Assembly (NCBI RefSeq): GCF_001425265.1
Contig: NZ_LMEC01000021.1
Location: 372,001 to 436,000, forward strand
DNA length: 64,000 bases
Origin: Massilia sp. Root418
GTDB lineage: Bacteria; Pseudomonadota; Gammaproteobacteria; Burkholderiales; Burkholderiaceae_D
Reading direction: 5' to 3'
Under the pieces are notes generated by a model. It did no database searches, had not been told where the DNA came from, and saw only the letters and a program-made list of their open reading frames with translations. Below are positions 1 through 64,000 of this stretch, piece after piece (the first letter of the stretch is position 1; each line of letters opens with the position of its first letter). The position numbers were made by a program, and so were the translations under genes.

Positions 1-808
<808 letters not shown>

Positions 809-811
809 CCG

Positions 812-879
812 CGTAACCCGGCAATTGCCGCCGGCGGCACCAGCTCGGCGGGTTACGCGTTCCGCTAACCCGCCCTACG
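812..879. repeat. Dispersed palindrome, copy A
   Basis: GGCGGGTTA at 847-855 pairs with TAACCCGCC at 866-874, followed by CTACG. GCGTAACCC at 812-820 can alternatively pair with GGGTTACGC at 850-858, giving two competing hairpins. The same core recurs at 11766, 12310, 24359 and 24429. It sits between two same-strand genes and could act as an RNA hairpin; no T-tract follows. Confidence 0.8.
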
Positions 880-907
880 GTATGAAGCACATTTGAAGGA
901 GATGGAT

Positions 908-2146
908 ATGAGTGAACTGCGCGTTAACGGCGACCGTCTGTGGGCATCGCTGATGGAACTGGCCAAGATCGGCGCCACGGAAAAGGGCGGCGTCAAGCGC
1001 CTCACCCTGACGGACCTGGACAAGCAAGGCCGCGACCTGGTGGTCGGCTGGGCCAGGGAAGCCGGCATGAGCATCACCATCGACCAGATCGGCAATGTCT
1101 TCATGCGCCGCAGCGGCACCAACAACGCGCTGCCACCCATCATGACCGGCAGCCATATCGACACCCAGCCCACCGGCGGCAAATTCGACGGCAATTACGG
1201 CGTGCTGGCCGGCATAGAAGTGGTGCGCACGCTGAACGATCACGGCATCCGCACCGAAGCGCCTATCGAGGTGGCGTTCTGGACCAACGAGGAAGGCTCG
1301 CGCTTCGTGCCCGTGATGATGGGTTCCGGCGTGTTCTGCGGCGCTTTCACGCTGGAACACGCCTACGCCGCCCGGGACACCGAGGGCAAGACCGTGGGCG
1401 AAGAGCTGGAGCGCATTGGCTACAAGGGCGAGCAGGTGCCCGGCGAGCATCCCATCGGCGCCTATTTTGAAACCCACATCGAGCAGGGCCCGGTGCTGGA
1501 GGACGAGGACAAGGTTATCGGCGTGGTGCCGGCCGTGATGGGACTGTCCTGGTACGACTGCACCGTCACCGGCATGGAGGCGCATGCCGGCCCCACGCCC
1601 ATGCACCTGCGCAAGGACGCCATGCAGGTGTCGACCCGCATCATCCAGGAGGTGGTGTCGATAGCGAACCGCTATCCGCCTTACGGCCGGGGCACCGTTG
1701 GCATGTTGCAGGTTTTTCCCAATAGCCGCAACGTTATCCCCGGCGAGGTGAAATTCAGCATAGACTTGCGTAACGTGAACGACGAACTGCTCAACACCAT
1801 GCACGAGGAAATGCTGGCCTTCATCGACAAGACGCGCTGCGAAACGGGCCTCGGCATCAAGATCGAGCGGGTGTCCTATTATCCGCCGTGCCCCTTCCAC
1901 CCGGACTGCGTGGACGCGGTGCGCAGCGCCACGGCCAAGCTGGGCTACTCCACCATGGACGTGGTGTCCGGCGCCGGGCACGACGCCATCTACGCGGCGC
2001 GCGTGGCGCCGGCCGGCATGATCTTCGTGCCCTGCAAGGATGGCATCAGCCACAATGAAATCGAGGACGCGAAAGCCGAACACCTCGAAGCCGGCTGCAA
2101 CGTGCTGCTGCACGCCATGCTGGAGCGGGCCAGAGCCATGCAATGA
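908..2146 (+). CDS. Zn-dependent M20 amidohydrolase, probable beta-ureidopropionase
   Basis: A 412-residue M20-family amidohydrolase of the N-carbamoyl-amino-acid hydrolase / allantoate amidohydrolase group. Expected role: hydrolysis of N-carbamoyl-beta-alanine (and the aminoisobutyrate analogue) to the beta-amino acid, CO2 and ammonia, the step after dihydropyrimidinase. The metal-site motifs are all present: GSHIDTQ, GKFDGNYG, the EE pair of WTNEEGSRF, HIEQGP, and DGISHNE near the C-terminus. The lid/dimerisation domain lies at about 210-325. I chose ATG 908 because AAGGAG at 896-901 lies 6 bases upstream; TTG 893 and ATG 902 leave no room for it. The upstream dihydropyrimidinase argues for pyrimidine rather than allantoate chemistry. 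A separate allantoate-type enzyme lies at 24.5 kb. Confidence 0.88.
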   Translation: MSELRVNGDRLWASLMELAKIGATEKGGVKRLTLTDLDKQGRDLVVGWAREAGMSITIDQIGNVFMRRSGTNNALPPIMTGSHIDTQPTGGKFDGNYGVLAGIEVVRTLNDHGIRTEAPIEVAFWTNEEGSRFVPVMMGSGVFCGAFTLEHAYAARDTEGKTVGEELERIGYKGEQVPGEHPIGAYFETHIEQGPVLEDEDKVIGVVPAVMGLSWYDCTVTGMEAHAGPTPMHLRKDAMQVSTRIIQEVVSIANRYPPYGRGTVGMLQVFPNSRNVIPGEVKFSIDLRNVNDELLNTMHEEMLAFIDKTRCETGLGIKIERVSYYPPCPFHPDCVDAVRSATAKLGYSTMDVVSGAGHDAIYAARVAPAGMIFVPCKDGISHNEIEDAKAEHLEAGCNVLLHAMLERARAMQ

Positions 2147-3861
2147 CAAGCGATCCACGCCCGCCGCCGACGGAAACGGAAGCCCAGCGGCTGGGCGTGC
2201 GGCTCGCTTGCACCCTCGATAATATCTCCGACGCCTTCCTGATGCTGGACCGGCAGTGGCGTCTCACCTTCATCAACCGCGAAGCCGAGCGGCTGCTGCA
2301 GTGCAAGCGTGCCGAAGTGCTGGGCATGAATATCTGGCAGCGTTTTCCGGAAGCGGTGGGCGGCCCGTACTACCAGGCTTACCACCGCGCCGTCGCCACC
2401 CGCAGCTCGGTGCTGTTCGAAGAATACTACGCGCCGCTGGACCTGTGGACCGAAGTGCGCGCCTATCCCTCGGACGAAGGCCTGGCGATCTACTTCCTCG
2501 ACATCAGCACGCGCAAGGCGCAGGAAGCCGCGTTTCACAAGCTGGCCTTTTTCGACCGCCTGACCGGCCTGCCCAACCGCCAGCTGCTGGTGGACCGCGT
2601 CGGCCAGGCGCTGGAGCGCTTCCGGCGCAGCCAGTATTGCGGCGCGGTGCTGTTCATCGACCTGGACAACTTCAAGTCCGTCAACGATGCGCGCGGCCAC
2701 GACAAGGGCGACCTGCTGCTGCAGCAGGTGGCCGGACGCCTGAAGGAGTCGGTGCGGGCCAGCGACACCGTGGCGCGCTTCGGCGGCGACGAATTCGTGG
2801 TGCTGCTGGAAGGCGTGGGCGAGAGCGGCGAGGCCGCCGCGCAGCACGCGCGCGAGGTGGCCGGGAAGATCCTGCGCGCCTTCGACGCGCCGTTCGACAT
2901 CGAGGGGGTGCAGCACTACAGCACGCCCAGCGTGGGTGTCACGATTATCGACCGCAGCAGCGGCAGCACGGAAGAGGTGCTCAAGCGGGCCGACCTGGCC
3001 ATGTACCAGTCCAAGGCGGCGGGGCGCAATACCAGCACCTGGTTCGAGGCCGGCATGGAGCAGCGCGTGGCGGCCCGCGCAGCCCTGGAGGCTGACTTGC
3101 GGCAGGCCCTGAACGAGGGCCGGTTCGAGCTGCACTACCAGCCCCAGTGCGACCTGCGCCAGCGGATGACGGGGGCCGAGGCGCTGCTGCGCTGGCGCCA
3201 CCCGCAGCGCGGCATGGTGCAGCCGGGCGAGTTCATTCCTTTGACCGAGGAAACCGGCATCATCATCCCGCTCGGCAGCTGGGTGCTGCGTACCGCCTGT
3301 GCCCAGCTGGCGCGCTGGGCGGCGCAGCCCCGTACCGAAGGGCTGCGCATGGCTGTCAATGTCAGTGCGCAGCAGTTCCACCGGCCGGACTTCGTGGAGC
3401 AGGTGCTGCAGGCGCTGGCCGATACCGGGGCGAACCCGGGCCGGCTGAAATTGGAGCTGACCGAGAGCCTGCTGCTCAAGGACGTGGAAGCGACCATCGC
3501 CCGCATGGAGCGTCTGAGGGAGGTGGGGGTGGGCTTCTCGCTGGACGATTTCGGCACCGGCTATTCGTCGCTGTCCTATCTGCACCGGCTGCCGCTGGAG
3601 CAGCTCAAGATAGACCGATCCTTCATCTGGGACGCCGGCACCGGCCGGCATGGCAAAGCCATCGTGCACACCATCGCCGGCCTGGGCAAGGCGCTGCGCA
3701 TCGAAGTGATGGCCGAAGGCGTGGAGACGGACGCCCAGCTGGCCATGGTCGAGGAGGGCGGCTGCCATCTGTTCCAGGGCTATTTGTACAGCAAGCCGCT
3801 GGCGCCGGATGCGCTGGCGGCCTTCATCGCACAGGCGTCGCTGGCCGGTTTTCACGTATGA
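2143..3861 (+). CDS. PAS-GGDEF-EAL cyclic-di-GMP enzyme
   Basis: A 572-residue protein with a PAS domain at about 12-125, a diguanylate cyclase domain with intact GGDEF at 214-218, and a phosphodiesterase domain with EALLRW starting at 346, followed by DDFGTGYSS and EVMAEGVET. Both catalytic signatures look complete, so it could make and degrade c-di-GMP. No membrane segment is seen, so it is likely cytosolic. Its ATG overlaps the TGA of the ureidopropionase gene (ATGA), which implies co-transcription and translational coupling to pyrimidine degradation. The PAS ligand is unknown. Confidence 0.93.
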   Translation: MTSDPRPPPTETEAQRLGVRLACTLDNISDAFLMLDRQWRLTFINREAERLLQCKRAEVLGMNIWQRFPEAVGGPYYQAYHRAVATRSSVLFEEYYAPLDLWTEVRAYPSDEGLAIYFLDISTRKAQEAAFHKLAFFDRLTGLPNRQLLVDRVGQALERFRRSQYCGAVLFIDLDNFKSVNDARGHDKGDLLLQQVAGRLKESVRASDTVARFGGDEFVVLLEGVGESGEAAAQHAREVAGKILRAFDAPFDIEGVQHYSTPSVGVTIIDRSSGSTEEVLKRADLAMYQSKAAGRNTSTWFEAGMEQRVAARAALEADLRQALNEGRFELHYQPQCDLRQRMTGAEALLRWRHPQRGMVQPGEFIPLTEETGIIIPLGSWVLRTACAQLARWAAQPRTEGLRMAVNVSAQQFHRPDFVEQVLQALADTGANPGRLKLELTESLLLKDVEATIARMERLREVGVGFSLDDFGTGYSSLSYLHRLPLEQLKIDRSFIWDAGTGRHGKAIVHTIAGLGKALRIEVMAEGVETDAQLAMVEEGGCHLFQGYLYSKPLAPDALAAFIAQASLAGFHV

Positions 3862-3890
3862 TGCAGGCTGGCCCACGCGAATAAGACCCT

Positions 3891-5171
3891 GTGCAAGAAC
3901 CCGCGCATCGACACGACCTGATCAGCTGCCACGATTGCGGCTTGCTGTATCGCCGCCGCCCGCTGGCGCCGCGCGAGAAGGCACGCTGTGCGCGCTGCGG
4001 CTCGGTGCTGTACCGGGGCGCGCCGCCCAACCTGGAGCGGATCGCCGCCGTCACGCTGGGCGCCATCATCGTGTTCCTGATTGCGCAGTTCTTCCCCATC
4101 GTGCAGCTGGACGTGAACGGCTACACCACCAGCGCCACGCTGATGGGCGCCATCCGCGTGCTGTGGCAAGAGAATATGCAGGTGGTGGCGGTGAACGTGC
4201 TGCTGTTTACCATCGCCTTTCCGGCCATTGAACTGGGCGCGCTGCTGTACGTGACGCTGGCGCTGCGCGCCGGCTACCAGCCGCCCGGCTTCCACCGTCT
4301 GCTGCGCGCCGTGCGCAAGGCGCGCCAGTGGGGCATGACCGAGGTGCTGATGATCGGCATCCTGATCACCATAATCAAGATGACCAGCCTGGCGCAGGTC
4401 GAGGCGCAGCCGGGGCTGTTCGCCTTCGGCGCGCTGACGCTGCTGCTGACGGTGGTGGTGTCCTTCGATCCGCGCGCCCTGTGGCTGGTCGGCGAGCGGC
4501 TGCAGCCGCCGGGCCGGCAGCCGATGCGCTACAAGGCCCTGGCCGCCGGCGTCCATCCGCTGGCCTGCCACGCCTGCGGCCTGGTGGCGGCCGACGGCGG
4601 CGCGCACGCGCGCGGAGGGCGCCAGCACTGCGCCCGCTGCGGCAGCACCCTGCACCACCGCCTGCCCGACAGCATAAACCGCACCTGGGCGCTGCTGCTG
4701 GGCGCGGCCATCCTCTACATCCCGGCCAACCTGCTGCCGGTGATGTACACCCACTCGCTGTTCGGCAAGGATGACGACACCATCATCAGCGGCGTGGTCT
4801 ACTTCTGGAACAGCGGCTCGCCGGCGCTGGCGGCCATCATCTTCATCGCCAGCATCGTGGTGCCGGTGGCCAAGCTGGGCGCGCTGGCGCTGCTGGCCTA
4901 CACCTCGCAGCGCGGCTCGCGCTGGCGGCCGCGCCAGCGCACGGTGCTGTACCGGATGGTGGAGTTTGTGGGCCGCTGGTCCATGCTCGATATTTTCGTC
5001 ATCACGCTCACCGTGGCGCTGGTGCGTTTCAGTTCCCTGGCCGTGATCACCGCCGGACCGGGCGCGCTGGCCTTCTGCGCGGTGGTGGTACTGACCATGC
5101 TGGCGTCCCTGCAATTCGATCCCCGCCTGATCTGGGATCCTGTACAGAAATCTGGAGAGAACCATGCCTGA
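3891..5171 (+). CDS. pqiA: Paraquat-inducible protein A family membrane protein
   Basis: A 426-residue PqiA/LetA-family inner-membrane protein that starts at GTG 3891. It has two similar halves, each opening with a cysteine pair cluster (CHDCG...CARCG near the N-terminus and CHACG...CARCG in the middle), as in the zinc-ribbon-like domains of this family, each followed by about four hydrophobic segments. PqiA works with the MCE protein PqiB and lipoprotein PqiC in an envelope-spanning lipid-transport system. The three genes are contiguous here with overlaps of 8 and 4 bases, so they form an operon. The 29-base gap from the GGDEF gene makes read-through possible. Confidence 0.93.
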   Translation: MQEPAHRHDLISCHDCGLLYRRRPLAPREKARCARCGSVLYRGAPPNLERIAAVTLGAIIVFLIAQFFPIVQLDVNGYTTSATLMGAIRVLWQENMQVVAVNVLLFTIAFPAIELGALLYVTLALRAGYQPPGFHRLLRAVRKARQWGMTEVLMIGILITIIKMTSLAQVEAQPGLFAFGALTLLLTVVVSFDPRALWLVGERLQPPGRQPMRYKALAAGVHPLACHACGLVAADGGAHARGGRQHCARCGSTLHHRLPDSINRTWALLLGAAILYIPANLLPVMYTHSLFGKDDDTIISGVVYFWNSGSPALAAIIFIASIVVPVAKLGALALLAYTSQRGSRWRPRQRTVLYRMVEFVGRWSMLDIFVITLTVALVRFSSLAVITAGPGALAFCAVVVLTMLASLQFDPRLIWDPVQKSGENHA

Positions 5172-6777
5172 CAAAGAAGGCGAACTTCCCGTGCTACCCG
5201 AGCCGCAGGTGGAGAGGGGCAGCCGCTGGCTGCCGTCTCTGGTGTGGCTGGTGCCGTTGCTGGCGGCGCTGATCGGCCTGGGCCTGGTGGCCAAGTCGGT
5301 GCTGGACCAGGGGCCGGTGGTGGAGGTGAGCTTCCGCAGCGGCGACGGCCTGGAGGCGGGCAAGACCAAGGTGAAGTACAAGGACGTGGACATCGGCATC
5401 GTGCGCAGCATCGCGCTGCAGGAGGACTTGTCCAAGGTGCTGGTGACGATAGAGATGACCAAGGAAGCCAAGCGCTTCACGGCGGCCGACACGCGCTTCT
5501 GGGTGGTGCGGCCGCGCGTGGGCGCATCCGGTGTGTCCGGCCTGGGCACATTGCTGTCCGGCGCCTACATCGGCGTGGATGCGGGCAAGGGCGTGCTGGG
5601 CACCACGAGGTTCACGGGTCTGGAGCGCGCGCCGCCGGTAACGGTGGACCAGAAGGGCAGCCAGTTCACGCTGCATGCGGACACGCTGGGCTCGATCGAT
5701 ATCGGCTCGCCGGTTTTCTACCGCCGCATCCAGGTGGGGCAGGTGATCGACTTCGCGCTGGAGCCCAAGGGCACGGGGGTGAGCATGCGCGTGTTCGTGA
5801 ATGCACCGTATGACCAGCACGTGGGCAAGAACACGCGCTGGTGGCATGCCAGCGGCGTGGACCTGCGGCTCGATTCGTCGGGCTTCAAGCTGAACACACA
5901 GTCGCTGGCGGCGCTGCTGGTGGGGGGCATCGCGTTTGAATCCATGAGCGGGCACAAGCCGGACGCGGTGGCGCCTGGCGGTTCGGAGTTCCTGCTGGCG
6001 GACGACCAGGCCAGCGCCATGCGCGAGCCGGACGGGCAGCCGATTTCCAGCGTGTTCTATTTCGACCAGTCGCTGCGCGGCCTGCAGCCCGGCGCCACGG
6101 TGGACTTCCGCGGCATCGTGCTGGGCGAAGTGCGCTCGGTGGGCGTGGAGTTCGATCCGAAGAAGAAGAGCTTCCGCATGCCGGTCACGGTGGACCTGTA
6201 CCCGGCGCGGCTGGGCAAGCGCTTCCAGCAGGCGCTGGCGGCAGACCCGGAAGGCAAGGCCGGTTCCGAAGTGCTGGAACGCATGGTGAGCCGTGGCTTG
6301 CGCGCGCAGCTGCGCACCGGGAACCTGCTGACCGGGCAGCTGTACATTGCGCTGGATTTCTTCCCCAGTTCGGCACAGGTGAAGCTGGACGTGGACGCCG
6401 TGCCGCTTGAGATTCCGACAGTGCCGAACAGCCTGGAGGAGCTGCAGACGCAGATCGCCAGCATCGCGCGCAAGCTGGACCAGGTGCCGTTCGCCGACAT
6501 CGGCAACAACCTGAACGCCACGCTGAAGAATGCCAATGCGCTGTTCAAGCAGCTCGACGCGCAGGTGGTGCCGGAAATGAAGGATACGCTGGGCGCGGCG
6601 CGGCAGACTTTCGGCACGGCCGAGCTGTTGCTGCAGAAGGATTCACCGGTGCAGTCGGACCTGCGCGAAGCGCTGCAGCAGCTGACGCAGACCATGCAAT
6701 CGCTGAACGCGCTGTCCGATTACCTGGAACGCCATCCCGAGTCGCTGATCCGGGGCAAGCAAGGAGACAAGAAATGA
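5164..6777 (+). CDS. pqiB: MCE-domain intermembrane transport protein PqiB
   Basis: A 537-residue protein with one N-terminal membrane segment at about residues 18-42 followed by three MCE/MlaD domains. They are recognisable from the repeated pattern of an F/Y-RSGDGLEAG-, LGSIDIGSPV- or LRGLQPGATV-type turn followed by a valine-rich strand (starts near residues 46, 160 and 290). The C-terminal part is helix-rich (LNATLKNANALFKQ...), matching the PqiB needle. It forms the periplasmic tunnel that bridges inner and outer membranes for lipid movement. GGAGAG lies just upstream of the ATG, inside pqiA. Length is close to the E. coli protein. Confidence 0.95.
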   Translation: MPDKEGELPVLPEPQVERGSRWLPSLVWLVPLLAALIGLGLVAKSVLDQGPVVEVSFRSGDGLEAGKTKVKYKDVDIGIVRSIALQEDLSKVLVTIEMTKEAKRFTAADTRFWVVRPRVGASGVSGLGTLLSGAYIGVDAGKGVLGTTRFTGLERAPPVTVDQKGSQFTLHADTLGSIDIGSPVFYRRIQVGQVIDFALEPKGTGVSMRVFVNAPYDQHVGKNTRWWHASGVDLRLDSSGFKLNTQSLAALLVGGIAFESMSGHKPDAVAPGGSEFLLADDQASAMREPDGQPISSVFYFDQSLRGLQPGATVDFRGIVLGEVRSVGVEFDPKKKSFRMPVTVDLYPARLGKRFQQALAADPEGKAGSEVLERMVSRGLRAQLRTGNLLTGQLYIALDFFPSSAQVKLDVDAVPLEIPTVPNSLEELQTQIASIARKLDQVPFADIGNNLNATLKNANALFKQLDAQVVPEMKDTLGAARQTFGTAELLLQKDSPVQSDLREALQQLTQTMQSLNALSDYLERHPESLIRGKQGDKK

Positions 6778-7505
6778 CGCAGTCCTTCCGTGAACGCATC
6801 CTGCCGGCCGCCGCACTGGCAGCCGGGTCGGCTTGCGCCATGTTGCTGGCCGGTTGCGCCGGCTCGCTGCCGGTGGAGCGCTTCTACAGCCTGACGGCAG
6901 GCGCCGCGCCGCAATCGGCGGCCGGCCGCGCCGCACAGGGCGCGCCTGGTGCCGGCACCGCCGGTGCTGCTGCCGCCGCAGCAGCACCGGCAGCAGCAGC
7001 AGCGCCGCCGCTGTACGTTGAACTGCAGGCTGTCACGGTGCCGCAGCAGGTCAGCCGCAACCAGCTGGTGGTGACCAGTGGCGCGGGCAGGGTGGAGCTG
7101 CTGGAGCAGGAGCGCTGGGCGGCACCGCTGGCGTCCGAGATCGGGCAGGCGCTGTCGCTGGGCGTGACGTCCGAGCTGGGCGCCATCGACGTGTTCCGTA
7201 CGCCGACGCCGGAGCAGGCCACGGTGTACCGGGTGAGCACCAGCGTACAGCGCTTCGAGTCCGCACCGGGGCAGTACGCGCTGGTGGACGCCGTGTGGAG
7301 CGTGCGCAGGGTCGGCAGCAGCGGCGGCGGCAAGGTGCTCACCTGCCGCAGCACCGCCGAGGAAAAAGTGGCGCCGGGCTACGACGCACTGGTGGCCGGC
7401 CACCGCCGCGCGGTCGCGCGGATTGCCGCCGATATCTCCCAGGCCATCCGCGCGCAAGCCGGCGGCACTGCGGCGGCCTGCCCGGCTGCCGCGCCAGCCG
7501 CCTGA
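6774..7505 (+). CDS. pqiC: PqiC-type outer-envelope lipoprotein
   Basis: A 243-residue lipoprotein of the PqiC / ABC-transport-auxiliary (DUF330) family. A lipoprotein signal ends in LLAGC, so it should be acylated at that cysteine and anchored in the outer membrane, where it completes the PqiABC system. An alanine/proline-rich low-complexity linker covers about residues 45-80, encoded by GCA/GCC runs at 6955-7010. The folded domain follows, with LYVELQAVTVPQQVSRNQLV. The ATG overlaps the pqiB TGA. The C-terminal 20 residues are again Ala-rich. Confidence 0.9.
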   Translation: MTQSFRERILPAAALAAGSACAMLLAGCAGSLPVERFYSLTAGAAPQSAAGRAAQGAPGAGTAGAAAAAAAPAAAAAPPLYVELQAVTVPQQVSRNQLVVTSGAGRVELLEQERWAAPLASEIGQALSLGVTSELGAIDVFRTPTPEQATVYRVSTSVQRFESAPGQYALVDAVWSVRRVGSSGGGKVLTCRSTAEEKVAPGYDALVAGHRRAVARIAADISQAIRAQAGGTAAACPAAAPAA

Positions 7506-7567
7506 GGGCAGCCGCCCGCAGCCGTCCATCCAGGTCCAGCGCCTGAGGCGAGCCGCGTCAGGCCAGG

Positions 7568-7981
7568 CTACGGCGCCAGGTCCGGCTCCGTGATGAAGCG
7601 CGATTCGGCCGCCCACATCGCGCAGGCCCGCGCCAGCAGCTTCGCCTCGCCGTCGGCCAGCACGCCGTCGGCGTCGGCGATGTTCCACATGCCGCGCAAC
7701 AGCTCGCGGCGCAGATCCGAGTCCGTGATGTCGTTCAGCAGCGCATCGATGGTGGCCGGGTCCAGCTCCACGTTGTCGTGCTTTACGCTGCTGTTCAGCA
7801 GGTCGTAGCACAGGTCCTGTACCAGGTCGTGGAAGGCGTCCAGGCCGATATCGATATGCTCCAGCAGGCGCGAACGTTCCAGCGCCCGCAGTTCGGAGGC
7901 CGCCATCTGGCCGTCTACCACCATGGCCAGCGCCAGGATGCGGCCCGCCGCGCTGGCGCTGTTGGGAGGATAATGTCGCAT
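7568..7981 (-). CDS. TerB-like acidic protein
   Basis: A 137-residue soluble acidic protein. Two stretches, MVVDGQMAASELRALE near residue 20 and ADADGVLADGEAKLL near 110, repeat the x-DG-x5-E pattern seen in TerB/DjlA-N-like helical domains, in which acidic residues bind metal. AGGAG lies 8 bases before the ATG. It follows terC on the same strand after only 25 bases, so the two are probably co-transcribed, and that pairing strengthens the TerB-like assignment. The function is unknown beyond an association with metal or envelope stress. Confidence 0.7.
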   Translation of the reverse strand: MRHYPPNSASAAGRILALAMVVDGQMAASELRALERSRLLEHIDIGLDAFHDLVQDLCYDLLNSSVKHDNVELDPATIDALLNDITDSDLRRELLRGMWNIADADGVLADGEAKLLARACAMWAAESRFITEPDLAP

Positions 7982-8006
7982 TGTGTTGCTCCTTCTTCGG
8001 GTGAAA

Positions 8007-8972
8007 TCAGTTATTCCGGGTCTTGCGCGTTGCGTACAGGCTGGCCACCACGCTGCCGGCGATCAGGGTTGCCACCACCGACAGCGAGATATGCACCGGC
8101 ATGTGGTACCACGGCATGATCAGCATCTTCGCGCCGATGAACACCAGCACCAGCGCCAGGCCGTACTTGAGCAGGTGGAAACGGCCTGCAATATCGGCCA
8201 GCAGGAAGTACAGCGCCCGCAAACCCAGGATGGCGAACATGTTGGACGTGAACACGATGAACGGGTCCGACGTGATGGCGAAAATGGCCGGAATCGAATC
8301 CACCGCGAACACCAGGTCGGTCGCCTCGATCAGGATCAGCACCAGGAACAGCGGCGTCACGTAGCGCAGGCCGTCCTTGAAGACGAAGAACTTCTCGCCA
8401 TGGTCGCCGTCCGCCACCCGCAGGTGGCGCCGCGCCAGGCGCAGCACGGGATTCTTCTGCAAGTCCGGCTCGTGGTCCGCCGCCACCATCATGCGGATGC
8501 CGGTAATGGCCAGGAAGGCGCCGAACACATACAGCATCCAGCTGAATTCACTCACCACCCAGGCGCCGGCCATGATCATCACCGCGCGCATCACGATGGC
8601 GCCCAGCACGCCGTAGATCAGCACACGGCGCTGGTACTCGGGCTTGACGTGGAAGGACGAAAAGATCAGCAGGAAAATGAAGATGTTATCGACCGACAGC
8701 GCCTTCTCGATCAGGTAGCCGGACAGGAATTCCAGCGCCTTGCGCTCGGCCAGTTCAGGCCCCACCGCACCCTGCAGATACCACCAAAGGCCGGCGTTGA
8801 ACAGCAGCGCAAGCGAGAACCAGATCAATGACCAGGTGCCCGCTTCGCGCACGGTGACCTTGTGCGCCTTGTTCCCGCCGAAGACGTATAAGTCCAGTGC
8901 CAGCATGGCCAGCACGAACACGACGAAGCTGGCCCACATGGGCGCTGTCGCGAATTGCTCCAATCCGTTCAT
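8007..8972 (-). CDS. TerC/Alx family integral membrane protein, probable metal ion exporter
   Basis: A 321-residue polytopic membrane protein of the TerC/Alx family, whose E. coli members export manganese. It shows the conserved acidic residues within membrane helices (ALDLYVFGG near the start, LSVDNIFIFLLIF, EATDLVFAVDSIPAIFAIT), plus a loop at about residues 180-210 (AADHEPDLQKNP) between hydrophobic blocks. The start is ATG 8972, preceded by a near-perfect AAGGAGG at 8979-8985. The frame runs open much further upstream, but that part has no membrane-protein character. It diverges from nhaR with a 108-base shared control region. I saw no yybP-ykoY-like leader in that short space. Confidence 0.9.
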   Translation of the reverse strand: MNGLEQFATAPMWASFVVFVLAMLALDLYVFGGNKAHKVTVREAGTWSLIWFSLALLFNAGLWWYLQGAVGPELAERKALEFLSGYLIEKALSVDNIFIFLLIFSSFHVKPEYQRRVLIYGVLGAIVMRAVMIMAGAWVVSEFSWMLYVFGAFLAITGIRMMVAADHEPDLQKNPVLRLARRHLRVADGDHGEKFFVFKDGLRYVTPLFLVLILIEATDLVFAVDSIPAIFAITSDPFIVFTSNMFAILGLRALYFLLADIAGRFHLLKYGLALVLVFIGAKMLIMPWYHMPVHISLSVVATLIAGSVVASLYATRKTRNN

Positions 8973-9017
8973 CGTGCACCTCCTTGATGGAAAGAGCATG
9001 GTAGGCGTTCTTCTTGC

Positions 9018-9063
9018 ATCGAACAATTCGAATATACTTTGACATCTAATCGAAAAATTCGAT
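9018..9063. promoter_or_regulatory. Paired inverted repeats between terC and nhaR
   Basis: Two near-identical palindromes of the form TCGAA-N3-TTCGA lie at 9019-9031 (spacer CAA) and 9049-9063 (ATCGAA-AAA-TTCGAT). Their centres are 31 bases apart, about three helical turns. They occupy the divergent intergenic region just upstream of nhaR and are good candidates for the NhaR binding sites controlling both directions. Confidence 0.6.
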
Positions 9064-9080
9064 GTATAGAGGAGTCCTGC

Positions 9081-9980
9081 ATGACCGCCCTGAATTTCAA
9101 GCATTTGCGTTATTTCTGGATGGTGGCGCGCACCGGCAGCATCGCCAAGGCGGCCGAGCAGCTGCACCTGACGCCGCAGTCCATCTCGGGCCAGCTGACC
9201 GAGTTCGCCGGCACCCTGGGCGTGGAGCTGTTCCGCCGCGTGGGGCGCAGGCTGGAACTGACCGATACCGGCCAGCGCATGCTGCTGCACGCCGAGGAGA
9301 TTTTCCGTGCTGGCGACGAGCTGCTGGAAGTGGTGCGCGACCAGGCGGCGGCGGCCACCGCCACCTTCCGCGTCGGCGTGTCCGACTCGGTGTCCAAGGC
9401 CATCGCCTGTGAACTGGTGGCGCCCGCGCTGACGCTGCCGACGCCAGCGCGGCTGATCTGCCGCGAGGGCCGCCTGGCCGCGCTGCTGGCCGACCTGGCG
9501 GTTCACCGGCTGGATCTGATCATCGCCGACCGCCCCATGCCCAGCCATTTGAACGTGCGGGGCTACAACCACTTGCTGGGCGAGAGCGCCCTGCAGGTGC
9601 TGGCAGCACCGGCACTGGCCGAAGGCTTGCAGGGGCCGTTCCCCGCCTGCCTGAACCACGCGCCGCTGCTGCTGCCGGGCGAGGATTTCGCGGTGCGTCC
9701 CAGGCTGATGCAGTGGCTGCAGGAGCACGTGGCGCATCCGCACGTGGTGGGGGAGTTCGACGACAGCGCCATGATCAAGGCCTTCGGCCAATCCGGCGCC
9801 GGGCTGTTCTTCGTGCCCGCCGCCATCGCGGGGCGCGTGTGCCAGCAGTACGGCGTGGTGGTGGTGGCCAGCCTGCCGGCGCTGCGCGAGCGCGTGTACG
9901 CCATCACCACCGAGCGCCGCATCAGCCATCCCATCACGCAGGCCATCAGCCAGGCCGCGCAGCGCACCTTGGCGGCTTAG
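9081..9980 (+). CDS. nhaR: NhaR-type LysR-family transcriptional activator
   Basis: A 299-residue LysR regulator. The N-terminal winged HTH begins LNFKHLRYFWMVARTGSIAKAAEQ, a sequence I associate with NhaR, the sodium-responsive activator of nhaA in enterobacteria. The substrate-binding domain follows from about residue 90. GGAG at 9071-9074 is 6 bases before ATG 9081. An upstream ATG-less extension to 9039 would overlap the operator-like repeats. No Na+/H+ antiporter gene is nearby; the divergent neighbour is terC, so that may be the target here. The 3' end overlaps the next convergent gene by 4 bases. Confidence 0.85.
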   Translation: MTALNFKHLRYFWMVARTGSIAKAAEQLHLTPQSISGQLTEFAGTLGVELFRRVGRRLELTDTGQRMLLHAEEIFRAGDELLEVVRDQAAAATATFRVGVSDSVSKAIACELVAPALTLPTPARLICREGRLAALLADLAVHRLDLIIADRPMPSHLNVRGYNHLLGESALQVLAAPALAEGLQGPFPACLNHAPLLLPGEDFAVRPRLMQWLQEHVAHPHVVGEFDDSAMIKAFGQSGAGLFFVPAAIAGRVCQQYGVVVVASLPALRERVYAITTERRISHPITQAISQAAQRTLAA

Positions 9981-10903
9981 TCGGCCAGACCATCGGCCTG
10001 GCCGTCCCCCTTCGGCCGCAGCGCGTCCACCAGTTCGCGGGCGTAGCCGGGCAGGTCGCCGTAGTGGCGCATGCAGATCAGGAGTTTGCGCACGGCCCAC
10101 GGGTCGCTCAGCTGGACGTGGCGGATGTGCATCACGTCGCTGGCGCGCAGTACGGCCGATTCGGGCAGCACGGCCAGGCCGGCGCCGCTGGCGGCCATGC
10201 GGCACACCGCGTCCAGGCTGCGCAGGCGCACCCGGTAGATCAGCCGCTTGCCCAGCCGCGCGGCGTGCCCGGCGATGTATTTGTGCAGCGCGCTGTCGCC
10301 GGCCAGGCCGATGAAGTCGTAGCCCAGTGTGTCGATGAAGGCCACGCTGCGCTTGCGTTTCAGCTGCGCGGCCAGCGGGTGCTGCGGCGACATCGCCAGC
10401 ACCAGGCGGTCGTCCCGGAAGGGACAGGTTTCCAGGCCGGTACTGTCCACCGAGTCGGCGACCACGCCGATATCGGCCAGGCCGCCTTTGATGGCTTGCA
10501 CGATGTCGTAGCTGAGGCGTTCCTCCAGGTCGATATTCACCTGCGGGTGCGCGGCCATGAAGCCGGCCAGCGCGTCGGGCAGGAATTCGGCCAGGGCCGA
10601 GGTGTTGCACAGCACCCGCACGTGCCCCTTCAGGCCGGACGCGTATTCGCCCAGGTCGGCGCGCATCTTTTCCATTTGCTGGGTGATCATGCGCGCGTGG
10701 TGCAGCAGCGTGCGGCCCGCTTCGGTGGGGTCCACGCCGCGCCGCCCGCGCTCCAGCAGCGGCACGCCCAGCGCTTCCTCCATGCCGCGTATGCGCGCGC
10801 TGGCCGACGCCAGCGCCAGGTGGGACTGCTCGGCGCCGGCGGTGATACTGCCGCTTTCCGCCACGTGCAGGAAGAGGCGCAGGTCGGTGAGGTCGAATCG
10901 CAT
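9977..10903 (-). CDS. LysR-family transcriptional regulator
   Basis: A 308-residue LysR regulator with an N-terminal HTH (MRFDLTDLRLFLHVAESGSITAGAE...) and a C-terminal effector-binding domain with the segment VIAD/IGVVADSVDS. The start is set at ATG 10903; a further 19 residues upstream are open but lie in the divergent promoter region. It faces a TauE/SafE permease gene 92 bases away, the usual regulator/target arrangement, so it may control export or uptake of a small sulfur or organic anion. The effector is unknown. Confidence 0.88.
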   Translation of the reverse strand: MRFDLTDLRLFLHVAESGSITAGAEQSHLALASASARIRGMEEALGVPLLERGRRGVDPTEAGRTLLHHARMITQQMEKMRADLGEYASGLKGHVRVLCNTSALAEFLPDALAGFMAAHPQVNIDLEERLSYDIVQAIKGGLADIGVVADSVDSTGLETCPFRDDRLVLAMSPQHPLAAQLKRKRSVAFIDTLGYDFIGLAGDSALHKYIAGHAARLGKRLIYRVRLRSLDAVCRMAASGAGLAVLPESAVLRASDVMHIRHVQLSDPWAVRKLLICMRHYGDLPGYARELVDALRPKGDGQADGLAD

Positions 10904-10917
10904 GATGTGTCCCGGTT

Positions 10918-10942
10918 CTGCCTTCGGATCAGCCGAAGGCAG
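10918..10942. promoter_or_regulatory. 10-bp inverted repeat in the LysR/TauE intergenic region
   Basis: CTGCCTTCGG at 10918-10927 and CCGAAGGCAG at 10933-10942 form perfect 10-base arms around ATCAG. It lies 15 bases upstream of the LysR ATG, so it would be either an operator for autoregulation or a hairpin in the LysR mRNA leader near the ribosome binding site. No T-tract follows on either side. Confidence 0.55.
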
Positions 10943-10995
10943 GCTGAGTATATTCCACATTTTCGCTACCGGCGCGCCGTGCCAGACTGCGTGCT

Positions 10996-11751
10996 ATGGA
11001 AAATATCATTTACATCACCGTGGTGTTCCTGCTTGCAGGGATGGTTAAGGGCGTGACCGGCATGGGGCTGCCGACCGTGGCGGTGGCGCTGCTCAGCCTT
11101 GTAATGCCGCCGGTGGAGGCTGCGGCCCTGCTGATCGTGCCTTCGCTTTTGACGAATGTCTGGCAGCTGCTTTCCGGTTTGCCGGTGTATCCGCTGTGGC
11201 AGCGCCTGTGGCCGATGATGGCGGGCATCTGTATCGGGACTGGCGCGGCTACGTTGGCGGAAAATGCGCTGGCGGGAGGCGCGCTGGCGGCCGACGCGAA
11301 GATGGCCAGCGGCGTGCTCGGCGTGGCGCTGGTGGCGTATGCGGCCATGGGGCTGCTGTCGGTGCGCTGGAGGCTGCGCGGCAGCGAGGGCGTGATGTCG
11401 CCGGCGGTGGGGGCGCTTACCGGCGCCATCACGGCGGCTACCGGCGTGTTCGTGATACCGGCGGTGCCTTATCTGCAGGCGCTGGAGCTGGAGAAGGATG
11501 AGCTGGTGCAGGCGATGGGACTGGCGTTCACGGTGTCCACGGTGGCGCTGGCCGTGTCGCTGGCGGCGCGCGGGGCCTGGCAGCCGGCGGCGGCGGGGAT
11601 GTCATTCGTGGCGCAGCTGCCGGCGGTGGCGGGCATGCTGCTGGGACAGCGCCTGCGCAACCGCATGGCGCCGGAGGTGTTCCGCAAGTGCTTTTTGTTT
11701 GCGCTGCTGTTGCTGGGGATGCACCTGGCGCTGGAGGCGGCGTGGCATTGA
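10996..11751 (+). CDS. TauE/SafE-family membrane permease
   Basis: A 251-residue integral membrane protein with about eight hydrophobic segments in two similar halves. The half-starting motifs FLLAGMVKGVTGMGLPTVAVALLS and VGALTGAITAATGVFVIPAVPYLQ are the family's G-x-x-G-G/A-x-G signature. TauE/SafE proteins are believed to move sulfite, sulfoacetate or related organosulfonates and some other small anions. The substrate here is not determined. It is divergently transcribed from a LysR regulator. Confidence 0.88.
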   Translation: MENIIYITVVFLLAGMVKGVTGMGLPTVAVALLSLVMPPVEAAALLIVPSLLTNVWQLLSGLPVYPLWQRLWPMMAGICIGTGAATLAENALAGGALAADAKMASGVLGVALVAYAAMGLLSVRWRLRGSEGVMSPAVGALTGAITAATGVFVIPAVPYLQALELEKDELVQAMGLAFTVSTVALAVSLAARGAWQPAAAGMSFVAQLPAVAGMLLGQRLRNRMAPEVFRKCFLFALLLLGMHLALEAAWH

Positions 11752-11765
11752 CCGTAGCGGCGCTC

Positions 11766-11802
11766 GGCGGGTTACGGTGCCTTGCACCTAACCCGCCCTA
11801 CG
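11766..11802. repeat. Dispersed palindrome, copy B (left border of the array)
   Basis: GGCGGGTTA at 11766-11774 and TAACCCGCC at 11789-11797, followed by CTACG. It starts 14 bases after the permease stop and ends 5 bases before the first tandem unit, so it forms the left border of the array. Confidence 0.8.
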
Positions 11803-11806
11803 TGCC

Positions 11807-12304
11807 GCATCACGTGAAGTCCGGCGGGTTACGTGCCGCATGACGTGAAGCCCGGCGGGCCACGTGCCGCATGACGTGACACCCGGCGGGTTACGTGCGC
11901 ATGACGTGAAGTCCGGCGGGTTACGTGCCGCATGACGTGAAACCCGGCGGATTACGTGCGCATGACGTGAAGCCCGGCGGGTTGCGTGCGCATGACGTGA
12001 AGCCCGGCGGGTTACGTGCCGCATGACGTGAAGCCCGGCGGGTTACGTGCGCATGACGTGAAGCCCGGCGGGTCACGTGCGCATGACGTGAAACCCGGCG
12101 GGTTACGTGCGCATGACGTGAAGCCCGGCGGGTCACATACGCATGACGTGAAACCCGGCGGATTACGTGCGCGTGACGTGAAGCCCGGCGGGTTACGTGC
12201 GCATGACGTGAAAACGGGCGGATTACGTGCGCATGATGTGAAACCCGGCGGTTTATGTGCGCATGACGTTAAGCCCGGCGGGTTGCGTGCTCATGACGTG
12301 AATT
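11807..12304. repeat. Tandem array of 16 full 30/31-bp units plus a partial unit
   Basis: The unit starts GCATGACGTGAAGCCCGGCG and ends GGTTACGTGC. Sixteen full copies run head to tail from 11807 to 12290, with a partial seventeenth fading into palindrome copy C. Units 1, 2, 4 and 7 carry one extra C (31 bp); the rest are exactly 30 bp. Substitutions are scattered, with the most divergent units (14-16) at the right end. There are no unique spacers, so it is not CRISPR. GGCGGGTTACG inside the unit equals one arm of the palindromes that flank the array. Because 30 is a multiple of three, several frames stay open (one would read AHDVKPGGLR repeats), but no ribosome binding site or gene context supports coding. 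Confidence 0.95.
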
Positions 12305-12339
12305 CGTAGGGCGGGTTAGCGCGACGCGCGTAACCCGCC
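12305..12339. repeat. Dispersed palindrome, copy C (right border of the array)
   Basis: CGTAGGGCGGGTTA from 12305, with GGCGGGTTA at 12310-12318 pairing with TAACCCGCC at 12331-12339. It is inverted relative to copy B, so the array is enclosed by palindromes whose CTACG/CGTAG tails both point inward to the array. It ends 5 bases before the stop of the convergent LysR gene and may act as its terminator. Confidence 0.8.
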
Positions 12340-12344
12340 GCGCG

Positions 12345-13253
12345 TCACGGCAGCGTGTTCAGCACCTCGGCGATCTGCTCGCGCAGCCAGCGGTTGGCGG
12401 GGTCGCTGTCCACATTGGCGTGCCAGTACAGCTGGTTGTCGATGTGCGCCAGCTCCAGCGGCAGCGCCAGCAGCTGGTGCCCGAACTGCTGGTTCAGCAC
12501 CTGGCCATAGCGCTCGGGCATGGTGAGCAGCAGGTCGGTCTGGCTCACTACCGTGCACGCCGTGTAGTAATGCTGGCAGCGCATGCGGATGCGCCGCTGC
12601 AGACCGCGCCGGCTCAGCTCCACGTCCTCCAGGCTTGGCCCGCTGCGGCGCGAGCTGACCTGGATATGCTCCTGCCGCAAATACATCTCCAGGTCCAGCG
12701 CCCGCTGCACCTGCGGATGGCTGGCGCGCGCCAGCACCACCGTCTGGTCGGACGGCAGCCGCATCTGGCGGATGTCCTTGGACAGCGGCAGCAGCAGATC
12801 GATCGCCGCGTCGATGCTGCCGGCAGCGAGCTCGCCTTCCAGGTCGCCGCGTGCCACACGCAGCGCATTCACACCCACCGACGGCGCCGCCGAGGCGATG
12901 CGTGCCATCAGCGGCGGCAGGATGGTGGGCTCCACCACGTCGCGCATGGCCAGCGTGAAGGTGCGCTCGCTGGTGGCCGGGTCGAAGCGCTCGGCGCCGC
13001 TCAGCGTTACCTCGAACCCGCGCAGCGCCTGGCGCACCGGCTCGATGATGCTGCGCGCCAGCGGCGTGGGCACCATCACGTGGCCCTGGCGCTCGAACAA
13101 GGCATCGTTCAGCAACTGGCGCAGGCGTGCCAGCGCGTGGCTCACGGCGGGCTGGGTGAGGTTCATTTTCAGGCTGGCGCGGGTCAGGCTGCCTTCCGTG
13201 TAGATGGCGTCGAACACGACAAACAGATTCAGGTCGACCTTGGATATATGCAT
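12345..13253 (-). CDS. LysR-family transcriptional regulator
   Basis: A 302-residue LysR protein. The N-terminus MHISKVDLNLFVVFDAIYTEGSLTRAS is of the NodD/LinR-like branch, with the recognition helix in LTQPAVSHALARLRQLL. The effector domain covers about residues 90-300. It is divergent from a histidine-phosphatase-family gene, and the shared 93-base gap holds overlapping inverted repeats, suggesting control of that gene and of itself. The effector is unknown. Confidence 0.88.
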   Translation of the reverse strand: MHISKVDLNLFVVFDAIYTEGSLTRASLKMNLTQPAVSHALARLRQLLNDALFERQGHVMVPTPLARSIIEPVRQALRGFEVTLSGAERFDPATSERTFTLAMRDVVEPTILPPLMARIASAAPSVGVNALRVARGDLEGELAAGSIDAAIDLLLPLSKDIRQMRLPSDQTVVLARASHPQVQRALDLEMYLRQEHIQVSSRRSGPSLEDVELSRRGLQRRIRMRCQHYYTACTVVSQTDLLLTMPERYGQVLNQQFGHQLLALPLELAHIDNQLYWHANVDSDPANRWLREQIAEVLNTLP

Positions 13254-13266
13254 GATGTTTATTGGG

Positions 13267-13295
13267 ATGAATAAAAACTATTCATTTGATGAATT
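13267..13295. promoter_or_regulatory. Overlapping palindromes upstream of LysR/histidine phosphatase pair
   Basis: ATGAATA-AAAAC-TATTCAT (13267-13285) is followed without a break by ATTCAT-TTG-ATGAAT (13280-13294), which shares its middle arm. The result is three alternating half-sites spaced about one helical turn apart (centres 13276 and 13287). This is a plausible LysR operator for both divergent genes. Confidence 0.6.
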
Positions 13296-13346
13296 CTACA
13301 TCGGGCGCTAAGCTTTGCTTATCTTTTGTTACACGGAGTACGCGCG

Positions 13347-14054
13347 ATGGGACAAATTTACCTGGTTCGCCACGGCCAAGCTTCGTTCGGGTCCGCAAAT
13401 TATGACCAGCTTTCGCCGCTGGGGTTCGAGCAGGCGCGCCTGCTGGGCCAGTGGTTTGCCAACAGCCGCCAGATTTTCCAGCGCGTGGTGTGCGGCGGCA
13501 TGGTGCGCCACCGGCAGACGGCGGATGCCTGCCTGCACGAGTTGCCGCGCACGCTGCTGGCGGACACGGAATGGATCACCGATCCGGGTTTCGCGGAATT
13601 CAACCATGTGGAAGTGCTGGTGAAGCACTGCCCGGAATTTTCGTCGCCGGAGGCGTTCAAGGCCTACGCGGCCAGCCAGCCGGACCCGAAGCACGCATTC
13701 GAGCACATCTTCGTGGCGGCCATGCAGCGCTGGATGGGGGGCGAGCACGACGCCGACTACACGGAAACCTGGCAGGCTTTCAGGGACCGCTGCGTGGGCG
13801 CGCTGGAGCGCTTGACGGAGCAGGGGGCGGAGTCGGAAACGTCGGTGGTGTTCACATCCGGCGGCACCATTTCGGCGATCTGCCAGCACTTGCTGGACCT
13901 TCCCGACTACAAGACGCTGGAGCTGAACTGGTCCATCGCCAACAGCTCGCTGACCAGGCTGCAACACCGCCCGGGCAAGACCAGTTTGAGCTACCTGAAC
14001 AATTTTGCCCACCTGGAGTGGCTGGGCGAGGCGAATAGCGTTACGTATCGTTAA
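13347..14054 (+). CDS. Histidine phosphatase-superfamily protein with altered second catalytic position
   Basis: A 235-residue cytosolic protein that begins MGQIYLVRHGQAS, the RHG motif of the phosphoglycerate mutase/acid phosphatase superfamily with the phospho-accepting His at residue 9. GGAG at 13335-13338 precedes ATG 13347. Near the C-terminus the expected SHGG-type motif reads FTSGGTI (residues 169-174), so the usual second histidine is replaced by Ser171. I recall other proteobacterial members with TSGG here, so this may be a defined subgroup. The substrate is unknown. A divergent LysR gene lies upstream and a terminator-like hairpin follows. Confidence 0.82.
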   Translation: MGQIYLVRHGQASFGSANYDQLSPLGFEQARLLGQWFANSRQIFQRVVCGGMVRHRQTADACLHELPRTLLADTEWITDPGFAEFNHVEVLVKHCPEFSSPEAFKAYAASQPDPKHAFEHIFVAAMQRWMGGEHDADYTETWQAFRDRCVGALERLTEQGAESETSVVFTSGGTISAICQHLLDLPDYKTLELNWSIANSSLTRLQHRPGKTSLSYLNNFAHLEWLGEANSVTYR

Positions 14055-14060
14055 CTTCTG

Positions 14061-14099
14061 GAAGCAAAAAGGCGGCGGTTGCCGTCTTTTTTTTGCTTC
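14061..14099. terminator. Rho-independent terminator after the histidine phosphatase gene
   Basis: GAAGCAAAAAGGCGGC (14061-14076), loop GGTT, then GCCGTC and eight T followed by GCTTC. The stem runs into the T-tract and begins 6 bases after the stop codon. The A-run/T-run symmetry would also let it serve the convergent GntR gene. Confidence 0.8.
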
Positions 14100-14166
14100 T
14101 GCCTGTCGGACGTCTGACAGGTTGGCCCTTAAAAAAACCCGACACCAGCGTGCCGGGCCGGGCCCA

Positions 14167-14913
14167 TCAGCCGCCCCTGGCGGCCTCGTATTGTTCATGC
14201 GCGCGCCGCAAGCGCTCGCGGCTGTTGCTAAGGTGGGTGCGCATGGCGGCGCGTGCCGATTCGGGGTCCTGGCGCGCGATGGCGCTATAGATGTCTTCAT
14301 GCTCGCGACGCACCCGTTCAAGGTAGATCTCGGGCGCGTCGCGCGGAATGTGGGCGGAGGTCTGGCGCGCGCGCGGCAGCAGTTCCTGGTTGATGTGGCT
14401 GAGCACATCGTGCAGATAGGGGTTGTTGGCCGCCTGTGCGATGGACAGGTGGAACTGGGTGTCCGCAGTCGCCGTCTCGCCGCCGCCATTGCAGCGCGCC
14501 AAGAAGGCGTCCAGCGCCGCGCGGATGCGCGCCAGCTGTGGCTCGCTGCGCCGGCCTGCCGCCAGGCCCGCCGCTTCAGTCTCAAGGCTGATGCGCAGTT
14601 CCAGGATGGACAGCACGTCCTCCTTGGTCATTTCGCTCTTGGCGCTCAGGCCCATGTGCTGCGGCGCGCGGCCCAGCACGAACGTGCCCACACCCTGGCG
14701 CGTTTCCACCATCCCCGCGGCCTGCATGTGCGATATCGCTTCCCGCACCACCGAGCGGCTCACGCCCAGCGCGCGGATGATCTCCGCCTCCGACGGCACT
14801 TTCTCTCCGGGGGCAATGCGGCCGTCCTTGATCAGGTCTGCGACGTAGCTGACGACGCCGTGCGCCAGCGAGCGCGGTTTTGGCAGTGCGGGGGTAGGGC
14901 GGCTTGAATCCAT
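14167..14913 (-). CDS. GntR/FadR-family transcriptional regulator
   Basis: A 248-residue regulator. An N-terminal winged HTH (LAHGVVSYVADLIKDGRIAPGEKVPSEAE, then GVSRSVVREAI) is followed by an all-helical FCD effector domain from about residue 95. The FCD metal-site pattern is visible as D..H in ADTQFHLSIA, with later histidines in HINQE and REHEDIY. FCD regulators usually repress catabolic operons and are released by a carboxylate or sugar acid. I chose ATG 14913 over TTG 14931; neither has a good Shine-Dalgarno. It diverges from the TonB receptor gene, whose promoter carries a matching operator, so it probably controls the whole 15.1-24.3 kb locus. Confidence 0.88.
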   Translation of the reverse strand: MDSSRPTPALPKPRSLAHGVVSYVADLIKDGRIAPGEKVPSEAEIIRALGVSRSVVREAISHMQAAGMVETRQGVGTFVLGRAPQHMGLSAKSEMTKEDVLSILELRISLETEAAGLAAGRRSEPQLARIRAALDAFLARCNGGGETATADTQFHLSIAQAANNPYLHDVLSHINQELLPRARQTSAHIPRDAPEIYLERVRREHEDIYSAIARQDPESARAAMRTHLSNSRERLRRAHEQYEAARGG

Positions 14914-14939
14914 GGATGGGCTGGGTCTCAAAACACAAG

Positions 14940-15000
14940 TTGCGTTTTCTAAAAGTGATGATTATACTTGCTTCCAAGTTGTCAGACGACCGATAACTTG
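14940..15000 (+). promoter_or_regulatory. Sigma-70 promoter and FCD/GntR operator for the TonB receptor locus
   Basis: TTGCGT (14940-14945), a 17-base spacer and TATACT (14963-14968) form a good sigma-70 promoter reading toward the receptor gene. Just past the expected start lies TTGTCAGACGA (14979-14989), which fits the TNGTNNNACNA consensus for FadR/FCD-type regulators. It sits inside the longer inverted repeat CCAAGTTGTC-N8-GATAACTTGG (14974-15001, one mismatch). A repressor there would block transcription start. Confidence 0.65.
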
Positions 15001-15105
15001 GGGCCGGCACTACCAGCGTCACGGCGAGACAAAAAGGACAGCGCGGCAACGCAAGATCCTCCGCCGACGTGAAGAAGAAAATTCTTACACCATGGAGGAG
15101 ACACC

Positions 15106-17841
15106 ATGCAGCACCGCACCCGTACATCCCCGCACCGGCTGGCCCGCACATCCATCGCCCTTGCCGTCATGGCCCTTGCCGGACAGGCCGCCGCGCAGGA
15201 AGCCGACGCCTCTGCTTCCGCTACTGCTTCCGCAACCGCTTCCGCTGCCCCCATGCAGAAAGTGGAAGTAACCGGCTCCACCATCAAGCGCGTGGCCAGC
15301 GAAATGGCCTTGCCAGTCACCACCGTCAAGGCCGACGAATTTACCAACGCCGCCCTGACCACCGTGGCCGACGTGGTCACTTCCATGCCGGTGGCGTCCA
15401 CCAACGTGCCCTCGGCCGCCGGCGCCGGCACCAACATGAATATGCGCGGCATCGGCATCAACCGCACCCTGGTGCTGCTCAACGGCCGCCGCATGGTGAA
15501 TGAACCGCTCAGCAACGGTTTCGTCAACGTCGATATGATACCGATGAGCGCCCTGAACCGCGTGGAAGTGCTGCGCGACGGCGCGTCCTCGACCTACGGC
15601 ACGGACGCCATCGGCGGCGTGGTCAACTTCATCACCAAGCGCACCTACAAGGGCTTGAATGTGACCGCGCAGGGCGTGGTGCCGGAAGCGTCAGGCGGCG
15701 GCCGCGAACACCGCCTGAGCATCCTGGGCGGCATCGGCGACCTGGAAGCGGACGGCTGGAACATCTACGCCACGGTGGACACGCACAAGCGCAGCGCGCT
15801 GGCCGCAGCGGACCGCCCTGAGCTGAGCAGCCCTGAACGCCTGGCCGAACTCGGTATCGCGCCGCGCGCGGCCACCGGCAGCTACGCGCAGCCGGCCAAC
15901 GTGTTCTCGCCCAGCACGGGCATCACCGGCAATCCCTATTTCTCCGCCGGCTGCACGCCGCCATACTCCACGCCGGCGCTGCGCAACACCTGCATCCAGA
16001 ATCCCAACTACTACGTGCTGGCGCTGCCGGCCAATTCGCAGACCACCTTCTTCACCAAGGGCAGCCTGAAGCTGTCCGAAGACCACCTGCTGACGGCTGA
16101 ACTGCTGTACGCGAAAGAGCACATCACCACGCAGCGCGCGCCCAGCACCACGGTCGGCTTCAACGGCGCGGTGGCGCAGATCACGCCCAGCAGCCCATAC
16201 TATCCGGGCGGTTCCGCCGGCGTGCCCGCGATCGCGGGTCTGAACGGCTCCACGCTGAACGTGTCCTGGAGCGTGGCCGAGCTGGGCCCGGCCATTGCGC
16301 GCGACCAGCAGCAAGCCACGCGCCTGGTGTTGGCCGACGAGGGCCGCATCGGCAAGTGGGACTACCGGCTGGGCTTCATCTACGGCGCCGGCGAGCGCGA
16401 TTCCTGGTTCCGCCAGGGCTACGTGAATGGCCTGAAGCTGCAGGCGGGCGTGCGCAACGGCGTCCTCAATCCCTTCGGTACCCAGAGCGCGGCGGGCCTG
16501 GCCTACCTGAAGGAGATTTCAGCCGACGGCGGCCAGATCCGCCACACCACCAACCTGTACACCGGCGTGGACCTGACCGTCACGCGCGAACTGATGCAGC
16601 TGGCCGGCGGTGCGCTCACCCTGGCCACCGGCGCCGAGTTTCACCACGACGGCAACAAGGACCGCGCGCTGGACGGCGTGATCGATGTGCCCTATCAGAA
16701 CCGCCTGCCCAGCTTCGCCTCCGGCCACCGCAATATCAGCGCGGTGTTCGTGGAGACCGACCTGCCGGTGACGAAGGAGCTGGACTTCAACATCGCCGCC
16801 CGTGCCGACAGCTATTCCGACTTCGGCAACACCGTCAACCCGAAAGCCAGCTTCCGCTACCAGCCCGCCAGGAACCTGATGCTGCGCGGCTCCGCCAGCA
16901 CCGGCTTCCGCGCGCCCACGCTGTTCGACCGCTACGGCTACCGCCTGCCGGGTGCCACCGCGCTCACCACCAGCCGCTGGGACGATCCGGTGCTGTGCCC
17001 CGGCACGCCCGGCCTGGCGGGCACCGGCAAGGCGGTGGCGGGCGCCAATCCGCTCATCGTGTGCAACGCCCTGCTGCCGGTGCAGCAGGGCAGCAACCCG
17101 GACGTGCTGCCCGAGAAATCGCGCAGCCTCACCCTGGGCGTGGTGCTGGAGCCGATGCGCAACATGATGCTGTCGCTGGACTACTACAACATCCACTTCC
17201 GCAACAGCATCGGCCAGCTGCCGCAGAACGCCATCTTCACCAACCCGGCCAAGTATGCCGACCTGTTCGTGCGCAACGCGGACGGTTCGCTGGCCTACGT
17301 GAAGAACACTGTGATGAACCTGGGCGACCTGCGCACCAGCGGCGTGGACGTGGGCTTCAGCTACGGCTTCCCGAGGCAGCCGGTGGGCGACTTCAAGATA
17401 GCCCTGGACGGCACCTATGTGCACCAGTTCGAGAACCAGAACGAGAAGGATGGCGCCTGGATATCCAACCTGGGCCGCTTCGGTTCCGTCGGTTCGGGCA
17501 ATGTCAGCGCCAGTCCCACCTACACCTTCCGCTGGAAGCACTCGCTGCGCCTGTCGTGGGCCAAGGGCGACTGGTTCTCGCAGCTGACGCAGAACTTCAA
17601 CACCGGCTACCACGATCTGAACAACGTGGCGCCGCAGTACTTCCGCGACATCAAGCCGTACTCGGTGTGGAACCTGACCGCTTCCTACAAGGGCTTCAAG
17701 CACATCACCCTGACCGGCGGCGTGAGCAACCTGTTCGATACCGAGCCGCCTGTCACCAATTCGAATTCCACCGCGTACGCGAACAACATCGCCAGTCCGA
17801 TAGGGCGGGCGTTCAACGCGCGCGTCAGCTACGAGTTTTAA
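15106..17841 (+). CDS. TonB-dependent outer-membrane receptor
   Basis: A 911-residue receptor. The signal peptide ends at about AGQAAAQ (residue 31) and is followed by an Ser/Ala/Thr-rich segment. The TonB-box/plug region starts at VEVTGSTIKR, with the plug motif MNMRGIGINRTLVLLNGRRM and DGASSTYGTDAIGGVVNFIT. A large beta-barrel follows and ends with aromatic ...VSYEF, the outer-membrane insertion signal. GGAGGAG precedes the ATG. It is the OAR/CirA-like receptor type used for large or scarce substrates (sugars, peptides, siderophores). Position next to an enolase-superfamily enzyme and a Dpp-like ABC system suggests it imports their substrate across the outer membrane. Confidence 0.93.
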   Translation: MQHRTRTSPHRLARTSIALAVMALAGQAAAQEADASASATASATASAAPMQKVEVTGSTIKRVASEMALPVTTVKADEFTNAALTTVADVVTSMPVASTNVPSAAGAGTNMNMRGIGINRTLVLLNGRRMVNEPLSNGFVNVDMIPMSALNRVEVLRDGASSTYGTDAIGGVVNFITKRTYKGLNVTAQGVVPEASGGGREHRLSILGGIGDLEADGWNIYATVDTHKRSALAAADRPELSSPERLAELGIAPRAATGSYAQPANVFSPSTGITGNPYFSAGCTPPYSTPALRNTCIQNPNYYVLALPANSQTTFFTKGSLKLSEDHLLTAELLYAKEHITTQRAPSTTVGFNGAVAQITPSSPYYPGGSAGVPAIAGLNGSTLNVSWSVAELGPAIARDQQQATRLVLADEGRIGKWDYRLGFIYGAGERDSWFRQGYVNGLKLQAGVRNGVLNPFGTQSAAGLAYLKEISADGGQIRHTTNLYTGVDLTVTRELMQLAGGALTLATGAEFHHDGNKDRALDGVIDVPYQNRLPSFASGHRNISAVFVETDLPVTKELDFNIAARADSYSDFGNTVNPKASFRYQPARNLMLRGSASTGFRAPTLFDRYGYRLPGATALTTSRWDDPVLCPGTPGLAGTGKAVAGANPLIVCNALLPVQQGSNPDVLPEKSRSLTLGVVLEPMRNMMLSLDYYNIHFRNSIGQLPQNAIFTNPAKYADLFVRNADGSLAYVKNTVMNLGDLRTSGVDVGFSYGFPRQPVGDFKIALDGTYVHQFENQNEKDGAWISNLGRFGSVGSGNVSASPTYTFRWKHSLRLSWAKGDWFSQLTQNFNTGYHDLNNVAPQYFRDIKPYSVWNLTASYKGFKHITLTGGVSNLFDTEPPVTNSNSTAYANNIASPIGRAFNARVSYEF

Positions 17842-17864
17842 GGCCGGCCCCGGCCCGTTTTGGC

Positions 17865-17902
17865 GGGCGCGCCGGGCAGTGCCGGGCGCGTCCCCTTTTT
17901 TT
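17865..17902 (+). terminator. Intercistronic terminator after the TonB receptor
   Basis: A GC-rich stem (GGGCGCGCCGGGC at 17865-17877 with GCCGGGCGCGTCCC at 17881-17894, one bulge and one mismatch) is followed by seven T at 17896-17902. It lies between the receptor and the enolase-family gene and could lower downstream expression relative to the receptor. Confidence 0.65.
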
Positions 17903-17923
17903 GAACCAAATCCGAGACAGCAC

Positions 17924-19078
17924 ATGAAAATCGAACGAGTACAAGGAACCGTCTTCCACTATCTGACCAGCCGCAGCGTCGATAGCGCGGGACACTCGCA
18001 TCCCGGCCCGGAGAAGCGCGCCACCATGGCCATGGTCACCATCACCGCCGACGACGGCAGCAAGGGCTACGCGTTCGGCCCGCCCGAAGTGGTGCGCCCC
18101 CACATCCTGGAGGCGTTTGCGCGCAAGGTGCTGATCGGGCAGGACCCGTTCGACCGCGAACGCCTGTGGCAGGACCTGGTGCACTGGCAGCGCGGCAGCG
18201 CCGGCCAGCTCACCGACCGCGCCCTGGCCGTTATCGAGCAGGCGCTGTGGGACCTGGCCGGCCGCGCGCTGAACACGCCGGTGTACAAGCTGCTGGGCGC
18301 CTACCGCGACAAGGTGCCGGCCTACGGCAGCACCATGTGCGGCGACGAGCTGAAAGGCGGGCTGTCCACGCCGGACGAATACGCGGCCTTCGCCGTCAAG
18401 CTGGTGGAGCGCGGCTACAAGGCCATCAAGCTGCACACCTGGATGCCGCCGGTGTCCTTCGCGCCCAGCGTGTCCATGGACATCAAGGCCTGCGCGGCGG
18501 TGCGCGAGGCGGTGGGCCCGGACGTGGCGCTGATGCTGGACGGGTATCATTGGTACAGCCGCAGCGACGCGCTCACCATCGGCCGCGCGCTGGAACGGCT
18601 CAACTTCGCGTGGTTCGAGGAGATGATGAACGAGCAGAGCATCGCGTCCTACGCCTGGCTGGCCAACCAGCTCGACATCCCCATCGTGGGGCCGGAGTCC
18701 ATCTCGGGCAAGCACCACAGCCGCGCCGACTGGGTGCAGGCAGGCGCCTGCGACATCCTGCGCGCCGGCGTGCCGGGCGTGGGCGGCATCACCCCCACCA
18801 TGAAGGTGGCGGCGCTGGCTGACGCTTTCGGCATGAACTGCGAAGTGCACGGCAACGGCGCGGCCAACCTGGCAGTCACCGCCGCCATCAAGAATTGCGA
18901 GTGGTACGAACGCGGCCTGCTGCACCCCTTCCTCGACTACGACGTGCCGCCGGCTTACCTGCGCAGCCTGCCGGACGCGATGGACGCCGACGGCTTCGTG
19001 CACCTGTCGCAGCAGCCGGGCCTGGGCGAAGACATCGACTTCGACTACATCGCGGCCAGCACCGTGGAATCCTACTAG
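17924..19078 (+). CDS. Enolase-superfamily (mandelate racemase subgroup) enzyme
   Basis: A 384-residue enzyme with an N-terminal capping domain and a TIM-barrel. Mg ligands are Asp206 (LMLDGYHW), Glu232 (WFEEMM) and Glu258 (GPESISG), with the same 26-residue spacings as mandelate racemase. His309 (CEVHGNG) fits the barrel general base and Lys169-x-His171 (IKLHT) the opposite base, where many relatives have KxK. The family abstracts the alpha-proton of carboxylates to racemise, dehydrate or cycloisomerise. I cannot name the substrate; a sugar-acid or hydroxy-acid dehydratase is plausible. ATG 17924 fits the family start. Five ABC genes follow with short gaps. Confidence 0.85.
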   Translation: MKIERVQGTVFHYLTSRSVDSAGHSHPGPEKRATMAMVTITADDGSKGYAFGPPEVVRPHILEAFARKVLIGQDPFDRERLWQDLVHWQRGSAGQLTDRALAVIEQALWDLAGRALNTPVYKLLGAYRDKVPAYGSTMCGDELKGGLSTPDEYAAFAVKLVERGYKAIKLHTWMPPVSFAPSVSMDIKACAAVREAVGPDVALMLDGYHWYSRSDALTIGRALERLNFAWFEEMMNEQSIASYAWLANQLDIPIVGPESISGKHHSRADWVQAGACDILRAGVPGVGGITPTMKVAALADAFGMNCEVHGNGAANLAVTAAIKNCEWYERGLLHPFLDYDVPPAYLRSLPDAMDADGFVHLSQQPGLGEDIDFDYIAASTVESY

Positions 19079-19087
19079 GGCCGGGCC

Positions 19088-20704
19088 ATGAAACGTGCAA
19101 TCAAACGGGCCTGCGGCGGCGCGCTTGCTGCCGCGCTGGCTGCGGCGCTCGCGCTGCCGGTGCCGGCGCTTGCCGCCACCCCGCGCGACCAGCTGGTGAT
19201 CGGCATGAACATGAACAACCTGCTGTCGCTGGACCCGGCCGGCGCCACCGGCAACGACGTGCTGGGCGTGGTGGCCAATCTGTATGACTACCTGGTGGAA
19301 CTCGATCCGCACGACCTGAGCCAGGTGCGCCCGGCGCTGGCTGAACGCTGGGAGATTGCGCCGGACGGCATGAGCCTGACCCTGACGCTGCGCGGCGACG
19401 CGCGCTTCCAGAGCGGCCGCGCGTTGACGGCTGCGGACGCCGCCTGGTCGCTGCAGCGCGTGCTCAAGCTGAACCTGGCCATGGCCTCGCCGTGGAAGAG
19501 CTACGGCTTCAGCGCCGGCAACGCCGAGCGCCTGATCCAGGCGCTGGACGCGCGCACCCTGCGCATCACGCTGCCCGAGCCGACCGACCCCAAGATGGTG
19601 CTGTACACGCTGGGCACCTCGGTCAGCGCGGCTATCCTGGACCGCGACACGGTGCTGGCGCACCAGAAAAACGGCGACCTGGGCGCGGCCTGGCTGCTGA
19701 CCCACGCAGCCGGTTCCGGCCCCTATGCGCTGACCGAGTGGCGCGCCAAGGACGCCATGCTGCTGGACCGCTACGACGGCTACTGGCGCGGCCCGGCCAG
19801 GCTGCGCCGGGTGGTGATGCGGCATGTGCCCGAGTCCCTGTCGCTGCGCTTCATGATCGCGCGCGGCGACGTCGACCTGGCGGCCGGCATGGCCGGCCCC
19901 GACATCGAGGCGCTGAAGCACGACGCCAGCGCGGTGGTGCAGCCGGTGCTGCGCGGCACCTCCTACTATGTGGCGGTGAGCATGAAGGACGCGAAATTCG
20001 CCGACAAGCGGGTGCGGCTGGCGCTGCGCAAGCTGATCGACTACGACGGCATCAACAAGGCCATCATGCCGCACTACGGCGTGGCGCACCAGCGTCCGGT
20101 GATGATAGGCCTGGCGGCCACGCTGCCCGACCCCGGCTACAAGCTGGACGTGGCCGCGGCGAAGCAGCTGCTGGCGGAAGCGGGCTACCCGGACGGCTTC
20201 CGCACCACCATCAAGGTGCTGTCCGATCCGCCCATGATCAACATCGCCACCGCGCTGCAGGGCACGCTGGCGCAGGCTGGCATCCAGGCCAGCATCCAGT
20301 CCGGGACCGGCAACCAGGTGTACGGCGCCATGCGCGACCGAAAATTCGAGATCGTGGTGGGGCGGGGCGGCGGCGGCGTGGAGCCGCATCCGCACGCCAA
20401 CCTGCGCGCGCTGGTCTACAACCCGGACAACCGCGACGCCGCCAAGCTGACCAACTTCCAGGGCTGGCGCACCTCCTTCCACAGCCCGGCGATCAACCGG
20501 CTGATCGAGCAGGCGGTGCGCGAGCGCGACCCGGACGCGCAGAACGCCATGTACCGCGAAGTGCAGCAGCTGTACGACAGTGAGGTGGGCGCGATCCAGC
20601 CAATCTCGCAGATGCTGGAGACCGTGGTGCTGAGCAAGCGGGTGCACGGCTACGTGGGGCATCCCTCGGCCACCACCCACCTGCGGGACGTCTACAAAGA
20701 TTAG
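19088..20704 (+). CDS. ABC transporter periplasmic substrate-binding protein, SBP family 5
   Basis: A 538-residue exported protein with a clear Sec signal peptide (MKRAIKRACGG...LPVPALAA) and no lipobox. The mature part shows the family 5 (DppA/OppA/NikA) pattern: LDPAGATGNDVLGVVANLYDYLVELDP, then LAERWEIAPDGMSLTLTLRGDARFQSG, and EAGYPDGF further on. It captures peptides, opines or sugar-acid conjugates for the permease encoded next. It is the first gene of a complete dppABCDF-like set. The ligand is unknown. Confidence 0.92.
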   Translation: MKRAIKRACGGALAAALAAALALPVPALAATPRDQLVIGMNMNNLLSLDPAGATGNDVLGVVANLYDYLVELDPHDLSQVRPALAERWEIAPDGMSLTLTLRGDARFQSGRALTAADAAWSLQRVLKLNLAMASPWKSYGFSAGNAERLIQALDARTLRITLPEPTDPKMVLYTLGTSVSAAILDRDTVLAHQKNGDLGAAWLLTHAAGSGPYALTEWRAKDAMLLDRYDGYWRGPARLRRVVMRHVPESLSLRFMIARGDVDLAAGMAGPDIEALKHDASAVVQPVLRGTSYYVAVSMKDAKFADKRVRLALRKLIDYDGINKAIMPHYGVAHQRPVMIGLAATLPDPGYKLDVAAAKQLLAEAGYPDGFRTTIKVLSDPPMINIATALQGTLAQAGIQASIQSGTGNQVYGAMRDRKFEIVVGRGGGGVEPHPHANLRALVYNPDNRDAAKLTNFQGWRTSFHSPAINRLIEQAVRERDPDAQNAMYREVQQLYDSEVGAIQPISQMLETVVLSKRVHGYVGHPSATTHLRDVYKD

Positions 20705-20736
20705 ACGCCCGCCCATAAAAATAACGGAGACACATC

Positions 20737-21759
20737 ATGAATGCTTTCTGGGCACGCGCCGGCACCATGCGAACGCGCTTGCTCAGCACCCTGGCCACGC
20801 TGCTTGGCTTGCTGGTGCTGACCTTCTTCATCGGCAGGGTAATGCCGATCGATCCCGTGCTGTCCATCGTCGGCCCGGACGCGGATGCGTCCACCTACCG
20901 CGAGGCGGCGGCCCGCCTGGGCCTGGACCAGCCGCTGTGGGTGCAGTTCGGGCGCTACCTGGCCGAACTGGCGCAGGGCAACCTGGGTACTTCGCTGCTG
21001 ACCGGTAACGCCGTCAGCGCCGACATCGCGCGGGTGTTTCCCGCCACGGCGGAACTGGCCACGCTGGCCATCGTGCTGGGCGTGCTGGCCGGCGTGCCGC
21101 TGGGCGTGTGGGCCGCCAGCCGGCGCGGCCGGCTGGTGGACCACGTGGTGCGCGTCATCAGCCTGGCGGGCCATTCCACGCCGGTGTTCTGGTTCGCCAT
21201 GATGGGACTGCTGGTGTTCTACGCCTGGCTGGGCTGGGCCGGCGGTTCGGGGCGCATTGCGCTGGCCTATGACGGCGCCATTCCGCGCGTGACCGGCTTG
21301 CTGCTGGTCGACACGCTGCTGGCCGGGAACCGGGACGCATTCGCCAACAGCGTCAAGCACATCCTGCTGCCGGCCTGCATCCTCGGCCTGCACTCGATGG
21401 CCTACATCAGCCGCATGACGCGCAGCTTCATGCTGGCGCAGCTGTCGCAGGAGTACATCCTCACCGCGCGCGTGAAGGGGTTGTCGGAAGCGGCGGTGAT
21501 CTGGCGCCACGCTTTCCGCAACATCCTGGTGCAACTGCTCACCATCGTTGCGCTGGCCTACGGCGGTTTGCTGGAAGGCGCGGTCCTGATCGAGACCGTG
21601 TTTGCCTGGCCGGGTTTCGGCCAGTACCTGACCAACAGCCTGCTGCTGGGCGATATGAATTCGGTGATGGGGTGCGTGCTGCTGGTCGGCGTCATCTTCG
21701 TCACGCTCAACCTCGTCTCGGACGCCTTGTACCAAGTTTTCGACCCACGGATGCATTGA
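20737..21759 (+). CDS. ABC transporter permease, DppB-like
   Basis: A 340-residue inner-membrane permease with an N-terminal membrane helix (TLATLLGLLVLTFFIGRVMPIDPV), a periplasmic loop, then five more helices. The cytoplasmic coupling (EAA) loop is ARVKGLSEAAVIWRHAFRN. It pairs with the DppC-like protein to form the channel. The stop codon overlaps the next gene's ATG (ATTGATG), indicating translational coupling. Confidence 0.93.
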   Translation: MNAFWARAGTMRTRLLSTLATLLGLLVLTFFIGRVMPIDPVLSIVGPDADASTYREAAARLGLDQPLWVQFGRYLAELAQGNLGTSLLTGNAVSADIARVFPATAELATLAIVLGVLAGVPLGVWAASRRGRLVDHVVRVISLAGHSTPVFWFAMMGLLVFYAWLGWAGGSGRIALAYDGAIPRVTGLLLVDTLLAGNRDAFANSVKHILLPACILGLHSMAYISRMTRSFMLAQLSQEYILTARVKGLSEAAVIWRHAFRNILVQLLTIVALAYGGLLEGAVLIETVFAWPGFGQYLTNSLLLGDMNSVMGCVLLVGVIFVTLNLVSDALYQVFDPRMH

Positions 21760-22709
21760 TGCTGACACCTACCATGCCTGCTGTCCCCGACCCAAGCGTC
21801 GCCTCCGGCACCGCGCCGGCACTGCCGCCCCGCGCGGCCGGCCCCTCCGGCTCCGCCTCCGCCGCTTCCGCGCTGCGCGAATCGCTGCGGCGCGCGCTGC
21901 GCCACCTGCTGCTCAATCCCATGACCCTGGCGGGCCTGGTCGTGATCCTGCTGCTAATCGCGGTGGCCTGCTGCGCGCCCTGGATCGCCACCCACGACCC
22001 GATGCGCCAGGACCTGGCCGCCACTTTGCAGGCGCCCGGCGCCGCGCACTGGTTCGGCACCGACGAATACGGCCGCGACACCTTCAGCCGCCTGGTCTAC
22101 GGCGCCCGCACCACCCTGTACATCGTCGGCCTGGTCACCATCGTGGTCGGGCCGGTCGGACTGGCGGTGGGCGCCACGTCCGGCTACTTCGGCGGCTGGG
22201 TGGACACGCTGTTCATGCGCATCACCGACATCTTCATCTCCTTCCCCAGCCTGGTGCTGGCGCTGGCCTTCGTGGCGGCGCTCGGGCCCGGCCTGGAGCA
22301 CGCGGTGATCGCCATCGCGCTCACGGCATGGCCGCCCATCGCCCGCCTGGCGCGCGCCGAAACGCGCACCCTGCGCAAGGCCGACTTCGTGGCTGCGGTG
22401 CAGCTGCAGGGCGCCTCGCCGCTGCGCATCCTGGTGCGGCACATCGCGCCGCTGTGCCTGTCCTCGGTGCTGGTGCGGCTGACCATGAACATGGCCGGCA
22501 TCATCCTGACCGCCGCCGGCCTGGGCTTCCTGGGACTGGGGGCGCAGCCGCCGTCGGCCGAGTGGGGTGCGATGATCTCGGCCGGGCGCCGCTACATGAT
22601 GGAGTGCTGGTGGCTGGTGGCCATGCCCGGCGCCGCCATCATGGTGGTCAGCCTGGCCTTCAACCTGCTGGGCGACGGCCTGCGCGACGTGTTTGACCCG
22701 CGCAGCTGA
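21759..22709 (+). CDS. ABC transporter permease, DppC-like
   Basis: A 316-residue permease. After a 40-residue Pro/Ala/Ser-rich cytoplasmic tail come membrane helices starting at NPMTLAGLVVILLLIAVACCAPWI, the WFGTDEYGRDTFSRLVYGARTTL signature of this subfamily, and the coupling loop RKADFVAAVQLQGASPLRILVRHIAP. The start is ATG 21759, overlapping the dppB-like stop. It is part of the Dpp-type transporter. Confidence 0.93.
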   Translation: MLTPTMPAVPDPSVASGTAPALPPRAAGPSGSASAASALRESLRRALRHLLLNPMTLAGLVVILLLIAVACCAPWIATHDPMRQDLAATLQAPGAAHWFGTDEYGRDTFSRLVYGARTTLYIVGLVTIVVGPVGLAVGATSGYFGGWVDTLFMRITDIFISFPSLVLALAFVAALGPGLEHAVIAIALTAWPPIARLARAETRTLRKADFVAAVQLQGASPLRILVRHIAPLCLSSVLVRLTMNMAGIILTAAGLGFLGLGAQPPSAEWGAMISAGRRYMMECWWLVAMPGAAIMVVSLAFNLLGDGLRDVFDPRS

Positions 22710-22720
22710 GAGGAATGACA

Positions 22721-23575
22721 ATGACAAGCAAAGAGACCAAGCTGGAAGTGGAAGACCTGAGCGTGCGCTTCGCCACGCGCGACGGGCTGGTGGACGCCGT
22801 GCGCGGTGTGTCGTTCAAGCTGGGGCGCGAGAAGCTGGCGATTGTCGGCGAATCCGGTTCCGGCAAATCGACCGTGGGGCGCACGCTGCTCAAGCTGCAC
22901 CCGGCCAGCGCCCGCATCGACGCGCGCGTGCTGCGCTTCGGCGACACCGACCTGCTGCAGGCCGGCGAGAAGCAGATGCGCGCGATACGCGGCCAGCGCA
23001 TGTCCATGATCATGCAGGACCCGAAATACTCGCTGAACCCGGTGATGAAGGTGGGCGACCAGATCGCCGAAGCCGTGCTGGCGCATGAAGGCGGACGGCG
23101 GCTGCCGCGCGCCGAAGTGCGCGAGCGCGTGATATCCATGCTGGAGCAGGTGCGCATCCGCGAGCCGCAGCGCGTGTACGACCGCTACCCGCACGAAGTG
23201 TCCGGCGGCATGGGCCAGCGCATCATGATCGCGATGATGTTGATTCCGAATCCCGAAGTGGTGATCGCCGACGAGCCGACCTCCGCGCTGGACGTGTCGG
23301 TACGCGCGCAGGTGCTGTCGGTGCTGGACGACCTGGTGGGGCAGCGCGACCTGGGCCTGATCTTCATCAGCCACGACCTGAATCTGGTGCGCAGCTTCTG
23401 CGACCGCGTGCTGGTGATGTATGCGGGGCGGGTGGTGGAGTCCATCGCGGCGGCGGACCTGGACAACGCGCAGCATCCCTACACCCGGGGCCTGCTGGCC
23501 GCGCTGCCCAGCATCGACGTGCGGCGCCCGGTGCTGCCGGTGCTGCAGCGCGATCCCAACTGGCTAACCCACTAG
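22721..23575 (+). CDS. ABC transporter ATPase, DppD-like
   Basis: A 284-residue ATP-binding subunit with Walker A GESGSGKST, ABC signature SGGMGQR, Walker B VVIADEPTSALD and the switch His in FISHDL. The C-terminal extension (HPYTRGLLAALPSIDVRRP) is the oligopeptide-type tail, though the usual iron-sulfur cysteine cluster of that tail is not present. AGAGG at 22709-22713 suits ATG 22721 better than ATG 22715, which lies 1 base from it. Confidence 0.93.
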   Translation: MTSKETKLEVEDLSVRFATRDGLVDAVRGVSFKLGREKLAIVGESGSGKSTVGRTLLKLHPASARIDARVLRFGDTDLLQAGEKQMRAIRGQRMSMIMQDPKYSLNPVMKVGDQIAEAVLAHEGGRRLPRAEVRERVISMLEQVRIREPQRVYDRYPHEVSGGMGQRIMIAMMLIPNPEVVIADEPTSALDVSVRAQVLSVLDDLVGQRDLGLIFISHDLNLVRSFCDRVLVMYAGRVVESIAAADLDNAQHPYTRGLLAALPSIDVRRPVLPVLQRDPNWLTH

Positions 23576-23586
23576 GAGTGCGATCC

Positions 23587-24348
23587 ATGATCACGGTAAA
23601 CGACCTGGCGCTGACATTCGGCAGCGGCGCCCAGCGCAACAAGGTATTGAACGAAGTGGGTTTCTCGGTGGCGGAAGGGGAGGTGTTCGGGCTGGTGGGC
23701 GAATCCGGCTCGGGCAAGAGCACGGTGCTGCGCTGCCTGGCCGGGCTGTATTCGCACTGGGAAGGCGACATGCGCGTCGCCGGCCGGCCGCTGGGCCGCG
23801 CGATAGACCGCGAGCGTTGCCGGCTGATGCAGATGGTGTTCCAGGACCCGTACGGCTCGCTGCATCCGCGCCACACGGTGGACACGGCCTTGTCCGAGCC
23901 GCTGAAGATCCACAAGATGGACAACATCGGCGAGCGGGTGCGGCAGATGCTGCTGAAAGTGGGACTGAACGATTCGTTCCGCTACCGTTATCCGCACCAG
24001 ATGTCCGGCGGGCAGCGGCAGCGCGTGGCGATCGCGCGCGCGCTGATCCTGGAGCCGCGCATCCTGCTGCTGGACGAGCCCACGTCGGCGCTGGACGTAT
24101 CGGTGCAGGCCGAAATCCTGAACCTGCTGGCCGACCTGCGCGCCCGGGAAGGCCTGACGTACATCCTGGTCACCCACGACCTGGGCGTGGTGGTGCACCT
24201 GTGCGACCGCGTGGCGGTGATGCAGCAGGGACGCATCGTCGACACGCTGGACAGCGCCCTGCTCAGCAGCGGCGGCGCTACCCATCCCTATACCCGCAGC
24301 CTGGTTGCGGCGACGCGTAGTTACAGCAGGGAGCAGGCGGCTGCTTGA
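23587..24348 (+). CDS. ABC transporter ATPase, DppF-like
   Basis: A 253-residue second ATPase with Walker A GESGSGKST, signature SGGQRQR, Walker B ILLLDEPTSALD and the HPYTRSLVAA tail motif. It forms a heterodimer with the DppD-like subunit. TAGGAG, part of the upstream stop, lies 8 bases before ATG 23587. It is somewhat shorter than typical DppF (about 320), ending soon after the ATPase core. It is the last gene of the locus; two inverted palindromes follow. Confidence 0.92.
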   Translation: MITVNDLALTFGSGAQRNKVLNEVGFSVAEGEVFGLVGESGSGKSTVLRCLAGLYSHWEGDMRVAGRPLGRAIDRERCRLMQMVFQDPYGSLHPRHTVDTALSEPLKIHKMDNIGERVRQMLLKVGLNDSFRYRYPHQMSGGQRQRVAIARALILEPRILLLDEPTSALDVSVQAEILNLLADLRAREGLTYILVTHDLGVVVHLCDRVAVMQQGRIVDTLDSALLSSGGATHPYTRSLVAATRSYSREQAAA

Positions 24349-24358
24349 TGCAAGGGCC

Positions 24359-24391
24359 GGCGGGTTACGGCTGCGCCTAACCCGCTCTACG
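24359..24391. repeat. Dispersed palindrome, copy D
   Basis: GGCGGGTTA at 24359-24367 with TAACCCGCT at 24378-24386 (one end mismatch), then CTACG. It lies 10 bases after the transporter's last stop. With copy E it forms an inverted pair separated by 32 bases between two convergent genes, a likely bidirectional transcription end. Confidence 0.75.
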
Positions 24392-24423
24392 GAGGCAAGG
24401 AGGCGGACCTGAAATTGACAGGG

Positions 24424-24458
24424 CGTAGGGCGGGTTAGCCGGAACGGCGTAACCCGCC
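24424..24458. repeat. Dispersed palindrome, copy E
   Basis: CGTAGGGCGGGTTA from 24424, with GGCGGGTTA at 24429-24437 pairing with TAACCCGCC at 24450-24458. It is opposite in orientation to copy D and ends 4 bases before the stop of the UraD-AllC gene. Confidence 0.8.
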
Positions 24459-24462
24459 TATC

Positions 24463-26220
24463 CTAGCCTGCCTTCGGCTCAAAGCGGCGCAGGAAGTCCA
24501 GCAGTGCTTGCGCGGCGATTTCGGCGTCGTCGGCGGTCATGGTTTCGAGCGGGTTGTGGCTGATGCCGCCGTTGCCGCAGCGCGTGAACAGCATGGCCAC
24601 GTCGGTGATGGCCGCCATGGCCATGGCGTCGTGCCCGGCGCCGGACAGCAGGTCGAAGCGCGGCAGGCCGGTGCGCTCGACCGCTGCGCCCAGCTGGTCC
24701 ATCAGCCACGGCGCGCACGGCGCCGCCGAGGCTTCCACCACCTTCTCCAGCTTGAATTCGATGTGGCGCCGCGCGCAGATGGCGGCGATGCCATCCAGGA
24801 CGTCCTGCACGGCCGACTGGCGCACGGCGTCATTTGCCGCGCGGATGTCGAGCGACAGCTTGCACGCGCCCGGAATCACGTTGACCGAACCGTTCGGCAC
24901 CTGCAGCTGTCCCACGGTGCCGACCAGCGCATCGGCGGTGCCGCAGCGCTGCTCCACCAGCAGCACGATTTCCGCCGCCGCCGCCGCCGCATCCTTGCGC
25001 ATGGACATCGGCGTGGTGCCGGCGTGGCTGGCCAGGCCGCGCAGTTCCACCAGGTAGCGCGAGCTGCCCGCAATCGCGGTGACCACGCCCAGCGGCAGGC
25101 CGCGCTGCAGCAGCACGGGGCCCTGTTCGATATGCACTTCCACGAAAGCCAGCAGCTTGGCAGGATCGCGCGCAATCGCCGGAATGGCGGACACGTTGTG
25201 GCCGGCGCCTGCCAGCGCGGTGCGCATGCTGACGCCGTCCGCGTCCAGCTGCTCCAGCAAATTCATGTCGAAGCGGCCGGTGATGGCGTTACTGCCCAGG
25301 AAAGTGGAGCGGAAACGCACGCCTTCCTCTTCGGCGAAGCCGACGATCTCGAAGTCGAACGGCAGCTTTTCGCCCGTGGCGTGCAAATGCTTGACGATGG
25401 CGACCGGCAGCAGGATGCCGAGGCGGCCGTCGTATTTGCCGCCGTTGCGCACGGTGTCGTAGTGCGAACCGGTCATCAGCGTCTTGGCGTCGGCTGCGCC
25501 GGAGAGATAGCGGCCCACCACGTTGCCCACTGCGTCGATGTGTACTTCCATGCCCGCCTCGCGCATCCAGTCCGCCAGCTGGGCGGCGGATTTCAGGTGC
25601 GCGTCCGTCATGTAGGCGCAGGTCAGGCCGTCGGCGTCGTCGCTCCATTGCGCCAGTTCTTCCGACCATTGCATGATGGCCGGGCCGAAGTCCATCTTCA
25701 CGCCCAGCAGGTCGTTGATGCGCATTTCGGCGATGCGGTGGATCTGGCGCAGGCATTCCTGCTGCTCGTCCGCCACCTGGTTGCGGAAGCGGCGCGTGAA
25801 GGTGGCGATGATCTGCTGGCGCGTCAGGCCGTTCCCGGTCGGGCCTTTCACGGCCAGGATGAAGGGGAAGCCGAACTTGGCGTTGTAGTCGGCGTTCAGC
25901 GTGTGCAGCGTGGCGAATTCCTCCGCGCTGCACAGGTTCAGGCCGGACTTGGCTTGTTCGCTGGTCGATTCGGCAGTCAGCTCGCCGGCGATGGCTGCCT
26001 TGCCAGCCAGCTCCGGGTGGGCGCGGATCAGGCCCAGTTGCTCGTCCTGCGTGGCGCGCGTCACCTCGGCCTGCAAGGCCTGCTTCAGCGCCGTCACGCT
26101 GGCGAAGGGACGCAGCGCTGCGGCGCGCTGCGGTATCCATGGCGAGTGCTCGTAGATGCCGTGCAGGCGCTCGGCGAAAGTGGGGACGTCGCAGCTATTC
26201 AGTTCGGAGAGTGTAGTCAT
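24463..26220 (-). CDS. Fused OHCU decarboxylase-allantoate amidohydrolase (UraD-AllC)
   Basis: A 585-residue two-domain enzyme of ureide degradation. Residues about 1-165 are OHCU decarboxylase: the catalytic-His motif RAHPELAGKAA, then SGLNLCSAEEF and KFGFPFILAVKG. Residues about 170-585 are an M20 allantoate amidohydrolase: GSHYDTVRNGGKYDGRLG, the EE pair in GFAEEEGVRF, HIEQGPVL and GGISHNPLE. One chain would therefore make S-allantoin and later hydrolyse allantoate to ureidoglycolate products; the allantoinase between them is not in the window. ATG 26220 was chosen; ATG 26232 is also possible. It is 77 bases downstream of the LysR gene on the same strand. Confidence 0.93.
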   Translation of the reverse strand: MTTLSELNSCDVPTFAERLHGIYEHSPWIPQRAAALRPFASVTALKQALQAEVTRATQDEQLGLIRAHPELAGKAAIAGELTAESTSEQAKSGLNLCSAEEFATLHTLNADYNAKFGFPFILAVKGPTGNGLTRQQIIATFTRRFRNQVADEQQECLRQIHRIAEMRINDLLGVKMDFGPAIMQWSEELAQWSDDADGLTCAYMTDAHLKSAAQLADWMREAGMEVHIDAVGNVVGRYLSGAADAKTLMTGSHYDTVRNGGKYDGRLGILLPVAIVKHLHATGEKLPFDFEIVGFAEEEGVRFRSTFLGSNAITGRFDMNLLEQLDADGVSMRTALAGAGHNVSAIPAIARDPAKLLAFVEVHIEQGPVLLQRGLPLGVVTAIAGSSRYLVELRGLASHAGTTPMSMRKDAAAAAAEIVLLVEQRCGTADALVGTVGQLQVPNGSVNVIPGACKLSLDIRAANDAVRQSAVQDVLDGIAAICARRHIEFKLEKVVEASAAPCAPWLMDQLGAAVERTGLPRFDLLSGAGHDAMAMAAITDVAMLFTRCGNGGISHNPLETMTADDAEIAAQALLDFLRRFEPKAG

Positions 26221-26297
26221 CGTTATATCCATCCTTGGAGCGTCGATGATATATCTGCCGGTATAGGCGGGCTATATGCCGCCGCCTATGACCCTTA

Positions 26298-27233
26298 TCA
26301 TTTCAGCAGAGCTTTCGCGGCCTCGCTGACCTGGTCGCGCAGCCATTTGTGCTCGGGCGCGGCGTGCACCCGCTCGTGCCACAGCTGGTAGAAGCGCATC
26401 GGCGGGAACTTGATCGGCACCGTGTAGGTTTTCAGCGGCAGCGTCTTTTCATGGAAGCGGATGAACTGGCGCCCGGTGGTCAGCACCAGGTCGGTCTGCG
26501 TCAGCATATAGGGGATCAGGCCGAAATAGGCCGATTCCACCACCACGTTGCGGCGCATGTTCTGGCGCTCCAGGAAGGCGTCGATCACGCCGTGGTAGCC
26601 GGGCAGCAGCTGCGAGGGCGCCACGTGCGGCAGCGACAGATAGTCCTCGGCCGTCATGGCCTCGCTGGGTGTGCGCTTGGCGTAGGGCGCGCCGGCGTGC
26701 ATGGCGCAGATGATGGGGTCCTCGAACAGCTTGGACATGTGCAGGTGCTCGGGCGGTTCGTCCCAGTTGGCGATCACCAGGTCCAGGTCGCCGTCCGACA
26801 GCAGGCGCACGTAGTCCACTCCCGGCCCCAGGCCATGGATCACGATGCGGCTGAGCGGCGAGCCGCGCCGCAGCGCCGACACCACGTTGGGCAGGAACTG
26901 CGTGTCCAGGTAGTCCGGCGCGGCGATGTGGAAGGTGCGCGCTTCCTCCTGCGGCACGAAGGGCGTCTTCTTGATGAACAGGTTCTCCGTTTCATCGAGG
27001 ATGCGCTTGGCGGGCTTGAGCAGGCTTTCGCCATGCTGGGTCGGCACCATGCCGCGCGCGCCGCGCACCAGCAGCGGGTCGCCGGTCAGTTCGCGCAGCT
27101 TGCGCAGGGAGGCGGAGATCGAGGGCTGCGGCTGATTCAGCTTGAGCGCAACGCGCGATACATTCTTCTCCACCAGTAGCAGGTAGAGGATGCGGATCAG
27201 GTGCAGATCGAGATTTTTGGGCAGGCTGGACAT
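26298..27233 (-). CDS. LysR-family regulator of purine degradation (inferred)
   Basis: A 311-residue LysR protein: HTH LHLIRILYLLLVEKNVSRVALKLNQPQPSIS, then an effector domain starting near RTFHIAAPDYLDTQF. It is flanked by the UraD-AllC gene downstream on the same strand and puuD divergently, so it very likely controls uric acid breakdown in response to a ureide or purine metabolite. Two inverted repeats lie in the puuD intergenic region. The effector is inferred only from context. Confidence 0.88.
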   Translation of the reverse strand: MSSLPKNLDLHLIRILYLLLVEKNVSRVALKLNQPQPSISASLRKLRELTGDPLLVRGARGMVPTQHGESLLKPAKRILDETENLFIKKTPFVPQEEARTFHIAAPDYLDTQFLPNVVSALRRGSPLSRIVIHGLGPGVDYVRLLSDGDLDLVIANWDEPPEHLHMSKLFEDPIICAMHAGAPYAKRTPSEAMTAEDYLSLPHVAPSQLLPGYHGVIDAFLERQNMRRNVVVESAYFGLIPYMLTQTDLVLTTGRQFIRFHEKTLPLKTYTVPIKFPPMRFYQLWHERVHAAPEHKWLRDQVSEAAKALLK

Positions 27234-27244
27234 AGGCTGGCTTT

Positions 27245-27281
27245 ATATCAGATCGGATATGAGAAATATACGATATATTTC
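27245..27281. promoter_or_regulatory. Two inverted repeats between LysR and puuD
   Basis: ATATC-N6-GATAT at 27245-27260 and GAAATATA-CGA-TATATTTC at 27263-27281, the latter with perfect 8-base arms. The centres are about 20 bases apart, two helical turns, in an AT-rich stretch immediately upstream of the LysR start. Good candidates for the operator serving both divergent genes. Confidence 0.6.
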
Positions 27282-27345
27282 ATGGCGCTGGGACGAAAAC
27301 CGTTTATCTTCTGTAAATTGCCGCTACTTCATTCTTGAGGAATCC

Positions 27346-28572
27346 ATGGAAGTTTTCGCCTATCTGATCCCGTATGGCCTTGAGTGGCTGAACCTGATCG
27401 TGCGCTGGCTGCACATCATTACCGGCATCGCCTGGATAGGCGCTTCGTTCTACTTCGTCTGGCTGGACAATTCGATCCGCCCACCAGCCGCCGGTTCGGA
27501 GCTGGCGAAGAAGGGCGTCTCGGGCGAGTTGTGGGCGGTGCACGGCGGCGGATTCTACAACCCGCAAAAGTACCTGGTGGCGCCGGCTGAACTGCCCAAG
27601 GAACTGCACTGGTTCAAATGGGAAGCTTACACCACATGGCTGTCCGGCTTCGCGCTGCTGACCATCGCCTACTATTTCAACGCGCAGGCCATGATGGTGG
27701 ACAAAGCCGTGGCGGACCTGGGCAGCCTGCAGGCCGTGGGCCTGGGCATTGCCTCGCTGGTGGTTGGCTGGACCGTGTACGACCTGCTGTGCCGTTCGCC
27801 GCTGGGCAAGCATGACTTCTGGTTCGGCGTGGTGGTGTTCGCGCTGCTGGTGGCGGCGTCGTACGTGCTGACGCATTTCCTCAGCGGCCGCGCGGCCTAC
27901 ATCCACGTGGGCGCCATGATAGGCACCATCATGGTGGCCAATGTGCTGATGCTGATTATTCCTGGCCAGCGCAAGATGGTGTCGGCCATGGCGGCCGGCG
28001 GCCTGCCGGATCCGGTGCACGGCCAGCGCGCCAAGCAGCGCAGCGTGCATAACAACTACTTCACCTTGCCGGTGCTGTTCATCATGATCAGCAATCACTA
28101 CGCCATGACCTACCGCCACGAGCATGCATGGCTGGTGCTGGCGGCCATCATGGTAGCCGGCGTGTTCATCCGCCACTTCTTCAACCTGCGCCACAAGGGC
28201 CGATTGGAGTGGCGCTACCCGGCCATCGGCGTGGCCATCCTGCTTGCCGTGGCGGTGGCGATTGCACCGCCGCCGCCGGCAGCGCGGGCTGCCGCCGCGG
28301 CGGGCCCCGCGCCGGCATCGCAGTTCGCCAAGGTGCAAGCCATCATGGCGCAGCGCTGCGTGTCCTGCCACGCGGCCGCGCCCACGCAGCCCGGCTTTGC
28401 TGCCGCGCCGGCCGGCGTGATGCTGGAGAACGAAGCCGAGATCCGCCAGAACGCGGAGAAAATCTACAAACAGGCGGTGCAGCTGAAAGCCATGCCGCTG
28501 GCGAACCTGACCAATATGACCGACGACGAACGCGCCCAGCTGGCCGCATGGTTCGAGTCCGGCGCAAAATAA
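27346..28572 (+). CDS. puuD: Membrane urate oxidase with cytochrome c domain (PuuD)
   Basis: A 408-residue integral membrane protein. About eight hydrophobic segments occupy residues 10-310, with conserved histidines (RWLHIITGIAWIGASFYFVWLDN, HGGGFYNPQKY, NNYFTLPVLFIMISNHY). A Pro/Ala linker leads to a C-terminal cytochrome c domain with haem motif CVSCH at 338-342. This matches the PuuD urate hydroxylase family, which oxidises urate at the membrane and passes electrons to the respiratory chain instead of making peroxide. GAGG lies 5 bases before ATG 27346. It feeds the product chain completed by the divergent UraD-AllC gene. Confidence 0.93.
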   Translation: MEVFAYLIPYGLEWLNLIVRWLHIITGIAWIGASFYFVWLDNSIRPPAAGSELAKKGVSGELWAVHGGGFYNPQKYLVAPAELPKELHWFKWEAYTTWLSGFALLTIAYYFNAQAMMVDKAVADLGSLQAVGLGIASLVVGWTVYDLLCRSPLGKHDFWFGVVVFALLVAASYVLTHFLSGRAAYIHVGAMIGTIMVANVLMLIIPGQRKMVSAMAAGGLPDPVHGQRAKQRSVHNNYFTLPVLFIMISNHYAMTYRHEHAWLVLAAIMVAGVFIRHFFNLRHKGRLEWRYPAIGVAILLAVAVAIAPPPPAARAAAAAGPAPASQFAKVQAIMAQRCVSCHAAAPTQPGFAAAPAGVMLENEAEIRQNAEKIYKQAVQLKAMPLANLTNMTDDERAQLAAWFESGAK

Positions 28573-28581
28573 AGGACCAAC

Positions 28582-29808
28582 ATGAGCAAGCAAGAGCAAC
28601 TGATCCAGTGGATCGACGCCCACTTCGACGAAGAGGTGGCCTTCCTGCAGCAAGTGCTGCGCGTGCCCACCGATACTCCGCCCGGCAACAACGCGCCGCA
28701 CGCGGACATGATCGCCGAGGCGGTGCGGGCCCACGGCTGGGAGGCCGAGAAGCACGCCGTGCCCGAGCAGGTGGTGCGCGACTACGGCATGGAGACCATC
28801 ACCAACCTGATCGTGCGACGCCCTTACGCCGACGGCGGCCCCACGGTTGCGCTGAACGCCCACGGCGACGTGGTGCCGCCCGGCGAGGGCTGGACCTATC
28901 CGCCCTACGGCGGCGTAATCGACAATGGCTACATCTACGGCCGTGCGGCCGCCGTGTCGAAATGCGACTTCGCCACCTATATCTTCGCCGCGCGCGCGCT
29001 GGAAGCGCTGGGCGTGCCGCTGAAGGGCAAGCTGGAACTGCACTTCACCTACGACGAGGAGTTCGGCGGCCTGCTGGGGCCGGGCTGGCTGCTGGAGCAA
29101 AAGCTCACCCGGCCGGACTTCGTCATCGCAGCGGGCTTCAGCTACAACATCGTCACCGCGCACAACGCCTGCCTGCAATTTGAGATCACCGTGCACGGCA
29201 AGTCCGGCCACGGCGCCATGCCGGAAACCGGCCACGATGCACTGCAGGCCGCGACGAAGATCCTGAACGCGCTGTACGGCCAGGTGGCCGAGCTGAAGAA
29301 GGTCAAATCCAGGGTGCCCGGCATCGACAGCCCCACCATGCTGGTGGGCCGCATCGACGGCGGCACCAACACCAACGTGGTGCCCGGCAAGGTGGTGATG
29401 AAGATGGACCGCCGCATGATACCGGAAGAAGACCCGGTGGCCGTGGAGGCGCAGGTGCGCGCGCTGATCGAAGATGCGGTGCGCGGCGAGCCCGGCATCC
29501 GCATCGAGATCAAGCGCCTGCTGCTGTCGCACGCCTTGCGCCCGCAGCCTGGTTCCGAACAGCTGGTGGCCAACATCCAGAAGAACGCCAAGGCCATCCT
29601 CGGCGAGGACATCCCCGCCGTCGGCACTCCCCTGTATGCGGACGCGCGCCTGTACGGCGAGCAGGGCATCCCGGCGGTGCTGTACGGCGCCGGTCCGCGC
29701 ACCGTGCCGGAATCGAACGCCAAGAAGGCCGACGAACGGCTTGCATTGGATGATTTGCGCAAAGCGACTAAAATCGTCGCATTGACGCTGGCCGACTTCC
29801 TGGCCTGA
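28582..29808 (+). CDS. M20 family ArgE/DapE-like protein with altered metal site
   Basis: A 408-residue M20 protein, 9 bases after puuD and preceded by AAAGGA, so in the same operon. The fold is clear: His94 in LNAHGDVVPPGEGW, Glu159/Glu160 in TYDEEFGG, and a lid domain with GKSGHGAMPETGHDAL. Other usual metal ligands differ: the bridging-Asp position of GRGAxDMKGG reads GRAAAVSKCD (Val125), the GEPT-type Glu region reads IAAGFSYN, and the last His position reads PESNAKKADE. I recall related proteins with an AVSKSD motif, so this may be a specialised subgroup rather than a dead enzyme. It may act on a purine-derived ureide. Confidence 0.8.
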   Translation: MSKQEQLIQWIDAHFDEEVAFLQQVLRVPTDTPPGNNAPHADMIAEAVRAHGWEAEKHAVPEQVVRDYGMETITNLIVRRPYADGGPTVALNAHGDVVPPGEGWTYPPYGGVIDNGYIYGRAAAVSKCDFATYIFAARALEALGVPLKGKLELHFTYDEEFGGLLGPGWLLEQKLTRPDFVIAAGFSYNIVTAHNACLQFEITVHGKSGHGAMPETGHDALQAATKILNALYGQVAELKKVKSRVPGIDSPTMLVGRIDGGTNTNVVPGKVVMKMDRRMIPEEDPVAVEAQVRALIEDAVRGEPGIRIEIKRLLLSHALRPQPGSEQLVANIQKNAKAILGEDIPAVGTPLYADARLYGEQGIPAVLYGAGPRTVPESNAKKADERLALDDLRKATKIVALTLADFLA

Positions 29809-29821
29809 ACAAGGAGCTGCA

Positions 29822-30268
29822 ATGTTTGAAAAGAAGATGATGGCGGGCTGGGGGGACATGGACTTCAACAGCCACATGCGCAATACCGCCTTCCTGGACA
29901 AGGCGGGCGACGTGCGCATGCTGTTCCTGTCGGAGCACGGCTTCAGCATGAGCGAATTCAAACGCCAGAACATCGGCCCGGTGGTGATGAAGGACGATAT
30001 CGCCTACTTCAAGGAAGTGATGCTGCTGGAATCGATCACCGTCACGCTTGCCCTGGCCGGCATGTCACAGGACGGCAGCCGCTGGCTGCTGCGCAGCGAC
30101 GTCTATCGCGGCGACGGCAAGCTGGCCGCGCGCATCACCAGCGCCGGCGGCTGGCTGGACCTGGTGGCGCGCAAGCTGATCGTGCCGCCGCCGGCGCTGC
30201 TGGCCACCTGGCAGATCCTTGAGAAAACCGAGGACTTCACCGAGCTGCCCAGCAGCGTGGCGCGCTGA
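29822..30268 (+). CDS. Hot-dog fold acyl-CoA thioesterase-like protein
   Basis: A 148-residue single-domain protein with the 4-hydroxybenzoyl-CoA thioesterase type motif WGDMDFNSHMRNTAFLD, in which the Asp/His-rich segment forms the active site. A second strand block, IAYFKEVMLLESITVTLAL, matches the hot-dog core. It is expected to hydrolyse an acyl-CoA in the cytoplasm. It follows the M20 gene by 13 bases with AAGGAG upstream, so it ends the puuD operon. The substrate is unknown. Confidence 0.82.
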   Translation: MFEKKMMAGWGDMDFNSHMRNTAFLDKAGDVRMLFLSEHGFSMSEFKRQNIGPVVMKDDIAYFKEVMLLESITVTLALAGMSQDGSRWLLRSDVYRGDGKLAARITSAGGWLDLVARKLIVPPPALLATWQILEKTEDFTELPSSVAR

Positions 30269-30281
30269 CCTGCCCTGAATA

Positions 30282-30587
30282 CTAGCGGAACACCGGCCGG
30301 AAGAACGAGCGCTCGTAGCTGATGAAGCACTTGGTCTGCTTGTAGTAGTTCACCGCCGCGATGCATTCCTCGTCGCGTGCGGCGGCGATGCGGTACTGCT
30401 CGTAGGCTGCCAGCGATGCGAACGAGAACGATGCCAGCGCCACGTCGCTGGCGCCTTCGCTGGGCATCAGGTAGCCGTGGTGCGTTCCGCCGAGCTTCTC
30501 CACCAGCGGGATCCACAAGCGGGCATAGTGTTCAAATTCCGGGAGCTTGTCTGCGTCGATGATGTAGCGCAGGTGGCAGGTGATCAT
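30282..30587 (-). CDS. NIPSNAP-family small protein
   Basis: A 101-residue alpha/beta protein (MITCHLRYIIDADKLPEFEHYARLWIPLVEKLGG) matching the NIPSNAP/dimeric alpha-beta barrel family: an initial strand with an L-R-Y pattern, WIPLVEKLGG and HHGYLMP. Such proteins are small cytosolic dimers of unclear biochemical role. The start is ATG 30587 with AGGA upstream; 11 more residues are open but lack a site. It is convergent with the thioesterase gene and divergent from yidD. Confidence 0.8.
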   Translation of the reverse strand: MITCHLRYIIDADKLPEFEHYARLWIPLVEKLGGTHHGYLMPSEGASDVALASFSFASLAAYEQYRIAAARDEECIAAVNYYKQTKCFISYERSFFRPVFR

Positions 30588-30619
30588 TGTTAGTTCCTGA
30601 ATAATATTGTGGACCACCA

Positions 30620-31120
30620 ATGTATATCAATTTCGTGCGCCGCAGTCCGCAATGGTTGGCGTTATGGCTGATCCGGTTGTATCAACGCCACCTTTCTCCG
30701 CGCAAGGGCTTCGTCTGCGCGTTCCGGGTGCACACTGGGCGCGACGGCTGTTCAGCCTACGGCCTGCGCGTGATCGCGCGCTTCGGGTTGCGGCGCGGCC
30801 TGGCACTGCTGGATAGACGCCTGAGCGATTGCGGCCAACAGCACCGTTTGCACGCGCCGCCGCGCGCCCCCGCGCGTTCCGCCCTGCGGCGTCAGGCGGG
30901 CTTCTGCGACCTGCCGTCCTGTGACCTGCCGTCTTGCGACGTCCCTTCGGGCGGCGGGGCAGTGTGCCGTGTGTTCGATCCGGTGCTGGAGGCGCTCAAT
31001 ACATTTTTCAGCTGTGCCGATGTTTGCAATGGTTGCGACTGCCGCCGCGATCCTTACCGGGTGAGCCAGTCGGTCAAGGACAAATACAAGCGCAATCGGC
31101 CCGTGCCGCCCGACAGCTAG
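30620..31120 (+). CDS. yidD: YidD-family membrane insertion factor with Cys-rich C-terminal extension
   Basis: A 166-residue protein. Residues about 10-75 match YidD: IRLYQRHLSPRKGFVCAFRVHTGRDGCSAYG with the conserved SPRKG and GCSAYG elements, then IARFGLRRGLALL. YidD helps the YidC/Sec route at the inner membrane. Canonical YidD is about 70-90 residues; here a tail adds near 90 more, with a triplicated CDLPS/CDVPS motif at about 95-110 and a final cysteine cluster FFSCADVCNGCDCRRD. At least 12 cysteines lie in the protein. It is not beside rnpA/yidC, so it is probably a second, divergent copy. Confidence 0.8.
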   Translation: MYINFVRRSPQWLALWLIRLYQRHLSPRKGFVCAFRVHTGRDGCSAYGLRVIARFGLRRGLALLDRRLSDCGQQHRLHAPPRAPARSALRRQAGFCDLPSCDLPSCDVPSGGGAVCRVFDPVLEALNTFFSCADVCNGCDCRRDPYRVSQSVKDKYKRNRPVPPDS

Positions 31121-31181
31121 CGCGGGGCGAGCTGAATTTTGCTATTGTTTCGCCATCGAGAACGCTGCAGCGAAAGGAAAC

Positions 31182-32129
31182 ATGAAGACGAAGATTTTGC
31201 GTGCCGTGCTGGCGGCGGGCGCTGCCCTTGCGGCGGGCGCCGCTCCTGCATCTGCGGCTGCCGCGCCATCCGGCGCGTGTGATTTTGCCGAGCTGCTGCG
31301 GCTCCCGCTGGTATCGAACCGGCAGACGCCCTTGCTGGGCGTTGGCGGCGCGGTCAATGGCCAGCCGGTGCAGTTCCTGCTCGATACCGGCGCGGCCCAG
31401 ACCTTCCTGCTGGACGCGCAAACCAGGCAACTGGACCTGCCCAAGCTGCAGGTGGGCGACGTGGTGTTCGGCGTAGGTGGCCGGACGTCGAAATTCACGG
31501 TGGAGGCCAGGGAGGTGGCGATAGGGCCGGTGCGCATGCGCAAGGTGGCGGTGCCGGTGATCGAGGGACTGGAGAAGCTGCCGTTCCAGGCCATCGCCGG
31601 CGCCAACTTCCTGCTGCGCGGAGAATTCGAACTGGCCGTGCGCGACGGTTACGTCAAATTCTTCAGCGCCAAGGACTGCGGCGATACCCATATCGCCTAC
31701 TGGGACAGCGAAGCCATGAGCGTGCCGCTGGTGGCCATGGCGCGCGGCGGGCGGCCCTTGGTAGAGGTTGAGCTGAACGGCAAGAAGACGCTGGCGCTGA
31801 TCGATACCGGCGCAGGCGGCTCGACGGTGAGCAGGGGTTTCGCTGAAAGCCTCGGTGTCGGCCGCAACGGCGCGGACGGATTCAAGGTGACCGGCATCGG
31901 CAGCGCCGCCCGGGATGCCTGGAGCGCGACGTTCGAGTCCTTCCGCATCGGCGACGAGACGGTGCAAAAGCCGGTGCTGGCAATCGTCGACGGAGCTGAA
32001 ACCGGCGAGTCGCAGCACGGGATGATACTGGGACTGGATTTCCTGCGCGCGCACCGCCTGCTGTTTTCGCCTACACAGAAGCGCGTGTACTTCTCCTATC
32101 TGGGCCTGCCCGTGTTCTACAACAAGTAA
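31182..32129 (+). CDS. Exported retropepsin-like aspartic protease with two DTGA motifs
   Basis: A 315-residue protein with a signal peptide (MKTKILRAVLAAGAALAAGAAPASA). Two homologous beta-rich lobes each hold the catalytic motif: FLLDTGAAQTF with Asp68 and LALIDTGAGGSTV with Asp208. The tandem lobes could form an intramolecular active site like that of pepsin, instead of the usual bacterial dimer of single retropepsin domains. Hydrophobic LGLDFLRAH near the C-terminus matches the typical G-x-D-F-L segment of these families. Likely periplasmic or secreted. Target unknown. Confidence 0.82.
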   Translation: MKTKILRAVLAAGAALAAGAAPASAAAAPSGACDFAELLRLPLVSNRQTPLLGVGGAVNGQPVQFLLDTGAAQTFLLDAQTRQLDLPKLQVGDVVFGVGGRTSKFTVEAREVAIGPVRMRKVAVPVIEGLEKLPFQAIAGANFLLRGEFELAVRDGYVKFFSAKDCGDTHIAYWDSEAMSVPLVAMARGGRPLVEVELNGKKTLALIDTGAGGSTVSRGFAESLGVGRNGADGFKVTGIGSAARDAWSATFESFRIGDETVQKPVLAIVDGAETGESQHGMILGLDFLRAHRLLFSPTQKRVYFSYLGLPVFYNK

Positions 32130-32212
32130 GCGCCTCTTCCCTCGCCTGGAATCTGCAGGCTGCTTGCACTTCCTCAAGGCGACCGCACGCGGCCGGACCG
32201 TAGACTGGGCGC

Positions 32213-33289
32213 ATGCCGAACACTGCGCCGCCCGCCCGCTACGATCTGCCCTGGAAGCTGGCGATGACCCATGCCTTTCAGGCTTTCATGGCCTTCTTTT
32301 TTGCTGACTTGTGCTCCCGGATCGACTGGTCCAGGCGGCCGCGTTTCCGCGACAAGGAATTGGCCGGAATCGGTTTCGGCGACGCGCCGGACGGCATGGT
32401 GGCCGACAACCTGGTTGAGGTGTGCCTGTGCGACGGCAGCGTGCAGTGGGTGCTGATCCATGTCGAGGTTCAGGCGCAACGCGACGCATCGCTGGCGCGG
32501 CGCGTACTGGACTACAACTACCGTATCTTCAAGGAGTACGGGCGGCCCGTGGCCAGCCTGGTGCTGCTTGCCGACGATGATCCGGGCTGGCAACCGCACG
32601 CCTTTCATAATCACGTACTGGGTACGGTAATGGGCATCTCCTTCAGCACCGCCAAGCTGCTGGACTATGCTGCTCAGACTGATGCATTGCTGGCCTCGCA
32701 TAATCCCTTTGCCTGGGTCACGCTGGCGCATTTGCGCACGCAGCAGAGCCGCCACGACCCGGAACAGCTTTACGCTGCCAAATGGCAGCTGACCAAGCTC
32801 CTGTACCAGCATGGCTGGCGCAAACGGCGCATAATTGTTTTGTTCAGAGTGATCAATTGGATGATGGCCTTGCCGGCGCCTCATCAGGAGCGGTACTGGC
32901 AGGCTGTCCTTGAGCTGGAGAAGGAGCGCAACATGGAATGGATCACGCCGCTGGAGCAGTCGTTCGTGGACAAGGGGTGGAAGAAGGGCCTGGAGCAAGG
33001 CCTGGAGCAAGGCCTGGAGCAAGGCTTGGAGCAAGGCTTGGAGAAAGGCATGGAGCGCGGTCTGGAGAAAGGCCTGGAAGAAGGCCTTCAACAGGGCCGC
33101 AAGGAGGGTGCGGCAGCGTTGCTGGAACGGCAGCTGGCGCGGCGTTTCGGGCCGTTGCCGCAGGCCGTCCGGAGCAAGCTTGCCCAGGCCGGCGCCGAGC
33201 AACTGGCAAGCTGGAGCGACGCGCTGCTGGAGGCGCGTACGCTGCAGGAGGTGTTCGAACAAGATCCGGGCGCTGCCGGCGCGCCCTGA
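32213..33289 (+). CDS. Rpn-family PD-(D/E)XK nuclease/transposase-like protein with DUF4351-type tail
   Basis: A 358-residue protein. The N-terminal half has a PD-(D/E)XK core: Asp65 (VADNLVEV) and Glu85-x-Gln87 (IHVEVQAQ), then YNYRIFKEYGRPVASLVLLADD, which fits the recombination-promoting nuclease (Rpn) families. Ten four-residue repeats (GLEQ, GLEK, GMER, GLEE...) cover residues 259-298, followed by a DUF4351-like end (ERQLARRFGPL...SDALLEARTLQEVF). The DNA repeat at 32987-33106 is a 12-bp unit, so copy changes keep the frame. No terminal repeats or IS ends surround it, so it is a stand-alone gene. No good ribosome site precedes ATG 32213. Confidence 0.82.
   Translation: MPNTAPPARYDLPWKLAMTHAFQAFMAFFFADLCSRIDWSRRPRFRDKELAGIGFGDAPDGMVADNLVEVCLCDGSVQWVLIHVEVQAQRDASLARRVLDYNYRIFKEYGRPVASLVLLADDDPGWQPHAFHNHVLGTVMGISFSTAKLLDYAAQTDALLASHNPFAWVTLAHLRTQQSRHDPEQLYAAKWQLTKLLYQHGWRKRRIIVLFRVINWMMALPAPHQERYWQAVLELEKERNMEWITPLEQSFVDKGWKKGLEQGLEQGLEQGLEQGLEKGMERGLEKGLEEGLQQGRKEGAAALLERQLARRFGPLPQAVRSKLAQAGAEQLASWSDALLEARTLQEVFEQDPGAAGAP
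32987..33106 (+). repeat. 12-bp coding tandem repeat inside the Rpn-like gene
   Basis: About ten GGCCTGGAGCAA-type units in frame. The first five are nearly identical at the DNA level (C/T wobble only) and later ones diverge, which suggests recent expansion from the 5' side. Each copy adds GLEQ and is predicted to be helical. Confidence 0.85.
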
Positions 33290-33300
33290 GGCCTGCGGAT

Positions 33301-33335
33301 AGCAAAAGGCCGGGACATGGTCCCGGCCTTTTGCT
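33301..33335. terminator. Perfect bidirectional terminator
   Basis: AGCAAAAGGCCGGGAC (33301-33316), loop ATG, then the exact complement GTCCCGGCCTTTTGCT (33320-33335). The 16-base perfect stem carries A- and T-runs on opposite sides, and lies between the convergent nuclease and S9 peptidase genes, starting 12 bases and 1 base from their stops. Confidence 0.92.
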
Positions 33336-35750
33336 TTACTGCTTCAGTGTGCGTTCAAACAGCTGGTAGATGCGGCGGTACTGGTCGTACCAGCTTTCCG
33401 GCTGCACGTAGGCGTGGCGCTCCAGCGGGTAGCTGGCCAGTTCCCAGTTGTCCTTCTTCAGTTCGATGAAGCGCTGCGCCATGCGCACCGAGTCCTGGTA
33501 GAACACGTTATCGTCCACCATGCCGTGCGCGATCAGCAGGTTGCCCTTCAGCTTGTCCGCATATTCGATCGGCGACGACACCTTGTACGCTTCCGGGTCC
33601 AGCTCCGGCGTGTTCAGGATGTTGGCGGTGTACTCGTGGTTGTAGGTGGTCCAGTCGGTGACCGGGCGCAGCGCGGCACCGGACTTGAATTTCCCGGGCT
33701 CGCGCAGCAGCGCCATGAAGGTCATGAAGCCGCCGTAGCTGCCGCCGTAGATGCCAACGTTGGCCGCGTCGCCCTGGTGGTTGGCCACCATCCAGTTCAA
33801 GCCGTCCACGTAGTCATCCAGTTCCGGGTGGCCCATCTGGCGGTAGATGGCGGTGCGCCAGTCGCGGCCATAGCCTTTCGAGGCGCGGTAATCCATGTCC
33901 AGCACGATGTAGCCTTTTTCCACCAGCAGGTTGTGGAACATCTGCTCGCGGAAATAGACCGGGAAGCGCTTGGTGGTGTTCTGCAGATAACCGGCGCCGT
34001 GCACGAACATCACCACCGGATATTTTTTGCCCGCTTCCAGCCTGGCTGGGCGGTACAGCTTGGACCAGATCGGGCCGGCGCCGTGCGTGGACGGTACGGC
34101 CACCAGTTCCGGCTGCACCCAGTTGCGCGCCTTGTAGTCCGGCGTGCGCGTATCGGTCAGCCTGGCTGTGGCGCCAACGCCGTTCGCGGCGAGTGCGACC
34201 GTGGCAATCTGCGCCGGCATATAGGCTGACGAGTAGTGCACCAGCAGCTTGCGCTGGTCCGGCGACACGGCATACTGCTCCACGCCGCCATCGAGCGCGG
34301 TCACTTCGCGCACCGCCGCGTCCTTGGCGTTGACGGAGCACACCTCGTACTCGCCCGGCGTCTTTCGGTTGCACAGCACGAAGGCGGTGCCGCCGTCGGC
34401 CGACCAGGTCACGCGCGTGGCTTCCCACTTGCCCTGCGTGAGCGCGCGCTGCTTGCCGTCCGCGCCCAAGGTGTACAGGTGCGAGTAGCCGCTTTCCTCG
34501 GACAGGAACCACAGCGTGGCATTGTCCGGCAGCCAGCCGAATTCGTTGTAGCTGCCGTTCACCCAGGCCGTGTCGCTGATGCGGTGCAGCGGCTTGAGCG
34601 CGGCGGCCGGCAGGTCGATGGCGGCGATCCAGCGGTCCTTGTTGTCCACCGCGCGCAGCATCACGGCCACTTTGGCGCCGTTGTCGGTCCAGCTGATGCC
34701 GCCGTCGGTCTCGTCGTCCAGGCGCAGTGCCCGGTTGCCTTTCTGCGCGGGCAGCTTCTGCGCTTCGCGCATGGCGGCCAGCGGGTCGGCGGCTATGCCG
34801 GGCAGGGCGTCGAATGTGATGTCCCGCACTTCGCGCGTCTTCAGGTCCACCAGCTTGAGCGACTGCGCCTTGGGCATGTCGCGGCCGACGCGGGTGCGCT
34901 GGTCGTCCGCTTCCTCGTATCCCGATTCGGTCACGTAGCGCGGCATCTTGCCGATGCGGCCCTTCTCGCCCTTGGGCGAGGTGGCGATCACCAGGTAGCG
35001 GCCGTCCGGCGACAGCGAAGTGGCGTCGATCACCACCTTGTCGCCCAGGTAGATCGGCTGCGGGCCGCGCGTGGCGTCGGCCGCGCGCTCGGCGTCGCCG
35101 CGCTCGCGCAGCGCGTCCTTGTCGTCCTTCTGGCGCTTCAGGGTGGCGATCAGCCGCAGCTGCATGTCGCGCAAGGAATCGGCATCGGGCGCGGCGGCCG
35201 GGTCTTTCGCGGTGCGCGGCAGCGCCACCGGCGACACCAGCCGCTCGGCGCGGTTCCAGCTGAACCAGTCGTGGCCCACGCGGTACTGCACGCTGCGGCC
35301 GTCGGCCGAGTATTGCGCGGCCACCGGCGCCGGCGTGGCGCCTTTGCTGATCTGTGTCAGCGCGCCGGATTTCAGGTCGCGCTCGAACAGGTCGCCGTTG
35401 CGCAGCATCAGCGCGCGGCTGCGCTCGCGGTTGTACTGCACGCTGGCGCTGTCCAGGTTGGCCAGCTCGCTGTCGGTGACTTTGCGCGGCGGCTGGTCGG
35501 CGCGCAAGGCGGCCTGGGCACCCGCCTGGAAGGTGTCGCGCAGCGGCGAACCGGTGCGCTTCTGTTTGTAGTACACCTGCTTGGCGTCCCAGCTCCACCA
35601 GGCCGTTTCCACCGGGGTGCCCAGCCAGTCCGGGTGGGACATGGCCTGGTCCAGCGTGATGGGGGACGGCGTCGGGGACTGGGCCGCGGCCGGGATCGCC
35701 GGCGCTGCGCACAGGGCCGCGCCAAGCGCGGTAAGGGCTAAAATTCGCAT
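33336..35750 (-). CDS. Exported S9 family prolyl oligopeptidase/dipeptidyl peptidase
   Basis: An 804-residue serine peptidase with a signal peptide (MRILALTALGAALCAAPAIPAAAQ). A long N-terminal beta-propeller-like region (repeated DGR/SPDG strands) covers about 40-540, and the alpha/beta-hydrolase domain follows. The nucleophile is Ser671 in YGGSYGGF; LLIAHGMVDDNVFYQD holds the catalytic Asp and LERHAYV the His. DPP-IV-like members remove X-Pro or other dipeptides from peptides in the periplasm. ATG 35750 begins the signal peptide; the upstream open frame is not needed. It could feed dipeptides to a Dpp-type system but is not adjacent to one. Confidence 0.92.
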   Translation of the reverse strand: MRILALTALGAALCAAPAIPAAAQSPTPSPITLDQAMSHPDWLGTPVETAWWSWDAKQVYYKQKRTGSPLRDTFQAGAQAALRADQPPRKVTDSELANLDSASVQYNRERSRALMLRNGDLFERDLKSGALTQISKGATPAPVAAQYSADGRSVQYRVGHDWFSWNRAERLVSPVALPRTAKDPAAAPDADSLRDMQLRLIATLKRQKDDKDALRERGDAERAADATRGPQPIYLGDKVVIDATSLSPDGRYLVIATSPKGEKGRIGKMPRYVTESGYEEADDQRTRVGRDMPKAQSLKLVDLKTREVRDITFDALPGIAADPLAAMREAQKLPAQKGNRALRLDDETDGGISWTDNGAKVAVMLRAVDNKDRWIAAIDLPAAALKPLHRISDTAWVNGSYNEFGWLPDNATLWFLSEESGYSHLYTLGADGKQRALTQGKWEATRVTWSADGGTAFVLCNRKTPGEYEVCSVNAKDAAVREVTALDGGVEQYAVSPDQRKLLVHYSSAYMPAQIATVALAANGVGATARLTDTRTPDYKARNWVQPELVAVPSTHGAGPIWSKLYRPARLEAGKKYPVVMFVHGAGYLQNTTKRFPVYFREQMFHNLLVEKGYIVLDMDYRASKGYGRDWRTAIYRQMGHPELDDYVDGLNWMVANHQGDAANVGIYGGSYGGFMTFMALLREPGKFKSGAALRPVTDWTTYNHEYTANILNTPELDPEAYKVSSPIEYADKLKGNLLIAHGMVDDNVFYQDSVRMAQRFIELKKDNWELASYPLERHAYVQPESWYDQYRRIYQLFERTLKQ

Positions 35751-35817
35751 CGTTTCTTGTGGGAATGGGCAAAGTCGAGCGGGCATTCTAGCGCAACTGC
35801 CTGGGGCCTAATGTATA

Positions 35818-35835
35818 AGCATGTATCAGCATGCT
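35818..35835. promoter_or_regulatory. Inverted repeat between S9 peptidase and SBP genes
   Basis: AGCATG-TATCAG-CATGCT, perfect 6-base arms in the 187-base divergent intergenic region. No clear promoter boxes were identified nearby. Low-confidence operator candidate. Confidence 0.35.
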
Positions 35836-35937
35836 AGCCAGCGGAGGCCTTAACTAAAGGCTAACGGCGAAAATGTTACGCTGCCGCAGCAATTGTGTAA
35901 GCTGGTCCGGTTAGCTTCGTTTCCACGGAGATACAAC

Positions 35938-36957
35938 ATGACCAAGCAAACGGTGCAGCGCGCGGCGGCAGCCCTGGTGTTGCTCGCAGGATTGGGCCTG
36001 GCCGCATGGTGGTGGCAGGGAGGCGGCCCGTCCGGCAGGGCCGTGCCGCTGGAACCGCTGATTCTGGCCACCAACACCAGCTATGTTGCCATGTGCCCCA
36101 TCCTGGCGGCGCAGCAGCAGGGCTATTTTGCGCGCCATGGCATTGCTGCCCGGATCCAGCCGCATACCAGCGGCAAGGCGGCGCTGCAGGCCGCGCTTGA
36201 CGGCCAGGCCAACCTTGGCACTGTGGCCGATATCCCCATCATGTTTGCCGTCATGGAGCACGTGCCGGTGGCGGTGGTGGCGACCTTTTTCCGCGCCGAG
36301 CGCGACCACGGCATCGTCGGCCGCAAGGACCTGGGCGTGACCTCGCCCCCCAGCCTGAAAGGCAAGCGCGTCGGCGTCACGCTGGGCACTTCCAACCACT
36401 TCGTACTCAATGCCTTCCTCAACCGCCAGCACCTGGCTGCCGGCGAAGTCACCATGGTCAATATGAAGCCGGAGGAATTCGGCGCCGCCCTGCTGCGCGG
36501 CGACGTGGACGCGGTGTCGGGCTGGGAACCGTACCTGGACGCGGTGCTCAAGCAGCTCGGCCCGAACGGCGTGATGTTCGACGCCGAGGACCTGTACGAG
36601 ATCCCCTACAACATCGCCGGCACCCGCGACTATGTGCGCAGCCATCCGGACACCATCAAGAAGCTGCTGCGCGCGCTGATCGAAGGCAACCGCTACTGCG
36701 CCGAGCATCCGCAGGCGGCGCAGGAGATGACCGGCGCCGTGCTCAAGGGCGGCAGCGAAAAATGGCGCGAGCTGTGGCCCACCTACCACTTCTCGGTCGG
36801 CCTGGACCAGGCGCTGCTGGTGGCGCTGGAAGACCAGTCCCGCTGGGCCATGGCAAACCGCCTGGCGGCCCGGGGCGCGGTGCCCAACTTCCTTACCGCC
36901 CTGGACTACCAGCCCCTCAAGGCAGTGGCGCCGGCTGCCGTGACGGTCATTCACTAA
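35938..36957 (+). CDS. SsuA/NrtA/ThiY-like periplasmic substrate-binding protein
   Basis: A 339-residue protein with an N-terminal membrane segment or uncleaved signal (AAAALVLLAGLGLAAWWWQGG). The rest is an SBP fold of the NMT1/SsuA type: LILATNTSYVAMCPILAAQQQGYFARHGI, TSGKAALQAALDGQANLGTVADIPIMFA, and LKGKRVGVTLGTSNHFVLNAFL. Relatives deliver sulfonates, nitrate, taurine or thiamine precursors to ABC permeases. No permease or ATPase gene accompanies it. Instead a hybrid sensor kinase starts 9 bases after its stop, so I infer a ligand-sensing role. ATG 35938 is preceded by CGGAG. Confidence 0.82.
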   Translation: MTKQTVQRAAAALVLLAGLGLAAWWWQGGGPSGRAVPLEPLILATNTSYVAMCPILAAQQQGYFARHGIAARIQPHTSGKAALQAALDGQANLGTVADIPIMFAVMEHVPVAVVATFFRAERDHGIVGRKDLGVTSPPSLKGKRVGVTLGTSNHFVLNAFLNRQHLAAGEVTMVNMKPEEFGAALLRGDVDAVSGWEPYLDAVLKQLGPNGVMFDAEDLYEIPYNIAGTRDYVRSHPDTIKKLLRALIEGNRYCAEHPQAAQEMTGAVLKGGSEKWRELWPTYHFSVGLDQALLVALEDQSRWAMANRLAARGAVPNFLTALDYQPLKAVAPAAVTVIH

Positions 36958-36966
36958 GGGGACGAC

Positions 36967-39468
36967 GTGAAACTGGCGACGCGTTTTCAGCTGATGGGCT
37001 GGTTCTCGGCGGCCATCGTGGCCACCATCGTGGTGGTGCTGCTGGCCACTGCGCAGCGCGTGCAGCAGGAGCTGGACAAGAACGAGGCGGCCGGCGAGAT
37101 GCTGCACGCGGTGACGGCGCTGCGCTACCTGACGCTGGAGTTCGTATTGCGTCACGAGCAGCGCGCCGAGGCGCAGTGGCAGCTGCGCAGCGATTCGCTG
37201 GCCAAGCTGATGACGCAGGCCGACGAATTCGACGGCCGCGAGGAGGCCGCGCTGCTGGCCGGCCTGCAGCGCACCCACGCCAGCCTGGAACGCCTGTTCG
37301 GCACCCTGTCGGCGCAGCCGAACAAGCCGCCGCTGGGCACGCCCGAGCGCGCGGTGGCGGACGAATTCGAATCGCGCCTGGCGGGCCAGATCGGCAACAA
37401 GATGCAGACCATGATCGCCGACGTGCTGCGCCTGTCGGCGCTGAGCCGGCAGGCCCTGCTCGCCGCGCAGCACCGCGCCAACCTGGCGGTGGGCATCTTC
37501 GGGGGACTGGCGCTGCTGGCGGTGGCCGGCACCACCTTTGTCGGCTACCGCAGCGTGGCGCGGCCGCTGGCGCGGCTGCGCGAAGGCACGGCGCAGGTGG
37601 GCGCCGGCGACCTGGACTTCAAGCTCAACGTGGCCACCCGCGACGAGATCGGCGACCTGGCGCGCGCCTTCGACGGCATGACCGACCGGCTGCAGCAGAC
37701 CACGGTGTCGCGCGACGCGCTGGCCGGCCTGAACGCCGCGCTGCAGGCAGAAATCGGCGTGCGCCAGCAGGCCGAGCAGCGCACCACGGCGCAACTGCAG
37801 CGCCTCAACCTGCTGCACCAGATCACGCGCTCGATCGGCGAGCGGCAGGACTTGCGCAGCATCTTCCAGGTGGTGGTGCGCTCGCTGGAGGACCAGCTGC
37901 CGATCGACTTCGGCTGCATCTGCCTGGTGGACCATGCCAGCGACCGGCTGCTGGTCAGCTGCGTCGGCCTGCAGGGCGCGGCGCTGGCCATGGCCATGCC
38001 GGTGACCGAGCGCAGCCACATCGACATCGACGAGAATGGCCTGTCGCGCTGCGTGCGCGGCGCCCTGGTGTACGAGGCCGACATCGCCGACGTCGATTTC
38101 CCCTTCCCGCAGCGCCTGGCCGGCGGCGGCCTGCGCGCACTGGTGCTGGCGCCGCTGCTGGTGGAGAGCCACGTGTTCGGTGTGCTGGTGGCGGCGCGCC
38201 GCACACCGCACAGCTTCTCCAGCGGCGAATGCGAGTTCCTGCGCCAGCTCAGCGAGCACGTGGCGCTGGCTTCCAAGCAGAGCGAACTGTACGCGGCGCT
38301 GCAGGCGGCCTACGACGAGATGCGCATGACGCAGCAGGCGTCGCTGCAGCAAGAACGCTTGCGCGCGCTGGGCCAGATGGCCAGCGGCATCGCGCACGAC
38401 ATCAACAACGCCATCTCGCCGGTGGTGCTGTACACCGAATCGCTGCTGGAGACTGAAGCAGGGCTGAGCGCGCACGCGCGCTCCTGCCTGGAAGTGATCA
38501 AGCGCGCCATCGACGACGTGGCGGCCACGGTGGCGCGCATGCGCGAGTTCTACCGCCTGCGCGAGCCGCAGGCCAGCCTGGCACCGCTGGACCCCAACCT
38601 GCTGCTCAAGCAGGTGGCCGACCTGACGCGCGCGCGCTGGAACGACATGCCGCAGCAGCGCGGCATCACGATACGGCTGGCGCTGGAGCCGGCCCCCGGG
38701 CTGCCCTCCATCCTGGGCGTGGAAGGCGAGATCCGCGAAGCGCTGACCAACCTGGTGTTCAACGCGGTGGATGCCATGCCGGAAGGCGGGCAGCTGACCC
38801 TGCGCACCCGGCTGGAAGGCGGGCGCGTCTGCATCGAAGTGGGCGACAGCGGCGTGGGCATGGACGAGGACACGCGGCGCCGCTGCCTGGAGCCCTTCTT
38901 CACCACCAAGGGCGAGCGCGGCACCGGCCTGGGACTGGCCATGGTGTACGGCATGGTGGAACGCCACGGCGCCCAGATCGACATCCTCACCGCGCCCGGG
39001 CAGGGCAGCACCATGCGCCTGAGCTTCCCGCTGCCGGAAACGTCGTCGAAGGCGGCGCCCGCGCTGCCGGCCGCGCCGCTGCGGCACAGCATACGCATCC
39101 TGGCGGTGGACGACGATCCGCTGGTGCTCAAGTCCATGCGCGACATCCTGCAGCGCGACGGCCACGTGGTGACCGGGGCCGACGGCGGCCAGGCCGGCAT
39201 CGACTCCTTCCGCGCGGCGCTGGGGCGCGGCGAACCCTATGCGCTGGTGGTGACGGACTTGGGCATGCCATACGTGGACGGGCGCAAGGTGGCGCAGGCC
39301 ATCAAGGAAATGTCGCCGGCCACGCCGGTGATCCTGTTGACGGGCTGGGGCCAGCGCATCGTGGCCGAGGGCGACCTGCCGGTACACGTGGACCGCGTGC
39401 TGGGCAAGCCGCCCAAGCTGAGCGAGCTGCGCGAAGCGCTGGTGGCCTGCTGCGGCGCGGAGGCCTGA
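36967..39468 (+). CDS. Hybrid sensor histidine kinase (TM-HAMP-GAF-HK-REC)
   Basis: An 833-residue inner-membrane kinase starting at GTG 36967. A first membrane helix (MGWFSAAIVATIVVVLLATA) and a second at about 165-190 (VGIFGGLALLAVAGTTFV) bracket a helical periplasmic domain. HAMP follows, then a GAF domain at about 290-450, the dimerisation helix with phospho-acceptor His477 (GIAHDINNAISP), and HATPase with GTGLGLAMVYGMVERHG. A receiver domain at the C-terminus has Asp764 (VTDLGMPYVDG). It likely reads the SBP encoded just upstream. No DNA-binding response regulator is nearby; the second kinase gene follows 1 base after its stop. Confidence 0.92.
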   Translation: MKLATRFQLMGWFSAAIVATIVVVLLATAQRVQQELDKNEAAGEMLHAVTALRYLTLEFVLRHEQRAEAQWQLRSDSLAKLMTQADEFDGREEAALLAGLQRTHASLERLFGTLSAQPNKPPLGTPERAVADEFESRLAGQIGNKMQTMIADVLRLSALSRQALLAAQHRANLAVGIFGGLALLAVAGTTFVGYRSVARPLARLREGTAQVGAGDLDFKLNVATRDEIGDLARAFDGMTDRLQQTTVSRDALAGLNAALQAEIGVRQQAEQRTTAQLQRLNLLHQITRSIGERQDLRSIFQVVVRSLEDQLPIDFGCICLVDHASDRLLVSCVGLQGAALAMAMPVTERSHIDIDENGLSRCVRGALVYEADIADVDFPFPQRLAGGGLRALVLAPLLVESHVFGVLVAARRTPHSFSSGECEFLRQLSEHVALASKQSELYAALQAAYDEMRMTQQASLQQERLRALGQMASGIAHDINNAISPVVLYTESLLETEAGLSAHARSCLEVIKRAIDDVAATVARMREFYRLREPQASLAPLDPNLLLKQVADLTRARWNDMPQQRGITIRLALEPAPGLPSILGVEGEIREALTNLVFNAVDAMPEGGQLTLRTRLEGGRVCIEVGDSGVGMDEDTRRRCLEPFFTTKGERGTGLGLAMVYGMVERHGAQIDILTAPGQGSTMRLSFPLPETSSKAAPALPAAPLRHSIRILAVDDDPLVLKSMRDILQRDGHVVTGADGGQAGIDSFRAALGRGEPYALVVTDLGMPYVDGRKVAQAIKEMSPATPVILLTGWGQRIVAEGDLPVHVDRVLGKPPKLSELREALVACCGAEA

Positions 39469-39469
39469 G

Positions 39470-40747
<1,278 letters not shown>

Positions 40748-40752
40748 CCGGC

Positions 40753-42117
40753 CTAGAAATATTCCGGGTAGTTTTTCGCCAGCGAGGCTTCGAAATCGTT
40801 CACGGAGCGGAAATTCACAAAACCCGGTGCCAGCTGGCGCCCGATGTCCCAGCAGCGCCACGCTTGCGGCGTGTCGTAGCTGAGCAGCAGCGCGTCGCCG
40901 AGATCCTTGTAGACACTAGCCATGTGCGGATTGGCCTGCAGCGCTTCGATGAACAGGCCGATGGCGGTCTTGCGGTCGCCCAGCGCAAGGTGGTGGTTGG
41001 CTTCGAACACCTTGAGCACGTACGGCCGTTCGGTCTTTGTGCGCAGCTCGCGCAGCGTGGCGATGGCGGCCTGCAGCTTGGCCTTCTCGCGGACCTGGAC
41101 GGCGCCGCCCAGGAGGCGGTAATCGGGATCGTTCTGGATGATGGCGAGCTGTTCCGGCGTGGCGCGACCGGGGAACTCGCCGTTCACGAAGGTCTGTTCA
41201 CTGGTGATCAGCATCGCCTCCATGCCGCGCTTGTCGGCGAAGGCCTGCAATCGGTCGGCGGCGAGCTTGCGCTGCTTGGCTTGCGCACCGAACTGGCCGC
41301 CGCCGGCCTGGTCCAGCAGCTGCTCCAGCGCTGGCTGCGCCGCCATGCGTTTGCTGTAGCCGCTCAAGTCATAGGCCGCCGCTTGCGCGGGCGCTTCGGC
41401 TACGCCGCTGATGGCCAGGGTGCGTTCGCTGTCGCCCCAGATGGTGCGGTGATGGAACGCCAGCCTGGCCGGAATGCTGGCCTGCTGCTCCAGCTGCCGC
41501 AGCACCAGCGGATGGCCGCCGAACTGGTAGCGCAGGAATTGCGCGAAGCGCGCGGCGTCCGCCGCGCCGACGGCGGTGCCCTGCGTGGAGGCGCGCAGCA
41601 GTTCCGCGCCGGCCACGCTGTAGCGCGCGGCGCCGTCGCTCTCGGCGCGTTCCAGCCTGGGCTCGGCCGGCGCGGCTGCTGCCGTCCCTTGCTCCGCAAG
41701 TGCCGCTGGTGCCGGCAGCACGGACAGCGCGTGCTGGTCGTCCACCGGCGTGCCCACCTGCGCGGCGGTTTTCGCGGCGGCCAGCATCTGGCTGATGAAG
41801 GCGCGGTTGCGCAACTCCGCGGTGCGGAAGCCCACCGTGTCGTAGAGTGAATAGTCGGTGTAGCTGCGCGCGGCGCGGTCGATTTCAATGCGGCGGCGCT
41901 TGGCGAAGTCGTAGATCTGGATCTGCTTCTCGGTCTGCACGCTGAGGTAGCTGTCGCCCAGCACTACCTGCATGTCGCTGCTGGAGGAGGACGGCGTATT
42001 CTGACTGTTGGCGCCTGGCGTGTTCACGGTGTCCGCGTGCACGCGGAAGGTGAGCGCCGCGTGGGCGGCGCTGTGCAGCAGCAGGAGCGAGGCGAGGCAA
42101 AAAGCGCGGCATGTCAT
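40753..42117 (-). CDS. Exported protein of unknown function with TPR-like C-terminus
   Basis: A 454-residue protein with a signal peptide (MTCRAFCLASLLLLHSAAHA). I do not recognise the family. After a Ser-rich stretch (NTPSSSSSDMQ), the N-terminal part reads like a short beta domain (VVLGDSYLSVQTEKQIQIYDFAKRRRIEID). The middle is Ala-rich. The C-terminal 120 residues contain a helical pair, LKVFEANHHLALGDRKTAIGLFIEALQANPHMASVYKDLGDALL, which fits a tetratricopeptide repeat. ATG 42117 begins a good signal peptide; TTG 42126 is an alternative. It converges on the kinase gene with a 5-base gap. Confidence 0.75.
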   Translation of the reverse strand: MTCRAFCLASLLLLHSAAHAALTFRVHADTVNTPGANSQNTPSSSSSDMQVVLGDSYLSVQTEKQIQIYDFAKRRRIEIDRAARSYTDYSLYDTVGFRTAELRNRAFISQMLAAAKTAAQVGTPVDDQHALSVLPAPAALAEQGTAAAAPAEPRLERAESDGAARYSVAGAELLRASTQGTAVGAADAARFAQFLRYQFGGHPLVLRQLEQQASIPARLAFHHRTIWGDSERTLAISGVAEAPAQAAAYDLSGYSKRMAAQPALEQLLDQAGGGQFGAQAKQRKLAADRLQAFADKRGMEAMLITSEQTFVNGEFPGRATPEQLAIIQNDPDYRLLGGAVQVREKAKLQAAIATLRELRTKTERPYVLKVFEANHHLALGDRKTAIGLFIEALQANPHMASVYKDLGDALLLSYDTPQAWRCWDIGRQLAPGFVNFRSVNDFEASLAKNYPEYF

Positions 42118-42196
42118 GGGCGGCAATCCGGAGTGGAGTTGCCACTATTGTAACGTTAAATCCGGGCCGGTAGCGGTTAGGAATTTGGCCTGCAGC

Positions 42197-42670
42197 TCAG
42201 GCCTGCAACCACAGCGCGATCTCCTTGTTGCGGCGGTTGACCAGGCCCGGCACCACGCGGTCGTGGTCGCGGTTCCAGCGCGCCAGCTGGGCCGGCACCT
42301 CGTCCAGCCGGCCGGCGTTCAGGCGCTTGAGCAGGGTGCTGTTGAGGAAGGCCTCGTTGCCGACGTTGAAGGCGAAGGACACCAGCGCGTCAAACTGGTT
42401 CTGCGTCAGCGGCACCGTCACGGCGCCGTTCACGCAGCGCTGCACCGGTTCCAGGTCCTGCTCCAGCAGGGCTTCGCAGTCGGCGGCGCTGATGCCGTCG
42501 CGGTAGGCGAGCGGCTGGCCGCGCAGCCACAGCTTGCCGGAACTGCGCTCGGACGGCGTGAGCAGGTGGCCGATGCCGATGGTGGGCGCGCCGCCCGAAT
42601 CGAGGTAGACGCGCGGGATGACGCCTTCCCATTCCCTGAACAGAATCTTGCCTTGGTCTCCGATTTCCAT
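42197..42670 (-). CDS. GH24 phage-type lysozyme (endolysin-like)
   Basis: A 157-residue muramidase of the T4-lysozyme family. The triad is visible as Glu in REWEGVIPRVYLDSGG, Asp in YLDSGG and Thr in APTIGIGH. LTQNQFDALVSFAFNVG is the family's second motif. A strong AAAGGAGG site sits upstream of ATG 42670; a longer open frame to 42697 lacks one. There is no signal peptide or membrane helix, and no holin, spanin or other phage gene nearby, so it is a solitary phage-derived gene. It diverges from polB across a LexA-box-containing region, so it may be SOS-induced. Confidence 0.9.
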   Translation of the reverse strand: MEIGDQGKILFREWEGVIPRVYLDSGGAPTIGIGHLLTPSERSSGKLWLRGQPLAYRDGISAADCEALLEQDLEPVQRCVNGAVTVPLTQNQFDALVSFAFNVGNEAFLNSTLLKRLNAGRLDEVPAQLARWNRDHDRVVPGLVNRRNKEIALWLQA

Positions 42671-42728
42671 GATGGCCTCCTTTACTTTCTTGGACAAGGA
42701 ATAGCCGGCTTAGTTCAACAGTCCGTGG

Positions 42729-42750
42729 CTGGGTTTATATACAGTATAAT
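42729..42750. promoter_or_regulatory. LexA (SOS) box with -10 element, polB/lysozyme intergenic region
   Basis: CTGGGTTTATATACAG at 42729-42744 has the CTG-N10-CAG form of the LexA box with its AT-rich centre. TATAAT follows at once (42745-42750), so LexA would cover the promoter of polB, whose GTG start is at 42778. The same site is 59 bases from the lysozyme ATG in the other direction. Confidence 0.75.
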
Positions 42751-42777
42751 TCCGGCATCGCATTAAGATACCGCACC

Positions 42778-45156
42778 GTGGCTCCGACTTCCCAGCAAGG
42801 CTTCATCCTGACCCGCCATTGGCGCGACACCCGCGACGGCACCGAGATCGAGTTCTGGCTGGCGACGGACGACGGGCCGCGCAAGGTGAGGCTGGACGCG
42901 CAAACCTCGGTCGCCTTCGCCGAGGCCGGCCAGCGGCCGGCCATCGAAGCCCAGCTGGCGCTGGAAGGCAGGTCAGGCCAGCGCGCGGACGTGCGCGAGC
43001 TGCCGCTCAAGACCTTCAGCCGGCAGCCCGTGGTGGGCGTCTACACCAGCCACTACAAGCAGTTGACGGCGCTGGAGCGCACGCTGCGCGAGCGCGGCAT
43101 CAAGCTGTACGAAGCCGACATCCGCCCGCCCGAGCGCTACCTGATGGAGCGCTTCATCACCGCCTCCGTACAGGTCGAGGGCGGCGAGCAGCACGGCCAC
43201 ACCATCACCGGCTGCAAGCTCAAGCCCGCGCCGGATTACCGCCCCGCGCTGAAGATGGTGTCGCTCGACATCGAGACCAGCGCCTATGAAGACCTGTATT
43301 CGATCGCCCTGGAAGGCTGCGGCCAGCGTCAGGTCTACATGCTGGGCGCGGCGCCCGCCGATGCGCCGGCCATGAACTTCAGTCTCGAATACTGCGCCAC
43401 GCCGCGCCAGCTCATTGAGAAGCTGAATGCCTGGTTTCAGCGCCACGACCCCGACGTGATCATCGGCTGGAGCCTGGTGCAGTTCGACTTGCGCGTGCTG
43501 CAAAAGAACGCCGACAAGCACAAGGTGCCGCTGCTGCTGGGCCGCGAGGGCAAGCAGATCGATTGGCGCAAGCACCAGGCCAAGCAGGAATACGTATTTG
43601 CCTCGCTGGCCGGCCGCATCGCGCTGGACGGCATCGAAGCCTTGCGCGCTGCCTCGTGGAGTTTTCCGTCCTTCAGCCTGGAAAACGTGGCGCAAACCAT
43701 GCTGGGCGAAGGCAAGGACATCGGCGACGCTTACGACAAGATGGCCGAAATCGAGCGCCGCTTCCGCGAGGACAAGCCAGCCCTGGCCCTGTACAACCTG
43801 AAGGACTGCGAGCTGGTGACGCGCATTTTCGACAAGGCGCGCCTGATGGCCTTCATCCTGGAGCGCTCGCACGTGACCGGACTGCAGGCCGACCACTTCG
43901 GCGGCTCCATTGCCGCCTTCAGCCACCACTACCTGCCACGCATGCACCGCGAAGGCTATGTGGCACCCAGCGTGGGCGACATCGAAGTAGGCCCCTCGCC
44001 TGGGGGCTTCGTGATGGACTCCAAGCCCGGCCTGTACGACTCGGTGGTGGTGCTCGACTACAAGAGCCTGTACCCGTCCATCATCCGCACCTTCATGGTT
44101 GATCCGGTGGGCCTGATCGAAGGCGCGGCTGCTGCGCCCGAAGAGGGCATACCCGGCTTCCGCGGCGCCGTGTTCTCGCGCACCCAGCACTGCCTGCCAG
44201 CCATCGTCAACACCCTGTCGGCCGGTCGCGACGAAGCCAAGCGGCAGAAGAACGAAGCGCTGTCGCAGGCGCTCAAGCTGCTGATGAACTCCTTCTGCGG
44301 CGTGCTCGGTTCGCCCGACTGCCGCTTCTTCAATCCCAAGCTGGTGTCCTCGGTCACGCTGCGCGGGCACGAGATGATGAAGCTCACGCGCGAACTGGTG
44401 GAGCAGGCCGGCTATGACGTGATCTACGGCGACACGGACTCCATCTTCATCTGGCTCAAGAAGGAATATGCGGACGCCGAAGCCATCGCCATCGGCCAGG
44501 GGCTGGTGGACCGGATCAACGCCTGGTGGAAGGAAAAGCTCAAGCGCGAGCTGGGGCTGGACAGCCAGCTGGAAATCGAATTCGACACGCACTATCGCAA
44601 GTTCTTCATGCCCACCATACGCGGCACCGAGATGGGCAGCAAGAAGCGCTACGCGGGCCTGAGCGCCAACGGCAAGGGCGAAGAGGAAGTGATCTACCGC
44701 GGCCTGGAAGTGGCGCGCAGCGACTGGACGCCGCTGGCGCACGAATTCCAGAAGGGCCTGTTCAACCGCATCTTCCGCAACCAGCCGTACCAGGACTACG
44801 TGCGCGAGTACGTGCGCAAGACCGTCTCGGGCGAGTTCGACGAACTGCTGGTGTACCGCAAGCGCCTGCGGCACCGGCTGGACGAATACCAGGTGAACGT
44901 GCCGCCGCAGGTACGCGCCGCGCGCCTGGCGGACGACTACAACAAGTCCCTGCAGCGGCCGCTGCGCTACCAGAACGGCGGCTGGATCAGCTACCTGATG
45001 ACCACCAGCGGCGCCGAGCCGCTGGAAGCGGTCAAGTCCAGCATCGATTACGAGCACTACCTGAGCAAGCAGCTGCAACCCATCGCCGACGCTATACTGC
45101 TGCCCATGAACGATAGTTTCGCCGGCCTCACCACCTCGCAGGGCAATCTGTTTTAG
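42778..45156 (+). CDS. polB: DNA polymerase II (family B)
   Basis: A 792-residue family B polymerase, close to the 783 residues of E. coli Pol II. The exonuclease motifs appear as SLDIETSAYEDLYSIAL and IIGWSLVQFDLRVL; polymerase motifs are DYKSLYPSIIRTFM, KLLMNSFCGVLGS and YGDTDSIFI. It performs translesion and restart synthesis during the SOS response, in line with the LexA box just upstream. The start is GTG 42778 (MAPTSQQGFILTRHWRD). The stop is followed by a GST gene 36 bases later. Confidence 0.95.
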   Translation: MAPTSQQGFILTRHWRDTRDGTEIEFWLATDDGPRKVRLDAQTSVAFAEAGQRPAIEAQLALEGRSGQRADVRELPLKTFSRQPVVGVYTSHYKQLTALERTLRERGIKLYEADIRPPERYLMERFITASVQVEGGEQHGHTITGCKLKPAPDYRPALKMVSLDIETSAYEDLYSIALEGCGQRQVYMLGAAPADAPAMNFSLEYCATPRQLIEKLNAWFQRHDPDVIIGWSLVQFDLRVLQKNADKHKVPLLLGREGKQIDWRKHQAKQEYVFASLAGRIALDGIEALRAASWSFPSFSLENVAQTMLGEGKDIGDAYDKMAEIERRFREDKPALALYNLKDCELVTRIFDKARLMAFILERSHVTGLQADHFGGSIAAFSHHYLPRMHREGYVAPSVGDIEVGPSPGGFVMDSKPGLYDSVVVLDYKSLYPSIIRTFMVDPVGLIEGAAAAPEEGIPGFRGAVFSRTQHCLPAIVNTLSAGRDEAKRQKNEALSQALKLLMNSFCGVLGSPDCRFFNPKLVSSVTLRGHEMMKLTRELVEQAGYDVIYGDTDSIFIWLKKEYADAEAIAIGQGLVDRINAWWKEKLKRELGLDSQLEIEFDTHYRKFFMPTIRGTEMGSKKRYAGLSANGKGEEEVIYRGLEVARSDWTPLAHEFQKGLFNRIFRNQPYQDYVREYVRKTVSGEFDELLVYRKRLRHRLDEYQVNVPPQVRAARLADDYNKSLQRPLRYQNGGWISYLMTTSGAEPLEAVKSSIDYEHYLSKQLQPIADAILLPMNDSFAGLTTSQGNLF

Positions 45157-45192
45157 CGGCTTATTTTTTAGCTGCGTATTTTAGGGAGCTTC

Positions 45193-45873
45193 ATGATCAC
45201 GCTTTACCATTGCATGAGCGCGCGTTCCTTCCGTCCCCTGTGGATGCTGGAAGAGCTGGGTTTGCCGTACCAGCTGAAGATGCTGTCGTTTCCGCCGCGC
45301 GTGTTCGACAAGGGCTACCTGGACATCAATCCCCTGGGCACCGTGCCGGCGCTGTTCGACGGCGCCATCCGCATGACCGAGTCGGCCGCCATCTGCCAGT
45401 ACCTGGCCACACGGGCAGGCGCGCGGGCAAGTGACGCGGCACTCGACGTGGCGCCGGACGACGCGGCTTACGCGGCCTACCTGAACTACCTGCACTTCGG
45501 CGAAGCCACGCTGACCTTCCCGCAGACGCTGCTGCTGCGCTACGCGCATTTCGAGCCGCCCGAGCGGCGCAGCGCGCAGGTGGTGGAGGATTACACCAAG
45601 TGGTTCCTGGCCCGCCTGCGCACGCTGGAGCCGTTGCTGGAACAGCAGGACTACCTGGCGGCCCAGCGCTTCACGGCGGCCGACGTATCCGTGGGCTATG
45701 CCCTGCTGCTGGCGCAGCACCTCGGACTGGCGGCCCGCTTCACGCCCGCCGTGCAGGCCTATTGGCAGCGCCTCCAGGCGCGTGTAGGGTATCAGCGCGC
45801 CATGGTTGCGCAGGAGGCGGCGGCGCTTGCCCAGGGCGTGCCGACGGTCGCCGCGCCGGACCTGCGCGCCTGA
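45193..45873 (+). CDS. Glutathione S-transferase family protein
   Basis: A 226-residue cytosolic GST with an N-terminal thioredoxin-like domain (ITLYHCMSARSFRPLWMLEELGLPYQ, NPLGTVPALFDGAIRMTESAAICQYL, in which the cis-Pro VPAL and ES contact glutathione) and a C-terminal helical domain with FTAADVSVGYAL. The catalytic Ser/Cys candidate lies in the CMSARS turn. AGGGAG precedes the ATG. The substrate is unknown. Confidence 0.9.
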   Translation: MITLYHCMSARSFRPLWMLEELGLPYQLKMLSFPPRVFDKGYLDINPLGTVPALFDGAIRMTESAAICQYLATRAGARASDAALDVAPDDAAYAAYLNYLHFGEATLTFPQTLLLRYAHFEPPERRSAQVVEDYTKWFLARLRTLEPLLEQQDYLAAQRFTAADVSVGYALLLAQHLGLAARFTPAVQAYWQRLQARVGYQRAMVAQEAAALAQGVPTVAAPDLRA

Positions 45874-45888
45874 GCCGGCGCCCCGCCG

Positions 45889-47955
45889 TCATCGCTCCTC
45901 GACGATGGCCACGCCCCACGGTTCCAGCTTGAGCGTATCGCCCTCGCGCGCAAGCGCCTGGGCCGGGGCCAGCAGCGACACGCCATCCTTCCACCGGTAC
46001 GTGACCTCGGCCGGGCTGGCGGAGTAGTTCAGGTAGTAGTGCACCCGCTTGCCCAGCTGGTTGGTGCCGCTCTTGCTGATCAAGGGGAATCTCAGATCGC
46101 TGTCCGGCGCCACGCCGGCCTTGGCCACACGGTCGGCCAGGATGGCGGCGATCATGGCGCTGGACGGCATGAAGCCCACGTAGCTGACCAGGCCCTTGCC
46201 GTAATCGTTCTCGGTGAGCGCGGCGTACTTGCCCCAGGCCGCGTGGTCGTAACGCGCCAGCACGCGCGCGCTGCCGGGTGTCAGCATTTCCATCCAGCTG
46301 TTCGCCTCATTGTCCTTGCCGCTCACCGCATAGCCGTGCCCGGCCAGCGGCACGCCGTGCGGGATGGTGAACTGGTCGTAGCGGATGCCGGCCGCCTCGG
46401 CGATCAGGCCGGGCTGGCTGCCGTGCCGCACTTTCACGTTCTGGTCCGAAAAGCCGCTGCGGAAGGTGTACAGCACGTGGCCGCCGTTGCGCGCGTAGGC
46501 GTTGAGTTTCTCCAGCAGGCTGTCGGGGGCCGCGTACAGCGCCGGCACGATGATGAGCTTGTAACGCTCGAAGGGGCCGCTGCCGGGATCGAGCAGGTCC
46601 ACGCCCACGTTCATGTTGTACAGGCCGTCGTAGAACGGCCGCAGGATGTCGTTGTACTTCAAGCCGTGCGGGAAATGGTTGAGGGCAGTCTGGGCTTCGT
46701 TGCTGAACAGGATGGCCACCTCGTTGTCCTTGCGCAGATTCACCAGGTGCCGGCCGATACGGGCGAACTCGGCGCCGATGGTCTTGGCTTCCAGGTAGGG
46801 CGCGTTCGGCTCGAAGTCGTGGCTGAGCAAGCCTTTCCAGTAAGTCTCGAAGGAATTGTGGATCGAGTGCCAGTGCCAGTAGGACACCATGTTGGCGCCG
46901 GAAGCCAGGTGGCTGTAGGCCTGCAGCCGCAGCTGGCCCTGGTAGGGCGTCCAGTCCGGGAAGCCCTGGGCCTGGGTCTCCATCACGTAGTAGTTTTTGC
47001 CCCCTTTCATGGAGCGCGTGAGGTCGCCGCCGAAGGAGATTTCCAGGCCGGTCAGCTTGTCCTGCGTGGGGTGGTAGATGTCCACCCCGGCCACGTCCAG
47101 CGCGGCGGCGGCGGCGAAGTGGTCCACCTCGGTCTGGATGCCGTAGCTATGGCCCTTCCAGTCCAGGTCGAAATTGTGGGTGATGAACTGGCCGGGGCGC
47201 TTGTACTCGCGCACGATGCGCGCCTGCCAGGCCAGGTAGTCGGTCACCAGCTTGCGCTGGAACTTCGCGAACTCCGCGGACAGGCTGGCGTTGATGCTGC
47301 CGTCGGTGGACGGGAAGTCCTCCCAGCGGTTGATGCGGTTGCTCCAGTAGTCCAGACCGAAGGCCTGGTTCAGCGCCGCCAGCGTGCCGAACTTCTGCTT
47401 GCAGTATGCAACGAACAGCTTTTGCACGTTCGGACCGGAGGTGTTGTAGGGCTTGGTTTCATTGTCCACCTGGTAGCCGATCACGGCGGGGTGGTCCTTC
47501 ACGTGCGCCAGCATCTTGCGCATGGCGCGCTCGGCGGCCTGCCTGAAGTGGACGTTGGTGATGTCCATGTTCTGGCGCGGGCCGTACCTGGCGCGCCCGG
47601 CCGGCGTGGTGACCAGGATGTCCGGGTGTTGCCTGGCCAGCCAGGTCGGGATGGCGTAAGTGGGCGTCCCGATGATGACGCCGATGCCCGCTGCGTGCAT
47701 GGCCGCCAGCACCCGGTCCAGGTGCGTAAAGTCGAACACGCCCGGGCTGGTTTCCATGGTGCCCCAGGTGGACTCGCCGATGCGCACCGTGTTGATGCCG
47801 GCCGCCTGCATCATGGCCACGTCCTGGGCCAGGCGCTCCTGCGGCATGTATTCATCGTAGTAGGCCACGCCGTACATGAGTTTCGTGTCCGGCGTGGTGT
47901 GCGCCTGCGCGGGGAGGGCAGCGGCCAGGCACAGCAGGAGAGCGGGGAGTTTCAT
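45889..47955 (-). CDS. Exported GH42 beta-galactosidase
   Basis: A 688-residue glycoside hydrolase with a Sec signal peptide (MKLPALLLCLAAALPAQA). The TIM-barrel starts YGVAYYDEYMPQERLAQDVAMMQAAG. The acid/base is Glu166 in GYQVDNETKPY and the nucleophile Glu326 in YYVMETQAQG. The trimerisation-like domain follows from about 390 (AILFSNEAQTAL), with a small beta domain at the end. Most GH42 enzymes are intracellular, so the signal peptide suggests a role on extracellular or periplasmic galactosides. A LacI-like palindrome lies about 80 bases upstream of the start. Confidence 0.9.
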   Translation of the reverse strand: MKLPALLLCLAAALPAQAHTTPDTKLMYGVAYYDEYMPQERLAQDVAMMQAAGINTVRIGESTWGTMETSPGVFDFTHLDRVLAAMHAAGIGVIIGTPTYAIPTWLARQHPDILVTTPAGRARYGPRQNMDITNVHFRQAAERAMRKMLAHVKDHPAVIGYQVDNETKPYNTSGPNVQKLFVAYCKQKFGTLAALNQAFGLDYWSNRINRWEDFPSTDGSINASLSAEFAKFQRKLVTDYLAWQARIVREYKRPGQFITHNFDLDWKGHSYGIQTEVDHFAAAAALDVAGVDIYHPTQDKLTGLEISFGGDLTRSMKGGKNYYVMETQAQGFPDWTPYQGQLRLQAYSHLASGANMVSYWHWHSIHNSFETYWKGLLSHDFEPNAPYLEAKTIGAEFARIGRHLVNLRKDNEVAILFSNEAQTALNHFPHGLKYNDILRPFYDGLYNMNVGVDLLDPGSGPFERYKLIIVPALYAAPDSLLEKLNAYARNGGHVLYTFRSGFSDQNVKVRHGSQPGLIAEAAGIRYDQFTIPHGVPLAGHGYAVSGKDNEANSWMEMLTPGSARVLARYDHAAWGKYAALTENDYGKGLVSYVGFMPSSAMIAAILADRVAKAGVAPDSDLRFPLISKSGTNQLGKRVHYYLNYSASPAEVTYRWKDGVSLLAPAQALAREGDTLKLEPWGVAIVEER

Positions 47956-48034
47956 GGCGTCTTCATGGTTGTCATTGTGAAGCCATTATCCCGGCCTGCA
48001 AACCGGCAGACCAATAGCGTTTTTCGCTGGAGTG

Positions 48035-48050
48035 ATATCGATAACGATAT
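48035..48050. promoter_or_regulatory. Palindrome upstream of GH42 gene
   Basis: ATATCG-ATAA-CGATAT, perfect 6-base arms with CG at the inner edges, in the gap between the GH42 gene (start 47955) and the small gene at 48140. The shape resembles LacI/GalR-family operators. No LacI-type gene is in the window. Confidence 0.4.
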
Positions 48051-48139
48051 AGCTGGGCAAACGCGCCGTGTGCCATTTGCAGCAGGATCAAGTACCATGG
48101 GATTATTCTTACCCCACCACAGCGTAGACGAGGCCCATC

Positions 48140-48433
48140 ATGAGTCCAGAGCACGACCGACGAGAGCAAGCCAAGGCAACTTCCGAAACCGCAGGGTGGC
48201 ATTCACTGGAATACGTGGTGCGCCAGGCGCTGGAGGTACAGCGCGACATCGGCACCCCCGCCGCGGAAGACTTCCTGAAGAGCATAGGCATCAACCATGG
48301 CGTGATCGCGCGCGTGCTCGGTCCGGAGGGCAAGGTGCGTGCTTCCGACCAGCTGGGCCTGGCGCCCACGCTGGACGTGGCGGACCTGCCGGTATCGAAA
48401 CCGCGCTCTTATTTCCGGCGCGGCCTGATCTGA
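48140..48433 (+). CDS. Small protein of unknown function
   Basis: A 97-residue protein I do not recognise. It is charged and soluble at the start (MSPEHDRREQAKATSETAG), helical in the middle (EYVVRQALEVQRDIGTPAAEDFLKSIGINHGVIARVLG), and ends basic (KPRSYFRRGLI). The sequence INHGVIARVLGPEGKVRAS could be a small helix-turn-helix-like element, but this is weak. GAGG precedes the ATG. It is the only sensible coding frame between the divergent GH42 and convergent oxidase genes. A 12-bp repeat overlaps its stop. Confidence 0.65.
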   Translation: MSPEHDRREQAKATSETAGWHSLEYVVRQALEVQRDIGTPAAEDFLKSIGINHGVIARVLGPEGKVRASDQLGLAPTLDVADLPVSKPRSYFRRGLI

Positions 48434-48471
48434 GGCCTGAGCTGAGCCCTGATCTGAGCCCTGAGCTGGCC
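48427..48471. repeat. 12-bp tandem repeat between convergent genes
   Basis: Four near-identical units: GATCTGAGGCCT, GAGCTGAGCCCT, GATCTGAGCCCT and the partial GAGCTGGCC. It spans the stop of the small unknown gene and ends 2 bases before the stop of the oxidase gene. Confidence 0.8.
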
Positions 48472-48472
48472 G

Positions 48473-50215
48473 TTACTGCACGCGCACGAAGCGTGCCGCC
48501 GAGGGCACGCCCCTCTCGCTGATGAGGAACAGCATGTAGTAGCCGGGCGGCAGCAGGGCTTTTGACGCGGGCACCGTAATTCTGACCTCGCGCCCCTTCT
48601 GCACATGCGCGAGCCGCACCAGGCGCTGGTGCATATCGTTGGCATGGGTAACCGCGCCCGGCGCCACCAGCGTGGCCCCGACAATCTTCTTGCCGTCGTC
48701 GATGAAGAAGGCATAGCTGCCGCCGGCAGCCACCGTCGACGGCCCGTCCTGAATCTTCGGCCTGGCCCCGCGGAACAGATAGGGGGGCGAATAGACCTGC
48801 GCGCGGTGCAGGCTGGCCTGGGCCGGGTCGCGGTCGTCTTCCGACAGCAGTACCGTCGCGTCCGGCAGCAGGATGGCGCTGGAGTGGTAGGCGGCCGGGA
48901 TGCTGTTGGGCGCCATGCTCACCCACAGCCCGGTCGTATCCTCGGCAGATTTGTTGTACAGCTCGCTTTCCAGCAGCGGACTGCCATAGGTGCCGCCGCT
49001 GCTGTTGCCGCCCACCGTGAACAGCGTGCCGTCCGGCAGGATAACGGTGTTGGCATTGTGGCGCGCCTGCAGCCAGCGAGGATACGGCTTCCATCCCGCG
49101 CCTGGATTCATGCCGTCCAGCCATTCGTTATTGGTTCCGACCACGCTATTGTTGGCGCCGCCGGCCACCATCACCAGCTGCTTCGCCGGCGTGCGCGCGG
49201 CATCGGTCACGCTGATGCCGTTGCCAAAGTTGTAGTGCGATGCCAGCATGGGCGGCACCGCGCTCACCGGCCACGTTCCACTGGCTTGCGGCGTGAACAG
49301 CACCGTGTTGTTCCAGGGCGGGCCGGCTTGCAGCACCTGTCCCGACGGCATCAGGAACTGCAAGGGATAGAGGCCGGAGGCATTGTGGATGGCAACCGTA
49401 CTCATGGTGCCGGTGCCGTCCGGATCGGCGGCGGGCGTGAAGATTTCGATGGCCTGGTTGATGGCTTCGGACCCGGTCTCGTCATAGCCGCTGGCGATAG
49501 CCACGCGGTTGTCCGCCAGCTTGGTGACGGTGGGATACCAGCGGCCGTTGGCCATGTCCGGCTGCCGCGTCCAGGTCTGGGACAGGGGATGGAAGGTGTA
49601 GCTCGATAGCGCGCCTTGAAAGCCGGTCTGTCCGGCCGGCGCGCTGGGGTCCGGATAGCGCAGGTTGCCGCCGGCTACAAACACCCTGCCGTCGGCCAGG
49701 ATGGTCTGGCCGCCGCACCAGATATTTTCCGGCGGCGTGACAGCGGTGCCCGCGCGCGTGACCGGGTCCCACACCATGGCCACGCCGGTATTGCTGGAGC
49801 CGGCCGTGCTGGAGTTCGCCGGATCGTAGGACCAGAACAGCACCTTCCCGGTGTGCAGCAGCACCGACGTGATGCCCGCGACGGGAATGCCAAACGGCGC
49901 ACTCCAGCTGCCGACGTCGGCGGGCGCACCGCTCACGGCGGCTGCCGGCGTTGCATCGGCCAACTGCGCGCCGGGTCCGGCCTGGAGCGCCTGGCATCGA
50001 TAGCCGCGCGCATCGGCGTGGTCGTTCGCATGCATGGCGCCGAGCAAAGCGGTTTCCCGCTGCCTGAGCGCGGCTTCGGCAGCCTCGCCCAGGCAGCCTG
50101 CATTCCCCTGCACCGGCGCGGCCGCCGCTGCGGTATGGAGCGCCGCGCCGAACAGCGCCATGGCCCATGCTGCCAGGCACGGCAGCATCCGCTTCCACAT
50201 CGTTAACTTTTTCAT
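48473..50215 (-). CDS. Exported copper-radical (galactose/glyoxal) oxidase
   Basis: A 580-residue protein with a signal peptide (MKKLTMWKRMLPCLAAWAMALFGAALHTAAAAA). A kelch-type seven-blade propeller (LADGRVFVAGGN, LPDGTLFTVGGN and others) is followed by the DUF1929 immunoglobulin-like domain from about 475. The copper and cofactor residues of galactose oxidase are all recognisable: Cys at about 167 in IWCGGQ (thioether partner), Tyr in GRWYPTV, the Tyr-His pair in AAYHSSAILLPD, and His in VTHANDMHQRLV. It should oxidise primary alcohols or aldehydes and produce H2O2 outside the cytoplasm. GGAGG precedes the ATG. The GH42 enzyme nearby could supply galactose. Confidence 0.88.
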   Translation of the reverse strand: MKKLTMWKRMLPCLAAWAMALFGAALHTAAAAAPVQGNAGCLGEAAEAALRQRETALLGAMHANDHADARGYRCQALQAGPGAQLADATPAAAVSGAPADVGSWSAPFGIPVAGITSVLLHTGKVLFWSYDPANSSTAGSSNTGVAMVWDPVTRAGTAVTPPENIWCGGQTILADGRVFVAGGNLRYPDPSAPAGQTGFQGALSSYTFHPLSQTWTRQPDMANGRWYPTVTKLADNRVAIASGYDETGSEAINQAIEIFTPAADPDGTGTMSTVAIHNASGLYPLQFLMPSGQVLQAGPPWNNTVLFTPQASGTWPVSAVPPMLASHYNFGNGISVTDAARTPAKQLVMVAGGANNSVVGTNNEWLDGMNPGAGWKPYPRWLQARHNANTVILPDGTLFTVGGNSSGGTYGSPLLESELYNKSAEDTTGLWVSMAPNSIPAAYHSSAILLPDATVLLSEDDRDPAQASLHRAQVYSPPYLFRGARPKIQDGPSTVAAGGSYAFFIDDGKKIVGATLVAPGAVTHANDMHQRLVRLAHVQKGREVRITVPASKALLPPGYYMLFLISERGVPSAARFVRVQ

Positions 50216-50386
50216 ATCCCGGCCCTCCTTCCAAACAAGGTAGGCGATGCCGGACGCATTTCAAGCGGCGTACCGTAACATCGAAGATGGGCAACGCGTC
50301 GGCCGCTTCTTTCCGCCGCGGGCTGATCTGAACTACAATCGGCGTGATGGTCAGCCCAGACCCAGCCTTCACGCCACGAGTTCCGA

Positions 50387-51640
50387 TTGATCGAGCAAGC
50401 CGCCGCAAAAAAATCCAGAAAAGCGCCGACAGCCGATGCCTTGCTGGATGCCGCCTGCCGCATCGTTCTCAGCGAAGGCCTGGCCGGCCTGACGCTGCGC
50501 CCGCTGGCTGACACGCTGGGTGTATCGGTAACGGTGCTCACCACACACTACGGCGCGCGCGCCGACATCATCGCCGCCATCTGCAGCGCCGCCTGCGCGC
50601 AGGACGCGCTGCAGGCAGAGCGCTGGCGCACCACGCTGGCAGCCCTGCGCAGCATGCCGCCAGCCATGGCCGCCGACCTGGCGGAAGCCATCCTGGAAGA
50701 GCAGGCCACGCAGCAGCGCGCGGTGTCCCTGCTGTACCTGGAACTCCTGCACGCATGCACGTGGGACCCGTCCCTGCAGCCCGCGTTTGCCGCGTGGCGC
50801 GCGCAGCAGCGCGCGTTCTGGGACGAGTTTGCGCACCGGGCTGGATTGGCGCCTGCCTTGCTGGCATGCGGATGGTGGCATGGCTACGTGGTCGCCGAAC
50901 TGGCCTACAGCATGGCGCTGGACGCGCAGCCGGCCTACCGCATGCTGCGCCGCCTGTGCCTGCAGCGCCTGTTCCACGGCGGCGCCGCATCGTCTCCGGA
51001 CGCGGCGGACGCCACTCTGTTCGCCTTGCTGTTCGAGCAGATGCAGCCCGGTGCGGAAGGCAGTGCGGCCCGGCCGGGTTCCGCGCGCACACCCGAATGG
51101 GCTGCGCGGGCCGCGCGGGCTTGCGGCATACGGCTGGCGGCGCAGGGCGTCGGCGGGCTGACGCACCGGGCCATCGCGGCCGAGATCGGGGTGCCGCATA
51201 CCACGCTGAGCTACCGCTTTCCCACACAGCACGAGCTGGTAATGGCGGGCCTGGAATCTATCGCCGCGCACATCCTGACGGCGGTGAATGCGGACAGCCT
51301 GGCGGATTTGCAGCGGCTGCGTACGGAAGGCGATGGCCAGAAGCTCGACCTGGCGCGCGCGAATTTCGCCATGGCCATCGCGGCGGCACGCATGCCCGGG
51401 CTGGCTGCCTACACGGCGGGCATGCGCAGCCGGCGCGGCAACAACCTGGTAAAAGTCTTCGGGAAATACATGCCTGCGGCAGGCGGCATCGATGCGCTGT
51501 GCGCGCAGGTGGTGTCGATGGGACTGACCGGCTTGACCAACACCGAGCCACCCGGCGAGGCGTCCGAGCTATCGGTCGCCTCGGCCTTCGCGGCAGCTGC
51601 GGACTGGCTGCGCGAGTCGGGACAGCCTTACTCCGGATAA
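50387..51640 (+). CDS. Tandem double-TetR transcriptional regulator
   Basis: A 417-residue protein holding two TetR-like units. Unit 1 has its HTH at about 18-65 (LLDAACRIVLSEGLAGLTLRPLADTLGVSVTVLTTHYG) with a ligand domain to about 200. Unit 2 has its HTH at about 236-285 (CGIRLAAQGVGGLTHRAIAAEIGVPHTTLSYRFPTQHELV), followed by another helical domain. Typical TetR proteins are about 200 residues and dimerise, so this chain may be a fused pseudo-dimer. The start is TTG 50387; no ATG or GTG lies between the upstream stop and the first HTH. It overlaps the convergent lipoprotein gene by 13 bases. Confidence 0.85.
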   Translation: MIEQAAAKKSRKAPTADALLDAACRIVLSEGLAGLTLRPLADTLGVSVTVLTTHYGARADIIAAICSAACAQDALQAERWRTTLAALRSMPPAMAADLAEAILEEQATQQRAVSLLYLELLHACTWDPSLQPAFAAWRAQQRAFWDEFAHRAGLAPALLACGWWHGYVVAELAYSMALDAQPAYRMLRRLCLQRLFHGGAASSPDAADATLFALLFEQMQPGAEGSAARPGSARTPEWAARAARACGIRLAAQGVGGLTHRAIAAEIGVPHTTLSYRFPTQHELVMAGLESIAAHILTAVNADSLADLQRLRTEGDGQKLDLARANFAMAIAAARMPGLAAYTAGMRSRRGNNLVKVFGKYMPAAGGIDALCAQVVSMGLTGLTNTEPPGEASELSVASAFAAAADWLRESGQPYSG

Positions 51641-52284
51641 GCCCACAGATCGACCGGCGCGGCGGCGCCGGAAGCGAGCAGGCGGAATCCCGCTGGCGCG
51701 TAGTCGCTGTCGACCACCAGGAAGCCGTCCGACTGCGCCGGCAGGTCGCCGCAGCCGGAAGCCGTCAACGACAGCTTGAGCGCATACGGCAGCGAGCTCG
51801 CCGTCAGTTTGCCGGACAGCTTGCAGCTGCTGTTGCCGGCCACGATATCGCCGTTCGCGTTCACGGAAAACGCCGCCACGCCGCCCGCCGCCAGGCGCAC
51901 CGCGTAACTCCTGGCGATGGCCGCCACATTGATCACGTTCGAAGGAATGGCGCTGCTGTTGAGCAGCTCCAGCGACGCGTCCTTGGTGGCGGCAGGCATG
52001 GCCTGCCACGTGCCGTTGCCTTCGCGGCTGTACACGGCCGTGGCCTGCTGCGCGCTATTGCTGAGAACCAGCAGGCGGCTGCCGTCCGCTGCGGCGTAGT
52101 ATTTGCCTGCGCTCGGGTTTGTGGCATCGCCGGCGCTGACGGCATAGGTTCCGGCAGCCAGCTCGGTCACTTTCACGGTGGGCGGCAGCACCGCTTCCGG
52201 CGTGTCGCTGCTGCAGGCGCTGAGCAGCAGTGGCGAGACCAGTGCCAGGGCCGCGCGGCGCGGGATAGGGAAAAAAGGCTTCAT
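51628..52284 (-). CDS. Lipoprotein of unknown function
   Basis: A 218-residue protein with a lipoprotein signal (MKPFFPIPRRAALALVSPLLLSAC); lipidation is expected at the final Cys of LLSAC. The mature part is beta-rich and starts SSDTPEAVLPPTVKVTELAAGTYAVSAGD. Two more cysteines (SSCKLSG and SGCGDLP) may form a disulfide. I do not recognise the family. It lies 8 bases after the SurE-like gene on the same strand, so the two are likely one operon and act together in the envelope. Confidence 0.75.
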   Translation of the reverse strand: MKPFFPIPRRAALALVSPLLLSACSSDTPEAVLPPTVKVTELAAGTYAVSAGDATNPSAGKYYAAADGSRLLVLSNSAQQATAVYSREGNGTWQAMPAATKDASLELLNSSAIPSNVINVAAIARSYAVRLAAGGVAAFSVNANGDIVAGNSSCKLSGKLTASSLPYALKLSLTASGCGDLPAQSDGFLVVDSDYAPAGFRLLASGAAAPVDLWAYPE

Positions 52285-52292
52285 GGCGCGGC

Positions 52293-53243
52293 TCACTGGG
52301 CAAAGAGGTCGCGCAGACGCAGGCGCAGCCACTGCTGGGCGGCAGGGCGCTGTTCGTAGCCCACCTGCATGGCGGTCACCGCCACTTTGGTCTTGTACAC
52401 CAGCGCTTCATCCTCGGCCTGCTCGGCAGTGGGCGTACCCGGCGCCGAACCGGACAAGCCCCACGGCGCCGCGCTGCTGAACTTCAGGTTGTAGGTGTCG
52501 TAGCTGCCCTGGCGCGTAAAGGCCCAACTGGCGTTCGCTGCGGGCGTGTCCGGGAAGTTCACGTTGAGCGCCACGCCGGCAGGCAGCAGCGGGCCGGTGC
52601 CGGCCTTGGCTTGCAGGGTGGTAAGCAGCCTGGTGGTCAGTTGCGCGACAGTGCGCGAGACCGGGCTGGCCAGCGTGTTGTTGTCGGTACTGTTGGTGCC
52701 CGCGCTCAGCGCGATGGCGGGAAGGCCACGGCCTGCGGCGAACTGCGCATTGCCGATGGTGCCGGAGTTGATCACCAGCTTGCCCACGTTCTGGCCTTCG
52801 TTGGGACCGGACAGCACCAGGTCCGGTGCCTTGCCCCAGCGCGCAGGGGCCAGCACGTCCAGGCCGTACATCAGGGACATCACCGGGGTGCCGTGCACGT
52901 AGTTGAAATCGCCGCCGGTGTAGCCTGTCTTGGTGAACGGTCCCACTGCTGGCGCGCCGACCGGTGCGGCGCCGTTGTGGCAGCCTTTTTCCGCTTCGAT
53001 CTGGGTCTTGTCGTTGTCGGGCACGATGGTGGTGGTGCTGTACATGACGATGGCGGAGCTGCGGCCGCTTTGCGGCGAGCAGGGCACCGACACGATGACC
53101 GAATGGCCGGCGGACTTCAGTTCGTCGTACAGCGCCTTCAGGTTGCTGGTGAGGCCGTCATCGTTGGTCAGCACGATGTTCAGCGCGAAGGCGGGACTGG
53201 CGCACAAGGCCAGTCCGGCGCTCATGATCAAGCGGTGGTTCAT
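52293..53243 (-). CDS. Exported SurE-family phosphatase/nucleotidase
   Basis: A 316-residue SurE-like protein with a signal peptide (MNHRLIMSAGLALCASPAFA). The metal-binding motif is at the mature N-terminus (LNIVLTNDDGLTSN, with the DD pair), then VPCSPQSGRSSAI, the GTPVMSLMYGLDVL segment and LVLSGPNEGQNVG. Cytosolic SurE (about 250 residues) is a 5'/3'-nucleotidase and exopolyphosphatase. The export signal here points to scavenging phosphate from nucleotides in the periplasm. The C-terminal part is longer than in SurE. It is followed by a lipoprotein gene. Confidence 0.87.
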   Translation of the reverse strand: MNHRLIMSAGLALCASPAFALNIVLTNDDGLTSNLKALYDELKSAGHSVIVSVPCSPQSGRSSAIVMYSTTTIVPDNDKTQIEAEKGCHNGAAPVGAPAVGPFTKTGYTGGDFNYVHGTPVMSLMYGLDVLAPARWGKAPDLVLSGPNEGQNVGKLVINSGTIGNAQFAAGRGLPAIALSAGTNSTDNNTLASPVSRTVAQLTTRLLTTLQAKAGTGPLLPAGVALNVNFPDTPAANASWAFTRQGSYDTYNLKFSSAAPWGLSGSAPGTPTAEQAEDEALVYKTKVAVTAMQVGYEQRPAAQQWLRLRLRDLFAQ

Positions 53244-53313
53244 GGATTTATCTCAGCCTGGGAGTGAATGGAGGCTGTGATCTTATCGGCCGTTTATGAC
53301 ATGGTAATGACGG

Positions 53314-53363
53314 ATGTACGATCAGCAAGGCGCAATTTAAGCTATAAAAACACGAATGTACGA
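53314..53363. promoter_or_regulatory. Direct repeat ATGTACGA in the SurE/kinase divergent region
   Basis: ATGTACGA occurs at 53314-53321 and 53356-53363, 42 bases apart (four helical turns), within a 227-base divergent intergenic region that is AT-richer than its surroundings. It could be a pair of binding sites. Nothing else was recognised in this gap. Confidence 0.35.
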
Positions 53364-53470
53364 ATTTCAGAACGTGCCGCGATCATCCATGCGGCACCGC
53401 TTGCGAGGCAATGCTATGCTCGTCCTGCACAAAGAGTCCGCGCCGCGAGCGCCACCCTGACACAGGCATC

Positions 53471-55999
53471 ATGGAGCCGCATTTGCATCTGTCGACCGCT
53501 GCCATTCCCGATTATCGAGCGCTGTTCGAGGCCACGCCGTCGCCATACCTCGTCCTGGCCACGGACTTCAAGATCGTTTCCGCGAATAAAGCCTATCTGC
53601 GGGCGACCGGAACGGTGCACGACGACATCATCGGCCGCGACGTGTTTGACGTGTTTCCGGACAATCCGGACGACCCCGCCGCCAGCGGCGTGGCCGCCTT
53701 GCGCGCCTCGCTGTTGCGGGTGCTGCACTCCGGGCAGCCCGACGCGATGGCAATGCAAAAATACGACATTCCCGTCACCAGCCGGGACGGCATGCGTTTC
53801 GAAGAGCGCCACTGGAGCCCCGTCAACACGCCGGTGTTCGACGCGGAAGGCGAGCTGAGCCACATCATCCACTGCGTGGAAGACGTGACCGAGTTCGTCA
53901 AGGCCCGGGAGCGCAGCGCCCGCATGGCAGCGGAAATGGACGAGCAGGCGCAGCAGATCTCGATCGCCAACCGGCGCCTGCGGCAGGTCAACGAAACGCT
54001 GGAAGAGCGGGTTGCCGTGCGTACCGAAGAGCGGCGCCTGACTGAACAGAAACTGCGCGCCAGCGAGCAGCGCTACCGCTCGCTGTTCGAGTCGATCGAC
54101 GAAGGCTTTTGCATTGTTGAAGTGCTGTGGGACGGGGACGGCCGTCCATGCGACTACCGCTTTTGCGAACTCAACCCCAGCTTCCAGCACCAGACCGGCC
54201 TGGTCGACGCGGTGGGCAAGCGCATGCGCGAGCTGGCGCCGGACCACGAAGCCCACTGGTTCGAGGTCTACGGACGGGTTGCCGCCACCGGCGTGCCGGT
54301 GCGTTTCGAGAACGAGGCCAAGGCGCTGGACCGCTGGTACGACGTGTTTGCGTTCCGGATCGAAGAGGAAGACGGCGCCAGGGTGGCCATCCTGTTCAAG
54401 GACATCACCGCGCAAAAGCGCATGACGGAGAGCCTGCGCCGCAGCGAGCAGTCCGCCATCGAAGCGGCTTCCCTGGCGGACTCCGAACGCAACAAGCTGA
54501 GCGCACTGCTGCAGGCCGCCCCGGTGGGCATCGTGGTGAGCGATGCGGCGGGCGGCATGCTGCTGGCTAACGCGGCCCATCGCCAGCTGTGGGGCGAACA
54601 GCAGCCGCACCCTAGCAGCGTCGACACCTTCGGCGCCTGGAAAGGCTGGTGGGCCGACCACTCGGCGCGGCACGGCAGGCGTTTGGAGCCCGGGGAATGG
54701 ACCACCGCGCGCATCCTGGCGGGCGAAGAGCATCCGCGCGACATCGTCACCATTGAATCGTTCGATGTGCCGCCGGTGCAGCGCACCGTCCTGATCACCG
54801 GCGCGCCGGTGCGGGACGGCCAGGGCAGGATCGTGGGCGCCGTGGTGGCGCAGATGGACATCAGCGACCGCATCCGTGCGGAGGACGCGTTGCGCCAGGC
54901 GGACCGCCGGAAAGACGAATTCCTCGCCATGCTGGCGCACGAATTGCGCAACCCGCTGGCACCCATCTCGGCGGCGGCCGACTTGCTGGCGCTGGGCAAG
55001 GCCGGGGAGGACCGCATCCGGCAGACCAGCGGCATCATCGCGCGCCAGGTCAAGCACATGACCGGGCTGGTCGACGACCTGCTGGATGTGTCGCGCGTGA
55101 CGCGCGGCCTGGTCACGCTCGACAAGACCCGGCTGGATGCGCGGCGCATCCTGGCCGATGCGGTTGAGCAAGTGCGGCCGCTGATCGAAACGCGCCGCCA
55201 CCGCCTGGCCGTGCACACGCCGCCGGAAGACGCTTTCCTGGACGGCGATGCCAAGCGGCTGGTGCAGGTGGTCACCAACCTGCTCAACAATGCGGCCAAG
55301 TACACGCCCGAAGGCGGCGACATCGCGCTTGGCATGGCGGTGGAGGGCGGCAGCATCCGCATCAGCGTGGCGGACAACGGCATCGGCATGGCGCCCGAAC
55401 TGCAGCCCACCGTGTTTGAGCTGTTCACCCAGGCCACGCGCACGTCGGACCGGGCGCAGGGCGGGCTGGGCATCGGGCTGGCGCTGGTGAAACGGCTGGT
55501 GGAGCTGCACGGCGGCAGCATTGCCGTCCACAGCGACGGCATCGGCAAGGGCAGCGTGTTCGAGGTGTGGCTGCCCCGCCGCGCGGACCAGGAAGCGCCG
55601 CCACTGCTCCAGCCGCACGCGCTACCGGCGGGTGCTCCCGCCGAAGCGCTCAAGGTGCTGGTGGTCGACGACAATGCCGACGCGGCGAAAATGCTGGGCA
55701 TCCTGATCGAGGAGCTGGGGCACCAGGCCTTTGTCGAGCTGCACCCGCGCGCCGCCATCGAGCGCGCGCACAAGGAGGCGCCGGATTTCTGCCTGCTCGA
55801 CATCGGCCTGCCGGACATGGATGGCTTCGCGCTGGCGCGGCTGTTGAGAAGCCGGCCGGAGACCGCGAACGCGGTGCTGATCGCCGTGAGCGGCTACGGC
55901 CAGCCGGAAGACCGCGAGGCCGCCTTCAGCGCGGGCTTCGACCACTATTTCGCCAAGCCGATCGAATGCGCGCGGCTGGCCGGCCTGCTGCATCACTGA
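53471..55999 (+). CDS. PAS-PAS-PAS hybrid histidine kinase with receiver
   Basis: An 842-residue cytosolic kinase. PAS 1 covers about 12-130 (YRALFEATPSPYLVLATDFKIVSANKAYLRATG). A coiled coil with RLRQVNETLEERVAVRTEERRLTEQ leads to PAS 2 (about 200-325) and PAS 3 (about 340-475). HisKA carries His490 (MLAHELRNPLAPIS). HATPase has NNAAKYTPEGG and GIGLALVKRLVELHGG. The C-terminal receiver has Asp777 (LLDIGLPDMDG). No membrane helix is seen. ATG 53471 is chosen because the PAS domain begins directly after it; ATG 53411 is also open. No response regulator with an output domain is adjacent. It overlaps the convergent CMD gene by 7 bases. Confidence 0.9.
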   Translation: MEPHLHLSTAAIPDYRALFEATPSPYLVLATDFKIVSANKAYLRATGTVHDDIIGRDVFDVFPDNPDDPAASGVAALRASLLRVLHSGQPDAMAMQKYDIPVTSRDGMRFEERHWSPVNTPVFDAEGELSHIIHCVEDVTEFVKARERSARMAAEMDEQAQQISIANRRLRQVNETLEERVAVRTEERRLTEQKLRASEQRYRSLFESIDEGFCIVEVLWDGDGRPCDYRFCELNPSFQHQTGLVDAVGKRMRELAPDHEAHWFEVYGRVAATGVPVRFENEAKALDRWYDVFAFRIEEEDGARVAILFKDITAQKRMTESLRRSEQSAIEAASLADSERNKLSALLQAAPVGIVVSDAAGGMLLANAAHRQLWGEQQPHPSSVDTFGAWKGWWADHSARHGRRLEPGEWTTARILAGEEHPRDIVTIESFDVPPVQRTVLITGAPVRDGQGRIVGAVVAQMDISDRIRAEDALRQADRRKDEFLAMLAHELRNPLAPISAAADLLALGKAGEDRIRQTSGIIARQVKHMTGLVDDLLDVSRVTRGLVTLDKTRLDARRILADAVEQVRPLIETRRHRLAVHTPPEDAFLDGDAKRLVQVVTNLLNNAAKYTPEGGDIALGMAVEGGSIRISVADNGIGMAPELQPTVFELFTQATRTSDRAQGGLGIGLALVKRLVELHGGSIAVHSDGIGKGSVFEVWLPRRADQEAPPLLQPHALPAGAPAEALKVLVVDDNADAAKMLGILIEELGHQAFVELHPRAAIERAHKEAPDFCLLDIGLPDMDGFALARLLRSRPETANAVLIAVSGYGQPEDREAAFSAGFDHYFAKPIECARLAGLLHH

Positions 56000-56466
56000 G
56001 CGCGCGGGGCTTTGATGCCGCGTTTCTCGAACACTTCGCGCGCGGCGCTGATGCCATTCAGTGCGCTGGGAAAACCGGCATAGACCGCCATCTGCGTGAT
56101 GATCTCGATGATCTCTTCCGGCTTGCAGCCCACGTTGAGCGCGCCCTCGATGTGGACCTTGAGCTGCGGCTGCGCATTGCCCAGCGCGGTGAGCGCAGAG
56201 ACGGTGGCCAGCTCCCTGGTGCACAGCGATACGCCGGGCCGGGAAAACACATCGCCATAGGCAAAGTCCACGATCCAGTTGCCCAGTTCGGGGGACATGT
56301 CGCGCAGGGAATCGACCACCCGCCTGCCTTCGTTGCCGGTGATCTTGGCGATGGTCGCCATGCCGCGCGCACGGCGCTCGGTATTGTCCGCCGGCGCGGC
56401 GGGTGCCGCTGAAACCGTTCCCGCAAACAGGCATGCCGTTGAAATCAGTAGGCGTTTTAGTGTCAT
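55993..56466 (-). CDS. Exported carboxymuconolactone decarboxylase-family protein
   Basis: A 157-residue CMD/AhpD-like protein. The core CTRELATVSALTALGNAQPQLKVHIEGALNVGCKPEEIIEII is the CMD domain. There is one cysteine in the NVGCKPEE position, not the CxxC of AhpD, so a peroxidase role is unlikely. An N-terminal signal peptide (MTLKRLLISTACLFAGTVSAAPA) marks it as exported, unlike the classic cytosolic decarboxylase of protocatechuate degradation. Function unknown. A Shine-Dalgarno (AGGAG) precedes the ATG. Confidence 0.83.
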   Translation of the reverse strand: MTLKRLLISTACLFAGTVSAAPAAPADNTERRARGMATIAKITGNEGRRVVDSLRDMSPELGNWIVDFAYGDVFSRPGVSLCTRELATVSALTALGNAQPQLKVHIEGALNVGCKPEEIIEIITQMAVYAGFPSALNGISAAREVFEKRGIKAPRAQ

Positions 56467-56589
56467 CGTTTCGCTCCTTTAGCGTTGTCGTGTGAGATGA
56501 AACAGTCATCCCGCAGACAGGCTAAAGCTTCGAGTGCGCTCTAAGTCAAGCGGAAACGCTCCCGGCACTAATCAGCCCTTGCTGGACGA

Positions 56590-57603
56590 TCAGCCGGCGA
56601 CCCTGATGACGACTTTGCCGAAGGGGCCGCGCGCGAGGTGCTCGAATGCCTGGACCGCCTCGCTGAAGGCATATACTTTGTCAATGACCGGCTTGATGCC
56701 ATGCTGTTCGAGGAAGGGATTCATGCGGTCGAACGAGGTCCTTGGCGCTACCGCGATGCCGCGTATCGTGGTCTGCCGGAAGATCAGCGGCATCAGTTGC
56801 AGCTGCGCCGTCTGGCCGGTCAGGAAGCCGACTTGCGCAATGACGCCGGCGGCCTTGGTCGCCAGCACTGATTTGTTCAGCCCGTCGCCGCCGGCGACGT
56901 CGATCGTCACGTCCACGCCCTTGCCGGCGGTGAGCCTCAGCACTTCCTGTTCCCAGTCCGGATGCGTGCGGTAGTTGACGCCGTCGCTCACTCCCAGCGC
57001 CTTCACCTTGGCCAGGTTGGCATCGCTGCTCGACGTGGCGATCACGCGGGCGCCATGGGCCGCGGCGATCTGGGCTGCGAAGATCGAGACGCCGCCGGTG
57101 CCCTGCACCAGCACAGTCTGGCCAGGCTGCAGGTGGCCGACGTCCATGAGCGCGTACCAGGCGGTGAGTGCGGCGATCGGCAGGGTTGATGCCTCTTCGT
57201 CGCTCATTCCGCCCGGGGCACGGACAGCGCTGTCCTCATGGATGATCATGAATTCCGCGAGGCCGCCGGGCAGCGGCATGCCGAAGCAGTACGCCGGCTC
57301 GTCCGGGCCCGGTTCGCCGTCGATCCAGCGGGAATAGAGGTGCGAGTTGACGCGGTCGCCGACCTGAAAGCGGGTCACGCCGGCGCCAACTGCGACGACC
57401 GTACCGGCAGCATCGGATACCGGAATCAGGTTCTTCGGCACCAGGTGTGGCTCGTATATCCCGTCGACGATCGCCTTGTCGCGGAAGTTCAGGGACACGG
57501 CCCCCACCTTGATCAGCAACTCGCCGGCCAGGGGTATCGGCGTAGGCACTTCGCCCGGTACCAGGTTAGCCAGGCCAAAGTCTTTCAGCATCCATGCTTT
57601 CAT
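56590..57603 (-). CDS. Zinc-type alcohol dehydrogenase family / MDR oxidoreductase
   Basis: A 337-residue medium-chain dehydrogenase/reductase. The N-terminal GroES-like domain (LLIKVGAVSLNFRDKAIVDGIY) lacks the catalytic-zinc cysteine of true alcohol dehydrogenases at the usual site (SLNFRD instead of a Cys), as in quinone reductase-like members. The Rossmann fold has VLVQGTGGVSIFAAQIAAAHGARVIATSS. It would reduce or oxidise a carbonyl or enone with NAD(P)H. GGAG precedes ATG 57603. It is divergent from a LysR gene that presumably controls it. Confidence 0.87.
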   Translation of the reverse strand: MKAWMLKDFGLANLVPGEVPTPIPLAGELLIKVGAVSLNFRDKAIVDGIYEPHLVPKNLIPVSDAAGTVVAVGAGVTRFQVGDRVNSHLYSRWIDGEPGPDEPAYCFGMPLPGGLAEFMIIHEDSAVRAPGGMSDEEASTLPIAALTAWYALMDVGHLQPGQTVLVQGTGGVSIFAAQIAAAHGARVIATSSSDANLAKVKALGVSDGVNYRTHPDWEQEVLRLTAGKGVDVTIDVAGGDGLNKSVLATKAAGVIAQVGFLTGQTAQLQLMPLIFRQTTIRGIAVAPRTSFDRMNPFLEQHGIKPVIDKVYAFSEAVQAFEHLARGPFGKVVIRVAG

Positions 57604-57732
57604 TATGTTCTCCAGTGGGTGATGTGTGGAGCAAGGCGCCCCGACTGGTATCCAGTGTAATTCGGTCCGTTGAGTGGAGTAAGTAGTTATAATTCCAGGC
57701 ATTCAATCCTCATATTCCAGAATCGAGCGCGG

Positions 57733-58656
57733 ATGGAAGACCGTTTTTCAGGCATCAGGGAGTTTGTTGCCGCTGTCGACGCTGGCAGCCTGACGGCGGC
57801 AGCCAGCCTGCTGGGGGTCACCGGTTCGGCCGTGGGGAAGAGCATTTCGCGTCTGGAGGCGCGCCTCGGCGTGCAGCTGCTGCACCGCACGACCAGGCGC
57901 ATTGACCTGACCACCGAGGGCGAGGCTTACTTGGCCAGCTGCCGGCGCGTGCTGGAAGAACTGGTGCAGACCGAGTCCTTCCTGAGCACCGGCCACCAGC
58001 ATCCAATCGGCCGGCTGCGCGTCGACCTGCCGACCACCTTTGGCCGACGGCATGTGATGCCGGCCTTGCTCGCGCTGTGCGCGCGCCACGAGAAACTGGA
58101 TATGTCGGTGACCCTGCGCGACCGCGCGGTCGACATGGTGGGAGAGGGCATCGACCTGGCTGTGCGGATCGGCGCTTTAGGCGACTATCCGGATCTTGTC
58201 GCGCGCCGCCTGGGAGAGCAGACCCTGGTGATCTGCGCGGCGCCGGATTACCTGGCGCGCCGCGGCACGCCGCTGACCCATGCGGACTTGTACCGCCACG
58301 ACTGCCTGGTCGGCTGGCGGCGCGGCAACCGGCCGACGTGGCTGCTGAAAAACGCCCAAGGCGAGAGCGCAGCGCACGAGGTGCCGATGCGCCATGAATT
58401 CTTCGACGGCGACGCATTGGAAAGCGCCTGCCTCGCCGGTTGCGGACTGGCGCAGCTGCCGACGTGGCTCGCCGGCGACGCGCTGCGCCGCGGCGCGCTG
58501 GTCGAGGTGCTTGCCGATCTGACGGGCGGCGCGATGCCGATCCACGTGGTGTGGCAGAAGACCTGGCACCTGCAGCCGAAAGTGCGCGTGACGGTCGATG
58601 AACTGGTGCGCCTGGCGGCGGGCGCGCCGCATGCCTTCAATCGGGGCGGGATGTGA
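57733..58656 (+). CDS. LysR-family transcriptional regulator
   Basis: A 307-residue LysR protein of the DmlR/AaeR-like branch: HTH MEDRFSGIREFVAAVDAGSLTAAASLLGVTGSAVGKSISRLEARLG, the VRIGALGDYPDLVARRLGEQTLVICAAPDYLARRG effector-domain pattern, and DALESACLAGCGLAQLP. ATG 57733 was chosen by alignment to family starts. It faces the MDR oxidoreductase gene across 129 bases, its likely target. Confidence 0.9.
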   Translation: MEDRFSGIREFVAAVDAGSLTAAASLLGVTGSAVGKSISRLEARLGVQLLHRTTRRIDLTTEGEAYLASCRRVLEELVQTESFLSTGHQHPIGRLRVDLPTTFGRRHVMPALLALCARHEKLDMSVTLRDRAVDMVGEGIDLAVRIGALGDYPDLVARRLGEQTLVICAAPDYLARRGTPLTHADLYRHDCLVGWRRGNRPTWLLKNAQGESAAHEVPMRHEFFDGDALESACLAGCGLAQLPTWLAGDALRRGALVEVLADLTGGAMPIHVVWQKTWHLQPKVRVTVDELVRLAAGAPHAFNRGGM

Positions 58657-58692
58657 TCGCGGAGCTTGAGGCACCAGCGCGCCGGCCACTCA

Positions 58693-59136
58693 TTAGAGCG
58701 AAAAATTAAAGCTGAGGAAATCGGTCTCCAGTTCCCAGCCGTTCGACTTGTACAGCTGCTGCGCGCTCTCGTTGGTGACCGCCGTCGACAGCGCCAGCCC
58801 CACCGCGCCGTACTCCCTGGCCACCAGCTTGGCCTGCTCCAGCAGTGCCGCGCCCACGCCCTTGCCGCGCGCCTGCGGCGACACGAACAAATCGTTGAGG
58901 ATGAATTTCTTGCGCATCGATACGGAGGAGTAGGTCGGGTAGAGCTGCGTGAACCCGACGCTGGCGCCGGACTCGTCCCTGGCCAGCAGGATCACCGACT
59001 GCTGGTGCACCAGCCGTTCGGACAGGAAGCGTCGCGCGGCTTCGGGATCGGACTGCTTGCCGTAGAAAACGCGGTACTGGTCAAACAGTGCCGCCGCTTC
59101 GTGGACGTTGAAGATATTTGCTATTTCAATATTCAT
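58693..59136 (-). CDS. GNAT family N-acetyltransferase
   Basis: A 147-residue acetyltransferase with the acetyl-CoA-binding motif FVSPQARGKGVGAALLEQAKLVAREYG and a C-terminal TNESAQQLYKSNGWELETDFLSFNFSL. GGAG lies upstream of ATG 59136, 16 bases after the IclR-type gene's stop on the same strand, so they may be co-transcribed. Acceptor unknown. Confidence 0.88.
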   Translation of the reverse strand: MNIEIANIFNVHEAAALFDQYRVFYGKQSDPEAARRFLSERLVHQQSVILLARDESGASVGFTQLYPTYSSVSMRKKFILNDLFVSPQARGKGVGAALLEQAKLVAREYGAVGLALSTAVTNESAQQLYKSNGWELETDFLSFNFSL

Positions 59137-59152
59137 TACTCGCTCCGTGTTG

Positions 59153-59989
59153 TCATCGAACGTTTGCGCCCAGTCTTTGGGATAGGCGATCTGCAATCAG
59201 GCGAATGGCATTCCCGGCCGCCAGCTCCGACTCCGGGGTGATTTCCTGGGACAGCATGCTGACTGCCACCCCCGCCACCGCACGCGCCCCGGTCGAATCG
59301 AAGACCGGCGCGCCAAAGCAATGCATGCCCTCACGCACTTCGCCATCGTCGACGGAGAAGCCACGGATACGCACTTCGCGCATTTCATCGAGGAATGCAG
59401 CGAGATCCGGAGTTCCCGCCGGCGTTAGCGGCGCCGGCCAGCCGTCCGAATACAGCGCCCTGATTTCCTGTTCAGGCACAGTGCTCAGCATGGCCTTGCC
59501 GGTCGCGGTGTAGGGCGCGGGCAAGCGCATGCCGATGCGGAACGTAACACCGAGCGGCCGATTTCCGTTACGGCACGCGACATAGATCACGCTGCCGCCA
59601 TCGAGCACGGACAGCGTGATGGTCTCTTGCGGCAGCACATTGACTTCATTCCAGACCGAGAAAAATTCTTGCGTCACGTCGCTACGGGACAGGAACGCGT
59701 TCGCCCAAGTCATCACGTGCGGCCCGAATGACATCTGGCCTGTGTCGAGGCGGTTCAGCAGGCGTAGATGAACCAGCGTATTGCACAGCGTGTGCAGCGT
59801 GCTCTTTGGCAGATCAACGGTACGCGCCAGCTCCGCCAGCGAAATCGGCGCTGTGCTCTGGGCGAATACATCAAGGATTTGCGCCGCTTTCATCACTGCG
59901 GGCGCCAGATTCTTGGCCGCCTGTGGCGTATCGAGGGCCTCGGACGAACTGGTGAAGTTTGACGCCCCGGGAACCGGACTGGAAGACAT
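59153..59989 (-). CDS. IclR-family transcriptional regulator
   Basis: A 278-residue IclR protein: HTH at about 35-90 (AAQILDVFAQSTAPISLAELARTVDLPKSTLHTLCNTLV), then the effector domain with LGVTFRIGMRLPAPYTATGKAML and VREGMHCFGAPVFDSTG. It diverges from the aldehyde dehydrogenase gene and probably represses or activates that operon in response to a small carboxylate. Inverted repeats overlap the operon's promoter. Confidence 0.9.
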   Translation of the reverse strand: MSSSPVPGASNFTSSSEALDTPQAAKNLAPAVMKAAQILDVFAQSTAPISLAELARTVDLPKSTLHTLCNTLVHLRLLNRLDTGQMSFGPHVMTWANAFLSRSDVTQEFFSVWNEVNVLPQETITLSVLDGGSVIYVACRNGNRPLGVTFRIGMRLPAPYTATGKAMLSTVPEQEIRALYSDGWPAPLTPAGTPDLAAFLDEMREVRIRGFSVDDGEVREGMHCFGAPVFDSTGARAVAGVAVSMLSQEITPESELAAGNAIRLIADRLSQRLGANVR

Positions 59990-60054
59990 ATGAGATCACT
60001 TTGCTGAACAAAGACGCCAGGCGCGGGAACGCTGGCAGTTGAAAATACGTGCGA

Positions 60055-60127
60055 TTTTCGCACGACCGCACGAAAAATAGTGATTGACCGCCCGGAAAAC
60101 GTCTTCTATGATTCAGTCATCCTGAAT
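60055..60127 (+). promoter_or_regulatory. Promoter and inverted repeats upstream of the aldehyde dehydrogenase operon
   Basis: TTGACC (60084-60089), 17 bases, TATGAT (60107-60112): a strong sigma-70 promoter. TTTTCG-N10-CGAAAA at 60055-60076 lies just upstream of the -35 element, and ATTCAG-N5-CTGAAT at 60111-60127 overlaps the -10 and start point. Either could be the IclR operator; the second fits repression. Confidence 0.6.
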
Positions 60128-60165
60128 ACAGAACAACATCCCGCATACGGGACAACGGAGACGAA

Positions 60166-61614
60166 ATGAAACTGAAGGATTCAAGCTTGTTCCGCGAGCG
60201 AGCCTATCTCGGCGGTCAATGGATCGACGCCGACGATGGCAAAACGCTGGCGGTGTGCAACCCTGCAACAGGGGAGTTGCTGGCCGATGTGGCAGCGGTA
60301 GGCGCGGCGGAGGCGCAGCGCGCTGTCGCGCATGCCGTAACGGCGCAGAAGCAATGGCAGTGCCTGAGTGGCAAGGAGCGGGCGGAATTGCTGCGGGCCT
60401 GGTTCAACGCCATCCTGGCCAATATTGACGATCTAGCGCTCATCATGACGCTTGAGCAGGGCAAGCCGCTGAGCGAGGCCAGGGGCGAGATCCAGTACGC
60501 GGCGTCGTTCGTTGAATGGTATGCGGAAGAGGCCAAGCGCATCGCCGGTGAAATCCTGCCCCATCCGGAGAGAAACCACCAGATTTCCGTACTGAAGCAG
60601 CCGGTGGGAGTCTGTGCAGCAATCACCCCCTGGAACTTCCCGGCGGCGATGATCACCCGTAAAGTCGCGCCTGCCCTGGCAGCGGGCTGTGCAATGATTG
60701 TCAAGCCCGCTGAGTTGACGCCGCTGTCGGCGCTCGCGCTGGCCGCGCTGGCCGAACGGGCCGGCATTCCGGGCAGCGTGCTGCAAGTGCTGGTGGGCGA
60801 CTCGCGGGCCATCGGTGGCGTGATGACCGCCAGCCCCGACGTGCGCAAGCTCTCGTTTACCGGCTCCACCGAGGTCGGCCGCGTGCTGATGGCCCAGTCG
60901 GCGCCGACCATCAAGCGCCTGTCGCTTGAACTTGGCGGCAATGCGCCGTTTATTGTGTTTGACGATGCGGACATTGAACGGGCCGTGGACGGCGCCATCA
61001 AGGCGAAGTTCCGCAACAGTGGCCAGACCTGCGTGTGCGTCAACCGTTTCCTGGTGCAGGACGCCGTCTACGACCAATTCACGATGGCGCTTGCCAGCCG
61101 GGTGCGCATGCTCAAGGTGGGCAATGGCCTGGAAGCGGACGTGGCGCAGGGGCCGCTGATTGACAGCCGGGCGCTGGCCAAGGTGGAAGCGCTGATCGGC
61201 GACGCCCTGGAAGGTGGCGCCACGGTGCTGGCGGGCGGCGCGCGGCATGCCGCCGGCGGCACCTTCTTCCAGCCGACAGTGCTGGCGGACGTTACGCCGG
61301 CAATGCGGCTCGCGAGGGAAGAGATATTCGGACCGGTCGCTGCGGTATTCCGCTTTAGTACCGAAGCCGAAGCCATCCGGATGGCCAACGACACCGAGTT
61401 CGGTCTGGCCGCTTACTTCTACACCAACGACCTCGGCCGTCGCCGCCGCGTTGCCGAAGCGCTGGAATGCGGCATGGTAGGGATTAACACCGGCGTCATT
61501 TCCAATGAGGTCGCGCCGTTTGGCGGAGTCAAGCAATCGGGCCTGGGACGTGAAGGTTCCCATTTCGGCATCGACGAATACCTCGAGATCAAATACCTGT
61601 GCGAACAGGTCTAG
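60166..61614 (+). CDS. NAD(P)-dependent aldehyde dehydrogenase, succinate-semialdehyde type
   Basis: A 482-residue ALDH with GabD-like features: LGGQWIDADDGKTLAVCNPATGE, then PWNFPAAMITRKVAPALAAGC and FTGSTEVGRVLM. Catalytic Glu255 is in LSLELGGNAPF and Cys289 in SGQTCVCVNRF, the double-Cys pattern of succinate-semialdehyde dehydrogenases. It oxidises an aldehyde to an acid in the cytosol. A strong promoter precedes it. An Fe-alcohol dehydrogenase follows after 17 bases and could supply the aldehyde. The substrate could also be glutarate semialdehyde or a hydroxy-aldehyde. Confidence 0.88.
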   Translation: MKLKDSSLFRERAYLGGQWIDADDGKTLAVCNPATGELLADVAAVGAAEAQRAVAHAVTAQKQWQCLSGKERAELLRAWFNAILANIDDLALIMTLEQGKPLSEARGEIQYAASFVEWYAEEAKRIAGEILPHPERNHQISVLKQPVGVCAAITPWNFPAAMITRKVAPALAAGCAMIVKPAELTPLSALALAALAERAGIPGSVLQVLVGDSRAIGGVMTASPDVRKLSFTGSTEVGRVLMAQSAPTIKRLSLELGGNAPFIVFDDADIERAVDGAIKAKFRNSGQTCVCVNRFLVQDAVYDQFTMALASRVRMLKVGNGLEADVAQGPLIDSRALAKVEALIGDALEGGATVLAGGARHAAGGTFFQPTVLADVTPAMRLAREEIFGPVAAVFRFSTEAEAIRMANDTEFGLAAYFYTNDLGRRRRVAEALECGMVGINTGVISNEVAPFGGVKQSGLGREGSHFGIDEYLEIKYLCEQV

Positions 61615-61631
61615 TGCTGACTGGAAGAGAC

Positions 61632-62786
61632 ATGACAAGCTTCGAATTTCAAACTGTCCCGCGCTTTATTATTGAGTTTGGCGGCGCCCGCCGGCTCGGC
61701 GCCATCTTGCGGGAACGCTATCCGCTGCGCCGTCTGTGCCTGGTCACCGATGCTTTCCTTCACAACAGCGGCCTGCTCACCCCGGCACTGGCCAGCTTGC
61801 GGGAGCAAGGCTGGGAAGTCTGCGTGATCGACGACGTGGTGGCCGACCCGCCGGAAGCGGTGGTGGCGGCGGCGGCCGCCCGCGCCCGTGCGGCCGGCGC
61901 GGAGATCATTGTGGGCCTGGGCGGCGGATCATCATTGGACGTGGCAAAACTCATTGCGGTCCTGGCGGCATCCGGCCAGCCGCTTGACGATATGTACGGC
62001 GTGGGCAAGGTGACAGGGCCGCGGCTGCCGCTGGTGCAAATTCCTACCACCGCCGGCACCGGCTCCGAAGTGACGCCGATTTCCATCGTCACTACCGGCG
62101 AAACCACCAAGGCCGGCATCGTGTCGCCGCATCTGTACGCCGACCTTGCCATTCTCGACGCCGAGCTCACCGTCGGTCTGCCGGCCAGGATCACGGCAGC
62201 CACCGGCATGGATGCGATGGTGCATGCGATCGAGGCGTACACCAGCCGGGTCCGTAAAAATCCGATGTCGGACATGCTGGCAATGCAGGCAATCAAAATC
62301 ATGGCGGACAATTTGCTGCCTGCATGCCGGGATGGCAACAACCATCGTGCGCGTGAAGGCATGCTGCTGGGCGCCATGCTGGCAGGCCAGGCCTTCGCCA
62401 ATGCGCCGGTCGCTGCCGTGCATGCGCTGGCTTATCCGCTGGGCGGGATATTCCATGTTCCACACGGTGCCTCCAACGTGCTGGTCCTGCCGCATGTGCT
62501 GCGTTTCAACCTGCCGGCTGCGCACGCGCTCTATGCCGAGCTTGCTGATGTGGCGGTGCCGGGTTGCAAGGGCAGCACCGAAGCGCGCGCGCTGGCGCTC
62601 GTCCAGTACCTGGAGGGGCTTGCCGAGGCAACCCAGATGGTGACCACCCTGCGCCAGGTTGGCGTCAAGGTAACCGATCTGCCCCGGCTGGCGAACAGCG
62701 CCATGCTGCAAACCCGCCTGCTCGCCAACAATCCGCGTGAGGTGACGGAAAGCGCCGCCCTGGCCATTTATCAAGCGGCTTTCTGA
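61632..62786 (+). CDS. Iron-containing alcohol dehydrogenase (group III)
   Basis: A 384-residue Fe-ADH. The NAD-binding GGGS motif is in IVGLGGGSSLDVAKLIA, PTTAGTGSEVTPIS follows, and the metal ligands fall in GMDAMVHAIEAYTS, AAVHALAYPLGG and FHVPHGASN. Family members act on 1,3-propanediol, 4-hydroxybutyrate or maleylacetate. With the upstream succinate-semialdehyde-type dehydrogenase it could convert 4-hydroxybutyrate to succinate; this is inference. Start ATG 61632 is preceded by GGAAGAG. Confidence 0.9.
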   Translation: MTSFEFQTVPRFIIEFGGARRLGAILRERYPLRRLCLVTDAFLHNSGLLTPALASLREQGWEVCVIDDVVADPPEAVVAAAAARARAAGAEIIVGLGGGSSLDVAKLIAVLAASGQPLDDMYGVGKVTGPRLPLVQIPTTAGTGSEVTPISIVTTGETTKAGIVSPHLYADLAILDAELTVGLPARITAATGMDAMVHAIEAYTSRVRKNPMSDMLAMQAIKIMADNLLPACRDGNNHRAREGMLLGAMLAGQAFANAPVAAVHALAYPLGGIFHVPHGASNVLVLPHVLRFNLPAAHALYAELADVAVPGCKGSTEARALALVQYLEGLAEATQMVTTLRQVGVKVTDLPRLANSAMLQTRLLANNPREVTESAALAIYQAAF

Positions 62787-62834
62787 CCGCCCAATACGCC
62801 CTCGCGGGCATCCATCGACACTACTGGAGGAGCG

Positions 62835-63605
62835 ATGACAGACGTCATCTTGGAGACGCGCAACCTGACGAAACAGTTCAGGGGATTCACGGCCGTCAAT
62901 GCAGTCAACCTGAAGGTCCAGCGTGGCCATATCCATGCCTTGATCGGCCCGAACGGCGCCGGCAAGACCACCTGTTTTAATTTGCTGACGAAATTCCTGA
63001 CGCCGACTTCCGGCGCCATCCTGTACAACGGCCAGGACATCACGGGCTTGAGGCCGGAGCGCATCGCCGATCGCGGCGTGATCCGGTCCTTCCAGATTTC
63101 TGCCGTCTTCCCGCATCTGACCGTGCTGGAAAACGTGCGTATCGGATTGCAGCGCGCGCTGGGGACGTCCTTCCATTTCTGGAAGAGCGAGGCCACGCTC
63201 TACAAGCTCAACGAGCGTGCCCGCGAGCTGCTGGCAACGGTCGACCTGGAGCGCTTCGCCGATACGGTCACGGTGGATCTGCCCTATGGCCGCAAGCGCG
63301 CGCTGGAAATTGCCACCACCCTGGCCATGGAACCGGAGCTGATGCTGCTGGACGAGCCGACGCAGGGCATGGGCCACGAAGACGTGCACCGCGTGACCGA
63401 ATTGATCAAGAGGGTTTCCGCCAACCGCACCATTTTAATGGTGGAGCACAACATGAGCGTGGTGTCTGGCATCTGCGACAAGATCTCGGTCTTGCAGCGC
63501 GGAGCCCTGCTGGCCGAGGGAAGCTATGACGAAGTGTCGAACAACCCCCAGGTGATGGAAGCCTATATGGGCACCAGCGCGGTGGCATTGGAAGGAGCGC
63601 ATTGA
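62835..63605 (+). CDS. livG: Branched-chain amino acid-type ABC transporter ATPase, LivG-like
   Basis: A 256-residue ATPase. Walker A is GPNGAGKTT, the signature region reads VDLPYGRKRALE (a form common in LivG), and Walker B is LMLLDEPTQGMG. GGAGGAG precedes the ATG. The SSADH/Fe-ADH/ABC order suggests the transporter imports the substrate of the dehydrogenases. The stop overlaps the livF start (ATTGATGG). Confidence 0.9.
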   Translation: MTDVILETRNLTKQFRGFTAVNAVNLKVQRGHIHALIGPNGAGKTTCFNLLTKFLTPTSGAILYNGQDITGLRPERIADRGVIRSFQISAVFPHLTVLENVRIGLQRALGTSFHFWKSEATLYKLNERARELLATVDLERFADTVTVDLPYGRKRALEIATTLAMEPELMLLDEPTQGMGHEDVHRVTELIKRVSANRTILMVEHNMSVVSGICDKISVLQRGALLAEGSYDEVSNNPQVMEAYMGTSAVALEGAH

Positions 63606-64000
63606 TGGGCACGCCTGCATTGGAAATCCGAAAGCTGCAAGCGTGGTACGGCGAATCCCACATTTTGCATAACGTCAATCTGGTGGTGCAGCCGGGCGAA
63701 GTGGTGACACTGCTGGGCCGCAACGGCGCCGGGCGCACCACCACGCTACGGGCCATCATGGGACTGACCGGTGAGCGCACGGGCTCGATCAAGGTGAACG
63801 GCGTCGAGTCGATCGGCCTGCCCACACACAAGGTGGCGCATCTCGGCATCGGCTACTGCCCGGAGGAGCGCGGCATTTTCGCTTCGCTCTCGACGGAAGA
63901 GAACCTGCTGCTGCCGCCCGCTGTTTCCAGGACGGAGCGCGGCATGCCGATCGAAGAAATCTACGCCATGTTCCCCAACTTGCAGGAGCGCCGCCATAGC
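63605..64000 (+). CDS. livF: Branched-chain amino acid-type ABC transporter ATPase, LivF-like (3' truncated by window)
   Basis: The first 132 codons of a LivF-type ATPase (MGTPALEIRKLQAWYGESHILHNVNL as start). The Walker A region reads LLGRNGAGRTTT, so the usual P-loop Lys is Arg. I recall this variant in other LivF proteins, so it is probably functional. GIGYCPEERGIFASLSTEENLLLP matches the Q-loop region. The gene continues past base 64000. Its ATG overlaps the livG stop. Confidence 0.9.
   Translation, partial: MGTPALEIRKLQAWYGESHILHNVNLVVQPGEVVTLLGRNGAGRTTTLRAIMGLTGERTGSIKVNGVESIGLPTHKVAHLGIGYCPEERGIFASLSTEENLLLPPAVSRTERGMPIEEIYAMFPNLQERRHS

Follow-up and report, generated by a model that had tools for sequence, protein, structure and literature searches.

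Inverted pairs of GTAG-type REP elements are known as BIMEs or TT dimers, and the passages on these dimers in Di Nocera et al. (2013, PMC3733652) give, as a rule of thumb, variable TT spacers of mostly 20-100 bp, and describe large REP clusters in which some REPs recur in tandem together with the DNA beside them. Tandem clusters of REPINs or REPs occur as well, according to the parts of Bertels and Rainey (2011, PMC3116915) drawn on here, and the majority of the bacterial minisatellites in PMC2884548 are, per its methods section, PU (REP) elements. As for the enzymes, the TnpA-REPs studied in the relevant portion of PMC8266576 cut single-stranded REPs at CT, either 5′ or 3′ of the REP and with GTAG needed, one of them cutting at CA as well. 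The locus analysed here lies in a stretch of 64,000 nucleotides from Massilia sp. Root418, hereafter the window, and was thought in an initial annotation to match no described element; its layout does have a described parent, because the two palindromes belong to the GTAG-type REPs and make up a BIME/REPIN-like pair.

RESULTS

A 16-unit minisatellite between convergent genes

Between a TauE/SafE family permease gene (10996-11751, +) and a convergent LysR-type regulator gene (12345-13253, −), TRF and splitting at the REP arm delimited a tandem array of 16 imperfect units at 11823-12305 (+), comprising four units of 31 bp (starting at 11823, 11854, 11915 and 12006), eleven of 30 bp and a final one of 29 bp that runs into the right-hand palindrome, REP C. 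A single array was given by TRF at 11799-12302 (period 30, 16.6 copies, 88% matches), whose score of 760 is the top of the 27 rows in the window; the runner-up, scoring 132, lies at 32967-33087 and consists of 8.4 copies of the 12-bp period GGCCTGGAGCAA, a multiple of three, and is perhaps coding. The array unit joins the REP arm GGCGGGTTACG to a spacer sequence TGCCGCATGACGTGAAGYCC, the arm being exact in seven units, with one mismatch in six and more distant in three, and a first spacer copy (11802-11822, +), read from the sequence, directly follows the left-hand palindrome, REP B. Chance is excluded, because 21 arm matches were counted in the window against 1.5 expected, and four full palindromes against 0 in 100 shuffles. 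The initial annotation was thus borne out in its description of 16 head-to-tail units, four of them one base longer, which contain one arm of a dispersed palindrome plus adjoining DNA and are bounded by two intact inverted palindromes, with convergent permease and LysR genes on either side. With its head-to-tail units of at least 10 bp, the array has the form of a minisatellite.

The units have a mean identity of 0.88, neighbouring ones being slightly more similar (Mantel r 0.29, p 0.01). A further proposal, that the right-end units are the most diverged and the array grew from the left, was not upheld: distance to the consensus gave rho 0.43 with position in the array (p 0.10; p 0.23 with the last unit dropped), and the second unit is as distant from the consensus as the last. 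Searching the 7.27-Mb genome at up to 3 mismatches returned 10 matches of the unit, all inside the array. Among 100 genomes searched, the own genome was the sole match, and a three-unit arm array was found at no site besides this one across 392 genomes of the family. The initial annotation took the unit to stem from the palindrome, a view that palindrome-free units in relatives would contradict; the unit was seen in none of the 99 relatives, and its exact 24-mer had no match in genome_contigs, a collection from which the own genome may be missing. A CRISPR was rejected, because the units stand head to tail without unique spacers. A 97-aa ORF (12016-12309) with a decapeptide repeat was not accepted as a gene, since a 30-bp period by itself produces such a repeat and the reading frame is shifted by the four 31-bp units. 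Inspection by eye of the CCC-GGC-GGG mini-hairpin of the units yielded no convincing paired changes.

A functional array, i.e. a transcription block or a set of sites bound by a nucleoid protein or a regulator, would suit the place between convergent genes and the strong RNA folding of the whole array stretch (z −6.1). However, the terminator scan of 11500-12600 found 0 sites (shuffles mean 1.0), with no GC-rich stem followed by a T run there, and within the window no Rfam family reached the gathering score; the array is also absent from Pseudoduganella aquatica and 98 other relatives, and the units at other sites are unrelated. We regard such a function as very improbable, also for the transcription block suggested initially, as P. 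aquatica keeps the REP pair without the array, and a host function is unnecessary to explain the array.

The bounding palindromes are GTAG-type REP elements

REP B (11766-11801, −; 36 bp) and REP C (12306-12339, +; 34 bp) are both intact and carry GTAG, and they are inverted with their GTAG ends, at the right of REP B and the left of REP C, facing the array, the linker now measuring 504 bp. Two more full REPs of the family lie in the window at 847-878 (−) and 24425-24458 (+), and an arm match at 24359, 66 bp from the latter, is perhaps a decayed partner. The family, GTAGGGCGGGTTA-N-TAACCCGCC, has 439 strict copies genome-wide, 216 on one strand and 223 on the other, with 0 for the reversed control. 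Because each is an imperfect palindrome of 20-50 nt with GTAG at its foot, the copy number is high and a RAYT gene lies beside copies, as in the GTAG super-family, the window palindromes are GTAG-type REP elements. The palindrome extends into the inner part in 130 of 134 own REPs, whose inner stems are of 82 kinds, the common ones recurring. REP pairs were located in 54 gaps with a crude gene caller, versus 59 pairs by a relaxed pattern.

Four Y1-transposase genes were found in the genome, and only that at C11:113019-113555 has REPs of the family within 1.5 kb, with two of them upstream and a third overlapping the gene's end. This gene fits NF047646, REP-associated tyrosine transposase, with 188 bits at a cut-off of 80, and matches the solved TnpA-REP structure PDB 4er8 (E 3.5e-46). 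Counting REPs with a looser pattern in 10 genus genomes and searching RAYT in 12 genomes (E<=1e-20) gave 449 REPs with RAYT in the own genome, 424 with a 77% identical RAYT in P. aquatica and 43 with a 59% identical one in G017, whereas 18 REPs in G112, 4 in G109 and 0 in each of the remaining five genus genomes went with no RAYT match; RAYT relatives are also present in G015 and G018, both outside the REP count. Compared at the protein level, RAYT (L077:13020-13559 versus G102:C94:7025-7564) is 77% identical, and the flank left of the adjoining REP pair has 93% DNA identity, so from these alignments the gene seems to change faster than its neighbourhood. In G017 the REP occurs in a GGATTA version, and among the close pairs listed for this genome many are ordered + before −, with GTAG outside, opposite to the own genome. 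Elsewhere in the own genome, the spacer at L162:18064-18161 is mainly an inverted repeat with AATGGGGTCAGGGTTAATT, which also forms a 41-bp two-copy array (L078:9588-9667) just upstream of another Y1-transposase gene (L078:9774-10106); these sites are perhaps a second REP-like system.

The REP pair is older than the array

In the sister species, Pseudoduganella aquatica FT127W (G102, Oxalobacteraceae), the permease and LysR genes have 88% and 90% DNA identity to those of the window, and the REP pair is present between them as well (L046), its spacer being a plain 24 bp without the array, one base being changed in REP B and the inner stem being different in REP C. The permease-LysR gap of a further relative, G109, is ∼20 bp without a REP, the 20-29 bp between matches in L049-L051 are likewise free of REPs, and L048 has a different GTAG-like sequence at the orthologous place. 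The array is the derived state, because P. aquatica has the pair with a 24-bp spacer and the further relative no pair; the pair is therefore older than the array here, and the alignments make the array a lineage-specific expansion in its spacer. The array-free state of P. aquatica has the inverse REPs with a short linker (24 bp) that mark a BIME or REP dimer, and this pair folds into a single hairpin that has the spacer for its loop (−39.4 versus −17.2 kcal/mol in shuffles, z −9.5), as a REPIN does; as to movement as a unit, the comparison covered the presence or absence of the pair between relatives. Of the spacer copies in the window, the last one, adjacent to REP C, is similar to the P. aquatica spacer (p 0.003 versus shuffles, in one of six comparisons), and the first one shows no resemblance to it (p 0.35).

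The way in which the unit arose may be read from REP B. The sequence of REP B with its spacer is GGCGGGT-TACG-(22 bp)-TACG-TGCCGC, and a 26-bp loss between the two TACG copies (11773-11776 and 11799-11802) would give the unit's join. Such a deletion probably removed the hairpin from one REP B copy, leaving a 31-bp unit of arm plus spacer that would then have been amplified to 16 copies; alternatively, the unit could come from two REPs whose junction collapsed. In P. aquatica, a 25-bp array (L219) likewise has a unit of REP arm plus other DNA, with a 17-bp stretch common to the window unit, and we take the two arrays to be independent, because their sites differ.

Tandem arrays recur in the spacers of tail-to-tail REP pairs

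A survey covered 2.1 Mb of the own genome, i.e. 1.7 Mb in 85 pieces of 20 kb plus 400 kb of contig C11, the latter fetched once the pattern had been noticed. REPs are overlapped by 5 of the 57 merged TRF arrays in the 1.7 Mb, with no other array within 1 kb, and 5 of 24 in the 400 kb lie at most 2 bp from a REP, with one more within 1 kb. The 45 tail-to-tail pairs included 28 with a spacer of at least 24 bp. Internal repeats at p<=0.01 (from 100-200 shuffles, with slight shifts between runs, and with spacers >200 bp trimmed to 200) were detected in 14 of these 28 spacers, the window array being counted and one (L162:18064) being mainly an inverted repeat, versus 5 of 56 outer flanks belonging to these pairs (p 5e-5) and 0 of 112 random pieces. 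Around single REPs, repeats were present in 2/36 flanks adjoining GTAG and in 3/36 opposite ones, and pairs in other orientations had them in 0/3. The later-fetched set alone gave 6 of 11 spacers with repeats, and among spacers of at least 50 bp 13 of 14 passed p<=0.01, the remaining one having p 0.02. The best periods of the spacer arrays range from 8 to 56 bp, and their units differ among sites, with a few resemblances between arrays. Arm capture is not typical of them, arm-like sequence being present in 4 of the 24 array-bearing spacers checked. The window array is the extreme of a class of spacer arrays.

Ordinary replication slippage in unconstrained intergenic DNA, with the REPs as incidental markers of neutral places, is favoured by the repeats in gaps without REPs: 29 of 390 REP-free intergenic pieces defined by a crude gene caller have repeats (convergent 14/90, divergent 6/150, same strand 9/150), and convergent gaps are over-represented among those holding a pair (24/54 gaps versus 218/999 gaps). 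Part of the spacer repeats is therefore intergenic background. Nevertheless, the spacers exceed both the REP-free convergent gaps (p 6e-4) and all 390 REP-free pieces (p 3e-8, Fisher), the outer flanks of the very same pairs and the flanks of single REPs are low in repeats, and 10 of the 11 merged TRF arrays within 1 kb of a REP sit 0-2 bp from one. Slippage indifferent to the REPs is accordingly an unlikely source of the class, though one with some claim.

Long spacers in other species

Scanning other species for pairs with spacers of 60-90 bp yielded 29 loci, with repeats at p<=0.01 in 10 of 11 spacers of P. aquatica, 1 of 14 of Duganella sp. 1411 and 0 of 4 of four other taxa (P. aquatica versus Duganella sp. 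1411, p 3e-5), and in 2 of 57 outer flanks. The 10/11 holds for long spacers only, because short ones dominate in P. aquatica too, and one REP misses the full pattern in three of its ten arrays (L219, L222 and L229). Duganella sp. 1411 has a RAYT relative, 60% identical, and its long-spacer loci mostly without tandem repeats (L207, L209, L214-L216, L218, L221, L225-L228, L230 and L231) are another organisation, many of its long spacers starting with GTG and ending with CAC, often as GTGTTTCC...ACAC, with ends that are partly complementary. These data also bear on the thought that the copy number of the window array is an assembly artefact. The genome is a draft of 26 contigs, but the units differ mutually, the array lies inside a 575-kb contig, and similar arrays are found in another, separately assembled species, so we give an artefact hardly any credence.

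Spacers turn over at orthologous pairs

At nine orthologous pairs of the own genome and P. aquatica, compared with spacers >60 bp trimmed to 60, 0 of 9 spacers were similar at p<=0.01 (mean identity 0.40), versus 10 of 18 adjoining outer 25-bp flanks (mean 0.72; Fisher p 0.009), neither outer flank being similar at three of the nine pairs. One own pair (L190:1954) stands opposite an empty site, and no unbiased sharing rate follows from the P. aquatica regions, because they were chosen for holding REP pairs. Arrays occurred on either species' side, with own spacers of 197, 24 and 19 bp opposite ones of 27, 89 and 72 bp, respectively. Within the REPs, the inner stem is frequently a different one but still palindromic, and the 13-base foot and arm are unchanged. 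The spacers at orthologous pairs have turned over, while the REP arms stay.

Such differing, still palindromic inner stems, together with the recurrence of common stems among the 82 kinds, could also arise if spacers and inner stems were swapped among REP pairs by gene conversion or REP insertion, the arrays arriving ready-made. An all-versus-all comparison of 92 spacers, however, gave matches mostly in repeats or REP-arm stretches, and no whole short spacer was common to two pairs. Donors may lie elsewhere, since this comparison spans 2.1 Mb of the own genome and part of P. aquatica; we judge swapping improbable.

CT/AG is depleted in the spacers

Prompted by the cleavage specificity in PMC8266576, we examined CT, TC and CA in the tail-to-tail spacers, and then the full dinucleotide set, in which CT/AG is the most depleted of the ten classes. 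CT/AG was counted 58 times versus 135 expected in 44 own spacers (0.43, 95% 0.36-0.52) and 59 times versus 107 in 32 P. aquatica spacers (0.55, 0.41-0.70), whereas the ratios outside were 0.95 and 1.03 in the respective outer flanks and 0.94 in random own DNA. Fixing the end bases left 0.45 and 0.59, respectively, with 0/1000 shuffles as low. The window array, whose units are not independent, has 1 CT and 10 AG versus 24 and 34 in shuffles. At single REPs the effect is weak, and no depletion is seen on the outer side of REPs; Duganella sp. 1411 shows the depletion also outside the pair. CA/TG is not depleted in the spacers. TC/GA is somewhat low in own spacers (0.78, 0/1000 shuffles as low; P. 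aquatica 1.03) and AT is enriched twofold, so that another compositional force is possible.

DISCUSSION

Taken together, we consider it probable that the array is a minisatellite expanded inside the spacer of a tail-to-tail GTAG-type REP pair, with the spacer, or hairpin loop, as a hotspot of breakage and slippage, perhaps nicked by RAYT. We infer a hairpin in vivo, its nicking and a repair route as follows. In single-stranded DNA at the replication fork, the REP pair would fold as one long hairpin with the spacer as its loop; hairpin nucleases may break or nick this loop, or RAYT may do so, given that its studied relatives cleave at C|T next to REPs in the cited portion of PMC8266576; and slippage or repair could then duplicate or replace spacer DNA. 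Against this explanation stands Duganella sp. 1411, which has a RAYT relative and yet an array in only one of 14 long spacers, and also the fact that studied RAYTs cut on either side of the REP, yet the outer side is undepleted.

A bolder version, which we put forward tentatively and as clearly the less likely of the two, would make tail-to-tail REP pairs RAYT-targeted hypermutation cassettes, in which C|T cuts on both spacer strands and error-prone repair rewrite or multiply the spacer until CT is gone, the REPs being preserved. If this were true, the RAYT-REP system would be a continuing source of new minisatellites and of local intergenic diversity. On the hotspot explanation that we prefer, REP-pair spacers offer a birthplace for bacterial minisatellites, and the pairs look like local nurseries of fast-changing DNA. 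The footprint bears on the cellular role of domesticated RAYT transposases and REP pairs, since in the genome and its sister species the TT spacers turn over, give rise to tandem arrays of unrelated units and are poor in the dinucleotide cut by studied RAYTs; RAYT activity therefore becomes testable via spacer mutation with versus without the gene.

What appears to be new is the TT spacer as a birthplace of unrelated minisatellites and its CT/AG depletion, neither of which we found in searches of open-access PMC; judged by titles and abstract starts, none of the papers that these searches listed deals with minisatellites born in REP-pair spacers, and the passages of PMC3733652 considered here make no mention of arrays inside TT spacers. 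As described in those passages, the BIME/TT dimers of GTAG-type REPs are like the window locus in having two inverted GTAG palindromes with GTAG inside and a spacer between them, whereas the spacer in the window is occupied by an array of 16 units that are themselves no longer palindromic, and other sites hold unrelated short-period arrays. REPINs, in the cited parts of PMC3116915, resemble the window pair as inverted REPs able to form one hairpin, found genome-wide and with a RAYT, but their clusters repeat the whole REPIN or REP, while the window array repeats arm plus spacer and is bounded by one pair. Bacterial minisatellites or VNTRs, as far as PMC2884548 was drawn on, share the head-to-tail units of ∼30 bp; a majority of those minisatellites are REPs, whereas the window array is bounded by REPs, one genome per species being compared here. 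The array is thus a variant of the known BIME/REPIN kind.
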